From contig NZ_CP036271.1 in assembly GCF_007745175.1 (NCBI RefSeq), forward strand, positions 3,112,314 through 3,176,313: a DNA stretch of 64,000 bases, given 5' to 3'. The notes under the pieces were generated by a model. The model worked only from the letters and a program-made list of their open reading frames with translations, did no database searches and was not told where the DNA came from. The DNA is from Caulifigura coniformis. Lineage in GTDB: Bacteria > Planctomycetota > Planctomycetia > Planctomycetales > Planctomycetaceae. Position 1 is the first letter of the stretch. Each line of letters starts with the position of its first letter. Both the position numbers and the translations under genes were made by a program. Below are positions 1-64,000 of this stretch, piece by piece.

Positions 1-176
1 GGCCAGCGTTCGTAGTCGAAATCGTGAAGCAGCCCGACCTGCCCCCACTTCTCGACGTCCTCACCAAACTTTGCGGCATAGGCCCGCATGGCCGCTTCCA
101 CCGCGAACATGTGTCGCACGAGGGCCTCGTTGGACGTGAATTCACGGACGAGGGCGACGTCATCGGCTCGGGACAT
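1..176 (-). CDS. HD-domain (HDIG-type) metal-dependent phosphohydrolase, 5' part only
   Basis: The reading frame starts at an ATG at 176 on the minus strand and runs open off the left edge, so only the first 58 codons are present. The product starts MSRADDVALVREF and contains NEALVRHMFAVEAAMRAY followed by LLHDFDYERWP. The early His (RHMFAVE) and the HD pair (LLHDFDYE) match the first metal ligands of small HDIG-type hydrolases, which bind divalent metal and cleave phosphate esters. The substrate cannot be read from this fragment. A repeat element lies directly upstream on the same strand. The HD identification rests on motif spacing; the rest of the domain is outside the window. Confidence 0.75.
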   Translation of the reverse strand, partial: MSRADDVALVREFTSNEALVRHMFAVEAAMRAYAAKFGEDVEKWGQVGLLHDFDYERW

Positions 177-254
177 TGATGGTCTCGCTCTGCGGAAGAG
201 AACTGGACGAGAGGTTATCACAGACTCGCAGGGCCGGTCCCGGCAGCAGGGCGA

Positions 255-345
255 GTCACTTTTTCACAACAGGTCGTCGGTCGTCACCGCAGATCATGTT
301 GCGGCAACGACGAACTGGCCCATCCTGAAAAAAGCGACCAGCCTT
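255..345. repeat. Direct repeat with CCGCA...TGCGG hairpin, copy 1
   Basis: This segment starts GTCACTTTTTCAC, contains a short hairpin (CCGCA, 7-8 base loop, TGCGG at about 287-305) and ends with GGCCCATCCTGAAAAAAGCGAC. It matches 719-820 over its whole length with scattered substitutions. Read on the minus strand, both copies end in similar residues (RCRNMICGDD here, HCRKMTCGDE in the other), then a stop. Confidence 0.75.
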
Positions 346-356
346 GCGCGCAACTC

Positions 357-604
357 TCAGGCACGGACAGGGATTGGGAACAGTGCGGAGGTGTTCGACG
401 CTGAGGGGGCAAGGAGGGCGCGTTGTGTGGGTGGTCCTGTACTCCTCGCCCTCTTTTCCTGCGGAAGTTCAGTGGAAGGATCGTGAGAGCGTGGGTGGTG
501 CGGACAGGGAGCCGGCCGGGCCGGGGTGTGTGACGACGGGTTGATGGTGGTTGTGTTCATGGGATCCTCCACCATGACGGGGGCGGTTGCGCGGGGGGGG
601 GGCC
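357..604 (-). repeat. Dispersed leader element, copy A, with short ORF starting MNTTTINPSS
   Basis: Reading the minus strand, the element has a CCGCGCAACC block (about 585-595), a GGTGGAGGAT Shine-Dalgarno, an ATG at 560 and a 67-codon frame ending at 357. The first residues are MNTTTINPSSHT. In the next frame the sequence reads GKEGEEYR then EHLRT, residues also found in copies C and D, so this copy looks frameshifted. The ATG points toward the HD hydrolase gene that starts at 176. On the plus strand a hairpin-like segment (GGGCAAGGAGG ... CTCCTCGCCC) covers about 402-453. Confidence 0.6.
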
Positions 605-688
605 GGTACTCGGTACTCGGTACTCGGTACTCGGTACTCGGGAGTCGGTACTCGGTACTCGGGAGTCGGGAGTCGGGAGTCGGGAGTG
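605..688. repeat. Heptamer tandem repeat, 12 units
   Basis: Twelve consecutive 7-base units are either GGTACTC or GGGAGTC (last unit GGGAGTG): five GGTACTC, one GGGAGTC, two GGTACTC, then four of the second type. The array directly follows the ten-G run at the edge of leader element copy A. A single GGTACTC sits at the matching edge of copy C (34225-34231), so the array probably expanded from a base sequence within the element. It is not a CRISPR array. Confidence 0.9.
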
Positions 689-718
689 CGTTGGCGGGTG
701 GGGATTGGGGCGGGGCGC

Positions 719-820
719 GTCACTTTTTCACCGTCGGTCGACTTTCGTCACCGCAAGTCATTTTGCGGCAATGGCGCAACCCAACGATGAATCGGCCCAT
801 CTTGAAGAAGTGACCAGTCC
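719..820. repeat. Direct repeat with CCGCAA...TTGCGG hairpin, copy 2
   Basis: This is the second copy of the 255-345 repeat. It carries a perfect 6-bp stem CCGCAA / TTGCGG around a 6-base loop and ends GGCCCATCTTGAAGAAGTGAC. Stem bases are kept or compensated between the copies while the loop differs, which suggests the structure matters or that the repeat is a folded RNA/DNA element. Confidence 0.75.
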
Positions 821-921
821 TGGTCCCGGCAGCCACCCGCGTGATTCCCGTCGTCTCGCCGGGTAGACTCCTCGGTCCAGCAGTGCCTGCGTTCGTCTTC
901 CTGTTTGAGGTCACACCTTCG

Positions 922-2124
922 ATGCCGAGGCTCCTCCGGTCGCTCGCGGTTTGCGTCATCACGGCTTTCGGATCGACTGCATTGGTTGCGGCCGATCCGG
1001 TCTCTCCCGAACCGATCCTGCTCTATCCCGATGGCGCGCCCGGCGCGATGGGCTCGGAAGAGAAGGATAAGCCCTCAATCCGCATCTACGCCCCCGAGGC
1101 CGCGAAGCGGAATGGAACGGCGATCGTCGTTTGCCCCGGCGGTGGATACAGCGGGCTCGCCATCGATCACGAGGGACAGCAGGTCGGGGAATTCCTCAGG
1201 TCCCATGGGATCACCGCGTTCGTGCTGAAGTACCGCCTTTCTCCCTATCGACACCCGATTCCGCTCAACGACGTTTCCCGGGCCATCCGGCATGTCCGGG
1301 CGCACGCCGGCGAGTGGAACATCGCGCCGAATCGAATTGGTGTGATGGGCTTCTCTGCGGGCGGTCACCTGGCGTCGACGGTGTCGACCCATTTCGATGC
1401 CGGCAAGCCGGACTCTGCGGACCAGATCGAGCGGCAGTCGAGCCGGCCCGACTTCTCGATTCTCTGTTACCCGGTCATCAGTTTTCAGGCCCCGTTTTCT
1501 CACAAGGGGTCGGCGAGGAACCTGCTCGGCGAGAATCCCGATCCCGAACTGCTCAAGTCCCTCTCGAATGACACCCAGGTGACGGAGAAAACCCCGCCGA
1601 CCTTCATCTTCCACACCCAGGAAGATCCCGGCGTTCCCCCGCAGAACGCACTTGCCTACTACTCGGCGCTCGTCGAGAAAAAGGTCCCGGCCGAACTTCA
1701 CATTTATCAGTATGGCGCCCATGGCGTCGGTCTGGCGATTGGCGACCCGGTCCTCACGACCTGGAAGGAACGCCTCATCGGCTGGTTGCAGACAAGCGGC
1801 CTCCTGAGTGACGTCAAACGGGCGGAAGTGAAGGGCAAGGTGACCATCGACGGCGAGCCGCTGTCGTGGGGCACCGTCACCTTCACCTCGGACATTCCCG
1901 GGGCGCCGGTCGCCGGGGCGATCGCCCGCCGCGGCGCGTATTCGATTCCCGCGTCCCGCGGCCCCGTCCTGGGAGTCAACCGGGTTACGATCAAGACGAT
2001 GGGGGATGTGCAGCCGCAGCCCACCATCAAGGACGCCAAGGTCCTCTCCGACGGCGAGATCGTCGTCGAAGTGAAGCCCGAGGGAAACCAGTTCAACATT
2101 GATCTGAAGTCGAAATCCCGCTGA
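922..2124 (+). CDS. Secreted alpha/beta hydrolase (BD-FAE / acetyl-xylan-esterase type) with C-terminal regulatory-like domain
   Basis: The product is a predicted exported carbohydrate esterase of 400 residues. ATG 922 is chosen because a signal peptide (MPRLLRSLAVCVITAFGS, then ALVAADP) begins there. The oxyanion motif is near residue 72 (CPGGGYSG). The nucleophile elbow GFSAGG puts Ser145 as nucleophile, with Asp235 (QEDPG) and His267 (YGAHG) completing the triad. The hydrolase domain ends near residue 295. The last 100 residues (KGKVTIDGEPLSWGTVTF onward) form the transthyretin/carboxypeptidase-regulatory-like domain that planctomycetes often place as a separate lipoprotein, so this is a fusion. 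The stop overlaps the next ATG (TGATG), so the phosphatase is probably translationally coupled. Confidence 0.88.
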   Translation: MPRLLRSLAVCVITAFGSTALVAADPVSPEPILLYPDGAPGAMGSEEKDKPSIRIYAPEAAKRNGTAIVVCPGGGYSGLAIDHEGQQVGEFLRSHGITAFVLKYRLSPYRHPIPLNDVSRAIRHVRAHAGEWNIAPNRIGVMGFSAGGHLASTVSTHFDAGKPDSADQIERQSSRPDFSILCYPVISFQAPFSHKGSARNLLGENPDPELLKSLSNDTQVTEKTPPTFIFHTQEDPGVPPQNALAYYSALVEKKVPAELHIYQYGAHGVGLAIGDPVLTTWKERLIGWLQTSGLLSDVKRAEVKGKVTIDGEPLSWGTVTFTSDIPGAPVAGAIARRGAYSIPASRGPVLGVNRVTIKTMGDVQPQPTIKDAKVLSDGEIVVEVKPEGNQFNIDLKSKSR

Positions 2125-2831
2125 TGAGTTTGCCTGCACCGACTGATCCGGGCCGAACCCTGGCCATTGGCGACATTCACGGCTGCGACGTTGCGCTGGA
2201 GACGCTGCTGAAGGAACTCGTTCCGAGGCCGGCGGACACGTTCGTCGTCCTGGGGGATGTCGTCGATCGCGGCCCCAATACGAAACGATGCATCGAGATC
2301 ATCTTCGAGCTGCAGAAGACCTGCCGCGTCGTTTCCATCCTTGGCAATCACGAGGAGATGTTCCTCGACGCCATCCACGGCGGCCGCTGGCAGCGGACGT
2401 GGCTCCAGAACGGCGGCGTCGAGATGCTCGATTCCTACGGCGGGCTCGTCGATGACATCCCGGTGGAGCATCTCGATTACTTCCGCTCGATGCAGGACTA
2501 CTACGAGATCGAATGGGATATCTTCTGCCATGGCACTCCCTATTTCGACACTCCGATGGAAGAACAGACCAGCCAGGGTCTGCGCTGGAACAGGATCTCC
2601 GGGCGTGAACCTCCCCACGGTTCCGGGAAACGTGTGATCTGCGGCCATACGTCGCAGAAAAGCGGCCTGCCGCTCGTCTTCATGGGATACGTCTGCCTCG
2701 ATACGAACGCGTACGGCGGCGGGGCCCTGTCGGCGCTCGATGTCGCATCGGACGTCCTGTACCAGGCCGACCAGTCGGGCGCGTATCGCGGTGACCTTCC
2801 GCTGGCCGACTTCGAGATTCATTTCCGATAG
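2124..2831 (+). CDS. PPP-family metallophosphoesterase (Ser/Thr protein phosphatase-like)
   Basis: This 235-residue cytoplasmic enzyme has the PPP metal-binding signature in order: GDIHG at 16-20, GDVVDRG at 44-50 and GNHE at 74-77. A His in the CGHTS motif is near residue 174. These residues hold two metal ions and hydrolyse phosphate monoesters. The length is close to bacterial PrpA/ApaH-like phosphatases. Targets may be phosphoproteins or dinucleoside polyphosphates; the sequence alone does not decide. The start overlaps the esterase stop by one base, with no room for a separate promoter. Confidence 0.9.
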   Translation: MSLPAPTDPGRTLAIGDIHGCDVALETLLKELVPRPADTFVVLGDVVDRGPNTKRCIEIIFELQKTCRVVSILGNHEEMFLDAIHGGRWQRTWLQNGGVEMLDSYGGLVDDIPVEHLDYFRSMQDYYEIEWDIFCHGTPYFDTPMEEQTSQGLRWNRISGREPPHGSGKRVICGHTSQKSGLPLVFMGYVCLDTNAYGGGALSALDVASDVLYQADQSGAYRGDLPLADFEIHFR

Positions 2832-2892
2832 CCCACGCTCTCTCGGGATCGCGGCGGGTCGGCATGAACGGCGGACCGCGCTGGACCCTCGG

Positions 2893-3264
2893 TCATGAGT
2901 TCAGCCGGGTGGCCGGCGGAGCCACAGATGCTTCGGGTTCGAGCACCATCCAGCCCGGAGTTCTGACCCAGGAACTGATGAATAGTAGGAAGCCGCTCGC
3001 GATCACCAACAGAGGCACCTCGGTGTCCAGCGAGAGCCGGCCAGTCTGCCGAAGCGTCGAGAGCAGGCTCGCGAGGACAAACAACGGGCCCGCGACCACG
3101 CTGAACCTGTCGATCCCCCGGCTGACGAGGAAGGCGAGAATTCCGACCGCCAGCAGGCCGAGCGTCCAGACCCAGTCGACACCGGGAAGGACATTCTGCA
3201 CCGTCATCAGCCAGCCGGCGCCGACCGCCATGATCAGGATCGCCAGAGTCTTCTGCCCGCTCAT
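2893..3264 (-). CDS. Small integral membrane protein, four predicted helices
   Basis: The product is 123 residues starting MSGQKTLAILIMAVGAG. Hydrophobic segments cover about residues 6-24, 32-46, 52-68 and 83-97, ending in a soluble tail (PEASVAPPATRL). The family is not recognised; the pattern resembles small DUF-type membrane proteins near LiaF. The same frame stays open upstream for 121 more codons as far as the ATG of leader element copy B at 3627. The start at 3264 is preferred because the upstream part is Pro/Arg-rich and not protein-like. Convergent with the phosphatase gene. Confidence 0.65.
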   Translation of the reverse strand: MSGQKTLAILIMAVGAGWLMTVQNVLPGVDWVWTLGLLAVGILAFLVSRGIDRFSVVAGPLFVLASLLSTLRQTGRLSLDTEVPLLVIASGFLLFISSWVRTPGWMVLEPEASVAPPATRLNS

Positions 3265-3499
3265 CGCCTGTCGCCTCAAAGGGGGATGTTCATTTCCACC
3301 CTCAAGGCGGCGGCTCCAGCCAGATATCACGCCCGTCTCAGACTTCCCCCCAATCCACCGGGAAGGCAAGGCTCGCGCCGAGGCGCAACCCTTGCGAAGG
3401 TTGCCCGTGTGCTCAAACGCCCGTGTTTCCATCGATTTGGGGGCCTTCGCGAGGGAAGCGGCGGGCAACCAACCAAGACGAACGGGGTTGGGAGGCGGA

Positions 3500-3665
3500 T
3501 GGCTCTTCTTGCCCTCTTCCCCTGCGAAGTTCCGCCGAGGCGTGGCGCAGCGTCCGGGAGCCGTCTGTTTGTGAGAATCGGCTGGTGAGACGGTGTTGTG
3601 TGACGGGTCGAGGCTGGTTGCGTTCATTGTTCCCTCCACCCTTCGGATGCGGTTGCGCGGCGGGT
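3500..3665 (-). repeat. Dispersed leader element, copy B, with ATG at 3627
   Basis: On the minus strand the element shows CGCGCAACCG (about 3646-3656), a GGTGGAGGGAAC Shine-Dalgarno and an ATG at 3627 giving MNATSLDPSHNT, later APGRCATP and FAGEEGKKS. The plus-strand segment CCCTCTTCCCCTGCGAAG matches CCCTCTTTTCCTGCGGAAG of copy A. The frame continues without a stop into the membrane protein gene that starts at 3264. Confidence 0.6.
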
Positions 3666-3864
3666 GGGGGCAGGGAGGGTGGGGGAGGGAGCGCGAGGCG
3701 GTGTCCGGCCGGGGAATGCCGCGGGGGAAGGGCACGTCACCTTAAACTGTCAAAACAGGGCCGCTTTCGTTAATCTTGGCAGTCTCACCGTACAACTGCC
3801 TCCCCGTTCCGGCCAAGGTCGGACTTCCGTATAACTGAAATCCAGATCAGCGTTTACGGCGGAT

Positions 3865-3892
3865 TTGAGGCATCCGTCGCGGGTTCGATAAT
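3865..3892 (+). promoter_or_regulatory. Sigma-70-like promoter candidate for the SEC-C/TPR gene
   Basis: TTGAGG at 3865-3870 and GATAAT at 3887-3892 are separated by 16 bases, 41 bases upstream of the ATG at 3934. Four of six -35 bases and five of six -10 bases match consensus. Confidence 0.4.
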
Positions 3893-3933
3893 TCCCGCCG
3901 CGCTGGGCTCTGGGTTCCGAGAGGACACTCATT

Positions 3934-6093
3934 ATGAGCGTTGATCCTTACGCCCTGTGCCCGTGCGGCAGTGGCAAGAAGGTGAAGTTCTGCTGCCAGG
4001 CGATTCTCCCCGAGATGGAGAAGGTCGAAAGACTGCTGGAAAACAATCAGCCGCGGATGGCCCTGCAAACGCTGGAAAAGCTGCTGCCGGAACACGGCGG
4101 CAACGCGTGGGTGGCGACGGCCCAGGGCTGGGCGCTGCTGGCCGACCATAAGCACGCCGAAGCCAAGGGCTCGCTGGCCCAGTTCCTCCGCAAGAATCCT
4201 GATCATCCGTCTGCAAACGCCCTGCACGCTCTCGCGGCCTTCCAGGCCGACGGGTTCCCGGCGTCCAAGAAGGCGATTCACCGCGCCTTCCGCCGCAGCT
4301 TCAAGGCAGAACCATCGATCGTCGCCGGACTCGCCGCCTCGATGGCCGAAGTCTACCTGTCGATCGGACAGGTTCTTGCCTCGCGGCAGCACTTTGCGCT
4401 GGCCCTGCGCTACGGCGATGAAGAAGACCGCCGCCAGGCGTTTCAGGCGATGGTCGAGATCGACGGCGACACCTCGATCGCCTACCCGCTGCGCGGAGTT
4501 CACAACACCCCCAGCTTCACCGGCAACGACGCGACGCAGGAGGCCGTCCAGAAGGCCCATCGCCTCTCCGCGGTCGGATGCTGGGAAGAGGCCGCCGAAG
4601 CCCTCGATCCGGTCGTCCAGCAGCAGGCCGATTCTTCGGACGCCTGGCAGACGCTTGGCCTGTTCCGCGCCTGGGACGGCAATCCCGCCGCGTCGGAAGC
4701 CCTGCACAAGGCGGCCCAGCTCTCGAGCAACTTCGAAGTGGCCGTTGAATGCGAAACCCTCGCCCAATTGCTCGAGCCACTGGGCGACGCGGAGCACATT
4801 CCGGTGCGGGCGGTTTCGTACCCCGTCGCATCGGTCTCCCGGCTGCTGACCCGGCTGGATGACCAGAAGAAGCTCGTGCGGATGCCCGAGGCGGCCATCG
4901 CCAATGCCGGCCTCAGCGATGTTCTCGCCGCCCAGTACGACATCCTCGACCGCCAGGCCGTGGAATCCGCCGACGGACTGGACCTCGACAGCGTGCCCCG
5001 TGTGATCGGCCGCGTGATGGTCATGAACAAGAGCCCTGAAGGAGGCGACGACGCGACGGCCGTCAGCGTCGTGTCGGGCCTGGAAGGAGAAGAGTTCGGC
5101 ATCGCCCGCAAGTCGTATGAAGAGGCGGCCGGCGACTGCCTCGGACCGGCTCGCGAAGACACCGAAGACGAGCGGAAGTCGTCGCAGTTCACATCGAAGG
5201 AGCGTCTCCCGCTGGAAACGCAGTTCTCGCTGCCGTTCACGGCCTCCGCCTCCACCCGTGATCGCGTTGGCAAGGCCTGGCACGAGCGCACCATCAATGA
5301 ACTCTGGCCGACCACCGCATTGAAGGCGCTCGGCGGGAAGAGTCCTCGCGAAGCGAAAGGCGTCGCCGAACTGCGCGTGCCCCTCGCCGCGGCGATTAAC
5401 GTCCTGGACGCCTTCTGCGACAGTCGGTCCCGGACCGTGTCGGTCAACGAGCTCCGTCAGCAGTACGACCTGCCCCCCATGGAAGCGGTCGACCTGCCGG
5501 CTGACGCCAACGTCAACCTGCTGTCGCTCATGCAGCTGCGGCGGGTCAACCTGAAGTCGCTGTCGGACGAGCAGTTCAAGCCGCTGCTCCGTCGCGTGCT
5601 CCTGTCGCGCCACAACCTGCACGCCTACGAGACGCTGCGCGAGTACATCGAGAACCGCGGGCACCTCGCCGAGGAAATGCCCCAGGAACGCGAGCAGGCC
5701 CTCGAGGCCCTCGTCGACATCTGTCGCAAGACGCTCCGTCGTGACGAAGCCCTCAAGTGGGTTCAGCACGGCCAGTCGATGGCGAAGACATCGGCCAAGC
5801 CGTTCAACAGCCTCGTCGCCTGGAAGATGAAGGAACTCATCGTCCGGATGGAAGACAAGGAAGACCCGGAGCTGAAGAAGCTGTTCGACGATATGTGGAA
5901 CAACATGGGACCGAAGCTTCCCGCTATCCGCGACGCGCTTCGCCAGCTGGGCGCCGCGGCCGGTCTGGAGCCGCCGGGAGCCGGCGTCGTGATCGCCGAG
6001 ACGACCGTCGGCGCGACGGGCGCGGGTCTCGCTCTCGAGCCGGCCGGAGCGGGCGACAGCTCGAAGAAGCTCTGGCTTCCGGGCCAGGATTAA
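3934..6093 (+). CDS. SEC-C zinc-motif protein with TPR repeats
   Basis: The 719-residue protein begins with a SEC-C motif (CPCGSGKKVKFCC; Cys9, Cys11, Cys20, Cys21), a zinc-binding module otherwise found at the tail of SecA and in many tagging or chaperone-linked proteins. From about residue 25 to 290, helical TPR-like units follow (for example RMALQTLEKLLPEHG and AEAKGSLAQFLRKNP). The C-terminal half is helical and has no family that can be named here. No signal peptide, so it is cytoplasmic. TPRs suggest a protein-binding scaffold; its partner is unknown. It ends in a strong terminator shared with the convergent regulator gene. Confidence 0.8.
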   Translation: MSVDPYALCPCGSGKKVKFCCQAILPEMEKVERLLENNQPRMALQTLEKLLPEHGGNAWVATAQGWALLADHKHAEAKGSLAQFLRKNPDHPSANALHALAAFQADGFPASKKAIHRAFRRSFKAEPSIVAGLAASMAEVYLSIGQVLASRQHFALALRYGDEEDRRQAFQAMVEIDGDTSIAYPLRGVHNTPSFTGNDATQEAVQKAHRLSAVGCWEEAAEALDPVVQQQADSSDAWQTLGLFRAWDGNPAASEALHKAAQLSSNFEVAVECETLAQLLEPLGDAEHIPVRAVSYPVASVSRLLTRLDDQKKLVRMPEAAIANAGLSDVLAAQYDILDRQAVESADGLDLDSVPRVIGRVMVMNKSPEGGDDATAVSVVSGLEGEEFGIARKSYEEAAGDCLGPAREDTEDERKSSQFTSKERLPLETQFSLPFTASASTRDRVGKAWHERTINELWPTTALKALGGKSPREAKGVAELRVPLAAAINVLDAFCDSRSRTVSVNELRQQYDLPPMEAVDLPADANVNLLSLMQLRRVNLKSLSDEQFKPLLRRVLLSRHNLHAYETLREYIENRGHLAEEMPQEREQALEALVDICRKTLRRDEALKWVQHGQSMAKTSAKPFNSLVAWKMKELIVRMEDKEDPELKKLFDDMWNNMGPKLPAIRDALRQLGAAAGLEPPGAGVVIAETTVGATGAGLALEPAGAGDSSKKLWLPGQD

Positions 6094-6108
6094 CTGTCAC
6101 TCATGACA

Positions 6109-6146
6109 AACACCCCGGCGGCTCCTGGAGCCGCCGGGGTGTTTTG
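6109..6146. terminator. Bidirectional intrinsic terminator
   Basis: A long GC-rich stem (ACACCCCGGCGGCTC / GAGCCGCCGGGGTGT) with a 3-base loop is followed by TTTT on the plus strand. It sits between the convergent TPR and MntR-type genes. Confidence 0.85.
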
Positions 6147-6185
6147 CGTTCGAGTCTGTGTTTGTCCGTCGATTGCGAGGCTAGC

Positions 6186-6866
6186 CTATGCACGGCCGCT
6201 GACGGGCGTGGCCATCAGCTGCGCGGCAGCGGAGTGTCCGAGCGTCTGTGTTTTGCGCCCGCCGGTTCGCAGCGTGATCGTTCCGCCGATGGGCGAGTTC
6301 TCGACGACTTCCACTTCCACTCCGAGCGTCAGGCCGGCGCCGGCGAGGTGACGGAGGAAGTCTGGACTTTGCGTGAGCACGCGCGACAGGCGGACCCGCG
6401 CTCCGGCTTCGCAGTCGGAGAGAGGCTGTGCGTTTTCGGTGTCACCCCGCATTGTGCCATCGGCCTGGGGAATGGGCGCACCGTGGGGGTCGTACTCGGG
6501 ACGGCCGAGAAACTCATCCATGCGGTCGACGAGCCCGTCGCTGACGGCATGTTCCATGTTCTCGGCTTCGTCGTGCACTTCATCCCACGACAGGCCGAGC
6601 GTTTTGACGAGGAACAATTCGATCAGGCGATGCCGCCGGAGCATGCGGAGCGCGAGAGTCTTGCCCGACTTGGTGAGCTTCACGCCTTCGTAGGGCTTGT
6701 ACTGGGCCAGTTCGGATTCGGCGAGCGTTTTGAGCATGCTCGTGACCGTGCCGGGGGAGACGGCCAGTGCGGCGGCGACTTCACCCGTGGAGACATTGTC
6801 CTGACCCGTGCGGATGGCGATCTGGAGAATCGCCTTGCAGTAGTTTTCGACGGTCAGGCTGTGCAT
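6186..6866 (-). CDS. DtxR/MntR-family metal-dependent transcriptional regulator
   Basis: The 226-residue protein has an N-terminal winged helix (residues 1-65; TGEVAAALAVSPGTVTSMLK is the helix-turn-helix), then the dimerisation and metal-site domain with HRLIELFL, DEVHDEAENMEHAVSDG and DRMD. These His/Glu residues sense Mn2+ or Fe2+ in the family. A C-terminal FeoA/SH3-like segment follows (EAGARVRLSRVL to the end). Such regulators usually repress metal uptake genes, but no transporter is adjacent. It is divergent from the DUF4432 gene with only 107 bases between, where no family operator was recognised. Confidence 0.9.
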   Translation of the reverse strand: MHSLTVENYCKAILQIAIRTGQDNVSTGEVAAALAVSPGTVTSMLKTLAESELAQYKPYEGVKLTKSGKTLALRMLRRHRLIELFLVKTLGLSWDEVHDEAENMEHAVSDGLVDRMDEFLGRPEYDPHGAPIPQADGTMRGDTENAQPLSDCEAGARVRLSRVLTQSPDFLRHLAGAGLTLGVEVEVVENSPIGGTITLRTGGRKTQTLGHSAAAQLMATPVSGRA

Positions 6867-6973
6867 GCAGAGACTTCCGCGTCGCGAGTGCTGGTCGCGT
6901 GAAATTCAGATCGGAGACAGTCATCCTAGCAACCCGAACGTTTCCGACCTCTCTCGAAGCGGCGTTTTCCAGC

Positions 6974-8296
6974 ATGGCCAAGAAAAGCGCGAAGAAACAG
7001 AAATCGATCAGTGAAGAGGTCGCGTCATCGATGTACGCCCTCACTGAGAAGTTCCAGTCGATGCCCGAGGACGAGCGGGACAGTTTCATGGAGGAACTCG
7101 ACGCGGCGCTTGAGCAACAGGTCACCGAGCGCGAGGTCCTCTCCGAGCACGTCCTCGACAAGACCGGCCGCACGGCGTCGGTCTCCCGCGACTTCATTGC
7201 GGCCGGCCCTGGGCGTGGAATGGACATTCTCTACGTTGACAACGGCCTGATGGAAATTGCCGTTCTCCCCGGCCGCGGGATGGGGATCTGGAAGGCGTCC
7301 CATCGCAACGTCGAGGGGGAACTCGGGTGGAACTCACCCGTCAAGCATCCGGTTCATCCGTCGCTCGTGAACCTCGAAGCCCGCAACGGCCTGGGCTGGC
7401 TGGAAGGGTTCAACGAACTCGTCTGCCGGTGCGGGCTGTCGTCGAACGGACCGCCGGGGAACGATCCCGGGGCGAAGTCGCCGATCGAGTCGGCCCTCAC
7501 GCTGCATGGCCGGATCGCGAACCTCCCGGCCGTCGACGTCGAGCCGATCGTGTCCTACGGCGAGGGGGATGAGGAGACGGACGTCCCCGAGGCGATCGGG
7601 GTTGTGGGGACGGTCTACGAGAGCGTGCTCTTCGGCCCGCAGCTGAAAATGTCGTCGGTGATCGGCTCGCCGGTCCTCTCGGGCGACATCGAGATCCAGG
7701 ACGTCGTCGAGAACACGAGTTCCAAGCCGGCCGAGCTGCAGCTGCTTTACCACATCAACATCGGCCGTCCTTTCCTGGAAGCCGGCGCCCGGCTGCATGT
7801 GGCGGCGGAAACGATTGTGCCGCGCGACGCCCGGGCCGCGGAGGGGGCTGACACCTGGTCGACCTACCTGGGGCCGACGCCCGGCTACACCGAGGAAGGC
7901 TTCTTCATGAAGCCGAAGGCGAATGCCAAGGGGGAAGCGGTCGCAGTGCTGGTGAATGCGTCCGGGACGCTGGGGGTTGCCCTTCGCTTCGACGTGGACA
8001 ACCTCCCCTGGTTCGTCCAGTGGAAGTGCACGCAGCCGGAATCGGACGGCTACGTCACCGGCATCGAGCCGTCGACGAACCTTGCCAACTTCAAGGCCTA
8101 TGAACGCGAGCAGGGGAGGGTGGTGACGCTGCAGCCGGGCGAGTCGTACGCCACGAACGTGACGCTGTCGGTGCTGCCGACCAGGAAGGACGTGGCGCGG
8201 GTTCTCGACGAGGTGCGGGAAATCCAGGGGGACCAGCCGCCCGTGGTTCACCGCACTCCGCAGCCGGGATGGTCGCCGGCAGGTGAGCTGAAATAG
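6974..8296 (+). CDS. DUF4432 family, aldose-1-epimerase-like beta-sandwich protein
   Basis: The 440-residue product resembles DUF4432 proteins, which share the galactose-mutarotase fold. ATG 6974 (MAKKSAKKQKS) is preferred over upstream codons, which lie in the divergent promoter region. Residues 1-60 are charged and helical; the sandwich starts near residue 65. Visible motifs include GPGRGMDILYVDNGLMEIAV, PGRGMGIWKASH, GLGWLEGFNELVCRCG, LHGRIANLPA and QLLYHINIGRPF; the paired His residues (LHGR, YHIN) are in places expected for mutarotase-type sugar binding. The substrate is unknown; a sugar interconversion role is inferred from the fold only. A perfect 12-bp-stem terminator follows. Confidence 0.75.
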   Translation: MAKKSAKKQKSISEEVASSMYALTEKFQSMPEDERDSFMEELDAALEQQVTEREVLSEHVLDKTGRTASVSRDFIAAGPGRGMDILYVDNGLMEIAVLPGRGMGIWKASHRNVEGELGWNSPVKHPVHPSLVNLEARNGLGWLEGFNELVCRCGLSSNGPPGNDPGAKSPIESALTLHGRIANLPAVDVEPIVSYGEGDEETDVPEAIGVVGTVYESVLFGPQLKMSSVIGSPVLSGDIEIQDVVENTSSKPAELQLLYHINIGRPFLEAGARLHVAAETIVPRDARAAEGADTWSTYLGPTPGYTEEGFFMKPKANAKGEAVAVLVNASGTLGVALRFDVDNLPWFVQWKCTQPESDGYVTGIEPSTNLANFKAYEREQGRVVTLQPGESYATNVTLSVLPTRKDVARVLDEVREIQGDQPPVVHRTPQPGWSPAGELK

Positions 8297-8310
8297 GGTT
8301 GCGTTCAAGC

Positions 8311-8344
8311 ACCCCGGCTGCTTCTGAGCAGCCGGGGTACTTTC
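8311..8344 (+). terminator. Intrinsic terminator
   Basis: The 12-bp stem ACCCCGGCTGCT / AGCAGCCGGGGT has a TCTG loop and is followed by ACTTTCT. Nearly the same hairpin occurs at 43864-43895. Confidence 0.8.
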
Positions 8345-8369
8345 TGTTCGCCGATGGAAGGAAACGGAA

Positions 8370-9581
8370 ATGCCCTGGCTCCGCAAGAAGTTGAAGACCG
8401 CCATCAAGCGTCAGATCATCAAGCATCACCGCCGGGCGGGGCGGGTGATGTTCAGCGATACGACGCTGCGCGATGGCGAGCAGATGCCGGGGGCAACGCT
8501 CGAACCGCATGAGAAGGCGCGGATTGCCGTGGCGCTGGAGGAACTGGGCGTCCATTCGATCGACGCCGGGTTTCCTGCGTCTTCGCCGGCGGATGTCGAA
8601 GCGATTCGGCTCATCAATGCAGCTGTCTCGAAGCCGGTGCTGACGTGTCTCGCCCGGACGTTGAAGGGGGACATTGATGCGGCCGACGAGGCGCTGGCGG
8701 GACGGATTACCCGCAAGCGGGGGGTCAGCCTGTTCTGCGGGGTGAGTCCGATCCATCGCCAGCACAAGCATCAGAAATCGACGTCTGAAATGCTGACGAT
8801 GATCACGGATGCGATTCAGTACGCGACGTCGAAATTCGACGTGATCGCGTTCGGCCCGGAGGACAGCAGCCGGACGGAGATGGATTTTCTCTGCCAGTGT
8901 TACAAGGAGGCGATCGACGCGGGAGCATCGACGATCGGCTTCGCGGATACTGTCGGCATCCTGACGCCCGACAAGACGTACGACATGCTGCGCCGGATCC
9001 AGGACGGGGTCCCGAATATCGAAAAGGCGCTCCTGGCGATCCACTTCCACAACGACCTGGGGCTGGGAGTTGCCAACAACCTGGCGGGCATCCAGGCGGG
9101 GGCGCACGTCGTCCAGTGCACGATCAACGGAATCGGCGAGCGGGCAGGGAACACGGCGCTCGAGGAAGTGGCCCTTGCCATGGCGATGAATCCGGATGAG
9201 TTCGGCGCGCCGGACACGCTCGACCTGTCGAAGCTGGGGCCACTGTGCAAGCTTGTCGCGGAGCTGACGGGGGTCCCGATTCCCGTCAACAAGCCGCTGG
9301 CCGGGGCGAACGTGTTCGCGACGGAGGCCGGGGTTCACCAGGACGGGTTGCTCAAGAATCCGGACACGTATCTACCGTACCGGCCTGAACTGGTCGGGGG
9401 GGATCCGATCCGGCTGGTTCTGGGGCGTCACAGCGGCCGCCGCGCGGTTGCGAGCCGGCTGGCGGAACTGGGAGCCACGGTGAGTGACGAGCAGGCCCTG
9501 GCTGTGCTGGAGCGAATCAAGCGGCTGCCCAAAGGGTCGGAGGTCACGGACGCCTGGCTGGTTGAGCAGGCGCGGAACTGA
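8370..9581 (+). CDS. LeuA/HMGL-like acyltransferase (2-isopropylmalate/homocitrate synthase family) without regulatory domain
   Basis: The enzyme family condenses acetyl-CoA with a 2-oxoacid. The product is 403 residues. Motifs: DTTLRDGEQ at 30-38, the metal-site HFHND at 225-229, [10 protein letters not shown], and GVHQDG. After the catalytic (beta/alpha)8 domain and linker (ending [12 protein letters not shown]) only about 45 residues remain, so the roughly 110-residue LeuA leucine-binding dimer domain is missing. It could therefore be isopropylmalate, homocitrate or citramalate synthase. A basic N-terminal stretch ([18 protein letters not shown]) is unusual. A good Shine-Dalgarno (AAGGAAACGG) precedes the ATG. 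No other leucine genes are nearby. Confidence 0.82.
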
Positions 9582-9705
9582 CGCACGCCGGATTCCGGCG
9601 GATTCTGCCGATTTCGATTCCGGGATCGCATCGGCGACGGCCGATGCTTCAGATGAGTTGAATCTGTGCGATGGATCGCCGTTCCCGCCATCTTCGGAGC
9701 GTTCG

Positions 9706-9987
9706 ATGCATCTGAATTCCGGCGTTGATCTTGTGGAAGAATTCCGGCTCCGCCGCTGGGCCCGGGAAAACTATGTCGCCTCGGAAGGGCGTTCGGCCGG
9801 CTGGCATCCGGTGATTCTCGAGGAAATGGAACGCCGGGACGCCGAGTTCGCTCTGCTGGAAGGCCCGTCGATCGGAGAGGTCCGGTTCTTTCCTAACCGC
9901 CGTGTGGATAAGGTTTATGGTCCACACGAGATCCGCCCCTTTTTTGAGGCGGGCTCAGTCGTCACCCGCGAGATGCACTACACGTAG
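9706..9987 (+). CDS. Small conserved-looking hypothetical protein
   Basis: This is a 93-residue soluble protein starting MHLNSGVDLVEEFRLRRWAR. It is rich in charged and aromatic residues (GRSAGWHPVILEEMERRD, VRFFPNRRVDKVYGPHEIRPFF), has no signal peptide or membrane segment, and has codon use like its neighbours. The family is not recognised. It lies 124 bases after the LeuA-type gene and has its own strong terminator, so it may be the last gene of that transcript or separate. Confidence 0.6.
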   Translation: MHLNSGVDLVEEFRLRRWARENYVASEGRSAGWHPVILEEMERRDAEFALLEGPSIGEVRFFPNRRVDKVYGPHEIRPFFEAGSVVTREMHYT

Positions 9988-10010
9988 TCGTGCCACGGTC
10001 TGAATCGTCG

Positions 10011-10050
10011 GAAGCCTGGCTTCTTTGGAGAAGCCGGGCTTCTTGTCTTT
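10011..10050 (+). terminator. Intrinsic terminator
   Basis: The 14-bp stem GAAGCCTGGCTTCT / AGAAGCCGGGCTTC (one G-U type mismatch) has a TTGG loop and is followed by TTGTCTTT. A very similar hairpin ends the gene at 62515. Confidence 0.8.
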
Positions 10051-10180
10051 GGTGATCAATCACTGACATCTGCCCACGGCGGGCCGCCCGAAAACTCCCC
10101 TATCCCCTGTTTTCGGACGAGCCTAGACTTCGCGGCCGATCGGCAGGGAAGGAGTTTCCTGCGCGCGAGGATGGAGCCTC

Positions 10181-10915
10181 ATGAAACAAATCATCTGTAT
10201 GAACTGGGGGACGGCGTACGGGGCTGATTACGTCAATCGCCTGTACTCCATGGTGTCCCGCAATATCACCGGCCCTTTCCGGGTCGTCTGCCTCACCGAC
10301 AACGTGAAGGGGATCCGGCCGGAGGTGCAGTGCCATCCCTGTCCGGTGATCAATATCCCGGCTCCGCAGAAGAACCGTGGATTCCGTAAGGTGACCTTGT
10401 GGGCCCCGAAGGTCGACGGCCTCGAGCCTGGCGATGCGTTGTTCATCGATCTGGATGTCGTGATTACCGCGTCGATCGACGACTTCTTCACGTATGAGCC
10501 ACAGAAGTCGTTCCTGGTCATTCGCAACTGGACCCAGCCCGACAAACGAATCGGAAACACGTCGGTCTACCGGTTCCGGATCGGCAGCCATCCCTATCTG
10601 AAGGCCGACCTCGAAGCGAACCATCCTCAACTGCTGGCGAAGTACTCCAATTCCCAGACCTACATCTCCGAGAACGTGAAGGAGATGGACTTCTGGCCGG
10701 ACGAGTGGTGCCGCAGCTTCAAGGTGCACTGCGTTCCGAAGGGGATCAAGCGCTACTTCGTCGAGCCGGGGCTGCCGACAGGAACGCGGATCGTGGCCTT
10801 CCCGGGGACGCCGAATCCTCCGGATGCGGCCGTCGGATACTGGCCGGCTCCGTGGTACAAGCGCGTCTACAAGCAGTTTCGCCCGGCGAAGTGGGTCGAA
10901 CAGCACTGGAAGTGA
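10181..10915 (+). CDS. GT-A-type glycosyltransferase-like protein
   Basis: The 244-residue cytoplasmic protein resembles small GT-A glycosyltransferases. The N-terminus (MKQIICMNWGTAYGADYVNR) is followed by a nucleotide-sugar-binding region and a DXD-type motif FIDLDVV with Asp90 and Asp92, which would bind the metal and nucleotide sugar. Later motifs are RFRIGSHPYLKADLEAN, VPKGIKRYFVEP and FPGTPNPPDAAVGYWPAPW. The donor and acceptor cannot be named. A Shine-Dalgarno-like GGAG lies before ATG 10181. It is the first of three closely spaced genes with a likely glycan- or surface-related task. Confidence 0.75.
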   Translation: MKQIICMNWGTAYGADYVNRLYSMVSRNITGPFRVVCLTDNVKGIRPEVQCHPCPVINIPAPQKNRGFRKVTLWAPKVDGLEPGDALFIDLDVVITASIDDFFTYEPQKSFLVIRNWTQPDKRIGNTSVYRFRIGSHPYLKADLEANHPQLLAKYSNSQTYISENVKEMDFWPDEWCRSFKVHCVPKGIKRYFVEPGLPTGTRIVAFPGTPNPPDAAVGYWPAPWYKRVYKQFRPAKWVEQHWK

Positions 10916-10968
10916 TGCTGGTTGGGATTCCGGCAGGTCAATGATTCCGAAGAAGGCGCAGGGACGCG

Positions 10969-12291
10969 ATGGGGGCAACGGTCCTCTCGTTGGATGAGAC
11001 GAAGACGGCTTCCGCGCGCCAGCGCCTGGAAGAGGTTGTCCGTCGAATCGCCGTCGGAAACGACCAGTTCCGGTTTGCGCTGCTTCGTGACTCGCCAGTC
11101 GACAGCGGGCTGATTGATCACGGCGACGCCGATCTCCTCGGGACGCGTGAGTCGGTCACCGCGCTATTGAGGATGCTTCTGGAGAGGGCGCTGGCGGGCG
11201 AGGTTCACTTCCGAGTGACTGCCAACAAGCCGGAGAAGCTGCAGCTCTCCGTGTTCTCGACGGATCTTGCTCACTCCGCGACTTATGACCTGTGGGTCGA
11301 CCTGGCACAGATCCATGAGGGGAGATCGCTGATCCGGTTCGAGGATGTCGCGCCGTTGCTTTCGCAATCGTCGGGCATTGAGCCGCTCCCCCCGTGCATT
11401 GCAGGCGCCCTCTACCTGCAACACCTGATCGCCAAGAGAAAGCCGCTGACAGCGGCGCATACGTCGTCGCGGATCGAATCCTTTGCCACGCATCATTGTT
11501 CCGATTCGAGTTGCGGCGTGGCACGCTGGTTCCGGGATATCCTGCGCGTCGGAAGGATTCGTCCACCAGCCCCCTCGGAAGCTGCGATCCAGATCGAGCG
11601 GCTGCTGCAGATTCGCCTGGATGATGAGCGTCACCGGGCGACTTCCCGATGGCGACTTCGCCGAAAAATCGAATCCGGGGACGCGGTGTGCATCCAGGGA
11701 GTTGATGGAGTCGGGAAGTCGACTCTCATCTCCGCTCTTGTGGAGGAAGGAACCGCTGCCAGCGAGTCGCTGATCGGCAAGAAGCTTTATCGCCGCTCGC
11801 TGATCTACCGCATGGCCACCCGGACGGCCCGTCATCGCGCATCGAACGCCCGCGAGGCCATCGACGAACGGCTGGCAACGATCGTCTTCCTGAGAGCCGT
11901 CTCGGCGTTCCGGAGAACACTGGCCTGGCGCCGGCTGCGCGGGGCGGGCACCCTGCTGGTCGACCGGTCGCCCCTCGATTTCCTCTACCTCGGTCGGAAG
12001 TCGGATCACGGACGGTTTCATCCGGCCATCGGCCGCCTGGAGTCGCTCGCCCCTTCGACGCCCACGATCCAGCTTGTTGCCCCGCATACGGTCACTTCGG
12101 CCCGGAAGCCTGAACTGACGGAGGCTGGACATGTCGCGTACGACGACGCGATGCTCCTGCGAATCGCTGGCCAAAGCCCGTGCGATCACCTTGTGTTTCA
12201 CAACGGCGGGAACGTCTCCGAGTCGTCGATCGCCCTGGCCGCGTACCTGACGCGTTTCATCAGAACGCGCGGTCGAAAACAGGCCGCCTGA
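10969..12291 (+). CDS. Fusion of nucleotidyltransferase-like domain and thymidylate-kinase-like P-loop kinase
   Basis: The 440-residue protein has two parts. Residues 1-130 resemble a nucleotidyltransferase fold: an acidic DHGDADLLGT motif near residue 50 followed later by YDLWVDL, the usual positions of catalytic Asp residues, though no clear GS motif is seen. Residues about 235-430 form a thymidylate-kinase-like P-loop domain with Walker A GVDGVGKST (244-252) and a DR-type motif LLVDRSPLDFLYLG. Such dTMP-kinase-like proteins occur in bacterial polysaccharide clusters, where the true substrate is unknown. It starts 53 bases after the glycosyltransferase and is followed after 27 bases by a kinase-like gene. 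Confidence 0.7.
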   Translation: MGATVLSLDETKTASARQRLEEVVRRIAVGNDQFRFALLRDSPVDSGLIDHGDADLLGTRESVTALLRMLLERALAGEVHFRVTANKPEKLQLSVFSTDLAHSATYDLWVDLAQIHEGRSLIRFEDVAPLLSQSSGIEPLPPCIAGALYLQHLIAKRKPLTAAHTSSRIESFATHHCSDSSCGVARWFRDILRVGRIRPPAPSEAAIQIERLLQIRLDDERHRATSRWRLRRKIESGDAVCIQGVDGVGKSTLISALVEEGTAASESLIGKKLYRRSLIYRMATRTARHRASNAREAIDERLATIVFLRAVSAFRRTLAWRRLRGAGTLLVDRSPLDFLYLGRKSDHGRFHPAIGRLESLAPSTPTIQLVAPHTVTSARKPELTEAGHVAYDDAMLLRIAGQSPCDHLVFHNGGNVSESSIALAAYLTRFIRTRGRKQAA

Positions 12292-12318
12292 GTCCTTTCT
12301 CCTGTCCGCCGAGTTCGA

Positions 12319-13080
12319 ATGAGCGTTGCCCCGAATCGCCTGTTGCGTCAATGGAAGGCGCGTTTCGGCATTCGGAAGCGGGTCCGCGAAATCACGGACG
12401 AGCTCAGGCATCAGTTTCCGCTGCGTGCTCTGGCTCCGTCGTCGCACGCGGGCGGTTTCGATTCGATCTACTTCCTCGAGGATCACGGCGGCGAGCGGTT
12501 CGGCGTGCTCAGACTGAACAACCCGCATCAGAAACGAAAGGCCGTTCACACCGACCTGCCGCGGCGATCGCCTCCCCCCCGGGAGCGCATCCAGAGGGAA
12601 TGGCACGCCTACTCGGTTCTCGGTCCCCTCGGCCTCTCGCCACAACCCCTCTGGCGGAGCGACGACGCGGTCGTCTGCTCGTATTCAGCGTCTCCGAACG
12701 TGCGCCGTCTGATGGAGGAGGGGAGGGCCGACCTCACTGCGGTGTTCACCGCGGTCCTCAACACGATCGGAAAGATGCACGATGCGGGGATCGTGCATCT
12801 GGACCTGTCTCCCGGGAACGTGCTCGTGTGTCGGAAAACACTGGCGGCGCTGCTGATTGACTTCGAATATGTGTCTCTCGACGCACGATCCGTCGAGGAT
12901 GATAAGAGATATGACTGGCGACAGATGATCGAACGCATCCGGAAACGATCGACCATCCTGGGACAGCAACAGACCTCTGAGGCAGCGCTGGCTGCGGCCA
13001 TCGACGCGAGCGGCTACTGTCTGCGAATCCGGGAGGCCCTCGCCGACGGCGGTCGGCCGACTGCGAATCTCACCACGTGA
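12319..13080 (+). CDS. Small protein-kinase-like (lipopolysaccharide-kinase/RIO-type) protein
   Basis: The 253-residue protein has the catalytic core of the kinase-like fold: HLDLSPGN at 160-167 (Asp162 catalytic, Asn167 metal) and a DFE motif at 181-183 in place of DFG. The glycine-rich loop is weak (HAGGFDSIYFLE) and the beta-3 Lys position reads FGVLRLNN, so the usual ATP-binding Lys may be replaced by Arg. Such proteins include WaaP/InaA-type sugar kinases that phosphorylate surface glycans. Its place after a glycosyltransferase and a P-loop kinase supports a glycan phosphate role. Activity is uncertain given the altered Lys. Confidence 0.7.
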   Translation: MSVAPNRLLRQWKARFGIRKRVREITDELRHQFPLRALAPSSHAGGFDSIYFLEDHGGERFGVLRLNNPHQKRKAVHTDLPRRSPPPRERIQREWHAYSVLGPLGLSPQPLWRSDDAVVCSYSASPNVRRLMEEGRADLTAVFTAVLNTIGKMHDAGIVHLDLSPGNVLVCRKTLAALLIDFEYVSLDARSVEDDKRYDWRQMIERIRKRSTILGQQQTSEAALAAAIDASGYCLRIREALADGGRPTANLTT

Positions 13081-13178
13081 ACCGCGTTGCGAGCGCCGTC
13101 GAACTCTCATCGAGCATGATGAGCAAGGTCGGCGGATTCGTGGCATTTTCAACCCCGAAACTGAGTCCGAAGTCCGTC

Positions 13179-13571
13179 ATGAAGATTGAACACGTCGCGA
13201 TCAACGTCCCTGATCCGCTCGGCTTTGCCCGGTGGTATGTCGAGCATCTGAAGCTGACCGTGGCCCGCCGGTCGATGGACCCGCCCTATGGGCACTTCCT
13301 TGCGGATCAGAGCGGGCAGGTGATGCTGGAGATCTATGGGAATGCCCAGGCCCCCAGCCTCGATTTCCCGGCCGTGGCGCCGCCTGCACTTCACTTCGCA
13401 TTCGTGTCGGCCGATCTGGCGGCGGACGTGAAGCGACTTGTGGCCGCGGGAGGGTTGCACGTGTCCGGACCGGAGGTCGTCGCCGGGGGAGATGAAGTGG
13501 CGATGCTGCGCGACCCGTGGGGAGTGTGCGTGCAGCTGGTGAAGCGTTCCCAGCCGATGCTGAAGGGGTAA
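13179..13571 (+). CDS. VOC-superfamily (glyoxalase/bleomycin-resistance-like) protein
   Basis: The 130-residue protein is a single VOC fold: MKIEHVAINVPDPLGFARWY carries the first metal-ligand His, VMLEIYGN the Glu, LHFAFVS a second His, and PWGVCVQLVKR the last strand. These folds bind a metal and act as lyases, epimerases or dioxygenases; the substrate is unknown. ATG 13179 is chosen because it begins exactly at the first strand. A GTG at 13077 in the same frame would add 34 unrelated residues. It may be transcribed with the preceding kinase-like gene, whose stop is 99 bases upstream. Confidence 0.82.
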   Translation: MKIEHVAINVPDPLGFARWYVEHLKLTVARRSMDPPYGHFLADQSGQVMLEIYGNAQAPSLDFPAVAPPALHFAFVSADLAADVKRLVAAGGLHVSGPEVVAGGDEVAMLRDPWGVCVQLVKRSQPMLKG

Positions 13572-13583
13572 TGGCTACGAGAA

Positions 13584-13611
13584 AAGCCCAGCCGCTTGGA
13601 CGGCTGGGCTT
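13584..13611. terminator. Hairpin terminator between convergent genes
   Basis: The 11-bp perfect stem AAGCCCAGCCG / CGGCTGGGCTT has a 6-base loop. The T-rich tail (CTTTTCTC) lies on the minus strand, so it mainly serves the minus-strand gene ending at 13635. Confidence 0.75.
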
Positions 13612-13634
13612 GAATGGGCGATTCAGCAGGCTGT

Positions 13635-13970
13635 TCAGTTCTGAATGGCTTCGAAGGTGCGTGAGGGCTCGGCGACCTTGCGGTAACCGAGGTCGCGGAC
13701 GACTTCGAGGACCTCGCTCCAGGTCGGGAACGGGCGGCCGCTGCGACGCTTGTAGTCGTCCATGGCCCGCATGAATTCGACTTCGTCTGGCTGGTAGTCG
13801 CGTTCGCAGGTCGTCGGATCGATCTGCCGGCGGCGTTCGACCTTGCGGCGTTCGGGCGCCCGGCGTTCTTCCGGCTTGAAACTCTCGGAAGGGGCGACTC
13901 GCCGGTCCTTCGTAAACCGGCGGTTCTGGGCACGACGGCTGTCGGTCATCGTGTCGATGGACTCACGCAT
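13635..13970 (-). CDS. Small conserved planctomycete-type hypothetical protein
   Basis: The product is 111 residues. The first half is very rich in Arg and Glu ([37 protein letters not shown]); the second half is a compact helical domain ([39 protein letters not shown]). A Trp-Ser-Glu-Val-Leu helix with LGYRKV gives it a DNA-binding look, but no known motif is matched. The ATG at 13970 is used; an internal ATG at 13949 (MTDSRRAQ) is equally possible. Function unknown. Confidence 0.7.
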
Positions 13971-14312
13971 GGGAAAGGAACTTTCAGGAGTTGAGGGGAT
14001 CACTCTATGGAATGCGCGCATCGAATCCATCCGGTTTTCACCAGTTCGCGAGAGGGGATCCCGCCGGTCCCCGGGAGAGGTTGGCGAAGAAAGGCCCGCA
14101 ATCATCCACGCTGCACTGGCCGCACGTCATCTTGTCGCGGAAGTCTGCGCCGGATTTGACGACCGGGGCGAAACGGCATCAGAGAAAAGCCGGAAAAGCG
14201 GCGGAGCGGTGGTCGACCTGCATCAACGCGACGGTTGTATCGATTTTATCGATTACAGCGACGCGGATTGCTCCGAGGGGTGACGCCCGTTGAAACGTGA
14301 TGCCTCAAGGCC
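13971..14312. other. Intergenic region between two minus-strand genes
   Basis: No gene is seen. The one clear structure is a perfect inverted repeat ATCGAT-TTT-ATCGAT at 14239-14253, an AT-rich operator-like site in GC-rich DNA. Confidence 0.5.
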
Positions 14313-15434
14313 TCACTCGCGAGCGCTGATTCGCGTCGCGGCCGCGCCTGCGACGACCGGATACGACTCGATCGTCGTCACGGTTCTCTGCTGCTGGCGG
14401 AATTCGACGCTCTGCGCCTGAACCAGCATGTCGACGAGCGTCTCGACGCGTGACGAGCGAGGCAGGCCCGTATCGCGGAATACGGTGCATTCCCCCATCG
14501 ACTGGCCGCCGGTCACCGTGACGCGGAAATCGTTCGAGATGGGGGACTCGCCGGTGGTCGTGGAGGCGCCGACCTTCCCGGTAATCGAGATGATCGCGGT
14601 TTCGTCGTTGAGTTCTTCCAGGCGGTAGGTGTTGCGAATGACCATCGGAATGGGACGCGAGACATTCCGGGTCTTGTCCCAGGAGTCTCCCGTCTTGCGG
14701 TAACCGAACGGCAGCAGCGCGATGCTGTTGTCGATGAAGTCGGTGATCCCGTTTTCGCCGTTTCCTTCCGCCTCCAGAAGCGCTTGTTGACGCTTTTCCT
14801 CGGGGATGTTTCTCAGGCAGCGGTTGAGAAAGGCCTTGAAATCCTCGGCTTCCACGATCTGGTTCTCCTGATTGAGCCAGAACGCGAAGCCGTCGCGGAC
14901 CATGTCGTGATACATGCGGACCGCGAACGGAACTTCGGCCGGGGGAGTGCGGGAGTCGTACTCGAGCTTCTCGCCGGCGACTTCGCGGCTGTATTTGACT
15001 CGCTCGTATTTCACCCGCAGCTGCGTCCGGTCACTTCGCCGGTCGGCGACTTCGATCATCAGCATGAGTTCGAGGCGCCGGCGGCTGATCTCCGGAGGGC
15101 CGTTGAGCGACGCCTGGGCCAGCTCCACGTCGACCACCTTGGTGAGGGGGAAACGGTCGCCCGGATTGAGCTTCAGCTCCAGTCGGCCCGGACGCTCGTG
15201 AGCCGGACGGTCATTTTCGGCGGCGGAGTCGTAGGCGACTTCCTCGGCGGCCTCAGAGGAGCGTTTGCGGCTCTTGCGTGCGGGGCGTGCCTCATCCTCT
15301 TCCAGCCAGTCCGGAAGTTCGGAGGCGACGTTGTCCCCATCCCCCTGCTCAGGCGCTTTGGAGCAGCCCGTTGCCGGCAGGAGAAGTGAGAGCCCAATGA
15401 TGAGCAGCAGGGAGATCCGCATCGGTCGATCCAT
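14313..15434 (-). CDS. Lipoprotein of unknown function
   Basis: The 373-residue protein begins MDRPMRISLLLIIGLSLL, followed by a lipobox (LLPATGC), so it is a predicted lipoprotein anchored in a membrane. After an acidic and basic linker (SRKRSSEAAEEVAYD) comes a beta-rich domain (RLELKLNPGDRFPLTKVVDVE, LELMLMIEVADRRSDRTQLR) and a C-terminal sandwich ending TIESYPVVAG. Related planctomycete proteins are annotated only as hypothetical. Met 15434 and Met 15422 both fit a lipoprotein signal. It is 161 bases downstream of a Ser/Thr kinase gene on the same strand. Confidence 0.75.
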   Translation of the reverse strand: MDRPMRISLLLIIGLSLLLPATGCSKAPEQGDGDNVASELPDWLEEDEARPARKSRKRSSEAAEEVAYDSAAENDRPAHERPGRLELKLNPGDRFPLTKVVDVELAQASLNGPPEISRRRLELMLMIEVADRRSDRTQLRVKYERVKYSREVAGEKLEYDSRTPPAEVPFAVRMYHDMVRDGFAFWLNQENQIVEAEDFKAFLNRCLRNIPEEKRQQALLEAEGNGENGITDFIDNSIALLPFGYRKTGDSWDKTRNVSRPIPMVIRNTYRLEELNDETAIISITGKVGASTTTGESPISNDFRVTVTGGQSMGECTVFRDTGLPRSSRVETLVDMLVQAQSVEFRQQQRTVTTIESYPVVAGAAATRISARE

Positions 15435-15595
15435 GACCAGAAGCTCGCGGCGGAATGTCGGTCGAAGCAACGGAGCCGCGGTCCATTGCGAGGGAAAAGT
15501 AACAGGGGACGCCCCGTTGGTGCTAGAGCGAACTTTCGACCGCAACTGCCGATGTGGCTTCGGATTACAACTCCGCCCCGAGGATGGGGGCGAGG

Positions 15596-17155
15596 TTATT
15601 TCTGGAGGCCGAATTTCTGGGCAATGCCCGCACCGAAATTCAGGTAGAGGTAGACCAGGCCTCCAATCACCGCGGCGATCGCGGCAAGGTAGAGAATTAA
15701 GCCGACGAGGCCGAGGGTCCCGTCGCGGAACCGCGCCAGGAGCCGCCACCATTTCTGCCGTTTGTACTGCTTGTCGATCTTTGCGAACTGGGCGGCCAGA
15801 TCCGAGTTCCTGGCTTTGGTCGCCTGGCGGGTCGCCAGCTTCATCGCTTCTTCAGCGAAGACCGGGATCTGGGCCAGTGGCAGGAACGGGGCCTTGGTGG
15901 AGACGGCGGCCTGTGTTTTCCTGTCGAGACGGTCGGCCTTCATGAGCTGGGTAATCTGGGCGGTGGTCATCTTGGTGACCTTGGTCTGCCCTCCGCCGTC
16001 GTCGTGTTTGACGAACCAGACTCCGTCGCTCACGGCCTCTCGCGATCTGGCGGCGTCTTCCGCCGACGTGGGCGGGACCGGGCGGGAGGAGGCCGCGGCT
16101 GCCGTTTTCATGCCGGTCATCGTCGGCGCTCCGCTGCCGCGCCTGAGGAGCGCCTTTTCTCCCTGGATGAAGCTGAGCGATTCACTCGCCAGGTTCAGAG
16201 ATTCGAGGTCTTTGATGAACTCGGCCATCGTCTGATAGCGGGCTTTTCTGTCCCTCGCCATCGCCTTGTCGATCATCAGGCTGAGCTTTTCGGAGACCTC
16301 CCTGTTGTGCTGCCGGGCCGGTTTGTAGGACCCCCTTTCCTTCGACAGGATGAGCTCAACGACGGACTCACCGGAGAACGGCAGCGCTCCGGTCACAAAG
16401 TGGTACAGCGTCACTCCCAGGGCGTAGATGTCGCAGGTGGCATCAATGTGCTTTGCGTTGCGGGCCTGCTCGGGGGGCATGTAATGAGGCGTGCCGAGGC
16501 CTGTGCCGCTTTGGGTCATCGAGTGATCTTCGTCGTCAAGCACCTTGGCGAGGCCGAGATCCGAGACTTTGATCACCCCTTTTCGCGTGACGAGGATGTT
16601 GTCGGGCTTGACGTCCCGGTGGACCATCTGGAGCGAATGGGCGTGGGCCAGCGCCTCTCCGCAGACGAGCGTGACGAGGACGGCGTCGGGGACGCTGAGC
16701 TTGCCGAGCTGGTTGAGCCAGTCCTGCATGGAGCGACCGTCGACCAGTTCCATGGCGACGTAGTGCAGCCCCTTTTCTTCGCCGACGTGATAGCAGTTCA
16801 CCACGGCGGGATGGTTGATTTTCGCCATCGCGCGGGCCTCGCGCACGAACCGCTCGACAAATGCCGGCTTGCTGGCAATTTCTTTCGAGAGGACTTTCAG
16901 CGCGACGGGGCGGTCGAGGCTGACCTGATGGGCGAGGTAGACGACGCCCATCCCTCCCTGGCCGATTTTCTTTTTCACCTCGAAATCGCCCAGGCGCTGG
17001 CTTTTCGCCTGGGGCTTGCCGCCGGGACCTTGTCCATCGGCGCGGGGCGACGGCGGGATCTGGGTCTTCCGAGTCGGGTCCGCTGCGGACCCTGAAACCA
17101 CGGTTTCCGCGAGCGCATCGGCCGACCGTTTCGGCCCGTTGGAGGGAGTGGCCAT
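15596..17155 (-). CDS. Membrane-anchored Hanks-type Ser/Thr protein kinase
   Basis: The 519-residue kinase has a full catalytic domain at about 58-330: glycine loop GQGGMGVVY (65-73), ATP Lys in VALK (87), HRD at 179-181 with KPDN, and a DLG in place of DFG at 199-201. A GTPHYMPPEQ activation segment follows. After the kinase comes a 60-residue segment (GVWFVKHDDGGGQTKVTKM) that resembles a GYF_2-type domain, then a single transmembrane helix near 485-507 (GLVGLILYLAAIAAVIGG). The kinase domain faces the cytoplasm with a short outer tail. It probably transduces an extracytoplasmic or envelope signal; the substrate is unknown. Confidence 0.92.
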   Translation of the reverse strand: MATPSNGPKRSADALAETVVSGSAADPTRKTQIPPSPRADGQGPGGKPQAKSQRLGDFEVKKKIGQGGMGVVYLAHQVSLDRPVALKVLSKEIASKPAFVERFVREARAMAKINHPAVVNCYHVGEEKGLHYVAMELVDGRSMQDWLNQLGKLSVPDAVLVTLVCGEALAHAHSLQMVHRDVKPDNILVTRKGVIKVSDLGLAKVLDDEDHSMTQSGTGLGTPHYMPPEQARNAKHIDATCDIYALGVTLYHFVTGALPFSGESVVELILSKERGSYKPARQHNREVSEKLSLMIDKAMARDRKARYQTMAEFIKDLESLNLASESLSFIQGEKALLRRGSGAPTMTGMKTAAAASSRPVPPTSAEDAARSREAVSDGVWFVKHDDGGGQTKVTKMTTAQITQLMKADRLDRKTQAAVSTKAPFLPLAQIPVFAEEAMKLATRQATKARNSDLAAQFAKIDKQYKRQKWWRLLARFRDGTLGLVGLILYLAAIAAVIGGLVYLYLNFGAGIAQKFGLQK

Positions 17156-17501
17156 CGAGAGAACTCCGGTGCAGCAGGTTCAGAAGCAAGGAGGCTCGCG
17201 GGCCTTGCGCCTGTCCCGATTGGAACGTCGTCGATTTGCTGGAGAAGTGACCTGGATAATGCCGACTCCGCCCGTCTCCTCCAGCGGAGGAGGGAGTCCC
17301 TCCCGCAATCTCAATGAGCGCCATTATGCGCCCGGGCGGGAGCGAGAGCCAATGGGAACGGGTTGCCTGCCTGCGATCGTTCTGGACAATGCGGGTAGCC
17401 TCAGGGCGGGTAGCCTCAGGAACTCTCGCCCGGCACGACGAGCGTTCTCCCGATCCGATGGACTCCTGGTTTCAGAACTCTGCTCCTCAAGGACTCAAGA
17501 A
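17156..17501. other. Intergenic region
   Basis: No gene is seen between the divergent kinase and DJ-1 genes. It contains a 14-bp direct tandem repeat (GCGGGTAGCCTCAG twice, about 17391-17419). No clear promoter was recognised. Confidence 0.4.
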
Positions 17502-18035
17502 ATGCTCCCGCTTGAAGGCCGCCGTTTCCTGTGCTTCGTCGGTGATATCTACGAAGACCTCGAGCTGTGGTATCCGAAGTACCGGATTGAGGAAGCCGGC
17601 GGCCACGTGACACTGGCCGGGCCCGAAGCCGGCGAGAAGTATGAGGGAAAGAACGGGTATCCGTGCGTTTCGGATGCGGCGATTCGCGACATGGAAGAGG
17701 GGGACTTCCACGGAGTGATTTGCCCGGGGGGATTCATGCCCGACAAGCTCCGGCGAGACCCGAAGGTGCTGAGCCTGCTTCGCGAATTCCATTCGCGGCA
17801 GAAGCTGATTGCCGCCATCTGCCACGGCGGATGGATGCCGATTTCCGCGAAGATCTACCAGGGAGTGCGGGTGACCGGATCGCCGGGAATCAAGGACGAT
17901 CTGATCAATGCCGGGGCGATCTGGGAGGACGCGCCGGTCGTCGTGGACCGGCACTTCGTTTCGAGCCGCAAGCCGGATGATCTGCCAGCCTTCTGCAGGG
18001 GGATTCTGAGCGTCATGGCCCAGTCTCGCGCGTGA
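17502..18035 (+). CDS. DJ-1/PfpI-family protein (class I glutamine-amidotransferase-like)
   Basis: The 177-residue single-domain protein has the nucleophile elbow AAICHGGWM with Cys107, and an N-terminal acidic residue (YEDLELW) in the place of the DJ-1/PfpI Glu. GVICPGGFMPDKLRR forms the oxyanion-type loop. PfpI-family members act as glyoxalase III, deglycase-like or cysteine peptidase enzymes; which one applies here is not decidable. The ATG at 17502 is chosen since it precedes the first strand; an AAGGA lies about 10 bases upstream. No signal peptide. Confidence 0.85.
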   Translation: MLPLEGRRFLCFVGDIYEDLELWYPKYRIEEAGGHVTLAGPEAGEKYEGKNGYPCVSDAAIRDMEEGDFHGVICPGGFMPDKLRRDPKVLSLLREFHSRQKLIAAICHGGWMPISAKIYQGVRVTGSPGIKDDLINAGAIWEDAPVVVDRHFVSSRKPDDLPAFCRGILSVMAQSRA

Positions 18036-18086
18036 CCCTGTCTCGCGAGTGACTTTGTCGCCGGGACCTCAAATCTGGCGGCGCGA

Positions 18087-18947
18087 TCAGGTCCGCTTGG
18101 CCTTTTGAATGCGGACGTAGTTTGACACGAACTGGTCGACCGGCATCGGCTCGTTGAAATTCAGCCCGGCCTGTTCGAAGAGGGGACGCATCCGGCTGCT
18201 TCCGGCCATTTCCTCGGCCGAGACCTTTCCGTCGCGGTTCTTGTCGAGGATCGAGAACAGACTTTTTGCCTGGGCCTCGTCGGCCTTGGACCGATCCTCG
18301 TCGGACAACGTCGAGGTGAAGGTCGGGGCGGCAGCAGGCGTGGCGGTGGGAACCGGCGTGCCGGCCACCGGAGCTGGCGAGGGGGCTGAAGTGCCTGACG
18401 GGGTTGGCGTCGTCGGCGTCGCGGTGGGGGGCGTGTTCGTGGCGAGTGTGGGAAGGGACGCTGCCCGTTCGAGTTCGCGCGGCGTCAGGAATCCATCGCG
18501 GTTGCTGTCGAGCTGGGTAAACTGCGACAAGGGCCGCTTTGCCTTTCGCCATTCGTAGAGGCCGACTTGGCCATCCCGGTCGAAGTCGACGTCGCCATAG
18601 GCGGCGGGGAGCTGGAGCGTCACGCGGACCGACTCGACGCGGCTGGTGGACGACTGTGCGGCGGACGGGGTGGCGCCACCCGGACCGTAGCTGGACGAGC
18701 TTCCTCGATCCCCGCCATAGCTGTCGCGGCGGTCGCGATCACTCCGGTCGCGGTCCCGGTCTCCGCGGTCGGAATCGCGACCACGATCGAACCCTCGGAA
18801 GTCGCCCCCGGGAGGTCCGAACGGTCCACGGTTAAATGAAGGACCGTCCTGGGCACACAGGTGGCCGCTCGAGGCGATCGCGCCCATCAGGAGGGCCCGC
18901 AAGGTCCACCTGGCGAATCCATTCCGGGTCACTTCCAGCGTCCTCAT
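18087..18947 (-). CDS. Secreted EF-hand calcium-binding protein
   Basis: The product of about 286 residues has a signal peptide (ALLMGAIASSGHLCAQDG), then a low-complexity Arg/Asp/Gly stretch (DRDRSDRDRR), and three EF-hand loops: DVDFDRDGQVGLYEW, QLDSNRDGFLTPREL and LDKNRDGKVSAEEM. Between loops 2 and 3 is a Thr/Pro/Ala linker (TPTTPTPSGTSAPSPAP). Calcium-binding secreted proteins of this kind are common in planctomycetes, but their partners are unknown. Start 18947 (MRTLEV) or 18959 (MAEFMRT) both fit. Divergent from the secretin-domain gene. Confidence 0.8.
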   Translation of the reverse strand: MRTLEVTRNGFARWTLRALLMGAIASSGHLCAQDGPSFNRGPFGPPGGDFRGFDRGRDSDRGDRDRDRSDRDRRDSYGGDRGSSSSYGPGGATPSAAQSSTSRVESVRVTLQLPAAYGDVDFDRDGQVGLYEWRKAKRPLSQFTQLDSNRDGFLTPRELERAASLPTLATNTPPTATPTTPTPSGTSAPSPAPVAGTPVPTATPAAAPTFTSTLSDEDRSKADEAQAKSLFSILDKNRDGKVSAEEMAGSSRMRPLFEQAGLNFNEPMPVDQFVSNYVRIQKAKRT

Positions 18948-19002
18948 AAATTCCGCCAATTCCTACGATCCGCCGTCGAGACAGCGGTGTTCAGTATTCA
19001 GT

Positions 19003-19016
19003 GAACTGCGCAGTTC
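19003..19016. promoter_or_regulatory. Perfect 14-bp palindrome in divergent promoter region
   Basis: GAACTGCGCAGTTC is a perfect palindrome 44 bases upstream of the EF-hand gene and 214 bases upstream of the secretin-domain gene. It could be an operator for a dimeric regulator; none is identified. Confidence 0.35.
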
Positions 19017-19229
19017 GCCGAAGGGTACAACCCCGGACGGCGGCGAAGGCGTCGCAAAAAATTGCGATTTTCCCGTCTGGTCCGACATCCCGTTGCTACG
19101 AACGGGACGGCATACGTAATTTTGGCCGAATTGATCAAGAAAAACCTGAGATTTCGTCGTAACTGCCGTGTTCCGCCGATGATACAATCGGTCGGTCGAA
19201 CGTGCTGTCTTACGCGGGAGCTTCTTCAG

Positions 19230-22200
19230 ATGTCCCTCCGCTCAATTTCTGATTTGCTCGGGAATCGCCGATCACGTCCTCTGATCGCTCTGGCCCTCAC
19301 GACTGCTCTTGCCGGTGGATCCCTGGTCTTCGGCCAGGATGAACGTGATCGGGGTGGCGATCGTGGCGGATTTCGCGGATTCGGCGGCTTCAGCGGGGGG
19401 CCCCCGGGGGGCGGATCATTCCGGGGTGGGCGGGGTGACGGGGCTCTCGGTCAGCTGACGAGCGAAAACGCGCGGCTCGAGGTCGGGATCACTCCCGACC
19501 AGCAGGCCCAGATCGACAAGCTGAATGAGGATCGTCGTGCGGCCAGCGACCAGATGCGGACGCAGTTCGATTTCCGGAATACGCCCGAAGATCAGCGCGC
19601 GGCGATGTTCGAGGAAATGCGGAAGGCGATGGAGAAACAGCAGGCCGATTCGGAGGCCAAGCTGAAAACGATCCTGAAGCCGGAGCAGTTCACGCGCCTG
19701 CAACAGATTTCCCTGCACCGCTCGGGACCGAGCGCACTGCTGCGCGACGAACTGGCGGCGGAATTCAAGCTGACTGATGACCAGAAGGCCCAGTTGCAGA
19801 AGGCCCAGGAAGAGTCGCGAGACCGGTTCCGGGAAATGTTCGGACGGGGAACCTCCTCGGAGGATCGTGACCGGATCCGGGCGGAGATCGAGGCGAAATA
19901 CCTGGCCGTCCTGACGCCCGCGCAGCAGCAGCAGTGGCGGGACAAGATCGGCCCCGCGCCGAAGGAACTTGGCGAGGCGTCGAGGGCTCCGGTGCCGTTT
20001 CTGGGAGGTCCGGGCGGTACTCCCGTCGGTCCGCCGCGGGCTCCGCGTCCGGAGGCGCCAGTCGTCGGCCCCGTGGCCCTCTCATTCGATCGCTCCTCCT
20101 CCGGCGAAACGCCGGTGGAAGAACAGAAGCCATTCTCGTTCCGTTTCAATGGCGCCCCGTGGGACGATGTGCTCGAGCTGTTCGCCAAGAAGGCGGGATT
20201 GACGCTCGACATCCACGATACGCCGCCGGGGACCTTCACGTACTTCGACAACAAGCAGTATACGCCGACGGAGGCGCTCGATGTCATCAACCGCCACCTG
20301 CAGGATCGTGGCTTCATCCTCATCCGGCGGGACAATTCGCTGGTCAGCTACAACTTCGAAGCGACGCCGATTTCTCCGAATCTCATTCCCAATGTGACTG
20401 TTGACGAACTGCAAGACCGCGGCGAACACGAACTCCTGTCGCTGGTGCTGCCGATCCAGGTCGGGAATGTCGAGCAGGTGGCCAAGGATCTCGAACTGCT
20501 GAAGGGGCCGCAGGGCAGCGTCAAAGCGATCACCTCGACGAACACCATCGTCGTCACCGACCTGGGCACCAATCTTCGTCGTATCGCCAACATGGTGAAG
20601 GACATCACGCCGCCCAGCGACAATGGCCTGATCTTCAAGTCGTATCGGCTGCAGTACATCGCTGCGGAGGACGCCGAGCAGGTCATCAGCAATCAACTGG
20701 GTGTCGCGCAGGCGGTGCCGAACGTGAGTTCCAGCAGTAGCGACCGACGCGGCGGATTCGGATTCCCGCCGTTCGGTGGATTCGACCGGGGCCGCGATGA
20801 TCGCGGTTCCTCCAGCTCCTCGCAGCAGAGGACGACGACGGCCACCCCGACGCCGAGCGCGAAGGTTCAGGCCGATACGCGGCTGAACAATCTGTTCGTC
20901 ACCGCGACTCCCGCGCAGCACAAGGTGGTTGAGTTAGTGCTGCTGGAGCTCGATGTCGACGATGGAACAGGCCGGAAGGCGGTTCCCAGCGGCAGCAACA
21001 AGAAGTACCTGGACGTTTATCACCTGAAGTCGGCCGACGTCCGCGACGTCGCCCGTTCGCTTGAGGCGATCATGGGGACTGGCATCGTCGTCAATGAAGA
21101 CGGCGACACCGACATGATCCACATCATGGCGACGGCCAAACAGCATGAGCAGGTTCGTCAGCACATCAGCCTGATGGATGGCCTGGGCGGGCAGCAGGAA
21201 GTGGCAGTCATCCCGCTGGCGAAGATGGATCCCACCTCTGCGATGCAGAGTCTGCGGGCCGTTTTTACGAGGGACGGTTCGAGCGCGCCGACGATCGAGC
21301 CTGATACCTACGGCCGGCAGCTGATCGTGCGGGCCACGCCCGAGCAGATGATCCAGATTCGAAAGGTGCTCGAAGGGCTGGGAGAAGACGGCACGGGCCG
21401 GCGTCCCAGCCAGTCGGGAACGCTGCGATCGTTCAACCTGCAGGGGCGCGACGTCGACTCGATCATGCAGATGACGCAGCAGATGTGGGGGCCGACGGGG
21501 CGTTCGCGGATTCGCATTGTGACTCCGCAGAGCCGCGGCGCGGTGAACGGGATTCGCGTCCCGAGCCAGCGTCAGGAACCTGAGCCGACATCGTCCGAGC
21601 GGGAAGAGCCCTCGGCAGTGCCGACGCGGCGGAGCACGACGCCCGGCGGGCGCGCCTCGTATGAAGGCCGTCCCGGAAGCAACGTGGCCCGGATGATGGC
21701 TGACATGGCTGCCCGTGAAAGCCAGTCGCTGACCTCCGCCCCGGCCGCTCCTGACGACGCGAGCGCCCCTGAGCAGGGCGGAGAACAGGCGAAGTCGCCT
21801 GAAGCGGCCGCCCCATCGGAGGAATCGCCGATCACGATCACGCAGATCGGCGACCAGCTGATCCTGCAGTCGAAGGATGAGGCCGCGTTGAATCGCCTCG
21901 AAGACATTCTGCAGCAGTCTCTGGAATACGTTCCGCCCAACGACAAGCCGACGATCTTCATCCTGCAGTCGGCCGATCCTGTCGAGACGGCGAATATGCT
22001 CGTGGCGATGTTTCCGGAACTGTCCCTGAACTCAGCGGGAACCACTTCCAGCAGCGGTGCGATGAGCTCGGTGTTCAGCGGCGTGCAGAGTTTCGGGTCC
22101 GACCTGTGGAGCGCTTCGGGCATGTCGTCCATGGGGAGCGGTCGGTTCCAGGTGATTCCAAATTCCCGGCTGAACGCCCTGTTCGTTTATGGACCGCCGC

Positions 22201-22934
22201 ACAAGGTGGCGGAAGTCGAGGAGATGATCGAAGTGCTCGATGCGACCGACTGGCCAGAGAGCGGCCGCAGCCGGCGCCCACGGATGATCGAGCTGGAGCA
22301 TGCTGACGTGAACGAGGTCTACACGATCGTGAAAGACGTTTACGCCGACTACCTCGAGTCGGAGTCGTCGCGACAGAATCAGAACCCTCTCGCGGCATTG
22401 GCCGGCGGCGGACGCGGCGGCAACAACCGCGAAGCGACCCCGCCGCGCATGACGCTCGGGATCGAACGGAACAGCAGCAAGCTGATTGTTTCGGCGAGCG
22501 ATGAGCTGTTTAACCAGGTGCTGGCCCTGGTCGAAAGCCTCGATAGCGCGGCTCTCGACGCACAGCGCACGGTGCGGGTGGTTCAGATCAAGAACGCCGA
22601 TGCGACGACCCTGCAGAACACGCTTCAGCAGATCGTTCCCAAGGTCACCCCGGCCAACACGTCCCGCTCGAACTCGGGCGCTCCAAGTGGAGGGGGCGAT
22701 CGTGGAGGTGACCGCGGTTCGAGTAACGGGTCGAACGGTTCGTCGGGTAGTAGCGATGATGCCCGCCGTCAGCAGATGATGCAGATGTTCGGCGGCGGGA
22801 GCGGTTCGCCGTTCAGCAGTCGTGGCGGATTCTCTCCCTTCGGAGGTTCTCCGTTCGGTGGTTCATCGAGCCGCGGGGGCTTCTCGCCCTTCGGTGGCCG
22901 TTCGTTCGGCGGCGACCGTGGTCGAGGGCGTTAG
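19230..22934 (+). CDS. Large exported protein of secretin N-type domain repeats, no pore domain
   Basis: The 1234-residue protein has a signal peptide (LIALALTTALAGGSLVFG) and a Gly/Arg-rich segment. Residues about 75-245 are a helical region resembling Spy/CpxP-type folds. An N0-like domain begins near residue 300 (FSFRFNGAPWDDVLELF). Then come about seven NolW/secretin-N units near 474, 592, 660, 731, 906, 1016 and 1113 (motifs such as YHLKSADVRDVARSLEAI, IKNADATTLQNTLQQI). The tail is Gly/Ser/Phe-rich. The C-terminal secretin barrel is absent, which is atypical of GspD/PilQ. It lies 581 bases before a GspE/PilB ATPase, which supports a secretion or pilus role. Confidence 0.82.
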   Translation: MSLRSISDLLGNRRSRPLIALALTTALAGGSLVFGQDERDRGGDRGGFRGFGGFSGGPPGGGSFRGGRGDGALGQLTSENARLEVGITPDQQAQIDKLNEDRRAASDQMRTQFDFRNTPEDQRAAMFEEMRKAMEKQQADSEAKLKTILKPEQFTRLQQISLHRSGPSALLRDELAAEFKLTDDQKAQLQKAQEESRDRFREMFGRGTSSEDRDRIRAEIEAKYLAVLTPAQQQQWRDKIGPAPKELGEASRAPVPFLGGPGGTPVGPPRAPRPEAPVVGPVALSFDRSSSGETPVEEQKPFSFRFNGAPWDDVLELFAKKAGLTLDIHDTPPGTFTYFDNKQYTPTEALDVINRHLQDRGFILIRRDNSLVSYNFEATPISPNLIPNVTVDELQDRGEHELLSLVLPIQVGNVEQVAKDLELLKGPQGSVKAITSTNTIVVTDLGTNLRRIANMVKDITPPSDNGLIFKSYRLQYIAAEDAEQVISNQLGVAQAVPNVSSSSSDRRGGFGFPPFGGFDRGRDDRGSSSSSQQRTTTATPTPSAKVQADTRLNNLFVTATPAQHKVVELVLLELDVDDGTGRKAVPSGSNKKYLDVYHLKSADVRDVARSLEAIMGTGIVVNEDGDTDMIHIMATAKQHEQVRQHISLMDGLGGQQEVAVIPLAKMDPTSAMQSLRAVFTRDGSSAPTIEPDTYGRQLIVRATPEQMIQIRKVLEGLGEDGTGRRPSQSGTLRSFNLQGRDVDSIMQMTQQMWGPTGRSRIRIVTPQSRGAVNGIRVPSQRQEPEPTSSEREEPSAVPTRRSTTPGGRASYEGRPGSNVARMMADMAARESQSLTSAPAAPDDASAPEQGGEQAKSPEAAAPSEESPITITQIGDQLILQSKDEAALNRLEDILQQSLEYVPPNDKPTIFILQSADPVETANMLVAMFPELSLNSAGTTSSSGAMSSVFSGVQSFGSDLWSASGMSSMGSGRFQVIPNSRLNALFVYGPPHKVAEVEEMIEVLDATDWPESGRSRRPRMIELEHADVNEVYTIVKDVYADYLESESSRQNQNPLAALAGGGRGGNNREATPPRMTLGIERNSSKLIVSASDELFNQVLALVESLDSAALDAQRTVRVVQIKNADATTLQNTLQQIVPKVTPANTSRSNSGAPSGGGDRGGDRGSSNGSNGSSGSSDDARRQQMMQMFGGGSGSPFSSRGGFSPFGGSPFGGSSSRGGFSPFGGRSFGGDRGRGR

Positions 22935-22959
22935 AATCTCAAAGAGGTCTGACCACAAC

Positions 22960-23193
22960 ATGCCAGCAATTCAAACAGGAATCGACTTCTCCCGATTTGG
23001 CGGCGCAGATTCGTCGGTGTGCAAGGTTTCCGGAGAGGAGCGCTGGCAGCAGATTCTCGGGCTGATGCAGTTCGCGGCGAACGTCATGGAGAAGTCTCCT
23101 GAGGCCGAACGGATTCGCGCCTACAAAGAGGTTCAGGAACTGGAGTGGCAGCGGATCCAGAAACGGCTCTTTTCTCATGTCCCGCCGTTCTGA
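22960..23193 (+). CDS. Small hypothetical protein
   Basis: The 77-residue helical protein MPAIQTGIDFSRFGGADSS ends in [12 protein letters not shown]. It has no signal peptide. An AGAGG lies 13 bases before the ATG. The following small gene starts inside or just after it. The pair sits between the secretin-domain gene and the ATPase gene. It is not a known secretion component, and the family is not recognised; it could be the partner of a nucleotidyltransferase-like neighbour. Confidence 0.55.
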   Translation: MPAIQTGIDFSRFGGADSSVCKVSGEERWQQILGLMQFAANVMEKSPEAERIRAYKEVQELEWQRIQKRLFSHVPPF

Positions 23194-23504
23194 GATTCGG
23201 ACCCGTGCGTATCGACTGGCTCAAGCCTGTGTTGCCGATCTACAAACACGTGGTCGATGGAGCTGAATCACTCCAAGCCTTTGGAAGACCTCTCTCGGTG
23301 GCTTCCGTGGAAGGCCTGATCTTGTGCAAGCTACTGGCCGACCGGCCACAGGATCGTGCTGACATTGCCGCACTTGTGCATACTCACAAAGGCGAAATCA
23401 ATCTCGAATTCGTGGAACAGGAATGGGCGACGGTTGCTGAGTCCGACGCTCCCCAGTTGCTCGCGCTGCGAGCCATGATCAAAAAAACCGATACCGCAGG
23501 CTGA
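23145..23504 (+). CDS. C-terminal part of a nucleotidyltransferase-like (AbiEii-type) protein, probably truncated
   Basis: A GTG at 23145 (or 23205) opens a frame of 119 (or 99) residues. The core reads [17 protein letters not shown], then [18 protein letters not shown] and [13 protein letters not shown]. This matches the second half of small nucleotidyltransferases of the AbiEii/DUF6036 kind, where that Asp and the KLLA..R..D..DI helix are usual. The first half, with the GS(X)nDXD catalytic strand, is absent. It overlaps the previous small gene by up to 49 bases. Likely a remnant of an integrated toxin-antitoxin-like pair, or a diverged partner. Confidence 0.5.
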
Positions 23505-23515
23505 AGTCAACCACA

Positions 23516-25195
23516 ATGGATATTCCCTCTCTGCTCTTCGATCGTGGCCTGGCGACCCAGGAGCAGATCTCCGCCGCGCGTCTCGAAGGGGCCGGCAAAC
23601 GCATTGACCAGGTACTCGTCGCCCAGGGTGTCGTGGGTGAAGAGGCAGTCCTGCGAGCGTTCGCCGAAGAACTGCATATGCGGTTTGTCCCGCTGAAGGA
23701 CGCCAAGCCTGATCCGGCCGCCGTGGCGCTCTTTCCGGCGACAGCCGTATTCCGGCATGGAGTGCTGCCGCTGGAGCGCGTGAACGGCCACGTGACCGTC
23801 GCCACCAGCGACCCGTTTGATTTTGAAGCGCTCGATGAGCTTGGCTCACTGGCCAATGTCCGCCTCGATCCCGTGCTTTCCTGCCGGGACGAGATCATGG
23901 AACTCATCAAGCAGAGCCTGGGGGTCGGCGGCGACACGATCACCCAGCTCGTCGCGCAGCAGGCGGAAGAGGGGATTGAATTTCTCGATGAGATTCCGGC
24001 GGAACTCGGAGAGCTCGCTGAGTCGGCGCAAGCGCCCTCGGTCATCCGACTGGTGAACGAGCTGCTTGTCGAAGCGCTCGACCAGCGGGCGAGCGATATT
24101 CATATCGAGCCGGCCGAAAAGGGTCTGACCGTCCGCTATCGCGTGGACGGCCTGCTGCGGGTGCAGCCGGTCCCTCCAGAGATCAACCAGTTTTCCTCGG
24201 CCATCGTGACGCGTCTGAAGATCATGGCGCGGCTGAACATTGCGGAGAAACGGCTGCCGCAGGACGGACGCATCAATCTCCGCGTCCAAGGACGCGAGAT
24301 CGATGTGCGTATGTCGATCATCCCAATGATTTTCGGCGAAGGCGTGGTGCTGCGTCTGCTCGACAAGCAGAGGATGGTGTTCAACCTGACCAGCGTCGGG
24401 ATGGGGCCGGAAAACGCCGCGAAGTTCCACAAGCTGATCGAGCTGCCCCACGGGATCATCCTCTGCACGGGCCCGACCGGCTCCGGAAAAACGACGACGC
24501 TCTACAGCGCGCTGAATGAGATCAATACGCCCGACACGAAGATCATCACCGTGGAAGATCCGGTCGAGTATCACATGGCCGGGATCAGCCAGATCCAGGT
24601 GCATGCGAAGATCGGCCTGACGTTTGCGGCCGGGCTGCGCTCGATTCTGCGTCATGATCCGGACGTGGTGCTGATCGGAGAAATTCGCGACGGGGAAACG
24701 GCGACGAGTGCCATCCAGGCATCGCTGACAGGCCACCTCGTGTTCAGCACGCTCCATACGAACGATGCTCCCAGCTCGTTTACGCGACTGGTCGACATGG
24801 GGGTCGAGCCCTATCTCGTGGCCAGCACGGTTGAAGGGATCCTCGCCCAGCGTCTGATCCGCCTGCTGTGCAAACACTGCAAGAAGGAAACGGGAGTCGA
24901 CAACGACTATCTGCCGGCAGATTTTCCGGTGAAGCTCGAGCGGATGTATGTTCCGATCGGCTGCCGGCATTGTCGCGAGTCGGGCTACTCAGGTCGTTCC
25001 GGTGTGCACGAGCTGCTCGTCAGCGATCCCGAGATTCGTCGCCTGTGCGCGGAGCGGGCCAGCGCTGGAATCATCCGGGAATATGCCCTGACGGCGGGAA
25101 TGATTACGCTGCGGCAGTCCGGCTACCAGAAAGTGATCGAAGGCAAGACGACGCTGGACGAAGTGGTCCGCCTCACTCGCGGAGATGTGGCCTGA
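23516..25195 (+). CDS. GspE/PilB-family secretion/pilus assembly ATPase
   Basis: The 559-residue protein has the order of T2SS/T4P assembly ATPases: an N-terminal MshEN-like part ([18 protein letters not shown]), a middle PAS-like part, and the AAA core. Walker A is GPTGSGKT near residue 322, the Asp box is VEDPVEYHM, Walker B is [10 protein letters not shown] and the His box is STLHTND. Two CX2C pairs (CKHCKKE and CRHCRESG) form the zinc site. It energises pseudopilin or pilin assembly at the inner membrane. The ATG is 11 bases after the preceding small gene. No GspF or pilin gene is adjacent. Confidence 0.95.
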
Positions 25196-25295
25196 GAAAG
25201 GGCGCCTGGCGTCCGCAGGTCTCGACGCCGCGCCGCGTGTGGTCCGTGTCGGGTTTGCCGGAGTTCAAGTGTCTCGGGAGTTTCGAGTTTCTGGA

Positions 25296-25895
25296 ATGGC
25301 TGATTCGCGCAATGAAGTGCTGTCCCGGATTCGGTCCCGCCAGTGGGACGGGCTGGCTGCTCCGGACTTGAACCAGGCCTGGACGCGGTACGACGATCCG
25401 CAGCACCAGTTCGCCGAGACGCTCAAGATGGTGGGAGGACGCTGCGTCGTCGTGAACTCCGTCGAAGAGGCCTGCGCCGATCTCCGGCATTTCGAGCCAT
25501 TCGCGGCGGCGAAGAAAACGGTCAGCTGCGTTCCGGGAGTGGGGTGTTCCAACTTCGACCTCGCGTCCGTCACGGACCCGCACCTGCTCGAGGATGTCGA
25601 CTTCGCAATCCTGCCGGGGGAACTGGCCGTCGCGGAGAATGCGGCTGTCTGGGTGACGGACCAGAACGTCCCCCATCGCGTCCTCTATTTTCTCCCACAG
25701 CATCTGGCGCTCGTGGTTCCCGTTGCGCGGCTGATGCACAACATGCATGAGGCACTCGCGGAAGTCGAGCCGGGCCGGCGCGCGTTCGGATGCTTCCTCG
25801 CGGGCCCGTCCAAGACGGCCGACATCGAGCAGTCGCTGGTGATCGGAGCCCATGGCGCCCGGTCGCTGACGGTGTACCTCGTCGACCCGGCCTGA
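25296..25895 (+). CDS. lutC: LutC/YkgG family (LUD-domain) protein
   Basis: The 199-residue protein matches the LUD fold of LutC, a subunit of the three-part lactate-utilisation enzyme LutABC. Motifs include VNSVEEACADLRHFEPF, FAILPGELAVAENAAVWV, the loop VPHRVLYFLPQHLALVVP and the C-terminal GPSKTADIEQSLVIGAHGA. The last is the family signature. LutA and LutB genes are not in the window, so lactate oxidation is inferred from the family only. ATG 25296 opens MADSRNEVLSRIRSR. It follows the ATPase gene by 100 bases on the same strand. Confidence 0.85.
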   Translation: MADSRNEVLSRIRSRQWDGLAAPDLNQAWTRYDDPQHQFAETLKMVGGRCVVVNSVEEACADLRHFEPFAAAKKTVSCVPGVGCSNFDLASVTDPHLLEDVDFAILPGELAVAENAAVWVTDQNVPHRVLYFLPQHLALVVPVARLMHNMHEALAEVEPGRRAFGCFLAGPSKTADIEQSLVIGAHGARSLTVYLVDPA

Positions 25896-26104
25896 CAGCG
25901 GCCTCGAACCGGAGTCCTGCCTCGCGCGTTCGAAGACACCGAATTGGCTGATTTCGGAAGCAGGGTGGGATTGCGAAGACTTTTTCGCATGTACCGGTCG
26001 CAGGTTCTCTATCGCCATCAGTTTCTACCTGACTCTCCCAGCGTGCGACGTAAGGTCCAATCAGTCAGCGCACGGGCCGACGATACGTGTGTGGGGGAGT
26101 TTGC

Positions 26105-28279
26105 ATGACTGCTGCGTTCGTTCAGATCCGAAAAATGCTCCGTCAGGCCCTCGGCCGCCGCTGCGCCCCCCGCCGGCGCCTTCCGGGAGGTGCTAGCCAG
26201 ATCCAGTCCCTCGAGAGCCGTCAGCTCCTGAGCGCGAAGCGGTCTTATGATCAGCTTCGCGAGGCCGGACATGCGACGGACCACGCAGTCGATCATCGAC
26301 TGCACGTCGACGGCCTGCCGCTTTCGACCGCCGCCGCGCCCGGAGCATCGTCGCCCCAGGGCATCGCGCCCTTCGCTCTCTCTCAAACGTTTCAGCTCTC
26401 GAGTCGTCCGTCGGCGACCAGGACGATCTATCTCGACTTCAACGGGCACACCACCAGCGGCACCTGGTGGAACACGAACTTCAACGACGGCGCCGCATTC
26501 ACGACTCCGGCCTTCAGCGTGGACGGAACCCCCTCGTTCAGCGACGCGGAGCTCGAGCGAATTCAGTTGATCTGGGAGCGTGTGGCGGAAGACTTCGCCC
26601 CGTTCGACGTCAACGTGACGACCCAGGATCCGGGCACGGCGGCGATCGTGAAGAGCGGGGCCGGCGATTCCGCCTGGGGCGTGCGGGTTGTCGTCGGCGG
26701 CAGCTACGGCGACTGGTTCGGGGAGTCGTCCGGCGGAGTTGCATACCTCAACACCTTCGGATCGTCGATCGACATGGGGGTGTTCGTCTTCTCGAACAAC
26801 CTTTCGAACGGGGAGAAGAACGTCGCGGAAGCGATCAGTCACGAAGTCGGGCATTCCCTCGGCCTGTCCCACGACGGACAGGGGAGCACCGGCTACTACG
26901 CTGGCCACGGCAGCGGCTCGACTGGCTGGGCCCCGATTATGGGGGTGGGCTACTACCGTGAATTGAGCCAGTGGAGCAAGGGGGAGTATTCCCGTTCCAC
27001 CACGCGGCAGGACGACCTGACGATTATTTCTTCGGCGACCAACGGCTTCGGCTACCGCGTCGACGACTACGGAAACAACCGTGCCGTTGCTTCGCCGCTG
27101 GCGTCAACGACGTCCGGCGGATCGAAGGTGGTCAATGCTGCGGGTGTGATCGAACGCAACACCGACCAGGACTGGTTCAGCTTTACGACGACAGGGGGCG
27201 TCGTCAGTCTCGACTTCGCCGGCGCTGCCCGCGGCTCGAATCTCGACATCGCGGCATCGCTCTATAACGCCAACGGCCAGCTCATCGTGACGTCCAATCC
27301 GGTCGACCAGACGACCGCGAGCATCTCGAGGAACCTTGCGGCCGGGACTTACTATGTGATGGTCGACGGGGTCGGCGTCCGCGGAGTCAACGACGGCTAC
27401 AGTGACTATGGCAGCCTGGGCCAATACTTCATCACCGGAACAATTCCGGACAACGGCGCGGGTGGCGGAGGAGATGACTCGGGCGGCGACAGTGGGACGC
27501 CTGCCGGGACTTCGTCGATCACCGGCCGGGTCTGGCATGACGCCGACGGGGACGGCCGCGTGGACGTTGGGGACGCCGGTCTCCCGGGCGTGATCGTCTA
27601 TCTCGATGCCAATAACAACGGCCTGTTCGAGTCCGGTTCTGAGCAGTTCGTCGTGACCGGAATTGACGGGCGATACACGTTCGGCGGTCTTGCGGCCGGG
27701 ACGTACCGGATCCGCCAGGTTCCCGGAGCCGGCTACGCCCAGGTCTACCCCAGGTCGAACGCCGCGCGTTCAGTGAGTCTTGGCACCGGGCGGAGCGTGT
27801 CCAATATCGACTTCCGCAGCCTGCAGCCGCCGGCGATCGGGAATCTCGGTGCAACGGTTGCTTATGCGGCCCGGTCGGTCGCCGTTCCGATTGCTTCGAC
27901 CGGCACGGTGACGGACGGCGATACCGTGGTGTTCACCGGGTTCAAGCTCACGGCTCAGATCACCTCTGGCGGAAACTCGGCTGACCGCCTGACGGTCCAG
28001 AACCAGGGACGCGGGGCAGGGCAGGTCGGGTTGTCGGGCAGCGCTCTCTATTACTCCGGCGTCCGCGTCGGAACCGTTTCCGGTGGAAGTGGGACCGGAG
28101 TGCTGACGATCACCTTCAATAATAGCGCCACCTCGACAGCGGTGCAGGTCGTTCTCCGGAGCATCAGCTACCGGTCGACGGCTACCAGCCCTCTGCCGGG
28201 GCTGAAGACGGTTCGCTTTCTGATGACGGAACCGAATCGGACCGCGAGTGTGCCGGCGACGAAGCAGATCCAGATCTGA
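26105..28279 (+). CDS. Extracellular metzincin-type zinc protease with SdrD B-like domain
   Basis: The 724-residue protein begins with a basic N-terminus and the planctomycete sorting-type motif LESRQLLSA near residue 42. The catalytic domain carries HEVGHSLGLSHD with zinc ligands His246, His250 and His256 and catalytic Glu247 (the HExxHxxGxxH metzincin consensus). A PPC-like segment follows (DQDWFSFTTTGG, GTYYVMVDGVG), then an SdrD B-type domain (GRVWHDADGDGRVDVGDAG) with Ca2+-type Asp residues, and a cadherin-like beta domain at the C-terminus. A strong GGGGGAG lies 5 bases before the ATG. It is paralogous to the next gene. Confidence 0.88.
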   Translation: MTAAFVQIRKMLRQALGRRCAPRRRLPGGASQIQSLESRQLLSAKRSYDQLREAGHATDHAVDHRLHVDGLPLSTAAAPGASSPQGIAPFALSQTFQLSSRPSATRTIYLDFNGHTTSGTWWNTNFNDGAAFTTPAFSVDGTPSFSDAELERIQLIWERVAEDFAPFDVNVTTQDPGTAAIVKSGAGDSAWGVRVVVGGSYGDWFGESSGGVAYLNTFGSSIDMGVFVFSNNLSNGEKNVAEAISHEVGHSLGLSHDGQGSTGYYAGHGSGSTGWAPIMGVGYYRELSQWSKGEYSRSTTRQDDLTIISSATNGFGYRVDDYGNNRAVASPLASTTSGGSKVVNAAGVIERNTDQDWFSFTTTGGVVSLDFAGAARGSNLDIAASLYNANGQLIVTSNPVDQTTASISRNLAAGTYYVMVDGVGVRGVNDGYSDYGSLGQYFITGTIPDNGAGGGGDDSGGDSGTPAGTSSITGRVWHDADGDGRVDVGDAGLPGVIVYLDANNNGLFESGSEQFVVTGIDGRYTFGGLAAGTYRIRQVPGAGYAQVYPRSNAARSVSLGTGRSVSNIDFRSLQPPAIGNLGATVAYAARSVAVPIASTGTVTDGDTVVFTGFKLTAQITSGGNSADRLTVQNQGRGAGQVGLSGSALYYSGVRVGTVSGGSGTGVLTITFNNSATSTAVQVVLRSISYRSTATSPLPGLKTVRFLMTEPNRTASVPATKQIQI

Positions 28280-28645
28280 CGGGCCCAGCGACGCTACCTG
28301 CATCCCGACAATCCGCAGAATAGACCCATTCGCATACGCAGGGAGGGAGACCGCCGTCGTTCCCGGGTTTTTCCCTGTTTGGGCAGCGTTGGCGATGTCT
28401 GCGAGTTCGATACCTTTCTCAGTGAGGACCCCGGTGTACCCCGGCGTTGACCCCTCACTTTTCGGGTCGTTAGGGTATTGCAAGCGGGAAACAGGCTGCT
28501 CGATCCAGAGAGCGGCCTGAACGGGTCAAGGCGGATGGCCGGGGCGGCCTTCTGTGTGCTGCGGTCTTCTGCGTGTTGCGTGCTGATGTCTTTTGACGGG
28601 TTGCCGTCCCTCTGTGACGGGCCATTTTGCTTCGGAGACTGGGTG
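28280..28645. other. Intergenic region between tandem protease genes
   Basis: No convincing gene was found in this 366-base gap. The minus-strand frame reading QYPNDPKSEGSTPGYTG is considered chance. The promoter of the second protease is presumably here. Confidence 0.45.
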
Positions 28646-30757
28646 ATGAGCGGCTCAACTCGACACTCGCTGGTGCGTCGGATTCTGCGGATGGCGGGAT
28701 GCACATTCCCTGCCCGCGCCCGTTCGCGGGCGGCCAATTCGCCCATTGAGACTCTCGAGAACCGTCAGCTGCTGTCCGCAACGGCGCCGCGCAAGGTAGC
28801 GACCGCACCGGCTGCCCCCGCCTCGGCGACAACCCCGGTCGGCTCCCAGTCCGTGCCTGTCGCTCTCGCTCCCCTTGGCGAGACGTTCAACCTCAGCAGC
28901 CGTCCCACGGCGACCAAGACGATCTATCTTGATTTCAACGGGCATACGACGTCCGGCACTCCGTGGAACACGGTGTACACAGGCGGCGCGTCGTTCGCCA
29001 CACCGGCATTCTCGCTCGATGCCGACACGGCCAATTTCTCGGCCGCGGAGCTGATTCAGATTCAGCGGATGTGGCAGAGAGTCGTCGAAGATTTCGCGCC
29101 GTTCGACGTCAACGTCACGACGGCCGATCCCGGTGTTGCCAACCTGATCAATTCCGGCGCTGGTGACACCCGCTGGGGAACGCGAGTTGTCATCGGCGGC
29201 GACCACAACCAGTGGCTGAATCAGTTCAATGGAGGGATCGCCTTCCTGGACTCATTCGGGTCTTCGACTGACATTCCCTGCTTCGTCTTCTCGATCACGC
29301 AGGGGAACAACGAGCAGGTCATCGCGGAGACCATCAGCCACGAAGTGGGCCATACTCTGGGGCTCAACCACGACACCACGTTCAGCGACCCGCTTGGGTA
29401 CTTCGCTGGGCAAGGCACAAGCCCGATGAGCTGGGGGCCCATCATGGGTTCTGCCTATGGCCTTGATGTCACCCAGTGGAGCAAGGGGGAGTACAGCAAC
29501 GCGAACAACTTCGAGGACGATCTGTCGATCATCACAACCCGGAACGGGTTTGGCTATCGCGTCGACGACCACGGAAACACCCGTTTCACCGCGAGCCAGC
29601 TCACGGGGAAGAAGGTGGGAGCGACGCGGACAGTCGCAGCTGCTGGTGTGATCGAACGGAATACGGACACGGACTGGTTCAGCTTCTACACCACCGGCGG
29701 CGCGGTGAACCTGGCGTTCACCGGTGATTCCATCGCGGCGAACCTCGATATTTCGGTCACGCTCTATAGCCCCGATGGTCTCGAGATCATGACCATTAAT
29801 CCCGCCTTGTCGCTGAATGCAACGCTTTCGGTGGTGCTGCCCGCGGGCCGCTACGAAGTGAAGATCGACGGAGTCGGATTCGGAAATCCGGCCGTCGACG
29901 GATACAGCGACTACGGCAGCCTTGGTCAGTACTTCATCAACGGAACCATTCCCGATACGAGCTCGGGAACGCCCACGGGCGGTACGAGCGTGATTTCGGG
30001 ACGGGTCGTTTCCGATGCGAATAACGACGGCATCATCAACGGGACGGACGCTGGGATCCGCGGAGTGATGGTGTACATCGATCTGGATGGAAACGGAGTC
30101 TTCAATGCGTCGGTCGACAAGTCGGCCCTGACTGATGCCAGCGGCAACTTCAAGTTCACCGGTCTGCGTGGCGGAACGTATTCCGTCTACCAGATCGTGC
30201 CTTCGGGATGGTCGCAGACGTCTCCCGTCACTTCGGGGCAGGACGTCTTCGTGGCGGACGCCACCTCGACCGCGAACGTGTTCATCCGGAATGTCCGGCC
30301 GCCTGTGCTGAGCGGATTCGGGGCGACCGTCAATTATTCCTCGACGGCGGCCCAGCCGATCCTGCTGACGACGAGCGGCACGGTGAACGACGTGGACTCC
30401 CCGGCGTTTAACGGCGGTAAGCTGACCATCGGCCTGGCGGCCAACGGCAATGCGGCCGATGTCCTTGGCGTTCGTAACCAGGGGAACGCGGCCGGACAGA
30501 TTGGCGTCTTTGGAAATGTTGTGCGCTATGGCGGCAAGGTCATCGGCACGATGACCGGCGGGACCGCCGGGTCGAGCCTGGTGATCACGTTCAATTCCAG
30601 CGCGTCGCAGGTGGCCGTGCGGGCCCTGATCAAGAACCTGACGTTCAAGACCGCCGCATCCAACCCGTCGAAGGCGACCCGGACGATTTCCTTCCAGATG
30701 ACCGATGGCTTCGGAGGATCGAGCACCCGGATCACCAAGCAGGTCAAAGTGATCTGA
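28646..30757 (+). CDS. Extracellular metzincin-type zinc protease, paralogue of the preceding gene
   Basis: The 703-residue protein repeats the plan of its neighbour: basic N-terminus, sorting-type motif LENRQLLSA near residue 41, catalytic HEVGHTLGLNHD (zinc His232, His236, His242; Glu233), a PPC-like part (TDTDWFSFYTTGG, GRYEVKIDGVG), an SdrD B-type domain (GRVVSDANNDGIINGTDAG) and a C-terminal cadherin-like domain. The two proteins align end to end, so they arose by tandem duplication. GGAG lies 8 bases before ATG 28646. Terminates in a hairpin shared with the convergent FAH gene. Confidence 0.88.
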   Translation: MSGSTRHSLVRRILRMAGCTFPARARSRAANSPIETLENRQLLSATAPRKVATAPAAPASATTPVGSQSVPVALAPLGETFNLSSRPTATKTIYLDFNGHTTSGTPWNTVYTGGASFATPAFSLDADTANFSAAELIQIQRMWQRVVEDFAPFDVNVTTADPGVANLINSGAGDTRWGTRVVIGGDHNQWLNQFNGGIAFLDSFGSSTDIPCFVFSITQGNNEQVIAETISHEVGHTLGLNHDTTFSDPLGYFAGQGTSPMSWGPIMGSAYGLDVTQWSKGEYSNANNFEDDLSIITTRNGFGYRVDDHGNTRFTASQLTGKKVGATRTVAAAGVIERNTDTDWFSFYTTGGAVNLAFTGDSIAANLDISVTLYSPDGLEIMTINPALSLNATLSVVLPAGRYEVKIDGVGFGNPAVDGYSDYGSLGQYFINGTIPDTSSGTPTGGTSVISGRVVSDANNDGIINGTDAGIRGVMVYIDLDGNGVFNASVDKSALTDASGNFKFTGLRGGTYSVYQIVPSGWSQTSPVTSGQDVFVADATSTANVFIRNVRPPVLSGFGATVNYSSTAAQPILLTTSGTVNDVDSPAFNGGKLTIGLAANGNAADVLGVRNQGNAAGQIGVFGNVVRYGGKVIGTMTGGTAGSSLVITFNSSASQVAVRALIKNLTFKTAASNPSKATRTISFQMTDGFGGSSTRITKQVKVI

Positions 30758-30770
30758 TCCAATGGAATTC

Positions 30771-30805
30771 AAAGGCCCGCGGGTATGACCCGCGGGCCCT
30801 TTTTC
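30771..30805. terminator. Intrinsic terminator
   Basis: The 11-bp stem GGCCCGCGGGT / ACCCGCGGGCC has an ATG loop and a plus-strand tail of CTTTTTC. It sits between convergent genes. Confidence 0.85.
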
Positions 30806-30826
30806 GTCTGGAGGTCCGTCTGTCGG

Positions 30827-31690
30827 TCAGTCTTTGACGACCGGATTCACGAGCGTTCCGATGCCGGCGATCTCGATCGCGACGCTGTCTCCATTCTCGA
30901 GAGTGAAGTCGTCTGGCGGGATGATGCCTGTTCCCGTCAGCAGGAAAGCCCCGGTCGGGAACTCGTTTTCTTTGCCGAGCCATTCGGCAAGTTCGGGGAG
31001 CTTACGATTGAGCTGCGCGAGCGAGGTCTCGCCGCGAAACACTTCACGGTCACCGCGGGCGATCTTGACGTTGATCGTCGTCGCCGCGAGGTCGAGCGGT
31101 TGCGTTGCCAGCAAGACAACCGGGCCCAGCCCGCAGCACTGCCGATAGACCTTGGCCTGCGGCAGGTAGAGCGGGTTCTCGCCTTCGATGTCGCGGGCGG
31201 ACATGTCGTTGCCGATCGTGTAGCCCACGATCTGCATGGCGGGATTCAGGACCAGCGTGAACTCCGGCTCGGGCACCGACCAGTTGCTGTCCTTGCGAAC
31301 CCGGACCGGTTCACCGGGCCCCGAGACGCGGCTGGCCGTTCCCTTGAAGAACAGCTCGGGGCGAGCCGCGGAGTAGACCTTGTCGTAGTGGGAGGCTCCG
31401 GATTCCGACTCCTCCATCCGTGCGATCTGGCTGCGCTTGTAGGTCACGCCGGCCGCCCAGACTTCCTGGCGGTCGATCGGCGCGAGGAATGTCACCTGGT
31501 CGAGGGGGAGAGGTTCGGAGGACGTCTCAACCAGGAATTTGCAGAGTCCTGCCGGGTCCTTGGAGTGGAGAACATCCGCCAGCGTCCGGACATTCTCCAG
31601 CTGATTGAAATCGAGCAGCACGACGGAGTCGCCCTGAACCATCGCGCCTCTGCGGGAACCGTCCGCCAGCTTGACCTTCGCCAGTTTCAT
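30827..31690 (-). CDS. Fumarylacetoacetate hydrolase (FAH) family protein
   Basis: The 287-residue protein has an N-terminal capping part, then the FAH fold: VWAAGVTYKRSQIARMEES, ELFFKGTASRVSGPGEPV, the metal-site EPEFTLVLN and YTIGNDMSARDIEGENPL, and VFRGETS. Family members cleave or decarboxylate 2-oxo acid derivatives with Mg2+ or Mn2+; 2-keto-3-deoxy sugar acid dehydratase-like activity is also possible. Ends TGTGIIPPDDFTLENGD, the conserved FAH motif. Cytoplasmic. No pathway partner is adjacent, so the substrate is unknown. Confidence 0.88.
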   Translation of the reverse strand: MKLAKVKLADGSRRGAMVQGDSVVLLDFNQLENVRTLADVLHSKDPAGLCKFLVETSSEPLPLDQVTFLAPIDRQEVWAAGVTYKRSQIARMEESESGASHYDKVYSAARPELFFKGTASRVSGPGEPVRVRKDSNWSVPEPEFTLVLNPAMQIVGYTIGNDMSARDIEGENPLYLPQAKVYRQCCGLGPVVLLATQPLDLAATTINVKIARGDREVFRGETSLAQLNRKLPELAEWLGKENEFPTGAFLLTGTGIIPPDDFTLENGDSVAIEIAGIGTLVNPVVKD

Positions 31691-31717
31691 GCCGCCCTCG
31701 TGTGAAGAACTCCAGGA

Positions 31718-32770
31718 TCAATCTGCGGAAATCGTTGAGATTCCCCGGTGCCGCCGCAAGGCCGCGAGCGTGAATTCCATGTCCTCGGGGAGCGGGGCTT
31801 CAAAGGTCATCATTTTTTCCGTCACGGGATGACGGATCGTCAGCCGGAAGGCATGCAGCGCCTGCCGCGAGATCAGCGGCATCGCCAACGCGCTGCCTTC
31901 GTCCGTCACTTCGCCGAGCAGGAATTTCTCCGCTCCGCCGTACAGCCGGTCTGCGAGGATCGGATGCTTGATGTGTTTCATGTGCACCCGGAGCTGATGC
32001 GTGCGGCCTGTTTTCGGCAGGAGCTGCATCAGCGTGAAGCCGTGGAACCGTTCGATCACGTTGAACGTGGTGACAGCCTCGCGGGCTTTTTCCTCGGGCT
32101 CGCAGACGATCATCTTCTCGCGGGCCTTCGGGTGCACTTTCATCCACGTCGTGATGAGCCCCGTCTCCTGCTTCACCTCGCCGCGAACGATCGCCCGATA
32201 CTCCTTCTGGACTTCACGACGCTCGAACTGCCGGCTGAGCCGGTGATGAATCTGGTTGTCCTTGGCGACGATGATGACGCCGGTCGTATCGCGATCGAGC
32301 CGGTGCACGATGCCGGGCCGAAGCGAGCCCGCCATGTCACTGAGCTGGTCGAAGTGGTGCTGCAGAGCCGCGGCCAGCGTGCCCCGGTAGGTGGCCTTGC
32401 CGGGATGCGTGACCATATCGGCCGGCTTGTTGAGGACGGCCAGGTACTCATCCTCATACAGGATGGTGAGCGGCAGGTCTTCGGGCGCCAGGTGGCTGTC
32501 CGGCTGTTTCGGGAGCTGGACGTTCAGGCGGTCGTTGATCCTGAGGCGGCGTGAGGGTTTGACAGCGAGGCCGTTGACGAGCACGGAGCCGTCGGTGATG
32601 GCTTTCTGAAAGAGGGCGCGGCTGAAGTTCGGGTAGAGCCGCGAGAGGTAGTGGTCGAGGCGCCAGCCGTGCGCACGGGCCTCGACGGTCAGTTCGATGG
32701 GACCGGCGTCGAGGTCAGGCGGCGTGTTCAGTTCTTCCACGAGATCATCAATCAGGAACACCCCGTCCAC
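31718..32770 (-). CDS. RluD-family 23S rRNA/tRNA pseudouridine synthase
   Basis: The 350-residue protein has an N-terminal S4 RNA-binding domain (WRLDHYLSRLYPNFSRALFQ) and the RluA/RluD catalytic domain with the HRLDRDTTGV motif, whose Asp attacks the uracil. Also visible: NKPADMVTHPG, KEYRAIVRG and TGRTHQLRVHMKHIKHPILAD. The only in-frame initiators near the N-terminus are GTG codons; 32770 is used, and 32740 is an alternative. The 32770 start lies inside a hairpin (32759-32790) that could be the terminator of the upstream TPR gene. The modified uridine positions are not known. Confidence 0.88.
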   Translation of the reverse strand: MDGVFLIDDLVEELNTPPDLDAGPIELTVEARAHGWRLDHYLSRLYPNFSRALFQKAITDGSVLVNGLAVKPSRRLRINDRLNVQLPKQPDSHLAPEDLPLTILYEDEYLAVLNKPADMVTHPGKATYRGTLAAALQHHFDQLSDMAGSLRPGIVHRLDRDTTGVIIVAKDNQIHHRLSRQFERREVQKEYRAIVRGEVKQETGLITTWMKVHPKAREKMIVCEPEEKAREAVTTFNVIERFHGFTLMQLLPKTGRTHQLRVHMKHIKHPILADRLYGGAEKFLLGEVTDEGSALAMPLISRQALHAFRLTIRHPVTEKMMTFEAPLPEDMEFTLAALRRHRGISTISAD

Positions 32771-32790
32771 CAGATGCGGTCGACGGGGTG
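32759..32790 (-). terminator. Hairpin between TPR and RluD-type genes
   Basis: The 9-bp perfect stem CACCCCGTC / GACGGGGTG has a 14-base loop and no strong T-run. It overlaps the first codons assigned to the pseudouridine synthase, so it may be a read-through attenuator or indicate that translation starts further in. Confidence 0.45.
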
Positions 32791-32829
32791 CAGAGGGACT
32801 TGAGAGCGATCGGCAGGGCCGATTCGCGG

Positions 32830-33840
32830 TTACTTGGGGGGCTCGACCGGATTGGTCGGCAACGCCGGAAGGCCGGGATCGGCCGGCTTGGCCGCTTCGG
32901 GAGCGGGCGTGGCGGGCGGCTCGGGCATCGGAGCCGTCGGCGCGGGGGCTTCCGGCATCGGCATTGGAGGTGTGGCCTTCGGCGCTTCGGGCATCGGCAT
33001 GGGCGTCGCAGCCGGCGTCGATTCCGTGGCGGGCGCGGGCGGGGTTGCCGGAGGCGCCGCGGGGGGCGCCTTTCCGTCAGTCGGGGGAACAGCCGGGAGC
33101 GCGGGGGCGGCGTTATCGGCCTTCGGGGCTGCGGTCGTGTCGGCCTTGAGGTCGAGTTCCGGCAGGGCAGGGACGCTCAGGCTGCTGTCCGTAGCCGGCT
33201 TGCCGTCGTTGGGCAGAGGCCGCTCGGCAGGCTTGGGATTCTGCTTTCGGAACCAGGCGTAGAACTCGCCGGCCTGGGGATTCTTGAGCTCTTCGACGCG
33301 ATGGGCCGCGTAGTCGCGGAACGTCGACTGCGGGAATTCCTTGATCAACAACTCATACGCCTTGATCGCTTCGGCGACATCGCCGCCCGAGGTTGCTTCG
33401 AGGGTAAGGCCCATGCCCTTGAGAGCTTCTTCACGAAGTTCCGGGGTGGTACGGGCCTTCAGGAGTTCGTCGTAGAGATCTTTGGCCTGTTTGAGGCTTT
33501 CGTCGCTCGACTTGCGATCGGTGAGGGCTGTTTCAATGCCGGTGGAGTAAGCCTGCCGGGCGGCCTGGAGGCGGGCCCAGTTGGCGGCGGCCGTGCCTGG
33601 GTTCTCTTCGGCGACCTGGAGAAGTGCGTCGACCGAGCGGGCGGATGCGATCTGGCTCCAGCCGGCTTCCGAGGTGGCGGAACTGGACCGGAACCACAGG
33701 ATCAGCGCGACGGCCACAATCGTGGCGACCACTGCGCCGCCGAGGATGTGGTTGCTGTAGGGCTCGATCCTGTCGAGCCAGCGGTTGATTCCGACCTGCA
33801 GGTCATTCTGGGCCAGCTGATGGCGTTCTTCGCTCTTCAT
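32830..33840 (-). CDS. Membrane-anchored TPR protein with Pro/Ala-rich tail
   Basis: The 336-residue protein starts MKSEERHQLAQNDLQVGI, has one membrane helix at about 34-50 (HILGGAVVATIVAVALILWF), then a TPR_21/YfgM-like helical domain to about residue 205 (SVDALLQVAEENPGTAAANW, TPELREEALKGMGLTLEATS, FPQSTFRDYAAHRVEELKN). The rest is low-complexity, with PMPMPEAP repeated at about 275 and 290. YfgM-like proteins are inner-membrane chaperone partners of SecYEG, but that role is inferred. ATG 33840 is used; longer starts lack support. Leader element copy C lies upstream. Confidence 0.78.
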   Translation of the reverse strand: MKSEERHQLAQNDLQVGINRWLDRIEPYSNHILGGAVVATIVAVALILWFRSSSATSEAGWSQIASARSVDALLQVAEENPGTAAANWARLQAARQAYSTGIETALTDRKSSDESLKQAKDLYDELLKARTTPELREEALKGMGLTLEATSGGDVAEAIKAYELLIKEFPQSTFRDYAAHRVEELKNPQAGEFYAWFRKQNPKPAERPLPNDGKPATDSSLSVPALPELDLKADTTAAPKADNAAPALPAVPPTDGKAPPAAPPATPPAPATESTPAATPMPMPEAPKATPPMPMPEAPAPTAPMPEPPATPAPEAAKPADPGLPALPTNPVEPPK

Positions 33841-33982
33841 GGCGTGTGCCGTCGACGTCCAATCGCACGAGAAGCGGCGTCTACTGAAACCGCTGTAGGA
33901 GACCGCGGGGCAGGAACAGGCCGTCGCGGGGAATCGCGAAGTATAGAAGCGACTTTTTTGGAGGGTCAAGCAGCATTTGAAG

Positions 33983-34174
33983 TTAGGGAGAACATCGGGT
34001 TCGGAGGTGCGGGTCGAGCGAGCAAGAAGGACGGTGCCACGCTGCGATACGTCCTTCTTCCCCTCTCTCCCCTGGGAACTTGGGACAGGGTGTCGCCGGG
34101 CACCGGTCAGGGGCGGTTGGACGGACGGGCGAGCGAGAGATTGCGTTTTCCGGGCTGATGATGTGTGTGTTCAT
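33983..34174 (-). CDS. Candidate 63-residue product of leader element copy C
   Basis: An ATG at 34174, preceded by TTGGAGGATCT with a good Shine-Dalgarno, opens 63 codons: MNTHIISPENAISRSP, then APDRCPATP, KFPGERGEEGR and PHLRTRCSP. The product has several Pro and Cys residues and no signal peptide or membrane segment. Residues PGERGEEGR and HLRT recur in copies A (GKEGEEYR, EHLRT) and D (PGQKEED, APHIRF). The stop is 143 bases upstream of the TPR gene start. It could be a leader peptide or a small protein; no known function. Confidence 0.35.
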   Translation of the reverse strand: MNTHIISPENAISRSPVRPTAPDRCPATPCPKFPGERGEEGRIAAWHRPSCSLDPHLRTRCSP

Positions 34175-34245
34175 AGATCCTCCAACAGGACGGGGGTGGT
34201 TGCGCGCGGGAGGGGCGGTGGGGCGGTACTCGGTGGGCGAGGGGG
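34017..34245 (-). repeat. Dispersed leader element, copy C
   Basis: Reading the minus strand, CCGCGCGCAACC, CCCCCGTCCTG and GGAGGATC precede ATG 34174, matching copy A closely. On the plus strand GCAAGAAGGACG at 34025-34036 pairs with CGTCCTTCTT at about 34051 to form a hairpin. A single GGTACTC lies at 34225-34231, the position where copy A has a tandem array. Confidence 0.65.
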
Positions 34246-34343
34246 CAATTTCTTTGTCTTGACCTGTTTTGGGGCTTCGGTGGACAGTTCCGGCGAGTTT
34301 TCCTGTCCTTGTGTCCTGATCATCAGCCGGGAGCGATTGAGTC

Positions 34344-35726
34344 ATGGCGCTCGCGGTGCGCGATCGACTGGCCCGACTTCTTCAATCCAGGACGCTGCGG
34401 ACGCTTGTCGTCGTGGGCGTTCTCGGGGTTGTCTGCAAAGGGGCGGCGCTGGGGCGCGAGCTGGTTGTCGCGGCCCACTTCGGAGCCAGCGATGCGCTCG
34501 ATGCGTTCCTGGTTGCGGTGATCCTGCCGACGATCCTCAACAATGTCGTCGGGAACGTGCTGGCAATTTCGCTGCTCCCACAACTTCTGCGGGTCCGTCA
34601 TGACGAGGGCCCCGCGGCCGAAGTGGCCGCCCAGCAGCGGGCTGTGTTCTGGTCGATCGTGCTGCTGACGTGCGCGGGCGTGGGATTCGCGTTGTCGGGA
34701 CCGATGGTGCTTCCGTTGCTTTCCCCCGGGTTTTCCGCATCGTCGCGGGCGCTGGTCGTCAAGCTGTTGTGGCTGTCGACGCCATTCGGAGTGATTTCGG
34801 GGACGACCCGGATCTATGCCGTCCTGGCGGAATCGGAAGGACGATTTGCCGCCACGTCGATCAGTCCGCTCCTGACCGCGATCGTGTCGGTGCTGCTCCT
34901 GGTGGGCTGCGGAGCGTCGCCGGAAGTGCTGGTGGCCGGGCTGACGCTGGGGGGCTGCGCGGAACTCGCATTGAATGTCGCCGCCGTGAACCGAACGCGG
35001 TATGGCGTGATTCCCCGGCCGGGCCGCCCCGGTCGATTTGAGTCGACGCTCGTTGCGGTGGCGTGGCCGCTGTCGCTGGGGGCGTTCCTGCAGGGACTGA
35101 CGGTGACGGTCGACCAATCGATGGCCTCGCTGGCGGGACCGGGGGCGGTTTCCGAACTGTCGTACGGCCTCAGGTTCATCGCGGTGGCGATCGGCCTGAT
35201 CGGCATGCCGCTGCTGCAGTATGCGTTTCCGCAGTTCGCGAAACTGGCGGCCGCCCGTCAGTTCGGTGAATTGCGGGTTCAGTTCCGGAAATACACGCTG
35301 CTGGCGCTCGCTGTCAGCGTGCCGCCAATGATCGTGCTGTCAGGGGCTTCGCATTGGGTCGTCGAGACGACGTTTCAGCGAGGTCGATTCTCGGCCGAGA
35401 CGGCCGATCGCGTCGCGCTGATCCAGTCGCTTTCGGCACTTCAGCTGCCGTTCGTGATCGTGGCGATGCTTGGGCTGCGGGCGGTGTTCGCGCTGAAGCT
35501 GAGACACGTGATGCTGTGCCAGGGCGGGGCGATGGTGCTGGCGAACCTGTGGCTCGACTGGGTGCTGCTCAAGTGGCTGGGTGTTCCGGGGATCGCGCTG
35601 GCGACTTCGATCCTCCAGCTTGGCAGTTGCCTGTTCATGCTGGTGGTCGTCGAAGGGGCGATCCGGCGTGGAATCCGGGAGGAGCAGGGAATGGTAGGAA
35701 CTGCGGAAACGAGACGGGCCGCCTGA
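34344..35726 (+). CDS. murJ: MurJ/MviN-type lipid flippase
   Basis: The 460-residue, strongly hydrophobic protein has about 13-14 predicted helices and the MurJ-family features KGAALGRELVVAAHFGASDALDAF and GVISGTTRIYAVLAESEGRF. MurJ flips lipid-linked peptidoglycan precursor (lipid II) across the cytoplasmic membrane. The length (about 460) is slightly below the usual 510-530, and members of this family may also export other polysaccharide intermediates. GGAG lies about 10 bases before the ATG. A strong terminator follows. Family clear, exact substrate not. Confidence 0.82.
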   Translation: MALAVRDRLARLLQSRTLRTLVVVGVLGVVCKGAALGRELVVAAHFGASDALDAFLVAVILPTILNNVVGNVLAISLLPQLLRVRHDEGPAAEVAAQQRAVFWSIVLLTCAGVGFALSGPMVLPLLSPGFSASSRALVVKLLWLSTPFGVISGTTRIYAVLAESEGRFAATSISPLLTAIVSVLLLVGCGASPEVLVAGLTLGGCAELALNVAAVNRTRYGVIPRPGRPGRFESTLVAVAWPLSLGAFLQGLTVTVDQSMASLAGPGAVSELSYGLRFIAVAIGLIGMPLLQYAFPQFAKLAAARQFGELRVQFRKYTLLALAVSVPPMIVLSGASHWVVETTFQRGRFSAETADRVALIQSLSALQLPFVIVAMLGLRAVFALKLRHVMLCQGGAMVLANLWLDWVLLKWLGVPGIALATSILQLGSCLFMLVVVEGAIRRGIREEQGMVGTAETRRAA

Positions 35727-35760
35727 GGCGGGGGCCATCCCGACGGGAGTGCGAATCAGC

Positions 35761-35806
35761 AAAGCCCCCTGCAGGACGAGCGTCCTGCAGGGGGCTTTTG
35801 CGTTTT
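35761..35806. terminator. Bidirectional intrinsic terminator
   Basis: The long perfect stem AAAGCCCCCTGCAGGA / TCCTGCAGGGGGCTTT has a 6-base loop and is followed by TGCGTTTTC on the plus strand. Convergent genes end on both sides. Confidence 0.88.
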
Positions 35807-35827
35807 CTGTTGTCGACTCGAAGTGGT

Positions 35828-36874
35828 TTACCACTCCAGCTTGTCTGCAGCCTGGCTGGCGAACTGCTGGGTCTGCTGGCCGTTGGGGATGTAGAAGACC
35901 TGCGGGTCGTCGATGATCCACGGGGTCGACCACGTCTGGCCGTTATCTGACGAGCAGACGTTGAAGAACACCGTGTTGAACATCGTGCCGCGGATGTTGT
36001 AGGGGAGCGTGGAGGTGATGAAGTCCTTCTCGGTCAGGTTGCCGACCCCCTGGCGGGCGTAGTAGTGGCAGCGGCCGTCAGGAGTGACCGACATGCCGAA
36101 AGTCCACCAGCCGGACTTGGTGATCGTCGGTCCGGTGATCTCGTGACCCATTTCGTTGGCGCGGATCAGGATGATCGCACAGTCCTTCTTGATGGTGTTC
36201 TTGGGGTCGTTCTTCGGAACGTAGGAGAGGAAGAATCCGGGGTAGTAGGGCTCCATCTCGGTGACGCGTTCCTTCCGTTTTTCGGCCTTCTTGCCGAACA
36301 GGAATCCGCGGACCGACTTCACTTCCTTCTCTTTCTCCATCGGTCCCTGCAGTCCGGCGCGGATGCCGAAGCTGACACCGTTCCGCTGTTCCCATTCGCT
36401 CCACTCGGGGAGATAGACGCGAACGGTGTAGCTGGGGGAGTACTGGATGGAGACGGGCTTGGCCGAGAGGATGAAGTCGTCCTGGGCCTGCTTATATCCG
36501 GGGGCGTTGGGGATGCCGGTATCTCGGGAGCGGAGATAGAGGGCGCCCTTGCTTCCGGGGAGACCGCCGGGGGGGGTGGGGACGCGTTTGACGACGTCGG
36601 GAGCGCCTCGCTTGGGGCTCTCGATCCACATGCGGTTATTGGATTGTCCGAGCGGATACCGGATCTGCTCGTCTTCTTCCTTGCTGCTCTTGGGGAACTG
36701 GTAGTTGTAGCTCCAGTTCTCATCTTCGATGTCGTCAGTGTTGACGAGCTTGCCCGTTCCCGGGGGGAACTGGGCGTATCCCATGTTGATCGGGCCAACG
36801 ATCAACACCACGTGGGCCACGCCGGTTGCTACGGCACAGCGCAGGAAAGAAGGGCTGAGCATGTTGGTCACCAT
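35828..36874 (-). CDS. Secreted protein of unknown function
   Basis: The product is about 348 residues (ATG 36874, or 36862). It starts MVTNMLSPSFLRCAVATG with a signal-like hydrophobic segment (VATGVAHVVLIVGPINMG), then a beta-rich mature part. Recognisable stretches: SNNRMWIESPKRGAPD, YTVRVYLPEWSEWEQRNG, FGIRAGLQGPMEKEKEV, PGFFLSYVPKNDPKN and the C-terminal WSTPWIIDDPQVFYIPNG. It looks like a planctomycete-specific secreted protein. No known domain is named here. Function and partner unknown. Confidence 0.65.
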   Translation of the reverse strand: MVTNMLSPSFLRCAVATGVAHVVLIVGPINMGYAQFPPGTGKLVNTDDIEDENWSYNYQFPKSSKEEDEQIRYPLGQSNNRMWIESPKRGAPDVVKRVPTPPGGLPGSKGALYLRSRDTGIPNAPGYKQAQDDFILSAKPVSIQYSPSYTVRVYLPEWSEWEQRNGVSFGIRAGLQGPMEKEKEVKSVRGFLFGKKAEKRKERVTEMEPYYPGFFLSYVPKNDPKNTIKKDCAIILIRANEMGHEITGPTITKSGWWTFGMSVTPDGRCHYYARQGVGNLTEKDFITSTLPYNIRGTMFNTVFFNVCSSDNGQTWSTPWIIDDPQVFYIPNGQQTQQFASQAADKLEW

Positions 36875-37449
36875 CCCTGGCAAATCGAATACGAGCGCGT
36901 CCGTGCGCCGCACCGCCCTGCCGAGTCACGAACTCAAAGCACAGAAAGCAGCGGTGGTACAGTCCCTTTCATCGGATGGCGCGGCAGAGAAGTCGCACAC
37001 AGTCCGCTCCGTCAGAATCACACCTGCCAGAGGCGGTCTCAGCGAAGCGATTTGGCAAAGTCTGCCGTCTGGAGGGGCGGACTCGACCCGCAAAACCTGC
37101 GGGAGCCTTACGGAGCGATGTGCGACAGGGATGCCGCCGCGGACGGAGATGCGCCTTGAGCGAGGGCCAGGGCCGTTACTTGCCGGCGTTTTTCGAGCTG
37201 GCCTGGCCGCGGACGGCCGTTGCGTGGGCCTGCTGCTTTTTCCTGAGGTGCGGCAAGGTTGAAGCGGGTTTTCGGACTCCCTGACCTTTTCCACCCATCG
37301 TGTTCTTCTTGTGTTCTTCCGGGAAATGGCTTGGGGAGAGGCAATTGCCTGCCCGCCCCGTGTGATTTGGCCGATTGACCGAATATCATACAGGGGCAGG
37401 AGACTTTGCGCGACGGGATGTCGACGATTCCAGCTGCGGAGCATCGAAG
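36875..37449. other. Intergenic region with small ORF
   Basis: Besides the 40-codon minus-strand ORF at 37176-37298, the region has a short hairpin CCCGCA / TGCGGG at 37087-37103. The rest is unassigned. Confidence 0.5.
37176..37298 (-). CDS. Candidate 40-residue basic protein
   Basis: An ATG at 37298 opens 40 codons, closed by TAA at 37176. The product reads MGGKGQGVRKPASTLP, then HLRKKQQAHATAV, then RGQASSKNAGK. It has nine Lys/Arg, no acidic residues and no Trp, Phe or Tyr, as in nucleic-acid-binding or ribosome-associated small proteins. Codon third positions are mostly C/G, as in neighbouring genes. A hairpin follows about 70 bases downstream. The Shine-Dalgarno is weak (AAGAAG). The sequence is not matched to a known family here. 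Confidence 0.5.
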   Translation of the reverse strand: MGGKGQGVRKPASTLPHLRKKQQAHATAVRGQASSKNAGK

Positions 37450-38913
37450 ATGACGTTCGGCCGGCCGTTCTTTGAAGACCCCGTTGCCACCCGCCGGGAC
37501 GCCCTGATTCGAGGGGGCGGAGGGTTCGGCGCGCTCGTCCTTTCGGCCATGCTCCGCGACAACCCGCTGCTGGCGGCGGCGCCGTCGATCGACCTGAAGG
37601 CGCTCCACCAGCCGCCGACGTTCAAGGGGCATTTTCCGGCGACCGCCAAACGGGTGATCTTCCTGTTCATGGAAGGGGGCCCGAGCCAGATGGACAGCTT
37701 CGACCCCAAGCCGAAGCTGAATCAACTCGCGGGCCAGCAGATTCCATCAGGTTACAAGCGCGTCATCACGGCGATGGGCGAAATGGATTCGCCGCTGCTC
37801 GGTTCGAAGCGGACGTGGAAGCAGTACGGCGAATCGGGAACGTGGGTTTCCGACTGGCTGCCGCACACGGCCCAGTGCGTCGACGATATCGCGGTGATCC
37901 GTTCGTGCTGGACGAACGCGATCAACCATTCGGGGGGCGTGTGCCAGATGAACACCGGCACGCCGCTCGCGGGCCGGCCTTCGCTGGGCTCGTGGGTGAG
38001 CTACGGGCTGGGGACGGAGAACGAGAACCTGCCGGGGTTTGTGGTCCTCACGGATTCCGCGACCTCGGTGATCAACGGTCCCCGGAACTGGGGGGCCGGC
38101 TTCATGCCGGCGGCCTACCAGGGGACGAAGCTGGAGCCGGGCGAAGAACCGATCCGCTGGCTGAACAGCCCGAAGGGGGTCGAAGACGAACGGCAACTCG
38201 CGAAGCTGAGGCTGCTGGAACAGATGAACCGCGACCACGCGATCGAGCGTCCGTTCCAGACGGAGCTGGATGCGCGGATCAAGGCGTACGAACTGGCGTT
38301 CCGGATGCAGGCCCACGCGCCGGAGACCGTGGCGATTGAAGAGGAGACTCCGGAGACCCAGGCGCTTTACGGCCTCGACAACAAGACGACTGAGGCGTTC
38401 GGCCGCAACTGCCTTCTGGCGCGAAGGCTTGTAGAACGGGGCGTTCGCTTCGTCCAGCTTTACCATGGCTCGGGCAGCAAGTGGGACGCGCACTCGGGCA
38501 TTGAGAAGAACCATACGGCGCGATTCGCCGAGAGCGACAAGCCGGTTGCGGGCCTGCTGACAGACCTGAAGCGTCGCGGGCTGCTGGATGAGACGCTGGT
38601 GATCTGGGGAGGTGAGTTCGGGCGAACTCCGATGTCGGAGAAGGGGGACGGCCGCGATCACAATCCGACCGGCTTCACGATGTGGATGGCGGGGGGGGGC
38701 GTGAAGGGGGGCCAGGTGATTGGCACGACGGACGATCTGGGCTTCCACGCCATCGAGGATCGGCTGCATGTGCACGACCTGCATGCGACGGTGCTGTACC
38801 TGCTGGGGCTGGACCACATGCGGCTGATCTACAAGTACAACGGGCGGCCGGAGAGGCCGACGCTGAATGAGGGCGAGGCGTATACGAAGATCACGGGGCG
38901 GAGCCTGGCTTAG
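37450..38913 (+). CDS. DUF1501 sulfatase-like protein, Tat-type export signal
   Basis: The 487-residue protein has a Tat-like signal (TRRDALIRGGGGFGALVLS) and the DUF1501 fold, an alkaline-phosphatase/sulfatase-superfamily relative. Motifs: VIFLFMEGGPSQMDSFDPKP near the start, INHSGGVCQMNTG, RLVERGVRFVQLYHGS and WGGEFGRTPMSEKGDGRDHN, with the C-terminal HDLHATVLYLLG. The Asp/His residues that bind metal in the superfamily are present at SQMDSFD, GRDHN and HVHDLHA. The usual planctomycete partner, a DUF1549/DUF1553 cytochrome-like gene, is not adjacent. ATG 37450 is preceded by GGAG. Function in sugar or sulfate-ester turnover is only a hypothesis. Confidence 0.85.
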   Translation: MTFGRPFFEDPVATRRDALIRGGGGFGALVLSAMLRDNPLLAAAPSIDLKALHQPPTFKGHFPATAKRVIFLFMEGGPSQMDSFDPKPKLNQLAGQQIPSGYKRVITAMGEMDSPLLGSKRTWKQYGESGTWVSDWLPHTAQCVDDIAVIRSCWTNAINHSGGVCQMNTGTPLAGRPSLGSWVSYGLGTENENLPGFVVLTDSATSVINGPRNWGAGFMPAAYQGTKLEPGEEPIRWLNSPKGVEDERQLAKLRLLEQMNRDHAIERPFQTELDARIKAYELAFRMQAHAPETVAIEEETPETQALYGLDNKTTEAFGRNCLLARRLVERGVRFVQLYHGSGSKWDAHSGIEKNHTARFAESDKPVAGLLTDLKRRGLLDETLVIWGGEFGRTPMSEKGDGRDHNPTGFTMWMAGGGVKGGQVIGTTDDLGFHAIEDRLHVHDLHATVLYLLGLDHMRLIYKYNGRPERPTLNEGEAYTKITGRSLA

Positions 38914-38944
38914 GTTTCGTCACAGGCTGGACGCGTGTGCGATT

Positions 38945-39012
38945 GGGCAAGGGCGACCGAGGAGGGCGCTTGTGTGGGTGGTCGCGCACACCTCGGTCCT
39001 TTTGCTTGCATG
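38945..39012. repeat. Partial leader element, hairpin module only (D1)
   Basis: GGAGGGCGCTTGTGTGGGTG matches copy A over more than 20 bases (TTGTGTGGGTGGTC shared). A stem GACCGAGG / CCTCGGTC encloses it. The leader block and start codon are absent. Confidence 0.6.
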
Positions 39013-39119
39013 ATTCGCTCAGTCGGTCGGACATCCGCTGTTACGCTGTATTTTTGTTCGCGCGGCGGAAGATGTGGTGCTGTCAGTCGTTCGCGACTGG
39101 TGACCGCTGGAAATCTGAT

Positions 39120-39303
39120 GTGGGGAGCAAGGAGGGGGCTGTGAATCGGGGGCCGTGGATCTTCCTCTTTCTGCCCGGGCGATTTTTGGCGACGTGATCC
39201 GGCCCTCTGGACGGGCCTCGGGTGGGCGGCAGAATGCGTTGCTGGATGCATGATCGGCCCTGGCTGTGGTGGAGTGTGTTCCTCTATCCATCGGGGGACG
39301 TTG
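39120..39303 (-). repeat. Dispersed leader element, copy D, start codon lost
   Basis: On the minus strand CCGCGCAACG, CCCCCGAT and GAGGAACACAC parallel the upstream block of copies A and C, but the ATG has become AGG. Downstream the translation PGQKEED and APHIRF parallels PGERGEEGR and PHLRT of copy C. Plus-strand GGAGCAAGGAGG starts its hairpin-like part. Degenerate copy. Confidence 0.5.
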
Positions 39304-39558
39304 CGCGGAAAGTCTTAAGTGGTTGGGTGATCGTTGGTTGGGGCTGAAACGACGCGGAGGTCGTGGCTTGAGGGTTTCCGTTTGGCATCGTTCTCGACAT
39401 GCGCACCCGTGTTCGTCATTGGGAGCGGATTGATCCGACGCGGTCTGCAGCACGTCTCAGGATGGTGCGAGGTCCGATGAGACATGCATCCTTCATGACG
39501 TTTCGGAAAGAGGCCTGCCGTCTTCGAAGCTCGGTGGGCGCCAAGGGGTCGGCCAGAG

Positions 39559-39912
39559 ATGAGATGGACGAGAAGGGTCAGCGACGCGGATGTGGTTGAG
39601 GGAGTGCGACGTTTCGAGCGGAATCGACGTACGATTGCCGCGTTCCTCGTCGGAACGGGGCTGCTCGTGGTTACCGGCGCCGTCGTCGTCGGCTTATGGT
39701 TTCACCGGGGCTGGAAGTCGGCTGAAATCGCGCCTTCCGTGGACGACATGACGTTTTTCATCGGATTGACTCTCGGCTCGACTCTGAGCGGATCGCTTGT
39801 CGCCGGATCGCACTGCGTCGGGCACGGAATCGGAATGATGATCTGGCGCGATCGTCGGAATGAACTGCTGTTGTCCCTCTGGCCGTCGCATGACTTGAAG
39901 GGGAAGAGGTGA
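39559..39912 (+). CDS. Small membrane protein, two predicted helices
   Basis: The 117-residue protein begins MRWTRRVSDADVVEGVRRFE. Two hydrophobic helices are visible: about 25-47 (IAAFLVGTGLLVVTGAVVVG) and 65-90 (TFFIGLTLGSTLSGSLVAGS). A cytoplasmic basic end follows (RRNELLLSLWPSHDLKGKR). The family is not recognised. It lies alone between repeats and REP-like palindromes; no strong Shine-Dalgarno is seen. Confidence 0.5.
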   Translation: MRWTRRVSDADVVEGVRRFERNRRTIAAFLVGTGLLVVTGAVVVGLWFHRGWKSAEIAPSVDDMTFFIGLTLGSTLSGSLVAGSHCVGHGIGMMIWRDRRNELLLSLWPSHDLKGKR

Positions 39913-40395
39913 GGGGGGATTGTTCGCGGGTGCGTTCTGATCGTGCTGGCTCGCGAGCAAGTGCGGTGTCGCCCCGTTGGGGCTGAATCTCTTTGTCGCG
40001 GCGGGACCGTGAGCTGGCGCTCACGGCTATGCTGTGCCGCCCCTTGCGGGGCTATTCGGACTGTCGGCTGGTGCTGTTCTACGACTCAAGGCCCATGTGC
40101 ACACGACGGATTCGTGGTCGTGCGATCGGTCGCAGGCGCTGGCAACGGTTGACCGGCTGCCTGTGCGGTTCGCTCACTTGCTGCATGTGTTTTTCTTCCG
40201 CACCCCGGCCCTCTCCCCCGCAGGTGAGTCGGTGAAGAGGTAGACGTCGTTCGCGGGGGCGAGGGAGAATCAGCGCCACTGAGCAGCTATCGCCTTGCCG
40301 CTCACTCAGGGGTGCTGTCGAGGTCGCTTCCTCAACTTGTGGACTCGAGTGTGCACGGCGGCCTGGAAGCGAGCCGGGTTCATGGGCACCGCGGT
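39913..40395. other. Intergenic region with palindrome cluster
   Basis: The left half carries the palindrome cluster at 39971-40052. At about 40207-40275, CCCTCTCCCCCGC pairs with GCGGGGGCGAGGG to form another stem-loop. No gene is seen. Confidence 0.6.
39971..40052. repeat. Cluster of three REP-like palindromes
   Basis: Three hairpins: GCCCCGTTGGGGC (39971-39983), CCGTGAGC-TGGC-GCTCACGG (40007-40026, perfect 8-bp stem) and GCCCC-TTGC-GGGGC (40039-40052). Clusters of this kind resemble bacterial REP/BIME elements. Confidence 0.65.
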
Positions 40396-41436
<1,041 letters not shown>

Positions 41437-41616
41437 GTGGTGCAATCTTGAAGAGCGAGGAAAAGCCCGACGACAGAACTCGGCCGGCCAGCGCTCAACT
41501 AGAAGGCAAGAGAGATGCCATAAGGACGATTTCAGATTCGTCCGTGGCGTCTCACGTTGCGCGCGGAGCACCCAGTTTGTCAGGACAGTTTACCGTCGCG
41601 CGCGGACGGAAGCTGT

Positions 41617-42270
41617 TCAATGCCGGCCGCGCGACCAGCGGTAGCCGTACTCGATGGCGAACCAGTTGGCGAAGCGTTCGCGGTCGACGTGGCGCGTGTT
41701 GCGCTGATCGATGGCGTGGCCGACTTCATGGATGAGGATGTTGTTGAGATAGAAATCGCGGAGCGAATCGATGGTCCAGGTGAGAGTCCAGAGGTCTCGC
41801 CGCTGGGACCAGACGCCTCCAAACATCTCGGCTTCGATCCGCTGCTGCGGGCGGGGTGGCTGGATGAACGTTTCGACCAGCGACGACTCGATGGGGTAGA
41901 GGTAAACCGAAGTTCCCCACTGCAGCCCGTAGACAGGGAACAGCTGCCGCTTCCGCGTCATTGGGCTGAGCTGAACGACGTCGACGTAGCCCTGATACCT
42001 TCCGGGGAGCTGGGCCAGGCGCTCGCGGATTTCCGACGGAGTGACGGCGTGCAGGAAGCTGGCGCCGGGAGGGGCGACGATGATCCGGGGCGACCGGCGG
42101 TCGGTCGGATCGTGCCAGCGTTCAGGGGCGTCGAAGGGGAGCTTTGACGGCTGATCGGACTTGCGGGAACCGAACGCCGGCCGTGCGGCGACCATTGGCC
42201 CGCGCTGGCGAGCCGAACGGACGGCCGACCGACTGACGGTCGATTTTCGAGAGGGATTGTTCCTCGACAT
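41617..42270 (-). CDS. Zincin-motif protein of unknown family (HEVGH)
   Basis: The product is about 217 residues from ATG 42270 (other ATGs at 42333 and 42195 are possible). The C-terminal part has HEVGHAIDQRNTRH, the HExxH zinc signature with a third possible ligand downstream (DRERFANWFAIEYGYRW). Upstream are SEIRERLAQLPGRYQGYVDV and YPIESSLVETFIQPPRP. This suggests a gluzincin-like or anthrax-lethal-factor-like fold, but the sequence shows no closer match. Basic N-terminus, no clear signal. Divergent from the broken dehydrogenase gene. Confidence 0.55.
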   Translation of the reverse strand: MSRNNPSRKSTVSRSAVRSARQRGPMVAARPAFGSRKSDQPSKLPFDAPERWHDPTDRRSPRIIVAPPGASFLHAVTPSEIRERLAQLPGRYQGYVDVVQLSPMTRKRQLFPVYGLQWGTSVYLYPIESSLVETFIQPPRPQQRIEAEMFGGVWSQRRDLWTLTWTIDSLRDFYLNNILIHEVGHAIDQRNTRHVDRERFANWFAIEYGYRWSRGRH

Positions 42271-42727
42271 CGCAGCACGAACTGAACAGGGGATTGGCCT
42301 GGTGCATTCCGTGCACGACTCCATGGTCCTCATGTGAACGGCTCTCGGGGATGCCCCTCGAGCCGCTCCCATCCTTTCGCCCCGTTCCACTCCCGGCAAG
42401 GTGTACGTTGCAAGTGGCGAGGCTGCCGTGAGTTAGAGCAGACAGTCCGCCCGACAGCGCACGCCTCTTCGGGAGTTTTCAGAAAGTGTCTGATGTAAGC
42501 CATTTTGGCTTCAGCAGTTACGGGCATGTGCCGAGGGGGCTGCGAGAGGCTGCGGTGTTTGACGTTCTGGATGACGTGTACACTGACAGGAGAGGGCAGG
42601 CGGCGTGTTGGCGGCGTAAGCTGCTGAGGGTTTGCGGTTTGCGGTGAATCTGCGTTGTGTCGGGGAATCTGCACTGACGTACAGGTTCTGGGTTTGGGTG
42701 ACTGGAACAGGGTCGAAGGGGGCGTCC
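42271..42727. other. Intergenic region between divergent genes
   Basis: The one notable structure is a perfect hairpin AAGCCA-TTT-TGGCTT at 42497-42511. A TTGACG at about 42558 with a TACACT 14 bases later is too closely spaced for a good promoter. Confidence 0.45.
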
Positions 42728-43846
42728 ATGACTGACGTCTTGCTGCTGGGAGCGGGCAAAATCGGTCGGATGATCGGGACGCTGCTGATTCGCAGCGGGG
42801 ACTACCGGGTGCGCGTGGGGGACGCCTCGGCGGCCGCGCTGACTCGCGTGGAACAGCAGCTGGATGCGGAAACGATGGTGGTGGATGCGGATGATCCGCA
42901 GGCGCTCATGGAGGCGATGGATGGGGCCGGGGCCGTGATCTCGGCGCTTTCCTACCGGCAGAATCCTGGCGTGGCTCGGGCGGCGCTGGAGCGCGGGGTG
43001 AGCTAGTTCGACCTGACGGAGGATGTGGAGACGACCCGGGTCGTGCGGGGTCTGGCGTCGGGGGCGCGGCCGGGCCAGGTGTTCGTTCCGCAGTGCGGGC
43101 TGGCGCCGGGATTCATTTCGATCGCGGCGAACGATCTGGCGGGCTGGTTCGACGAGCCCCATTCGATCCAGATGCGGGTGGGAGCGTTGCCGGAGTTTCC
43201 AACGCACGCGCTGAAGTACGACCTGACATGGTCGACCGATGGCCTCATCAACGAGTACTGCAATCCGTGCGAAGCGATCCTGGACGGCAAGCGGATCGAG
43301 CTGCTGCCGCTGGAAGGGCTCGAAGAATTCTCACTCGACGGCGTGAGCTATGAAGCATTCAACACCTCGGGCGGGCTGGGGACGCTCTGTGAAAAGTTTG
43401 AATCGGCCGGGCTGCGCGAGCTGACTTACAAGACGATTCGCTATCCGGGTCATCGGAACCTGATGAAGTTCCTGCTGGAGGATCTGCGACTTCGCGAGCG
43501 GCGGGAGATGCTGCGGCAGATCCTGGAGTTTGCAGTGCCGATCACGTACCAGGATGTGGTGATCGTGTTCTGCAATGTGACGGGACTGAGGAACGGCGCG
43601 CATGTGAAGAAGTCGAAGGCGCTGAAGCTCTACCCTTCCGTGATCGAGGGCGAGGTGTGGAGCGCGATCCAGATCTCGACGGCTTCGGCGCTCTGTGCCG
43701 TCGTGGACCTGTGGAAGCACGGGAAGACGCCGGCGTCCGGATTCGTGCGGCAGGAAGACATCCACCTGGGCGAGTTCCTGGCGAACCGGTTCGGGCAGGT
43801 GTATGCGGCGGCGGATTCGACGAGGACGTCGGTGCATCCGGGGTAG
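42728..43846 (+). pseudogene. Saccharopine-dehydrogenase-family gene interrupted by an in-frame amber codon
   Basis: Two parts in the same frame form one protein. Residues 1-92 (MTDVLLLGAGKIGRMIGTL, VISALSYRQNPGVARAALE) are the NAD-binding Rossmann domain. A TAG at 43004-43006 follows GVS; reading then continues in frame as FDLTEDVETTRVVRGLA, the usual continuation of the family (a GVxYFDLTEDVE-like context), to a stop at 43846. The intact enzyme would be about 372 residues, a saccharopine dehydrogenase or lysine 6-dehydrogenase-like oxidoreductase. A GTG restart at 43025 could give the second half alone, which lacks cofactor binding. A strong AAGGGGG lies before ATG 42728. Confidence 0.8.
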
Positions 43847-43863
43847 GCGGGGCCAATCACGAA

Positions 43864-43895
43864 GCGCCCCGGCTGCTTTGGAGCAGCCGGGGCGC
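43864..43895. terminator. Hairpin between convergent genes
   Basis: The 14-bp perfect stem GCGCCCCGGCTGCT / AGCAGCCGGGGCGC has a TTGG loop, closely matching the hairpin at 8311-8344. It has no long T-run on either side. Confidence 0.7.
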
Positions 43896-43908
43896 CGGCG
43901 TTCCATTC

Positions 43909-45498
43909 TCAGGCTTCCTGGGCGCCGGGGCGGCCGTTCTCGACGACGTAGGTCTTCCGGGTCACGAGTTCGCCGCCGGGTTTTGAGACGACGGGCACGA
44001 CCTGGTACTTCGAGGTCCAGGTGCTGGGAGTGACTTCGCAGGAGACGTAGCCCCGCTCGCCGTTCATGAATTTCATGCACGGGTTCTCCGACATGATTTC
44101 ATCGTGGCCTTTCCGTTTCTCGACACCGTCGCCGCTGGACGAGATCGAAGTGCCCACGAACTCGGTTCCGACGACCGGCTGTCCCGTGGCCCGGTCATCG
44201 ATGACGAGGTCGTGCACGAAGTTCGCGTGGATGTCGCCTGTCAGGACAACCGGATTGAGATCGGGATTGGCTTTGAAGTGTTTGAGGAGGCGCTGCCGGC
44301 TGGCTTCGTAGCCGGGCCACTGATCGAGCGGGTAGGTGACTTCTTCGCCGACCGTGCGGTCGAGCCGGCCGACCATCACCTGCTGGGCGAGGATGTTCCA
44401 TTTGGCGCCGGACTTCGTCAGCGTGTCGTAGAGCCACTTCTCCTGCGTGTCGCCGAGGATGGTCCGCTTCTCATCGAACACTTCGGGGCAGGGCGGTTTG
44501 TTGCCGTCGCCGCACGGCTGATCAGAACGGTACTGGCGCGTATCGAGGACTGCGAACTCCGCCAGCCCGCCGAAGGACACGGAACGATAGAGCTGCATGT
44601 CCGGTCCTTTCGGGATCGCAGACGACCGGAGCGGCATGTGTTCGTAATAGGCGCGGTAGGCCGCGGCCCGCTTGCTGGCGAACTCCTCAACCGTCTCTTT
44701 CGGGTTCTCCGAAATCAGTGTGGCGTAGTTGTTCATCACCTCATGGTCATCCCAGGTGACGAGCCAGGGGCACATCGCATGGGCGGCCTGAAGATGTTCG
44801 TCCGTCTTGTACTGGGCGTGACGGTTGCGGAAGTCGAGCAGAGTCAGCAGCTTGGCGCCGGACTCGATGTCGGAATGCCGTCGCACGCCTTTGGTCGTCG
44901 GTCCGCCTTCGTAGATGTAGTCGCCGAGGTGAGCGACCAGATCGAGGCCTTCCTTCGCCATGTGCTGGTAAGCCGTGTAGAGGCCGCTTTCCCAGTGCTG
45001 GCAGGAGGCGAAGGCGAACTTAAGTTTTTCAGGCGTGGTTCCCCTGGCGGGGGCGGTGCGGGCGCGTCCGACGGGGCTGGCTTCGCCGGCGGCGGTGAAG
45101 CGATAGAAGTACCAGCGATCGGGCTTGAGGCCGGGAACCTCGACGTGGACCGAATGGGCCAGATCCGGTGTGGCGACCGTCGTTCCCTTGATGATGGGTC
45201 TGGACATCGCCTCGTCGTCGGCGACTTCCCATTTCACTTCGACGTTCTGGGCCGGCATGCCGCCCCCTTCGAGCGGGTTCGGCGCGAGTCGCGTCCAGAG
45301 GACGAATCCATCGGGGGACGGATCGCCCGAGGCGACGCCGAGGGTGAAGGGATTGGACGGGAGCCTGAGCTGCGAGCGGACGAACGCGGAGGCCTGCGAG
45401 CCGAGAAGGGGCCAGGCCATGATTCCGCCGGCGGCGGTCTTCAGAAAGGAGCGGCGGTTCCAGGATTTCCCAGGGGAATCAAATCGCATCGCACACAT
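43909..45498 (-). CDS. phoD: PhoD-type alkaline phosphatase/phosphodiesterase, Tat-exported
   Basis: The product is 529 residues (ATG 45498; 526 from 45489). It has a twin-arginine signal (WNRRSFLKTAAGG), an N-terminal PhoD_N sandwich (LGVASGDPSPDGFVLWTRLA) and the metallophosphatase domain: FASCQHW, LGDYIYEGGPT, WDDHEVMNNY and GDIHANF. These bind Fe/Ca in PhoD. It hydrolyses extracytoplasmic phosphate esters. An 11-bp perfect hairpin at 45524-45548 lies just upstream of the start, a possible regulatory leader or the end of the RicT transcript. Confidence 0.93.
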   Translation of the reverse strand: MCAMRFDSPGKSWNRRSFLKTAAGGIMAWPLLGSQASAFVRSQLRLPSNPFTLGVASGDPSPDGFVLWTRLAPNPLEGGGMPAQNVEVKWEVADDEAMSRPIIKGTTVATPDLAHSVHVEVPGLKPDRWYFYRFTAAGEASPVGRARTAPARGTTPEKLKFAFASCQHWESGLYTAYQHMAKEGLDLVAHLGDYIYEGGPTTKGVRRHSDIESGAKLLTLLDFRNRHAQYKTDEHLQAAHAMCPWLVTWDDHEVMNNYATLISENPKETVEEFASKRAAAYRAYYEHMPLRSSAIPKGPDMQLYRSVSFGGLAEFAVLDTRQYRSDQPCGDGNKPPCPEVFDEKRTILGDTQEKWLYDTLTKSGAKWNILAQQVMVGRLDRTVGEEVTYPLDQWPGYEASRQRLLKHFKANPDLNPVVLTGDIHANFVHDLVIDDRATGQPVVGTEFVGTSISSSGDGVEKRKGHDEIMSENPCMKFMNGERGYVSCEVTPSTWTSKYQVVPVVSKPGGELVTRKTYVVENGRPGAQEA

Positions 45499-45523
45499 CA
45501 GGGGCTCATTCCTAACGAGGACG

Positions 45524-45548
45524 GCGGGATGACGATCCGTCATCCCGC
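45524..45548 (-). terminator. Perfect hairpin between RicT/PSP1 and PhoD genes
   Basis: The 11-bp stem GCGGGATGACG / CGTCATCCCGC has a 3-base ATC loop. No T-run follows on the minus strand, so a regulatory role in the phoD leader is as likely as termination. Confidence 0.5.
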
Positions 45549-45667
45549 GTTCAAGGGAGTGACCGCCGGACCACGGGTGTGAAGTCCGATCGGCTGGAGG
45601 GAGGGACTCGAGTTGTCGAGGGAGAAGGGGCAGGCGACGGGGCGTTGACCCCACTGGCGTCCGCGAT

Positions 45668-46549
45668 TCAGTTCGGACTTTCGGCCGCCTGGCCTCCAGC
45701 GGTGTCTGCAGGAGTGACTGGCTCCGCGGCCGGTTTGCCGCCCCCAACGATGGTCAGAATATCGACCGCATCGACCAGGACGCGACGGTCGTCTTCGTAA
45801 TTCACGAGAACTTTACGGGCGAGGATTTCGAGCGCGAGGACACGCCCTTTGCCGGCTTTCGTGACGACCCATTTTCCGACGCCGGGGAGTTCCTGCCGAT
45901 GTTCCTCGTAGACGTCGTATTCGTACCTGAGGCAGCACTTCAGTCGACCGCAGCGTCCGGAAATCTTGTTGGGATCGAGAGAGGCCTTCTGCAACTTGGC
46001 CATCTTCATCGAGACGGGCGGCATTTCACGGAGATGCGTGTTGCAGCAGACGGGCTTGCCGCAGTCGCCATAGTCGGCGAGGAGCTTGGCCTCGTCGCGG
46101 ATGCCGATCTGGCGCATCTCGATGCGGGTGTTCAGCTCAGCGGCCAGCTGTTTGACGAGGTCGCGGAAATCGATGCGTGCTTCGGAGTTGTAGTAGAAGA
46201 CGACGCGTTCGCCGCCGAGCACCTGTTCGACATCGACGAGCTGCATCGGGAGGCCGCGTCCGGAGATGACGTCGCGTGCCTTGGCGAAGAATCCCTGTTC
46301 CCTGCGGTGCGCTTCGTCGCGCTGGCGTTCATCGTCGGGAGAGACTTCGCGGACGATGCGTCCGGGGTTGCCGGTCGAGCCGAGGTATTCCCGGGTGCGT
46401 TCGGTGGCTTCGCAGAGGATCTCCCCCCATTCGAGTCCACGATCGGTTCGCACGATCACGCTCGAGGCGCGCGTGTATTCCGTTCCTTGTTTTGCGGAGA
46501 ACTCTCCGAGTTGGCGGAGAAGTCCAAATCGCACCACGTAATTCGCCAT
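45668..46549 (-). CDS. PSP1/RicT (YaaT)-family protein
   Basis: The 293-residue protein matches the RicT family: early MANYVVRFGLLRQLGEF, RGLEWGEILCEATE, VFYYNSEARIDFRDLVK, then the Cys-rich signature YGDCGKPVCCNTHL and ISGRCGRLKCCLRYEYD. In Bacillus RicT joins RicA/RicF in a complex holding Fe-S clusters, which helps RNase Y mature mRNAs. Cysteines in the KPVCCN and GRCGRLKCC motifs are kept. A Gly/Ala/Pro tail (PAAEPVTPADTAGG) is not conserved. Cytoplasmic. ATG 46549 is preferred; it starts the first strand. Confidence 0.9.
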   Translation of the reverse strand: MANYVVRFGLLRQLGEFSAKQGTEYTRASSVIVRTDRGLEWGEILCEATERTREYLGSTGNPGRIVREVSPDDERQRDEAHRREQGFFAKARDVISGRGLPMQLVDVEQVLGGERVVFYYNSEARIDFRDLVKQLAAELNTRIEMRQIGIRDEAKLLADYGDCGKPVCCNTHLREMPPVSMKMAKLQKASLDPNKISGRCGRLKCCLRYEYDVYEEHRQELPGVGKWVVTKAGKGRVLALEILARKVLVNYEDDRRVLVDAVDILTIVGGGKPAAEPVTPADTAGGQAAESPN

Positions 46550-46750
46550 CGACCTGTCGACCTTGAGACTCAGGGCGGGTGGATTGTCACGAATTCAGGT
46601 CGGGAAGCCAACGGGTCATGGCGAAGAAAGCAGAGTGCCGAGGCAGAATGGGAGAGACCGCGGGCGAAGGAAGTGGAATGGAGTCGGGTGGGTTGCTTTC
46701 CAGGGAGCCGTTTCAGGTTCGGGCCCAAGGTCGCGGGGAGAGAAACTGAG

Positions 46751-47680
46751 TCAACGGCTTCGCCAGAAGGCTTCATCGGGGATGCCGAGGGCGGCTCGGG
46801 CTTCGGCGACGTCCTTCGCGAACCGCCGCGCGTCGACCGGGTAGCCCTGCGTGGGACGCACATTCGGCACGTGTTCCTGCCAGAACGCATTGAACATGCG
46901 CATCGACAGCTCGCGCATGTATTTGGCGACGATCGATGCGCAGGCAACGGCGAAGTGCTTCTCTGCACGACACTCGAAGCGTACCTCCGAATCGCCGACC
47001 TGATAGCGGCTCAGTTCGGGCGTTTCGGACGTGCGGAAGACGAAGCAGCCGAAGGTCTCGGTCAGCAACTGGTCGTAGCGGGCGCGGCCGCCGTGACGGT
47101 CGCCAATCACGAAGGCCGGGGTGGTTTCCGGGTCCCAGATTCTGCGAAGGAGATTCATGCTCACTTGTGAGCAGACCGCGGCCTTGTTGTCGGTGGAGGT
47201 GATCCTGCTGTTAAAGCCCTTGGGGAACACGGCCTCGACGTGGACTCCCTTGCATCGGATCCAGCCTTGTTCCATCGCGGCCGCCAGGCGGGCGGCCTTG
47301 TTGGCAACGACTTCGCGATCGCACTCGGCCGGGAGGTCGACGGGAGGAACCCGGGCCATCCAGTCATCCGCCTCGAGTCCGAAGGACAGGCCGTCCAGAA
47401 TCTCGGGAAACCGGCTTTCCGTGCGGTTGGCCACTGACAGAATTGCGAGGGCGCTGGTTTCCAGATCGGCCAGGCCGCGGGCAGGGGAGAAGATTGCCTT
47501 GGAATCGGCGATGTGAACGCGGCCGCGAGGGCAGGGTTCCTGGGCGACGGCGTCCTTGAGCGACTCAAAGAGGTCGACATTCCGCGACCGGCCGGGGAAC
47601 TCCCAGACGGTGGCGGCGACGACAAAGGGGCCCAGGTTTGGACCGAGACCGGCCTCGTCCATTCCAATGATGACGCCCAT
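46751..47680 (-). CDS. RNase HII-like protein with large insertion
   Basis: The 309-residue protein carries the RNase HII signature: MDEAGLGPNLGPFVVAA at 7-23 (Asp8, Glu9; normally DEAGRGP), HIADSK at 57-62, and the C-terminal block CASIVAKYMRELSMRMFNAF followed by QGYPVDARRF. Classical RNase HII is about 200 residues; here about 100 residues are inserted between the halves (WIRCKGVHVEAVFPKGFNS region). The enzyme family cleaves RNA in RNA-DNA hybrids. The DEAGLG change and insertion make it a distant member; activity is not certain. Confidence 0.75.
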   Translation of the reverse strand: MGVIIGMDEAGLGPNLGPFVVAATVWEFPGRSRNVDLFESLKDAVAQEPCPRGRVHIADSKAIFSPARGLADLETSALAILSVANRTESRFPEILDGLSFGLEADDWMARVPPVDLPAECDREVVANKAARLAAAMEQGWIRCKGVHVEAVFPKGFNSRITSTDNKAAVCSQVSMNLLRRIWDPETTPAFVIGDRHGGRARYDQLLTETFGCFVFRTSETPELSRYQVGDSEVRFECRAEKHFAVACASIVAKYMRELSMRMFNAFWQEHVPNVRPTQGYPVDARRFAKDVAEARAALGIPDEAFWRSR

Positions 47681-47891
47681 CGACTCCGTTCCCCAGTGTG
47701 GTCGTGCGACTGCCGCAGTGATGGGCCGGTCCAAATCGAATCGGCCGGGCGGACATGCCGGGGTCATTCTGCCGTGGGAGGCGGCGTTCGTCGAACCTCC
47801 AGGTGTCGATTCCTCTTGGTCGAACCGGCAGAAACTGCTACGACCCGGGCCGCAGGCCGCATGTCGCGAGCCACCTTTCGAGATCCATTCC

Positions 47892-48218
47892 ATGCACCAC
47901 TTACGCAAAGCTTTTTTGCTATTGGCTTTGTGTCTTGCGCCGGGGTGCATGAACGTGTCGACGACGCGTCTGCCGTTCATGGCGTCGCGGGGTGTGGAGG
48001 TGGAGCGGCGGGCGAACCAGATCCAGGATCCGTTCCCGGACAATGATGCGGGCCCGTCGATGGGATTCCGTCCGCTGGAGTTCGAGGAGCAACGATCGGA
48101 GATTCAGCGAGCGCGGGATCGGTCTTATGCGGGGTTCCTGCGGGGACGTTACACGTCGCAAGTGCCGCCGGGGCAATCGGCTCCGGTGTTTGCGAACGCG
48201 GTCCCGGAGCCGAGATAG
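47892..48218 (+). CDS. Small planctomycete lipoprotein
   Basis: The 108-residue product begins MHHLRKAFLLLALCLAPGC, a lipobox signal (LAPGC). The mature part is short, charged and disordered-looking (SRGVEVERRANQIQDPFPDN, EEQRSEIQRARDRSYAGF). It is likely anchored to a membrane by a lipid. No function can be assigned. It lies upstream of rpsF, separated by a promoter, and divergent from the RNase HII-like gene. Confidence 0.7.
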   Translation: MHHLRKAFLLLALCLAPGCMNVSTTRLPFMASRGVEVERRANQIQDPFPDNDAGPSMGFRPLEFEEQRSEIQRARDRSYAGFLRGRYTSQVPPGQSAPVFANAVPEPR

Positions 48219-48293
48219 CGGGGGTGTCTGGAGGTGGGCGGATTGTCGGTCGGCGGAGAGGGAGTGAGGTCGCTTTTTACAGGGCTTGCGTGA

Positions 48294-48321
48294 TTGCATT
48301 CCCCTCGGGATTCGCTACAGT
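48294..48321 (+). promoter_or_regulatory. Sigma-70-like promoter for rpsF-ssb-rplI
   Basis: TTGCAT at 48294-48299 and TACAGT at 48316-48321 are 16 bases apart, about 150 bases upstream of rpsF. Both hexamers match four of six consensus bases. The long leader that follows could bind a regulator such as a ribosomal protein. Confidence 0.5.
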
Positions 48322-48473
48322 GCCCGATTCGCACAATGCGGGCGAGGCAGCTTCGAACTGCTTCAGCGATTCCGTGATTGGCACGGCCTGGCCCTTTGCG
48401 ACGATGTTTCGCAGGGGGCGGCCCGGTGCGTCACGATCAAGAACACAGAACCTGAGAGATTTGGAGACGTACG

Positions 48474-48866
48474 TTGGCTCAGAAGTTGTACGAATGCATG
48501 TTCGTGCTCGACAGCGGCAAGTTTGCCACTGATCCGCAGGGCACGGAAGGCGCCATCCGCGATCTCCTCGGCCGTTGCGACGCGGAAATCGTGTCGTCTG
48601 CCCCGTGGCAGGAAGGCAAGCTGGCTTTCCCGATCGACGGGAACAAGAAGGGCCTGCACTATCTTGTGTACTTCAAGATGGACGGCTCGAAGGTGGAAGA
48701 CTTCACGCGGCAGTGCCACCTGAGCGAACTGGTGATCCGCCACATGCTGCTGTCGCACAGCCCCAAGCTGTTCGACCTGATGTCGCACTCGCTGGCGCAG
48801 CATGCTTCCGGCGGAGCCCCGGAAGCTCCGGCTCCGGCCGCAGCCCCCGCTCCCGCGGCGGTCTGA
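48474..48866 (+). CDS. rpsF: 30S ribosomal protein bS6
   Basis: The 130-residue protein is recognisable as S6: MAQKLYECMFVLDSGKFAT, then the beta strands KLAFPIDGNKKGLHYLVYFK and the RNA-contacting helix CHLSELVIRHMLL. It sits in the small subunit platform with S15 and S18. It starts with TTG rather than ATG, decided by GGAG seven bases upstream at 48463-48466. The C-terminus is an Ala/Pro-rich tail (APEAPAPAAAPAPAAV), longer than usual. First gene of the S6-SSB-L9 run; S18 is not between them. Confidence 0.95.
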   Translation: MAQKLYECMFVLDSGKFATDPQGTEGAIRDLLGRCDAEIVSSAPWQEGKLAFPIDGNKKGLHYLVYFKMDGSKVEDFTRQCHLSELVIRHMLLSHSPKLFDLMSHSLAQHASGGAPEAPAPAAAPAPAAV

Positions 48867-49016
48867 GCAGGCGACGAAGTCGCCCGTCCTGGTTTGAGGG
48901 CGGGATCGGTTTGCGGACGGAATCAAGGAACAATCAGGACAGGATGCCCGCGCCGCGGTACCGAACGCCGCGGCGTGATTCGTTGAGTTCGAGCCGGATG
49001 TGAGGGAGTACGGGGT

Positions 49017-49529
49017 ATGGCCAGCTTCAATCGTGTCATCCTGGTCGGCAACCTGACTCGCGATCCGGAAGTGAAGTACACGACAGGCGGAACCGCGGTC
49101 GCCGAGATTGGCATGGCCGTCAGCCGTCAGTGGTTCGATCAGAAGTCGAACGAGCGTAAAGAAGAGACGACGTTCGTCGACGTGACGTTGTGGGGCCGGC
49201 AGGCGGAAGTGGCCGGCGAGTACCTTTCGAAGGGACGTCCGGTCCTGATTGAAGGTCGTCTGCAGCTGGACACGTGGGAAGACAAGCAGTCCGGACAGAA
49301 GCGGTCGAAGCTCCGTGTCGTCGGCGAGCAGATGCAGATGCTCGGCAGCCGCGGCGACGGAGGCGGAGGCCAGGGTGGTGGAGGCGGCGGCGGTGGTCGT
49401 GCCCAGGGGGGAGCCCCCCGAGGCGGCGGACAGCGTCAGGCCCCTCCGCGGCAGCAGGAGACGTCGGCGGCGGATTCGTTCTACGACGACATGCCTTCGG
49501 GCGGCCCCAATGATGACGTGCCGTTTTAA
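49017..49529 (+). CDS. ssb: Single-stranded DNA-binding protein
   Basis: The 170-residue protein has the OB-fold: MASFNRVILVGNLTRDPEVK, the wrapping-surface WGRQAEVAGEYLSKGRPV, and KLRVVGEQMQMLG at about 110. A glycine-rich disordered linker (GGGGQGGGGGGGG) leads to an acidic tip ending DDVPF that recruits replication and repair proteins. It forms tetramers in most bacteria. Placed between rpsF and rplI, as in many bacteria, but the usual rpsR is missing. GGGAG lies 8 bases before the ATG. Confidence 0.96.
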   Translation: MASFNRVILVGNLTRDPEVKYTTGGTAVAEIGMAVSRQWFDQKSNERKEETTFVDVTLWGRQAEVAGEYLSKGRPVLIEGRLQLDTWEDKQSGQKRSKLRVVGEQMQMLGSRGDGGGGQGGGGGGGGRAQGGAPRGGGQRQAPPRQQETSAADSFYDDMPSGGPNDDVPF

Positions 49530-49659
49530 CGGCGAGCAGGATCGCGGCCGGACGTTGATGGCCGCCAGGATAGAACCATCGTGGCGTTGGAGAGCCGAAT
49601 TCGGTATCACTCACGCCCCAAAGATCATTCACGCTGACTTTTAGAGACTCACTGGTCCG

Positions 49660-50166
49660 ATGCCTCTCAAACGCAAAGAACGCGTCCGTTCCGCCGACCT
49701 CAAGGGAGGCGTCGAGCTGATGCTCGCTGAAAACATTCCGAGCCTGGGCGATCAGGGAGCGATCGTGCGGGTGAAGCGTGGTTACGCCCGCAACTACCTG
49801 CTGCCGAACGGCCTGGCGACGGTGGCGACCGAAGCCAACAAAGAGATGGTTGCCCGGCACAAGAAGCGGCAGGACGCGCTGCAGCTTCAGAAGCTCAAAG
49901 ACCTGAAGGCGATGGCCGACAAGGTGAAGGATTACAGCGTGACGCTGGAAGCCAACGCCACGGAGGAAGGCCACCTGTACGGGTCGATCGTGGCGGTGGA
50001 CATCGCGAAGGCCCTCAAGGCCGCGAACTACCCGGTCGAGCCGGATCACGTGAAGCTGGAAGGCCCGCTCAAGGAGCTGGGCATGTACACGATCAAGCTG
50101 CAGTTCGCTCCGGAAGTGACCACCGACGTCAAGGTGTGGGTCGTTCCGACGTCGTCGATCCGTTAA
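49660..50166 (+). CDS. rplI: 50S ribosomal protein bL9
   Basis: The 168-residue protein has the L9 N-terminal domain (VELMLAENIPSLGDQGAIVR, VKRGYARNYLLPNGLA), the linking long helix (EMVARHKKRQDALQLQKLKD) and the C-terminal domain (ATEEGHLYGSIVAVDIAKAL, VEPDHVKLEGPLKELGMY). The N-terminal region is slightly longer than typical. It closes the S6-SSB-L9 group, 130 bases after ssb, and ends in a strong terminator. No obvious Shine-Dalgarno precedes the ATG. Confidence 0.95.
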   Translation: MPLKRKERVRSADLKGGVELMLAENIPSLGDQGAIVRVKRGYARNYLLPNGLATVATEANKEMVARHKKRQDALQLQKLKDLKAMADKVKDYSVTLEANATEEGHLYGSIVAVDIAKALKAANYPVEPDHVKLEGPLKELGMYTIKLQFAPEVTTDVKVWVVPTSSIR

Positions 50167-50198
50167 GCGGACTGACGCGACAGCGACGAGGAGACAGA

Positions 50199-50230
50199 GG
50201 ACGCCATCGGGTTGATGGCGTCCTTTTTTT
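50199..50230 (+). terminator. Intrinsic terminator after rplI
   Basis: The 10-bp stem GGACGCCATC / GATGGCGTCC has a GGGTT loop followed by seven T residues. Confidence 0.92.
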
Positions 50231-50253
50231 GTTGCTGGGGAGGGATTCAGGGG

Positions 50254-51618
50254 TCAGGGGTCAGGGGGCAGGGCGGGTTGGCGGAACCGGAGTGTGCAGT
50301 TGAAGGGGGCTTTCAGGGCGGCGTGGATCGAGACCGATTTCCAATCGGGGTGGTGGGCCTGCAGCGCCAGAAGGAGGGTTGGCACGTCCTTGACGAGGCC
50401 GGGCGGGCCGTCATCGAAGTGCGCGATGCCGCTCGAGTCGGTCGTTGTTTCGCGCCATTGGGGCAATCGATCGGGGGAGGGAGTCGGTGCTCCCGCTCGT
50501 CTGAGCTCCAGGAGCCGGATGGAATCGTCGTCGTCGCCCGGGAGCGGGTCGAACGGGATCGCTTTCACGATCGCGCCTTCAACGGGGGCGCCTTCGGAGT
50601 CGGTCACCCTGATCCGCGTCGTTGCGCGGGGTTCCATCGGAATCGTGGCGACTTCGGCGGCCGCCTGCGGCGATGCATATTTGCGCATGACGGCGACCGA
50701 CATTTCATGCGGCGGCTCCCGGCGCGGGAACAACTTCTCAAAGGCGCGGGCGTCCGCTTCCGCCGGAGGGGCGGAAGTCCATCCCTTGCACAGGACAAGG
50801 AGCTCGAGGCCGCTGTTCGGCGGAAGGGAATCGACGATGAACTCGCCGTCGGGAGTGACCGGGACGACCCGCGTCCAGTCGGCGAATCGCGGGTGTGTTG
50901 AGGCGGGCCGGGCCACGGCGTAGACCGTTCCGTCTTGAACAGGCCGTGGGACGTCGACGCCCAGGCGTCCTCTGAATTCGAGGCCCTTCTGGAGCGGGAA
51001 CGTCGGCGGGCTTTTCCCGGGATCGATCTGGCGCAGGTCGATCGTTTCGCTGAAGTAGCACGATCCCTGTTCGGACAGGTGAACGAGCCGGATCAGATAG
51101 TCGGGACCGCGGGGAGCGAGGTCGAGGCGATGGATCGCGAGGAGCCCTTCGTCCTCCGTGAAGTGGAGTCCCTTGAGGTCGCCGAAGTCGGGAGTGAGCC
51201 CCCAGGCGCGGCCTTCTTCGCCGGGGAGGCGCGCCATCAGGCGGATGGACGAGGGATGACGCAGCGTCACTCGATGGGGACTGCTGCCGATGGGGACTAA
51301 GCCGGGCTGCAGGATGAAGTCGGCGCGATCTACGAGGATGCTGGCGCTGGCGCCAGGCGAATAACGGGGCCATGCCAGCGTTGCGAGGCCGTTGTCGTCC
51401 GTGGTAACGGGCATGGCCCAGTCGGGTGAAGGGAAGTCGGCGCTCGTGACGAGCGCACCGGGGACCGGCTTTTCTTCTTCGTCGACCACGAGGATGGTCG
51501 TGGAGTGTTCGAGACGGGCTCGGGGCGCCGGGGGAAGGCCATCGGCCCGCAGGGCTCCGCAAGTCGTCATGACGACAACCACGGCAGGGGACATCCGAAG
51601 CAACAGCCGGAGGATCAT
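50254..51618 (-). CDS. Secreted carboxypeptidase-regulatory-like protein
   Basis: The product is 454 residues from ATG 51618. The signal region (LRLLLRMSPAVVVVMTTCGA) is followed by a series of beta-sandwich regulatory-like repeats: STTILVVDEEEKPVPGALVT, FPLQKGLEFRGRLGVDVPRP and RIRVTDSEGAPVEGAIVKAI. Such domains resemble transthyretin-like parts of planctomycete surface proteins. No catalytic motif is seen. The last residues (PALPPDP) are encoded by a short GGGGTC/GGGGCA tract at about 50243-50270. Function unknown; probably an adhesive or scaffold protein. Confidence 0.7.
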   Translation of the reverse strand: MILRLLLRMSPAVVVVMTTCGALRADGLPPAPRARLEHSTTILVVDEEEKPVPGALVTSADFPSPDWAMPVTTDDNGLATLAWPRYSPGASASILVDRADFILQPGLVPIGSSPHRVTLRHPSSIRLMARLPGEEGRAWGLTPDFGDLKGLHFTEDEGLLAIHRLDLAPRGPDYLIRLVHLSEQGSCYFSETIDLRQIDPGKSPPTFPLQKGLEFRGRLGVDVPRPVQDGTVYAVARPASTHPRFADWTRVVPVTPDGEFIVDSLPPNSGLELLVLCKGWTSAPPAEADARAFEKLFPRREPPHEMSVAVMRKYASPQAAAEVATIPMEPRATTRIRVTDSEGAPVEGAIVKAIPFDPLPGDDDDSIRLLELRRAGAPTPSPDRLPQWRETTTDSSGIAHFDDGPPGLVKDVPTLLLALQAHHPDWKSVSIHAALKAPFNCTLRFRQPALPPDP

Positions 51619-51783
51619 CAGCCCGCTCCCATTCCAGGTGGGAGCCATCATAAGAGAGGAATGCCCGAGACTGAAAGCGAGGGCGAACTGCGGAAGTCGA
51701 TCTCGGGCCTTGTCCAATGAAACAGGGCACCGACCTGTGCTGGCCCGTGCCCTGTTGCTGATTCGTCAACTTTCCGGCTGGAG

Positions 51784-54309
51784 TTACTCCTTCGCCGGCT
51801 TCTCGTTCATGACCATCTTCCTGGCCGTTTCGGCCATCATGGTGCCGTCGCCGGGGGGGGCGGTCTGGGCCATGGCTTTCTCGAGAGTCGAGAGGAGCTT
51901 GGCTTCGGAGAACGCACCGGCCAGGCGGATCACCTTGGCGTTCGGGTCTGGCGGAACGACGACCGTGAGCGGGACGGAGATCGACTTGAAGTGGTCGAGC
52001 CAGCGGAGGATCTCGTCGCTCTCATTGGTGAAGTCGGCGACCATGGTAGTGATGCCGTTGTTGCGAACGAACTCGGCCGTGTTGATGGTGTTCAACGCGA
52101 GCCGCTCGTTCTGCTTGCAGATGGCGCACCAGTCGGCGGTGAAGTCGATCAGGACGGGCTTGCCCGATTTCCGAAGCTCAATCAGCTTTTCCTGGTTGAA
52201 CGCGATCCAGGGGAGCTCGCTGTCCGGTGGCGGGGCCGTGGCGGCGGTGTGCATGCGATAGGCGATCGTGCAGATCAGGAACGTCGCGACGAACGACGTC
52301 ATGCGGACGATTGACTTGCGACGCAGCGACGACTCGCGGTCGTACAAGCCGCCGATCATCCACAGGCCCAGTCCGAGCCCGACGCAGGCGGTCAGGACGG
52401 GGAGGAGGTTGCGCTGGTCGATCGCCATCAGGAACCAGATGGCCGCGCCGAACATGGCGAACGCAGAGGCCTGCTTGAACTGCACCATCCACATGCCGGG
52501 GCGGGGCAGATACTTCAGCAACCACGGGCAGACACCGATGACCAGGTAAGGCAGGGCCATGCCCAGGCCCATCGTGCACCAGACGAGGTAGATCACGGGC
52601 GTCGTCTGCTTGACCGACCACGCGAGGGCGTAGGTCATATAGCCCGTGCTGCACGGGGTCGCGAGCAGCGTCGCGAAGATGCCCGTCATGAACGCGCCGA
52701 AATAGCCTTCGCGGTGTTCCCCGCCGCCGGCGGCCTGACTGAGCATTCCCGGCAGGAGAATCTCGAAGACGCCGAGCAGATTCAGCCCGCAGACGAACAC
52801 AATCAGGACCGTCGCGACGCGGAACCATTCCTTCTGGAACTGCTGTCCCCAGCCGAGGCTGAAAAAGGCGGCGAGAGTCGCCAGCAGGGCGAAAACCGAG
52901 ATGACGCCGAAGGTGTAGACAATGTTCATCAGCAGGATGCGTCCGCGGCTTTCTCCGGCCTGCTGGACGATGCTGAGAATCTTGATTGCGAGGACCGGCA
53001 GGACGCAGGGCATGATGTTGAGCGTCAGGCCGCCGATGAAGGCGAACACGAGGGCGCCCCAGAGCGTCGTGGTGTCAGACTCTTCGGCGATGTCGAACTG
53101 GGTTCCCTGGAGGTCGAAGGCGGGGGCCACGGGGGCTTCGGACGCGACCTCGGCCGGCCCCTTCGGGAGGCTGGCGATGCCGAGCCGCTGAGCGCCTTCG
53201 GTGTTCTTCGCGGTCTGTGCGGTTCCAAAGGCGAAGACCTGTTTTTTCGGGGCGAGGCACTGCTTCGTCCCTTCGCAGACCTGGATGCGGAACGACCCGC
53301 TCAGGCCGACGGGCTTGTCGCCGACGCGTTTGAAGTCGCGCGTCCACTCGACCTTGTTGTAGAAATTGAAGGAGTCTTTGCCGTCGACCTGTTTGACGAC
53401 CGGCTCAGGGGATTCCTTGAAGTCTCCGGCCGGCTCGAGGCCTTCGACCTGGTCGAGTTCGAGGACGGTTGGAAAGCCTTCGCCTTCGCGAATTGAGTAG
53501 GTGTGCCAGCTGTCGCGGAGGGCGAGGCTGATCGTGAGGGTGACCGGCTCGCCGGGTTTGGCGTCGGGCGGACAAAGCTTGAAGGTGGCCGTGACGGGGT
53601 TCGGCCCGTCAAAGCGCGGAAACTTCGGGGCGATCTGATATTCGCAGGAGAGGGGGCCGGGCTTGTAGCCGGCGGCGGCCACGGCTTCGACCGGAGGGGG
53701 GAGTTCCTCCGGCATTTTGACGACGGCGACGGGTTCGGGATCGGCGGCCGCGGTTTCGGGCGTCCGCTTGAAGGAGGCGGTCAACGGCTCCTTTTTCGGG
53801 GAGCAGTTGTCTTCGTCGCAGAACAGGAAGTTGACCGTGCCGGCGACTTCGAAGTCGCCGGAGGCGCGGGCGTCGATCTTCAGCCGCTGACTGAAGGTGA
53901 CTTCGCCGGTGTATTTGCCGACTTTCTTGTTGAAGTTCTTGTCGAACGAGACCTTGGGCTCGTGATCGGGAGTGATGTCGCCGGTGGGCGTGAGCCGGGC
54001 GTGCGACTTGAGGACAAACTTCGTCTTGTATGGGGAGGTTTCATCGACACCGTAGGTGTTCGATTTCCCAACGGTCGTGATTTTGACGGCCAGGATCGCT
54101 TCGCCGGCCTTGGCGGGATCCTCGGAGAGCGTGGCGCTTACGGAGAAGCCGGCTTTCTCGTCGCCAAGCCCCGGCAGGCCGAGACCGAGTCCGCCGTCGA
54201 GATCCAGCGGGCTGCCGTTTTGTGCTACCGCAAACGGGGCACAGGCGACGAGCGCGAGCAGGGCCGCGAACGTTCTCAAACCAGACATCTTCCGCCTCAT
54301 TCGGTCCAT
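51784..54309 (-). CDS. dsbD: DsbD-type thiol:disulfide interchange protein with doubled periplasmic domain
   Basis: The product is about 841 residues, much longer than E. coli DsbD (about 565). After a signal peptide (FAALLALVACAPFAVAQNG) come two N-terminal DsbD-alpha-like domains: one with Cys pair FLFCDEDNC, the second with IQVCEGTKQC. The eight-helix membrane domain has MPCVLPVLAIKIL and LATPCSTGY, the redox Cys pair that accepts electrons. The C-terminal thioredoxin has WCAICK near residue 727-732. It moves reducing power from the cytoplasm across the membrane. The doubled first domain is unusual. ATG 54309 is preferred. Confidence 0.9.
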   Translation of the reverse strand: MDRMRRKMSGLRTFAALLALVACAPFAVAQNGSPLDLDGGLGLGLPGLGDEKAGFSVSATLSEDPAKAGEAILAVKITTVGKSNTYGVDETSPYKTKFVLKSHARLTPTGDITPDHEPKVSFDKNFNKKVGKYTGEVTFSQRLKIDARASGDFEVAGTVNFLFCDEDNCSPKKEPLTASFKRTPETAAADPEPVAVVKMPEELPPPVEAVAAAGYKPGPLSCEYQIAPKFPRFDGPNPVTATFKLCPPDAKPGEPVTLTISLALRDSWHTYSIREGEGFPTVLELDQVEGLEPAGDFKESPEPVVKQVDGKDSFNFYNKVEWTRDFKRVGDKPVGLSGSFRIQVCEGTKQCLAPKKQVFAFGTAQTAKNTEGAQRLGIASLPKGPAEVASEAPVAPAFDLQGTQFDIAEESDTTTLWGALVFAFIGGLTLNIMPCVLPVLAIKILSIVQQAGESRGRILLMNIVYTFGVISVFALLATLAAFFSLGWGQQFQKEWFRVATVLIVFVCGLNLLGVFEILLPGMLSQAAGGGEHREGYFGAFMTGIFATLLATPCSTGYMTYALAWSVKQTTPVIYLVWCTMGLGMALPYLVIGVCPWLLKYLPRPGMWMVQFKQASAFAMFGAAIWFLMAIDQRNLLPVLTACVGLGLGLWMIGGLYDRESSLRRKSIVRMTSFVATFLICTIAYRMHTAATAPPPDSELPWIAFNQEKLIELRKSGKPVLIDFTADWCAICKQNERLALNTINTAEFVRNNGITTMVADFTNESDEILRWLDHFKSISVPLTVVVPPDPNAKVIRLAGAFSEAKLLSTLEKAMAQTAPPGDGTMMAETARKMVMNEKPAKE

Positions 54310-54869
54310 CGCCAAAACCTCTTGCCGGGGCACGCGTGATCCTGCGTGGGGAGGCATCAAAGTTCGTCGGTCAATCCGTTGCCAGCCGCTTGCGTTGTGG
54401 CGAGCGGCCTCCGATTCAAGACACGACCTGGCGTTTGTCACCTGGCCGCGTCCGCCGGTCCTGTTGCCAGGGCCGACGTGGTCGTGTCGCGCCGCCAGAT
54501 TCCCGGTGAGAGATTCGTGGAAAATGGCGAGATAACACAGTTTACGCATCAATTCCGACTGACGCGAGACCGCTTGTGGCGGATCGCGACAGGTCGGTCC
54601 GGCGATTTCTGCCGGGGCACGGTTTCATCCCCCACCTGCTCCGGTAGAATACCTGAGTGAAATCGTCAGGGAACCTGTGCCGCCTTTGACATCTCTTGCG
54701 AAAGCAGGCGAGTCGAGCACCCCAGGCGGACGAGGGCCGGGAGCCAGGCGACTTAGGTCGACTCCCGGGCTCCCCACGATGAACTTCAAGTTGTTTGACG
54801 GCAGGCGATCCGCCCCCGGGGGGGGGGGAGGGTGGGTCGAGGACGTCGCCGCAGGGCGACACGTGCTGG
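54310..54869. other. Intergenic region between divergent DsbD and PhoH genes
   Basis: A tract of five C then eleven G bases occurs at about 54815-54830, upstream of PhoH. A stem-like GCCGGGAG / CTCCCGGGC lies at about 54737-54772. No gene is assigned. TAGAAT at about 54645 is a possible -10 site. Confidence 0.45.
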
Positions 54870-55817
54870 ATGCCAACACTCTCCATTCCGCTTTCCACGC
54901 CGGAAGAGGCACGGGCCCTCTTTGGTGCTCAGGATTCCTTTCTTCGCCGGATCCGCGAGTCGTTGGGGATCAGCATCGTCCTGCGCGGGGACGACCTCGT
55001 GATGGACGGCGACGAGCCAGCTCTGGAGCGAGGGAAAGAGATTCTCGACGACCTGCGGACAGTGATCCGCAAACACGGTTTCCTCCGGGAGGAAGACGTC
55101 TCCCGCGTGCTGAACCGGGTGACGGGCGAAGTTTCGTCCCAGTCGGCGATTGACCTTTTGCAGCGGGCCAAGCGGGTCCAGCCGCGAACCAAAGGGCAGG
55201 AAGAGTACGTCGAGTCGATCCGCAAGAACGACCTGGTGTTCTGTGTCGGTCCGGCGGGATGCGGCAAGACCTACCTCGCCGTGGCGATGGCGGTGAACGC
55301 TCTGCGCAAAGAACTCGTCCGCAAGATCGTCCTGGTGCGGCCGGCGGTCGAAGCGGGCGAGCGTCTGGGCTTCCTGCCGGGCGATATGCTGGCGAAGGTG
55401 AATCCGTTCCTCAGGCCGCTGCTGGACGCCATGCAGGAGATGCTCGATTTCGAGCAGGTGAAGCGGTACGTGGAGGCGGACATCGTGGAGATCCTGCCAT
55501 TGGCCTTCATGCGGGGCCGGACGCTGAACAATACGTTCATCATTCTCGACGAAGCTCAGAACACGACTCCGACGCAGATGATGATGTTCCTGACGCGGAT
55601 GGGGGAAGGATCGAAGATCGTGGTGACGGGCGATCCGACCCAGACCGACCTGCCTCCTCATACCCCCTCAGGGCTGGGAGACGCGATCCACCGGCTGACC
55701 GGAATCGAGAACGTGACGACGGTCGAACTGACTGGCCGCGATATCGTGCGTCACAAGCTCGTGCGTGAGATCGTGAAGGCGTACGAAGACGACGGCAAGA
55801 AATCGAAGAAGCGCTGA
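54870..55817 (+). CDS. PhoH-family ATPase/RNA helicase-like protein
   Basis: The 315-residue protein starts MPTLSIPLSTPEEARALFG, a typical PhoH opening, with a KH-like N-terminal domain (ILDDLRTVIRKHG). The P-loop ATPase part has Walker A GPAGCGKT at 127-134, VRPAVEAGERLGFLPGD, and FIILDEAQNTTP as Walker B. A C-terminal VVTGDPTQTDLP follows. PhoH (YbeZ) is an ATP-binding protein that works with the YbeY endoribonuclease in ribosome and RNA quality control in many bacteria. No ybeY is adjacent, but the following gene is an HD phosphodiesterase as in many genomes. An earlier start is possible but not protein-like. Confidence 0.93.
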   Translation: MPTLSIPLSTPEEARALFGAQDSFLRRIRESLGISIVLRGDDLVMDGDEPALERGKEILDDLRTVIRKHGFLREEDVSRVLNRVTGEVSSQSAIDLLQRAKRVQPRTKGQEEYVESIRKNDLVFCVGPAGCGKTYLAVAMAVNALRKELVRKIVLVRPAVEAGERLGFLPGDMLAKVNPFLRPLLDAMQEMLDFEQVKRYVEADIVEILPLAFMRGRTLNNTFIILDEAQNTTPTQMMMFLTRMGEGSKIVVTGDPTQTDLPPHTPSGLGDAIHRLTGIENVTTVELTGRDIVRHKLVREIVKAYEDDGKKSKKR

Positions 55818-55934
55818 CGGAGCGGATCCGTTCCCGGTGCTCCGCAGGACCGAATGAAACCAGACCTCGATCAAGCTGACGAACCTCCAGGAATGTGCGA
55901 CCGGTCGGGTCGCGCATCCGGTTGTCTCATTTGA

Positions 55935-58292
55935 ATGGCTTCCACCTCCACAAGACGATCCCGTCTGTCGCGAACCGGCATGACGATGCGCCCCCGGGAG
56001 ACGTCCTGGAGCCGCTTCGTAGGCTGGATTCAGGATCGCAGCGTGGTGATCCGGCTGGGACTGGCGTTCCTGGCGCTGCTGCTGTTGCTGCTGGTTCTGA
56101 AGGCGTGGCAGTCGCCGTTTACACATCGCCTGGGCAATTACTCGTCCGATGGCATCGCCGCCAAGATCGGATTCAACCGGATCGATGAAGAGGCGACGAA
56201 CGTCGCACGCCGTGCGGCCGAGCAGGCCGTTCCGCTGATTTTCAACAACTCGACCGAAGATCTTCTGCGGCTTCCCGATCGCCTCCGGGCTGCACTCGGT
56301 GAAATCTCCCAGACCGATACGCTGGAGAACCTGCCGGCAGCGACCCGTGCGGATTTCGGGCTGGGGCCCGTGGACACCCGCGAACCGATGAAGCGGGCGG
56401 CGCAGGAGATCTACAAGACGGACGTACCGCAGCGGCGATTCACCGCGCTGAAGGAAGCCGTCGCCGGGATGGGGACAGGCGACAAGAGCCGGATCGACGA
56501 CATGGTCGCCGACTTTTCGAAGTTCATCTCGCCGCTGACGGACAATGGCCTGTTGAATCACCGGTCGTACAAGAACCTCCAGGGGAACCTGGAGGAACTG
56601 GAACCGGATCGGAAGCTGATGTCGGTCGACGTCCAGACGGGCGTGGCGACGGAAGTGCTGGTTCCGAAGGTCTGCCTGGCTGACCAGTTGAACGAGGCGG
56701 GCGACCTGGGTGGGAAGTGGCTGTCGTATCCCAGCCTGACCAAGTCAATCCAGGGGGCCCTGAGTCACTGGCTGATGTGCCAGGCGAAGCCGACGCTGGA
56801 GTTCGACCAGGCGGCGACGAAGCTCGCCCAGGCGAAGGCGCGCGACCAGGTGGCGAACGTTTACCAGCGGTTCCTGGCGGGCGACCTGATCGTGCGGCCA
56901 GGCGAATTCATCGACGAGAAGCGACTCCAGATCCTGAACGACGAATACCAAGCGTTCGAGAAGACGGTCGGGATCGGGGCGAGGCTGCTGAGGCTGTCGG
57001 TCGTCTTTCTGATGATGGGCATTCTCGCGTCGCTCAACGCGTATTACATCATTCACAACGAGCCGCGGATCGTCCGGAGCCTGTGGCGGCTGACGGTGTT
57101 CCTGACGGCCATCGTGGCGACGGCTGCGCTCGCCCGGCCGATGTCGTATGACCCGTGGCGGGCGGAGATCATTCCGCTGCTGGTGACGGTGATGGTGCTG
57201 GCAGTCGCCTATAACCAGGTGATCGCGACACTGGCGGCCTTCTCGATCTCGCTGGCGCTGACTTTTTCGACGACGGGGCAGTTCGGACATTTCATCCTGC
57301 TGATCAGCACCTGCGCGGCGGCTGTGATTCCGGTTTCGCGCGTCGGCTCGCGGTCGACGCTGATCAAGGTGAGCCTCGTGGCGGCCGTGACGCACTTCAT
57401 CGTGAGCACGGGGGTCGGGATCGTTCAGTCGCAGTCGCTCAGCGACGTCCTGCAGGACCAGGCGCTCCTGCGTCAGAGCATCACGGGCGCGGTCTGGTGC
57501 GTGTTCGCCGGGTACTTCGTCGCGGGAAGTCTGCCGTTCATCGAGCAACTGTTCGGAGTGGTCACCGACATCAGCCTGCTGGAGCTGAGCGATCCGTCGC
57601 ATCCGCTGCTGCAGGAGCTCGTTCGCCGGGCCCCGGGGACGTACAACCATTCGATCTCGGTGGCGAGCATTGCGGAGACGGCTGCGGAAGCGATCGGGGC
57701 GAACGGCCTGCTGGTGCGGGTGGGGGCGTACTTCCACGACATCGGCAAGATGCTGAAACCACAGTACTTCATCGAGAACATCGCGGCGGGGAGCGAAAGC
57801 CGTCACCAGCAGCTCGCTCCGGCTATGAGCACGCTGATCATCATCGGCCACGTGAAGGACGGCGTGGACCTGGCCGAAGAGCACAACCTGCCCCAGCCGC
57901 TGATCGACTTTATCGAACAGCATCACGGCACGACGCTGGTTGAATACTTCTTCCACGAGGCGACGAAGCTGGCGGAGAACAAACCGGACCACCGGACCGA
58001 CGCCGAGGAATCGTCGTTCCGATATCCGGGGCCAAAGCCTCAGACGCGGGAGGCGGGCGTGCTGATGCTGGCGGACGCGGTGGAGGGGGCGAGCCGGACG
58101 CTGACCGATCCGACGCCGAAGCGGATCGAGACGCTGGTGCACAACATCACTCTCAAGCGGCTTTTGGACGGGCAGTTCGACGAGAGCTCGTTGAAGCTGA
58201 GCGAGATCCGGACGGTTGAGGCGTCGCTGGTGAAGTCGCTGATCGCGATCTATCACGGCCGGATCCGGTATCCGGAAGCGCGGACGGCGTAG
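55935..58292 (+). CDS. 7TM-HD (PgpH-like) phosphohydrolase, cyclic-di-AMP phosphodiesterase type
   Basis: The 785-residue protein has one N-terminal helix (IRLGLAFLALLLLLLVL), a large extracytoplasmic 7TMR-HDED domain (to about residue 340), seven further helices (VFLMMGILASLNAYYII, LLVTVMVLAVAYNQVI) and a C-terminal cytoplasmic HD domain. His572 (TYNHSISVA) and His601-Asp602 (YFHDIGKMLKPQYF) are metal ligands, with more in HEATKLAEN and ADAVEGASR. The PgpH family hydrolyses cyclic-di-AMP to pApA. It lies 117 bases after PhoH on the same strand, a common pairing. Confidence 0.92.
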   Translation: MASTSTRRSRLSRTGMTMRPRETSWSRFVGWIQDRSVVIRLGLAFLALLLLLLVLKAWQSPFTHRLGNYSSDGIAAKIGFNRIDEEATNVARRAAEQAVPLIFNNSTEDLLRLPDRLRAALGEISQTDTLENLPAATRADFGLGPVDTREPMKRAAQEIYKTDVPQRRFTALKEAVAGMGTGDKSRIDDMVADFSKFISPLTDNGLLNHRSYKNLQGNLEELEPDRKLMSVDVQTGVATEVLVPKVCLADQLNEAGDLGGKWLSYPSLTKSIQGALSHWLMCQAKPTLEFDQAATKLAQAKARDQVANVYQRFLAGDLIVRPGEFIDEKRLQILNDEYQAFEKTVGIGARLLRLSVVFLMMGILASLNAYYIIHNEPRIVRSLWRLTVFLTAIVATAALARPMSYDPWRAEIIPLLVTVMVLAVAYNQVIATLAAFSISLALTFSTTGQFGHFILLISTCAAAVIPVSRVGSRSTLIKVSLVAAVTHFIVSTGVGIVQSQSLSDVLQDQALLRQSITGAVWCVFAGYFVAGSLPFIEQLFGVVTDISLLELSDPSHPLLQELVRRAPGTYNHSISVASIAETAAEAIGANGLLVRVGAYFHDIGKMLKPQYFIENIAAGSESRHQQLAPAMSTLIIIGHVKDGVDLAEEHNLPQPLIDFIEQHHGTTLVEYFFHEATKLAENKPDHRTDAEESSFRYPGPKPQTREAGVLMLADAVEGASRTLTDPTPKRIETLVHNITLKRLLDGQFDESSLKLSEIRTVEASLVKSLIAIYHGRIRYPEARTA

Positions 58293-58408
58293 ATTGGGCT
58301 GTGTCGTGGGGGGCAGTTCCCCTTCGTGGGGGCTGCCAAGGCCGACACCCTGCAATTGACCGGCCGCGGAATCTGGTGCTACGGTGGCGCAGAGCAAGGA
58401 GGCGGACC

Positions 58409-58651
58409 ATGACGGACGATGCCCGGATGCGAATGGACGTTGAAGCGGCCCGGACGCTGGCGCTGTGGAAAGAGCGCTTTGCCGAGGAGGTGCTGGTCGC
58501 TGCTCGTGAGCATGCCCGCCGAGAGAACCGCTCCGGAAGCATCTCTCTCGCACATCTTCGCCTGGGCGCTGGATCCGCGATCGTCGAGCTGATGAGGGCG
58601 ATTCAAGCAGGACGAGAGGGGCAAAACGATGCCGGAAAGCGAGCCGCCTGA
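58409..58651 (+). CDS. Small hypothetical protein with strong Shine-Dalgarno
   Basis: The 80-residue protein MTDDARMRMDVEAARTLALW has a perfect AAGGAGG six bases before its ATG, so it is probably translated. The sequence is helical (ERFAEEVLVAAREHARRENR, SISLAHLRLGAGSAIVELM). No membrane or known domain. It lies after the PgpH-like gene. The family is not recognised. Confidence 0.65.
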   Translation: MTDDARMRMDVEAARTLALWKERFAEEVLVAAREHARRENRSGSISLAHLRLGAGSAIVELMRAIQAGREGQNDAGKRAA

Positions 58652-59234
58652 GGCGACTCACCGGGCCACTTGACCTCGCTTACCCGGATCAGCCGCCGCG
58701 GACGCGGCTTTGGATTCGAATCATCTCCCTGGCCCGTCGTCGTGACGCCGTCCCTGGCCGGATGCTGATCGGCCTGCCGGAAGGGCCGCGCGATCTTCGG
58801 CGTCTGAAGCCTCCACAGAACGATCGGCCCGATAGGCGCGACGACCTGCTGGGGGGCGAGCAGGCGTGGGTCTGCCGGGCTCGGGGAACTGCGATTCCCA
58901 TTTCTCTCGAAGGCGGGGCGGGTGGCGATTTTTCCGGCAAACCCGGTGTGGATCGGCTGGCCGGATTTGCCGCCAGAACCCTCATTCTCCGTAGCTGGCA
59001 CGGGACCGTCGTGACCGGCGATGAGTTTCCCCGGTTGCGGCGTCCTCGGGGCGTTTTGCCTGTTCATGGGCGGGGGGGCGGATAGGGTGGCGTCCACGAG
59101 TGGGCGGGGGTGTTGACTCCCCTGCGTAGAATTGGGCACTTCCGTCCCGGTTTGGGGTCAATCCGGGGATGTGCGGGAGTGGTCGAACTGAAGGCCGCCA
59201 CCCGGAGTTTTCCGGGCAGAAACAGGGGTAAGCC
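58652..59234. other. Intergenic region
   Basis: No gene, hairpin or repeat of note was recognised in this 583-base gap. A TTGACT at 59113 with TAGAAT at 59127 has only eight bases between, too close for a promoter. Confidence 0.5.
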
Positions 59235-59681
59235 GTGGCTCGAAAAGATGCCCTCAAAAGGCTTTACAACCAGCTGGTCTCGCAGCGAGCGGCGCTTCGC
59301 CAGTCGTTATCCGAGGAAATCGGGCTGACGGGCGAGTCGGCGGCAGGGTCGAGCGATCCCGTGGACGCGGCCTACGACGACTCGGAGCGGGAGTTGAACT
59401 CGCAACTGGCTGCCCTGGAAGGCCGGGAACTGGTGCGGATCGAAGCCGCGTTGACGGCGATGCGCGAGGGGCGTTACGGGGTCTGCGAAGGCTGCGGGAA
59501 GGCGATTCCCATTGCACGGTTGCAGGTGTTGCCATACACGTCATCTTGCGTGGACTGCCAGCGGACCGTCGAAGGACGCCGCCGGGCGGGCCAGGCCGAT
59601 GCGGATTGGGAATCCGCCTGGGAGCATGGGGCCCGTCAACGGGACCAGGAACTCTCCGTTCGCGAACTGGACATGCAATAG
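59235..59681 (+). CDS. DksA/TraR-type zinc-finger protein
   Basis: The 148-residue protein begins with GTG (59235; AGGGG seven bases before). A coiled-coil N-terminal part (RLYNQLVSQRAALRQSLSEE) leads to a zinc finger: CEGCGKAIP then CVDCQRT, a DksA-type C4 site. The coiled tip carries DPVDAAYDDSERELNSQLA; the two Asp residues of the DksA tip (DxxDxA) seem present as DPVDAAYDD. DksA binds RNA polymerase's secondary channel and acts with ppGpp. A 40-residue tail extends the zinc finger. Confidence 0.85.
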   Translation: MARKDALKRLYNQLVSQRAALRQSLSEEIGLTGESAAGSSDPVDAAYDDSERELNSQLAALEGRELVRIEAALTAMREGRYGVCEGCGKAIPIARLQVLPYTSSCVDCQRTVEGRRRAGQADADWESAWEHGARQRDQELSVRELDMQ

Positions 59682-59784
59682 GCCGTCAGCGGGGACTCCG
59701 CTGACTTCCGACGATTGCCGCCGGCAGCAGGTGGCCGGCGCCCGTCCAGTCGACGGGCGGCTGAAAGTCGGAGGTGGTAGGCCA

Positions 59785-61164
59785 ATGTCGTTGCAGACCC
59801 GATTTCTGAGGCCGGAGTTCTTTGTCGCGGCCTGGCTGACGTGCACCGCGTCGCTCCATGCAGCTCCTGACGCGCCGACACCTCCGACTGTCCGGGCGAC
59901 GCTTCAAGAAGCGGGGCGGGAGCTGGCGAAGATCGCCGAGCAGGTGAGTCCTGCCGTCGTGCATATCCAGTCGGACCGCGGACGGACGGAAGAGACTGGC
60001 TCGGGCGTTCTGATGCGGAGCCCGTCGTATGGCGGTGTCTTCGTCGTGACGAACCGACACGTCGTCACCCAGACGCCGATGAAACAGATCTCCATCCGGC
60101 TGGAGGACGGCCGGAGCATCAATCCGGAATCGGTTCTCGAAGACCGATTCACCGACCTCGCGGTGCTGAAAGTGACGATCGATCCGCCGGGGGTTGGCGA
60201 ATGGGCGGATAGCGACAACCTGCAGATCGGGCATTTCGTGCTGGCTGTCGGCAGTCCGTTTGGACTGAGCCAGTCGGTGACGATGGGAATCATCAGCGCC
60301 AAATCGCGGCGGGCTCTTTCACTCGGCGCCGAAGACATCCTCAACCAGGACTTTCTGCAGACGGATGCGGCGATCAACCCGGGCAACAGCGGCGGGCCAC
60401 TGATCGATCTCGATGGCCGGGTGGTCGGCATCAATACGGCGATTGCGTCGCAGGGGGGCGGGAATGAAGGGATCGGATTCAGCATTCCGTCCAACCTGGT
60501 GAAGTTCGTCGTGGAGGAACTGCTGACGAAAGGCGTCGTGCGGCGGGGCTACCTGGGCGTGCGGCTGGATGACGCGTTCGATTCGAAGGCCGCTCAGAAG
60601 TACGGTCTCGACCGGCTCCGCGGGGCTCGAGTTGTGGAGATCTACAGCGGCACGCCGGCCGAGGCGGCTGGAGTGGTCGAGAATGACATCGTGTTGAGCT
60701 TCAATGGTGAAGACGTGGAGGATGAAAACCATCTCATCAACCGCGTGAGCCTGACCCCACTCGACACTGTGGTGTCGATGGTCGTGCTGCGGAAGGGACG
60801 CCAGGTGCCGCTGCAGGTGAAGCTGAAGGAGCGTCCTCCGCGGCGGACGACGAGCCAGGTCGCGCCGCGCGTCGGGAAATCCGTGTTGCCGGCGGGGCTC
60901 GAGACGGTTGCCGTGACGGAGGGACTATCGGTGCAGGCCGGGATGTCTGGTCGTCGCGGAGCTCTGGTGCTGAGCGTTCCGGACCGGCTCCAGGGAACGC
61001 TGAATCTGTACGACATCATCACTGAAGCGGGCCGGCAGCCCGTCGCCAGCCCGGGTGACCTGCAGGCCGCCCTGGAGCGACATTCGTCGTCGCCGCTGTT
61101 GCTGAAGGTGCTGCGGAATGACGGGGGCCGAACCGTGGAGCGGCTGGTCGTGTTGCCACGCTGA
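59785..61164 (+). CDS. HtrA/DegP-type serine protease, PDZ-containing
   Basis: The 459-residue protein has a signal peptide (FFVAAWLTCTASLHAAPD) and a trypsin-like protease domain with catalytic His92 (TNRHVV), Asp124 (FTDLAVL) and Ser202 (GNSGGPL). Residues about 255-350 form a first PDZ (GYLGVRLDDAFDSKAAQKYG), and residues 385-459 a second, more diverged PDZ-like domain (LYDIITEAGRQPVASPGDLQ). HtrA proteases degrade misfolded envelope proteins. ATG 59785 starts at the signal; a GGAGGT lies upstream. It follows the DksA-type gene by 103 bases. Confidence 0.93.
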   Translation: MSLQTRFLRPEFFVAAWLTCTASLHAAPDAPTPPTVRATLQEAGRELAKIAEQVSPAVVHIQSDRGRTEETGSGVLMRSPSYGGVFVVTNRHVVTQTPMKQISIRLEDGRSINPESVLEDRFTDLAVLKVTIDPPGVGEWADSDNLQIGHFVLAVGSPFGLSQSVTMGIISAKSRRALSLGAEDILNQDFLQTDAAINPGNSGGPLIDLDGRVVGINTAIASQGGGNEGIGFSIPSNLVKFVVEELLTKGVVRRGYLGVRLDDAFDSKAAQKYGLDRLRGARVVEIYSGTPAEAAGVVENDIVLSFNGEDVEDENHLINRVSLTPLDTVVSMVVLRKGRQVPLQVKLKERPPRRTTSQVAPRVGKSVLPAGLETVAVTEGLSVQAGMSGRRGALVLSVPDRLQGTLNLYDIITEAGRQPVASPGDLQAALERHSSSPLLLKVLRNDGGRTVERLVVLPR

Positions 61165-61318
61165 GCGGTCTTGGTGGTCGCCGCTGCAGACGCCGCATTG
61201 GTGGCTGCAGCATAAGAGTTGCGGTGTGCTCCTGGCGGGCCGGGTTGCGCGCGTGGCTTGCCCCATTCCGCTCCGCCGGTATTCTCAAACCGGCTTTTCA
61301 AACACCCGGGGAACAACG

Positions 61319-62515
61319 ATGGAAACGACCAACGGCGCGCTCAATCGCAAACTTCGCATGGCCCTTGTCGGAGGCGGGCAGGGCTCGTTCATCGGACGCG
61401 TGCATGCGACAGCTGCGATCCTCGACAACCGGGCGGAGCTGGTCGCCGGCGCGCTCTCGTCCAACCCGGAAAAAGCGAAGGCGTCCGCGCCCTCATACGA
61501 CATCAAGGCCGATCGCGCGTACGGTTCGATCGAAGAACTGGTCGCCGCGGAGAAGAAGCTTCCTGACGACAAGCGGATCGACTTCGTCACGGTCGCCACT
61601 CCGAATCATACGCACTTCCCGATCGCGAAGGCGGCCGTCGAAGCCGGCTTCAACGTCATCTGCGACAAGCCGATGACGTTCGACATGAAAGAGGCGGAAG
61701 AGCTGCAGAAGCTCGTCGAGAAATCGGGCGTCGTCTTCGCCGTGTCACACAACTACACCGGATATCCGCTGGTGAGACAGGTGCGGGACATGGTGCTGAA
61801 CGGAGAACTGGGCGAGATCCAGGCGATCCGGTCCAACTACATCCAGGGCTGGCTGCGGTCGAAGCTGGAAGACTCCGACCAGAAGCAGGCCAAGTGGCGC
61901 ACCGATCCGAAGCAGTCCGGGGCCGCGGGGTGTTTTGGTGACATTGCGACGCACGCGTACAACCTGGGCCGGTACATGACCGGCCTCTTGCCGGACAAGG
62001 TTTCCTGCACGCTGAAGACGTTCGAGAAGGGGCGTCCGCTCGATGACTATGGCGTGGCGGTGATCCAGTTGGAGAATGGCGGCCTGATGACGGTGACGGC
62101 CAGCCAGGTGTCGCATGGTCGTGAAAACGACGCCTTCATCGAAGTGGACGGCACGAAAGGTTCGATCCAGTGGCGTCAGGAGGAGCCGAACGTGCTTGTC
62201 GTTCGAAGGAACGGTGAGCCTCACCAGCTCTACACGCGAAACGGCGGGCCGTATCTGTCGGCGATTTCGACGGCGTCCTCGCGTCTGCCGAGCGGGCATC
62301 CTGAAGCGTTCTTCGAGGCCTTTGCGAACATCTATCGCTCGTCGTATGACGCGATGGTGGCCCGTGCGACGGGGCAGAAGTTTGAGACGAAGAACACGAT
62401 CTATCCGAACGTGTACGACGGCGTGGAAGGGATGTACTTCATCCAGCAGTGCGTCGCCTCCAGCAAGGAAGGGGGCGCGTGGCTGCCGCTGAAGCATTCT
62501 TCGGCGAGAAAGTAA
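61319..62515 (+). CDS. Gfo/Idh/MocA-family NAD(P)-dependent oxidoreductase
   Basis: The 398-residue protein has a Rossmann domain (MALVGGGQGSFIGRVHATAA) with a GGG-type nucleotide loop, then the family motif CDKPMTFDMKEAEELQKL (Lys-Pro) and a C-terminal beta-sheet domain (GDIATHAYNLGRYMTG with the usual active-site Asp-His pair). These enzymes oxidise or reduce sugars and inositols. Planctomycetes have many; the substrate here is unknown. ATG 61319 is used (GGGGAA six bases upstream). A strong terminator follows. Confidence 0.93.
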   Translation: METTNGALNRKLRMALVGGGQGSFIGRVHATAAILDNRAELVAGALSSNPEKAKASAPSYDIKADRAYGSIEELVAAEKKLPDDKRIDFVTVATPNHTHFPIAKAAVEAGFNVICDKPMTFDMKEAEELQKLVEKSGVVFAVSHNYTGYPLVRQVRDMVLNGELGEIQAIRSNYIQGWLRSKLEDSDQKQAKWRTDPKQSGAAGCFGDIATHAYNLGRYMTGLLPDKVSCTLKTFEKGRPLDDYGVAVIQLENGGLMTVTASQVSHGRENDAFIEVDGTKGSIQWRQEEPNVLVVRRNGEPHQLYTRNGGPYLSAISTASSRLPSGHPEAFFEAFANIYRSSYDAMVARATGQKFETKNTIYPNVYDGVEGMYFIQQCVASSKEGGAWLPLKHSSARK

Positions 62516-62539
62516 TTCGAGCCGGAGATTCGAGACACA

Positions 62540-62576
62540 GAAGCCCGGCTTCTTTGAAGAAGCCGGGCTTCTTTTT
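62540..62576. terminator. Bidirectional intrinsic terminator
   Basis: The perfect 14-bp stem GAAGCCCGGCTTCT / AGAAGCCGGGCTTC has a TTGA loop followed by TTTTT. It overlaps the stop codon of the convergent minus-strand gene (62575-62577), and strongly resembles the hairpin at 10011-10050. Confidence 0.9.
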
Positions 62577-64000
62577 ACTTCGTGGAGGGGAGTCGGGCGG
62601 GTTTCAGACCTTCCGCGTCCAGGTCGAGCCTGTAGAGGATCTGGTTGTATTCGTACCGGGGCGTGGGCGCGATGTTTTTGGTGAAGCTGTTGGTGTAAGT
62701 GCCTTCGAAATAGACGAATCGGCCTCCCTGCTCGTCGAGGTCGGCGTGGTGGCAGACGTTGTAGAACGACTGGCCGGCGTGAGTGACGATTTTCACTGCC
62801 CTGGCGAACGGGCCGTTGGGGGCCGGCCCTTCCGAGTACCAGACTTCCCCCAGGAACGAACTCGAACCGTCGTGCTGGCCTGAGATGAGGACCCAGCAGT
62901 TCCGATGTTTGTTGAAGCGAACGGTGCCGAAGGCCATGCGAATCCGCTGGCCGGGCTCCGTTCCGGATTCCGGCGAGAGTCGCAACTCTTCGGGCTTGAT
63001 CTGGCCGGCCTTCAGGAGATTCTGCTCGGCCTCGGCCGTGATCGGCGCGGTCTTGTGATCCCAGCGCCAGTTGAGTTGTCCTTCGGGCGTGCGGTCGACC
63101 TGCGGGGCGGCCCCTGTTTCCCCGCCCTTCAGGCAGGTGAACGCCTCGTACTGCGCCGGATCGCAGACAGCTTCGAACGTGGCAGGGACGCGGACGGTGG
63201 CCGTGGCGTCGCCCCACATCAGCCAGCGCGTTCCGCCCTCTTCGACGAACACCGGGTGCGAGTCGATGAATCGCCACTTTTCCGTGAGCGGCTGGTGAGT
63301 GACCGGAATGAAGATTTCCTGTTCGTCGTCGAATTCGGCGATGCCCTGTTCGATCTGCTCCAGGAGACCCTTGCGACGGGAATAGCGGCAGACCATCCGT
63401 TCGACGCCTTTCGAATTCGGAACGACGGCCACGCCGCTGATCCAGATGACGCCGTCCTTCTGCTCGGGATAGGGAATCATGGCCCGGGCGAAGCCGGTGT
63501 CGGACTCGGTGAAGTACTGATAGGGAAGGCCCCGGTCGAGCGAGTCCCTGCCGGGGACGAAGAGGGGCGTCGTCGCGCCGGCGGTGCGGAACAGGCCCAG
63601 CGGAAAGGCCGCGCGGCTGGTATCGCCCCAGAACCAATACTGCTTCCCGCGATAGATCGTGGCCTGGATCGAGTCCTGCCCGACGACCTGGCCGCGGGTG
63701 ATGCGATCGCCCTCGGGGACGTCGTCGCCCAGGAGGACACTGTCGCGATAGCGGCCGGCCCCGGTGAGGCGGCAGATGCGTTCGGCGATGTTGATCCGCT
63801 TCAGTTTTACGGTCGCCTCGCCGCCGGCTTTCGCGGGGAGACGAACGCCTTCGTAGCCGAAGGGCGCCTTTGGCGGCTCGTACCCCTGGCACTTCACGCC
63901 GAAGTAGACGTCGCCGTCGAATTGTTCCGACTCGTCGCAGGCGACCTGGCCCGCGCTGTCCGTCACATAGGTGACGTGGTTGACCGTGGTGAGTTCGACG
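62575..64000 (-). CDS. Secreted beta-propeller-like protein, 5' end outside window
   Basis: The minus-strand frame ends at 62575 and stays open past the right edge of the window, so the N-terminus is missing. Upstream of a GTG at 63966 it reads VELTTVNHVTYVTDSAGQVA, a regulatory-like strand. The visible 475 residues include RDSVLLGDDVPEGDRITRG, YRGKQYWFWGDTSRAAFPLG, RFIDSHPVFVEEGGTRWLMW and MAFGTVRFNKHRNCWVLISG. The WGD and HP repeats suggest a five-bladed propeller like glycosyl hydrolase family 43 or DUF4185, but no match is certain. Probable extracellular carbohydrate-active protein. Confidence 0.7.
   Translation of the reverse strand, partial: VELTTVNHVTYVTDSAGQVACDESEQFDGDVYFGVKCQGYEPPKAPFGYEGVRLPAKAGGEATVKLKRINIAERICRLTGAGRYRDSVLLGDDVPEGDRITRGQVVGQDSIQATIYRGKQYWFWGDTSRAAFPLGLFRTAGATTPLFVPGRDSLDRGLPYQYFTESDTGFARAMIPYPEQKDGVIWISGVAVVPNSKGVERMVCRYSRRKGLLEQIEQGIAEFDDEQEIFIPVTHQPLTEKWRFIDSHPVFVEEGGTRWLMWGDATATVRVPATFEAVCDPAQYEAFTCLKGGETGAAPQVDRTPEGQLNWRWDHKTAPITAEAEQNLLKAGQIKPEELRLSPESGTEPGQRIRMAFGTVRFNKHRNCWVLISGQHDGSSSFLGEVWYSEGPAPNGPFARAVKIVTHAGQSFYNVCHHADLDEQGGRFVYFEGTYTNSFTKNIAPTPRYEYNQILYRLDLDAEGLKPARLPSTK

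Follow-up and report, generated by a model that had tools for sequence, protein, structure and literature searches.

A recurrent gene set encoding a putative glycosyltransferase, a nucleotidyltransferase-like and thymidylate-kinase-like fusion protein and a kinase-like protein with an Arg/DFE signature in Caulifigura coniformis

Introduction

What could a putative glycosyltransferase, a protein joining a nucleotidyltransferase-like part to a thymidylate-kinase-like P-loop, and a kinase-like protein with arginine at the usual catalytic lysine position be doing side by side in a planctomycete genome? The locus lies in a 64,000-nucleotide stretch of Caulifigura coniformis DNA (NZ_CP036271.1, positions 3,112,314 to 3,176,313; hereafter the window, whose own numbering is used below). 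A preliminary description of this DNA had proposed the three gene products, considered their order unusual and suggested that they might modify a surface glycan. To our knowledge, the chemistry of the lipopolysaccharide (LPS) core is poorly described in both Planctomycetota and Verrucomicrobiota.

Results

The open reading frame listing bore out the three-gene set: three ORFs of 244, 440 and 253 amino acids, all on the + strand, fill positions 10181-13080, with 53 bases between ORF1 and ORF2 and 27 bases between ORF2 and ORF3. Third-position GC content (0.82, 0.74 and 0.75 for ORF1, ORF2 and ORF3, respectively) falls in the same range as that of the four measured neighbours (0.74-0.82). The flanking genes are metabolic by Pfam and NCBIfam, leuA-like upstream and glyoxalase-like downstream, the latter starting with GTG and overlapping ORF3 by 4 bases. 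A scan of the window detected no tRNA, and no Rfam family at the gathering threshold. The features discussed below are the following.

10181..10915, + strand: ORF1, putative glycosyltransferase of GT-A-like type (DLD, residues 90-92)
10969..12291, + strand: ORF2, fusion of a nucleotidyltransferase-like part and a thymidylate-kinase-fold P-loop kinase (profile, fold and motif evidence)
11014..11664, + strand: nucleotidyltransferase-like N-terminal part of ORF2, residues 16-232 (D53-x-D55, D107, H152, K156; hhalign)
11125..11133, + strand: D-x-D motif of that part (D55 in 21/21, D53 in 20/21 and D107 in 19/21 aligned sequences)
11677..12267, + strand: C-terminal thymidylate-kinase fold of ORF2, residues 237-433 (VIA-align to 2pbr_A: Z 12.4, rmsd 3.2, 177 aligned)
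11698..11721, + strand: P-loop GVDGVGKS of ORF2 (G.DG.GK[ST] in 21/21)
11962..11967, + strand: Asp332-Arg333 of ORF2 (D and R in 21/21)
12319..13080, + strand: ORF3, predicted protein-kinase-like small-molecule or glycan kinase (Pfam Kdo and RIO1; low-confidence model)
12460..12462, + strand: Asp48 of ORF3, glycine-rich-loop region (D in 13/14)
12511..12513, + strand: Arg65 of ORF3, usual catalytic lysine position (R in 14/14; predicted strand 60-67)
12796..12819, + strand: HLDLSPGN catalytic loop of ORF3 (H.D....N in 14/14)
12859..12867, + strand: DFE of ORF3 instead of DFG (D, F and E each in 14/14)

ORF1 reads as a putative GT-A-like glycosyltransferase, its DLD motif being invariant in the nine aligned sequences, and it lacks any strongly hydrophobic segment. 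It had no match in Pfam or NCBIfam and only chance-level rows among PDB sequences, and a Pfam search with nine ORF1 members found no family in more than one of them. Relatives on alphaproteobacterial plasmids have been named either 'glycosyl transferase' or hypothetical by other annotators. In Ensifer such a relative adjoins an ELM1 gene and a Kdo cytidylyltransferase gene, and in Cereibacter and Agrobacterium the neighbours form no clear kind of glycan locus. The GT8 family (PF01501) was found in 1 of the 59 genomes of our phylum sample and is therefore too rare there for comparison with ORF1.

The C-terminal half of ORF2 adopts, in the predicted model, the P-loop NMP-kinase fold of the thymidylate kinase (TMK) type, and in a Foldseek search gluconate kinase topped the list (7.2e-5), with human TMK in third place (2.2e-4). 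It shares with thymidylate kinases a DG-type P-loop, an RK-x-E LID-like motif and the Asp332-Arg333 pair, which sits where the TMK 'DR' motif stands. It differs from them in the fused N-terminal part, in a K-x-x-Y-R-x-S stretch of its own (residues 271-277) and in scoring below the cut-offs of TIGR00041 (11.4 vs 83.25 bits), of a second dTMP-kinase model (15.7 vs 193 bits) and of PF02223 (11.5 vs 27 bits).

The N-terminal part of ORF2 looks nucleotidyltransferase-like. When compared profile to profile with 14 PF14907 (NTP_transf_5) proteins, it gave an hhalign match of 77% with a score of 42.4, albeit in a comparison that favours the motif region because these proteins had been picked by script from 30 loci on a KG-type...DxD pattern in order to fix the reading frame; 30 column-shuffled controls scored at most 16.7. 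The match is collinear over 174-178 of 222 columns with the D-x-D motif in register. An earlier, uncleaned PF14907 set had given 29.7% over 51 columns only. Unlike NTP_transf_5 proteins, ORF2 has this part fused to a kinase and lacks a direct Pfam match: PF14907 was listed for none of 20 ORF2 N-terminal parts searched, and searches of Pfam, PHROG and PDB sequences with the ORF2 part yielded no match of note, with chance-level PDB rows such as neuropilin. In fold searches of the ORF2 model the kinase half filled the match lists, and the order of strands and helices in the N-terminal part was compatible by eye with a nucleotidyltransferase. The profile match of the N-terminal part and the fold of the kinase half support the proposed fusion. 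A PF14907 search of the C. coniformis genome itself, read by eye, pointed to three places, one of them above the cut-off.

ORF3 passes the Pfam cut-offs of Kdo (PF06293; 25.8 bits vs 21.3) and RIO1 (25.1 bits vs 22.0), and its predicted model, a poor one (pLDDT 55), has a RIO/Bud32-like fold. Among 14 aligned members including that of the window, 12 matched PF06293 at E 0.01, and one relative (L007) fell under the cut-off with 18.5 bits. The HLDLSPGN loop, the DFE and the arginine in place of lysine had been pointed out previously; all are present. Arg65, Glu94, Asp162, Asn167, Asp181 and Glu183 occur in every one of the 14, Arg65 is always accompanied by DFE, and all carry an IDFE[YF]-type motif with a later [FYW]D. 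These features are shared with choline/aminoglycoside-type kinases (CAK; choline kinase, LicA), the choline-kinase-type members of which combine the K-to-R change with DFG-to-DFE (PMC1821047). ORF3 differs from that group at the glycine-loop position of the choline-kinase Asn, where by sequence position there is Asp (13/14) or Phe (1/14), and neither the full choline-kinase motif nor the Brenner motif, as defined in PMC4364537, was found in any of the 14 proteins. It resembles the WaaP/Kdo LPS core kinases in its PF06293 score and in that several relatives stand in LPS-type loci; WaaP, however, has Lys51 and D188-L-H (PMC6147952), and ORF3 has Arg and D-F-E in 14/14. We take ORF3 to be a protein-kinase-like phosphotransferase with intact catalytic motifs. 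Because the pairing of Arg with DFE is a published one in choline-kinase-type enzymes, Arg65 appears to be an unusual but tolerated residue and no mark of a dead kinase.

A search for the same gene order in other genomes had been set beforehand, and it showed the three families to be neighbours elsewhere. ORF2 was found in 17 of 170 genomes of the family, and all 13 genomes bearing ORF3 also have ORF2 (hypergeometric 2e-16, without correction for kinship). The two genes are at most 3.2 kb apart in 10 of these 13 genomes and on different contigs in the other 3. All three genes are adjacent, with 4-base overlaps, in four genomes besides the source (G505, G509, G518 and G521); the set is not unique. 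ORF1 and ORF3 share seven genomes (hypergeometric 2e-5), and a genome of the same genus as the source (G001) carries ORF1 without ORF2 or ORF3. In four ORF2 genomes no ORF3 was found, and presence is patchy inside genera (in g58, one of eight genomes, G347, has ORF2 or ORF3), although absences may be misses because few first-look candidates were scored per genome (4, 15, 10 and 6 by search). We conclude that adjacency and co-occurrence of the three families are beyond chance, and that ORF2 and ORF3 form the tighter pair, the ORF1 glycosyltransferase being an optional member. Searches for ORF3 in viral contigs, and for ORF2 and ORF3 in plasmids, returned nothing. A literature search gave no account of 'thymidylate kinase-like' among the matches listed, which is weak evidence of absence from print.

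The suggested surface-glycan setting gained support from the loci of relatives. In this genome no GT4, ELM1, YrbL or MsbA-like gene lies within 10 kb of the set, and a GT4 relative is located at 3.82 Mb, adjoining a GT4-WaaP-type fusion; the genome does have a KdtA-type (PF04413) gene, which speaks for such a setting. Across 25 ORF2 loci we counted GT4 in 9, YrbL in 9, MT in 9, ELM1 in 5 and an MsbA-like gene in 5; the same markers occurred in none of 20 control stretches, which were evenly spaced in three genomes rather than random. The 25 include two loci without an ORF2 label at threshold (L015 and L017, kept as misses) and some that are not independent (L075-L078 from one genus, L010/L012 about 90% alike, L090/L092 close); six labelled loci without ORF2 and the genome G494, which has an ORF2 place, were left out. 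The marker reference proteins came from some of the counted loci, and with the source loci excluded ELM1 was found in only 2/22 and an LpxL-like gene in 0/23. Pfam confirmed Lip_A_acyltrans, YrbL and ELM1 proteins at ORF2/ORF3 loci. Several such loci in Planctomycetota and Verrucomicrobiota adjoin, among the matches listed, ELM1, GT4, YrbL and MsbA-like genes, and these several are LPS-core-type loci. The four other triples, as in the window, have no GT4, ELM1, YrbL or MsbA-like marker.

In phylogenetic trees, the window ORF3 fell with the LPS-locus clade (support 97/98). Grouping the five triple-bearing ORF3 proteins together was disfavoured (AU p 0.034), and the same grouping for ORF2 was not (p 0.21). 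This may hint that the triple was assembled twice, and it is only a hint because the window branches are long in both trees and the group for the topology test was chosen after the loci had been seen.

Discussion

Since the three genes recur together and their relatives often stand among LPS-building genes, their probable role is to attach phosphate, or a group linked through phosphate, to the outer-membrane sugar coat. With slightly better than even confidence, we propose that the three products act as a module in the cytosol, phosphorylating and decorating the LPS core, or a surface glycan like it, ahead of export. In the scheme that follows we infer which glycan is targeted in C. coniformis, the substrate, the order of the steps, the group added and the chemistry. 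ORF1, or GT4/ELM1 partners in other genomes, would add a sugar; ORF3 would use ATP to phosphorylate a hydroxyl group, either on this glycan or on some small donor molecule, with Arg65 and Glu183, perhaps also Asp48, replacing the usual Lys/Gly set. What ORF3 has phosphorylated would next be the substrate of ORF2, whose thymidylate-kinase-like half would transfer phosphate and whose nucleotidyltransferase-like half would transfer a nucleotidyl or related group. In a fully specified version, ORF3 phosphorylates a core sugar, the ORF2 kinase half converts this to a diphosphate, and the nucleotidyltransferase-like half adds a nucleotidyl or sugar group as a cap. This would be a novel type of glycan phospho-decoration, by which some Planctomycetota and Verrucomicrobiota would carry a pyrophosphate- or nucleotide-linked substituent on their LPS or surface glycan; we consider it clearly unlikely.

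Two known systems offer partial parallels. In pseudomycoidin maturation PsmK phosphorylates a Ser and PsmN, an annotated nucleotidyltransferase, is needed for the hexoses on that Ser (PMC9266682); this is a works-like precedent for a kinase followed by a nucleotidyltransferase as proposed for ORF3 and ORF2, albeit on a peptide substrate and with a likeness of function. The core-oligosaccharide locus of A. baumannii contains an ELM1-like gene and a predicted polysaccharide deacetylase gene, as found beside some ORF2/ORF3 relatives, and the core is left with two Kdo when the ELM1-like protein is missing (PMC10936431). The difference is that the sections of that article on the locus name no ORF2 or ORF3 relative.

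The substrate might instead be a small alcohol such as choline, ethanolamine or a polyol, phosphorylated by ORF3, with ORF2 making a nucleotide-linked donor and transferring it to a glycan extended by ORF1. This would recall the lic1 pathway of kinase LicA, cytidylyltransferase LicC and transferase LicD (PMC10434233), and the Arg/DFE pairing and the conserved IDFE[YF] and [FYW]D motifs speak for it; the missing full choline-kinase and Brenner motifs, the fact that the window ORF3 matches Kdo and RIO1 best in Pfam, and the PF14907 resemblance of the N-terminal part of ORF2 speak against it, and we regard it as possible but unlikely. ORF2 could also be a nucleotide-salvage kinase in a loose operon of unrelated genes, as its fold, the metabolic flanks and the lack of an LPS-type marker near the set in this genome would allow. 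The scores far under the dTMP-kinase cut-offs, the extra N-terminal part and the non-random co-occurrence and adjacency elsewhere leave this reading with little probability.

Phosphorylation-regulated nucleotidyltransferase toxins are known (PMC11375011), and a patchy distribution inside genera would suit a nucleotidyltransferase toxin whose antitoxin is the kinase, or a pair serving in defence. Such a role for ORF2 and ORF3 is nonetheless highly improbable, given that ORF2 also has a kinase half with intact motifs, that the partners lie 3 kb apart or on separate contigs in some genomes, and that relatives in both phyla are linked to LPS-type genes among the matches listed. The chance that ORF3 is a pseudokinase or regulator is slighter still: the Lys-to-Arg change affects the position that places the ATP phosphates, but the catalytic residues are invariant and the same K-to-R and DFG-to-DFE covariation is published for choline kinase (PMC1821047), on which grounds the dead-kinase reading was rejected.

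The recurrent pair of a kinase and a nucleotidyltransferase-kinase, found inside LPS-type loci in several genomes, provides defined genes for genetics, and the ORF3 relatives may serve as a natural family for studying the Arg/DFE solution in protein-kinase-like enzymes beyond choline kinases.

Three-gene set in the window

The preliminary description had placed a three-gene set at 10181-13080, and the ORF listing of the window confirms these coordinates and puts all three genes on one strand.

The gene set and its flanking genes
8370-9581, upstream of the set, 2-isopropylmalate/homocitrate-synthase-like gene
10181-10915, same strand as ORF2 and ORF3, ORF1, putative glycosyltransferase
10969-12291, same strand as ORF1 and ORF3, ORF2, nucleotidyltransferase-like part joined to a thymidylate-kinase-like half
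12319-13080, same strand as ORF1 and ORF2, ORF3, protein-kinase-like protein
13077-13571, downstream of the set, glyoxalase-like gene

ORF1 and ORF2 are separated by 53 bases and ORF2 and ORF3 by 27, and the third-position GC of all three is similar to that of the neighbouring genes. None of the proteins has a strongly hydrophobic segment, the highest 19-residue Kyte-Doolittle mean not exceeding 1.33. Just upstream of ORF1, positions 10011-10044 are a 34-base copy (94%) of 62540-62573, and near-perfect short self-complementary stretches lie at 6108 (6108-6144), 35761 (35761-35798) and 62539. Within the C. coniformis genome, a single contig of 6.76 Mb, parts of window positions 246-823 recur with 72-96% identity at one locus (L113) and 72-91% at another (L163), so that this is probably a dispersed repeat; about 150 bases at 41248-41400 are repeated at L164 (83%, again 69%) and L162 (81%). 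Positions 26402-27450 and 28898-29955, inside two long neighbouring ORFs, are 65% alike, which suggests an old duplication.

Recurrence of the set

Across 170 genomes belonging to the same family, 13 were found to carry ORF3, 17 ORF2 and 16 ORF1. ORF2 accompanied ORF3 in all 13 cases (hypergeometric 2e-16, uncorrected for kinship), ORF1 and ORF3 occurred together in seven genomes (2e-5, likewise uncorrected), and ORF3 was not found in four ORF2-bearing genomes of this sample. ORF2 and ORF3 lie at most 3.2 kb apart in 10 of the 13 (G000, G005, G347, G505, G507, G509, G518, G521, G541 and G542); in G542, the ORF3 relative next to ORF2 is split in two pieces (L083:10209-11016) and a further ORF3 copy lies on a second contig. 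The two genes are on separate contigs in G437, G438 and G440. A sample of 392 genomes from the phylum gave three with ORF3, all of them among the five with ORF2.

The preliminary description had proposed a search for the three-gene order in other genomes: all three genes are adjacent in four further genomes of a single genus (G505, G509, G518 and G521), with 4-base overlaps, in the order 2-3-1 as opposed to 1-2-3 in the window. ORF3 and ORF1 also overlap in G440, where ORF2 is located elsewhere; there (L079:8015-11555) the pair follows, with a 4-base overlap, a 629-aa ORF which, judged by eye, resembles an apolipoprotein N-acyltransferase. In G001, of the same genus as C. coniformis, genome searches found neither ORF2 nor ORF3, and an ORF1 relative (74% identical) adjoins a GT4 gene.

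ORF3 and its arginine

ORF3 exceeds the Pfam cut-offs for Kdo/WaaP (25.8 bits, cut-off 21.3) and RIO1 (25.1, cut-off 22.0) and falls under those of the protein kinase and APH models. Its weak structure model (pLDDT 55) suggests a likeness to RIO and Bud32/PRPK kinases and places Arg65 within a predicted strand, 60-67. The reported arginine in place of the usual catalytic lysine is conserved: Arg65, together with Glu94, His160, Asp162, Asn167, Asp181, Phe182 and Glu183, is present in 14 of 14 aligned sequences, and Asp48 in 13.

A conserved arginine is described as replacing this lysine in most choline/aminoglycoside-kinase subfamilies, accompanied in the two major ones by a DFG-to-DFE change and a glycine-loop Asn (Kannan et al. 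2007, PMC1821047). Because ORF3 likewise pairs Arg with DFE, although with Asp instead of the glycine-loop Asn, Arg65 is by analogy a compensated state and does not indicate a dead enzyme. WaaP, in contrast, is described as retaining Lys51 and D-L-H (PMC6147952), and the WaaP-type domain of the C. coniformis genome has GYLKRH and IDVQ.

ORF2 and ORF1

The C-terminal half of ORF2 is predicted to adopt a thymidylate-kinase fold (mean pLDDT of the ORF2 model 76.5; VIA-align Z 12.4 and rmsd 3.2 over 177 residues aligned to 2pbr_A), and the top Foldseek match was gluconate kinase (7.2e-5), with human thymidylate kinase in third place (2.2e-4). All 21 aligned sequences carry the P-loop G.DG.GK[ST]; Asp332, Arg333, Arg343, Arg379 and Glu382 do not vary among them, whereas position 380 alternates between Lys and Arg. 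In thymidylate kinases, the 'DR' pair touches the acceptor phosphate. Judged by family score against Pfam and NCBIfam models, ORF2 does not qualify as a dTMP kinase.

For the N-terminal part, searches of Pfam, PHROGs and PDB sequences gave no notable direct match. Its profile aligned to that of 14 PF14907 proteins with 77% probability (score 42.4, 174-178 of 222 columns) and the D-x-D in register, compared with a score of at most 16.7 for 30 column-shuffled profiles; an uncleaned PF14907 set, tried first, gave 29.7% over 51 columns.

No Pfam or NCBIfam model matched the window ORF1, and none was shared by more than one of nine members. DLD is invariant (9/9). Relatives occur in 96 plasmid records (Sinorhizobium, 77), some labelled 'glycosyl transferase'. 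Of three neighbourhoods viewed, that of Ensifer canadensis holds an ELM1/GtrOC1-type glycosyltransferase, a GT4 and a 3-deoxy-manno-octulosonate cytidylyltransferase; those of Cereibacter and Agrobacterium are mixed. In G176 (L093:8460-11308), a weakly ELM1-like gene (31% identity, E 2e-7) lies between two ORF1 relatives.

Genomic setting and possible function

At least eight ORF2 loci were found in a genome-contig scan, the matches listed being from Akkermansiaceae, Verrucomicrobia, Verrucomicrobiales, Phycisphaera, two Sulfurimonas, a Planctomycetia bacterium and an Oceanospirillaceae bacterium; among them, ORF3 adjoins ORF2 at the three verrucomicrobial loci. In one Sulfurimonas (L014:821-10663), the ORF2 relative has a YrbL-family gene and an MsbA-like transporter in its vicinity, company that it also keeps in Planctomycetota.

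Of 25 ORF2 loci, some had LPS-type markers (GT4 in 9, YrbL 9, methyltransferase 9, ELM1 5, MsbA-like ABC 5, LpxL-like 2), whereas the 20 control stretches, taken from three genomes, had none. When the source loci of the reference proteins were left out, the counts were GT4 7/23, YrbL 6/22, methyltransferase 7/23, ELM1 2/22, MsbA-like 3/23 and LpxL-like 0/23. Pfam bore out the ELM1, YrbL and Lip_A_acyltrans identities near ORF2 relatives. A. baumannii that has lost an ELM1-like protein is described as being left with a core of two Kdo, and the core locus of this species also holds a predicted polysaccharide deacetylase (PMC10936431). The C. coniformis genome has a PF04413 (Kdo-transferase-type) gene. 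Against an LPS-type setting count the lack of any of these markers less than 10 kb from the window set, their absence from the other four triples as well, and the position of the genome's own GT4, which lies at 3.82 Mb next to a GT4-WaaP-type fusion. This fusion protein, 673 aa long, consists of a GT4-type glycosyltransferase and a kinase domain of WaaP/Kdo type (PF06293, 60.1 bits; L112:8200-10221, the same gene as L095:289-2310), and the GT4 directly before it is 48% identical to the GT4 adjoining ORF2 elsewhere.

The proteins' intact catalytic motifs, their lack of strongly hydrophobic segments and the gene linkage are consistent with a scheme in which ORF3 would attach phosphate, as an ester, to a glycan or a small donor molecule and ORF2 would work on that phosphate. 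A precedent that works alike is pseudomycoidin, described as having a Ser phosphorylated by a kinase and hexoses on this same Ser that need an annotated nucleotidyltransferase (PMC9266682). A specific pyrophosphate-and-cap chemistry is improbable. The components come from known superfamilies; the literature searched yielded no mention of an ORF2-type fusion or of the three-gene set, which is weak evidence. With only slightly better than even confidence, we regard the set as an LPS-core or surface-glycan module.
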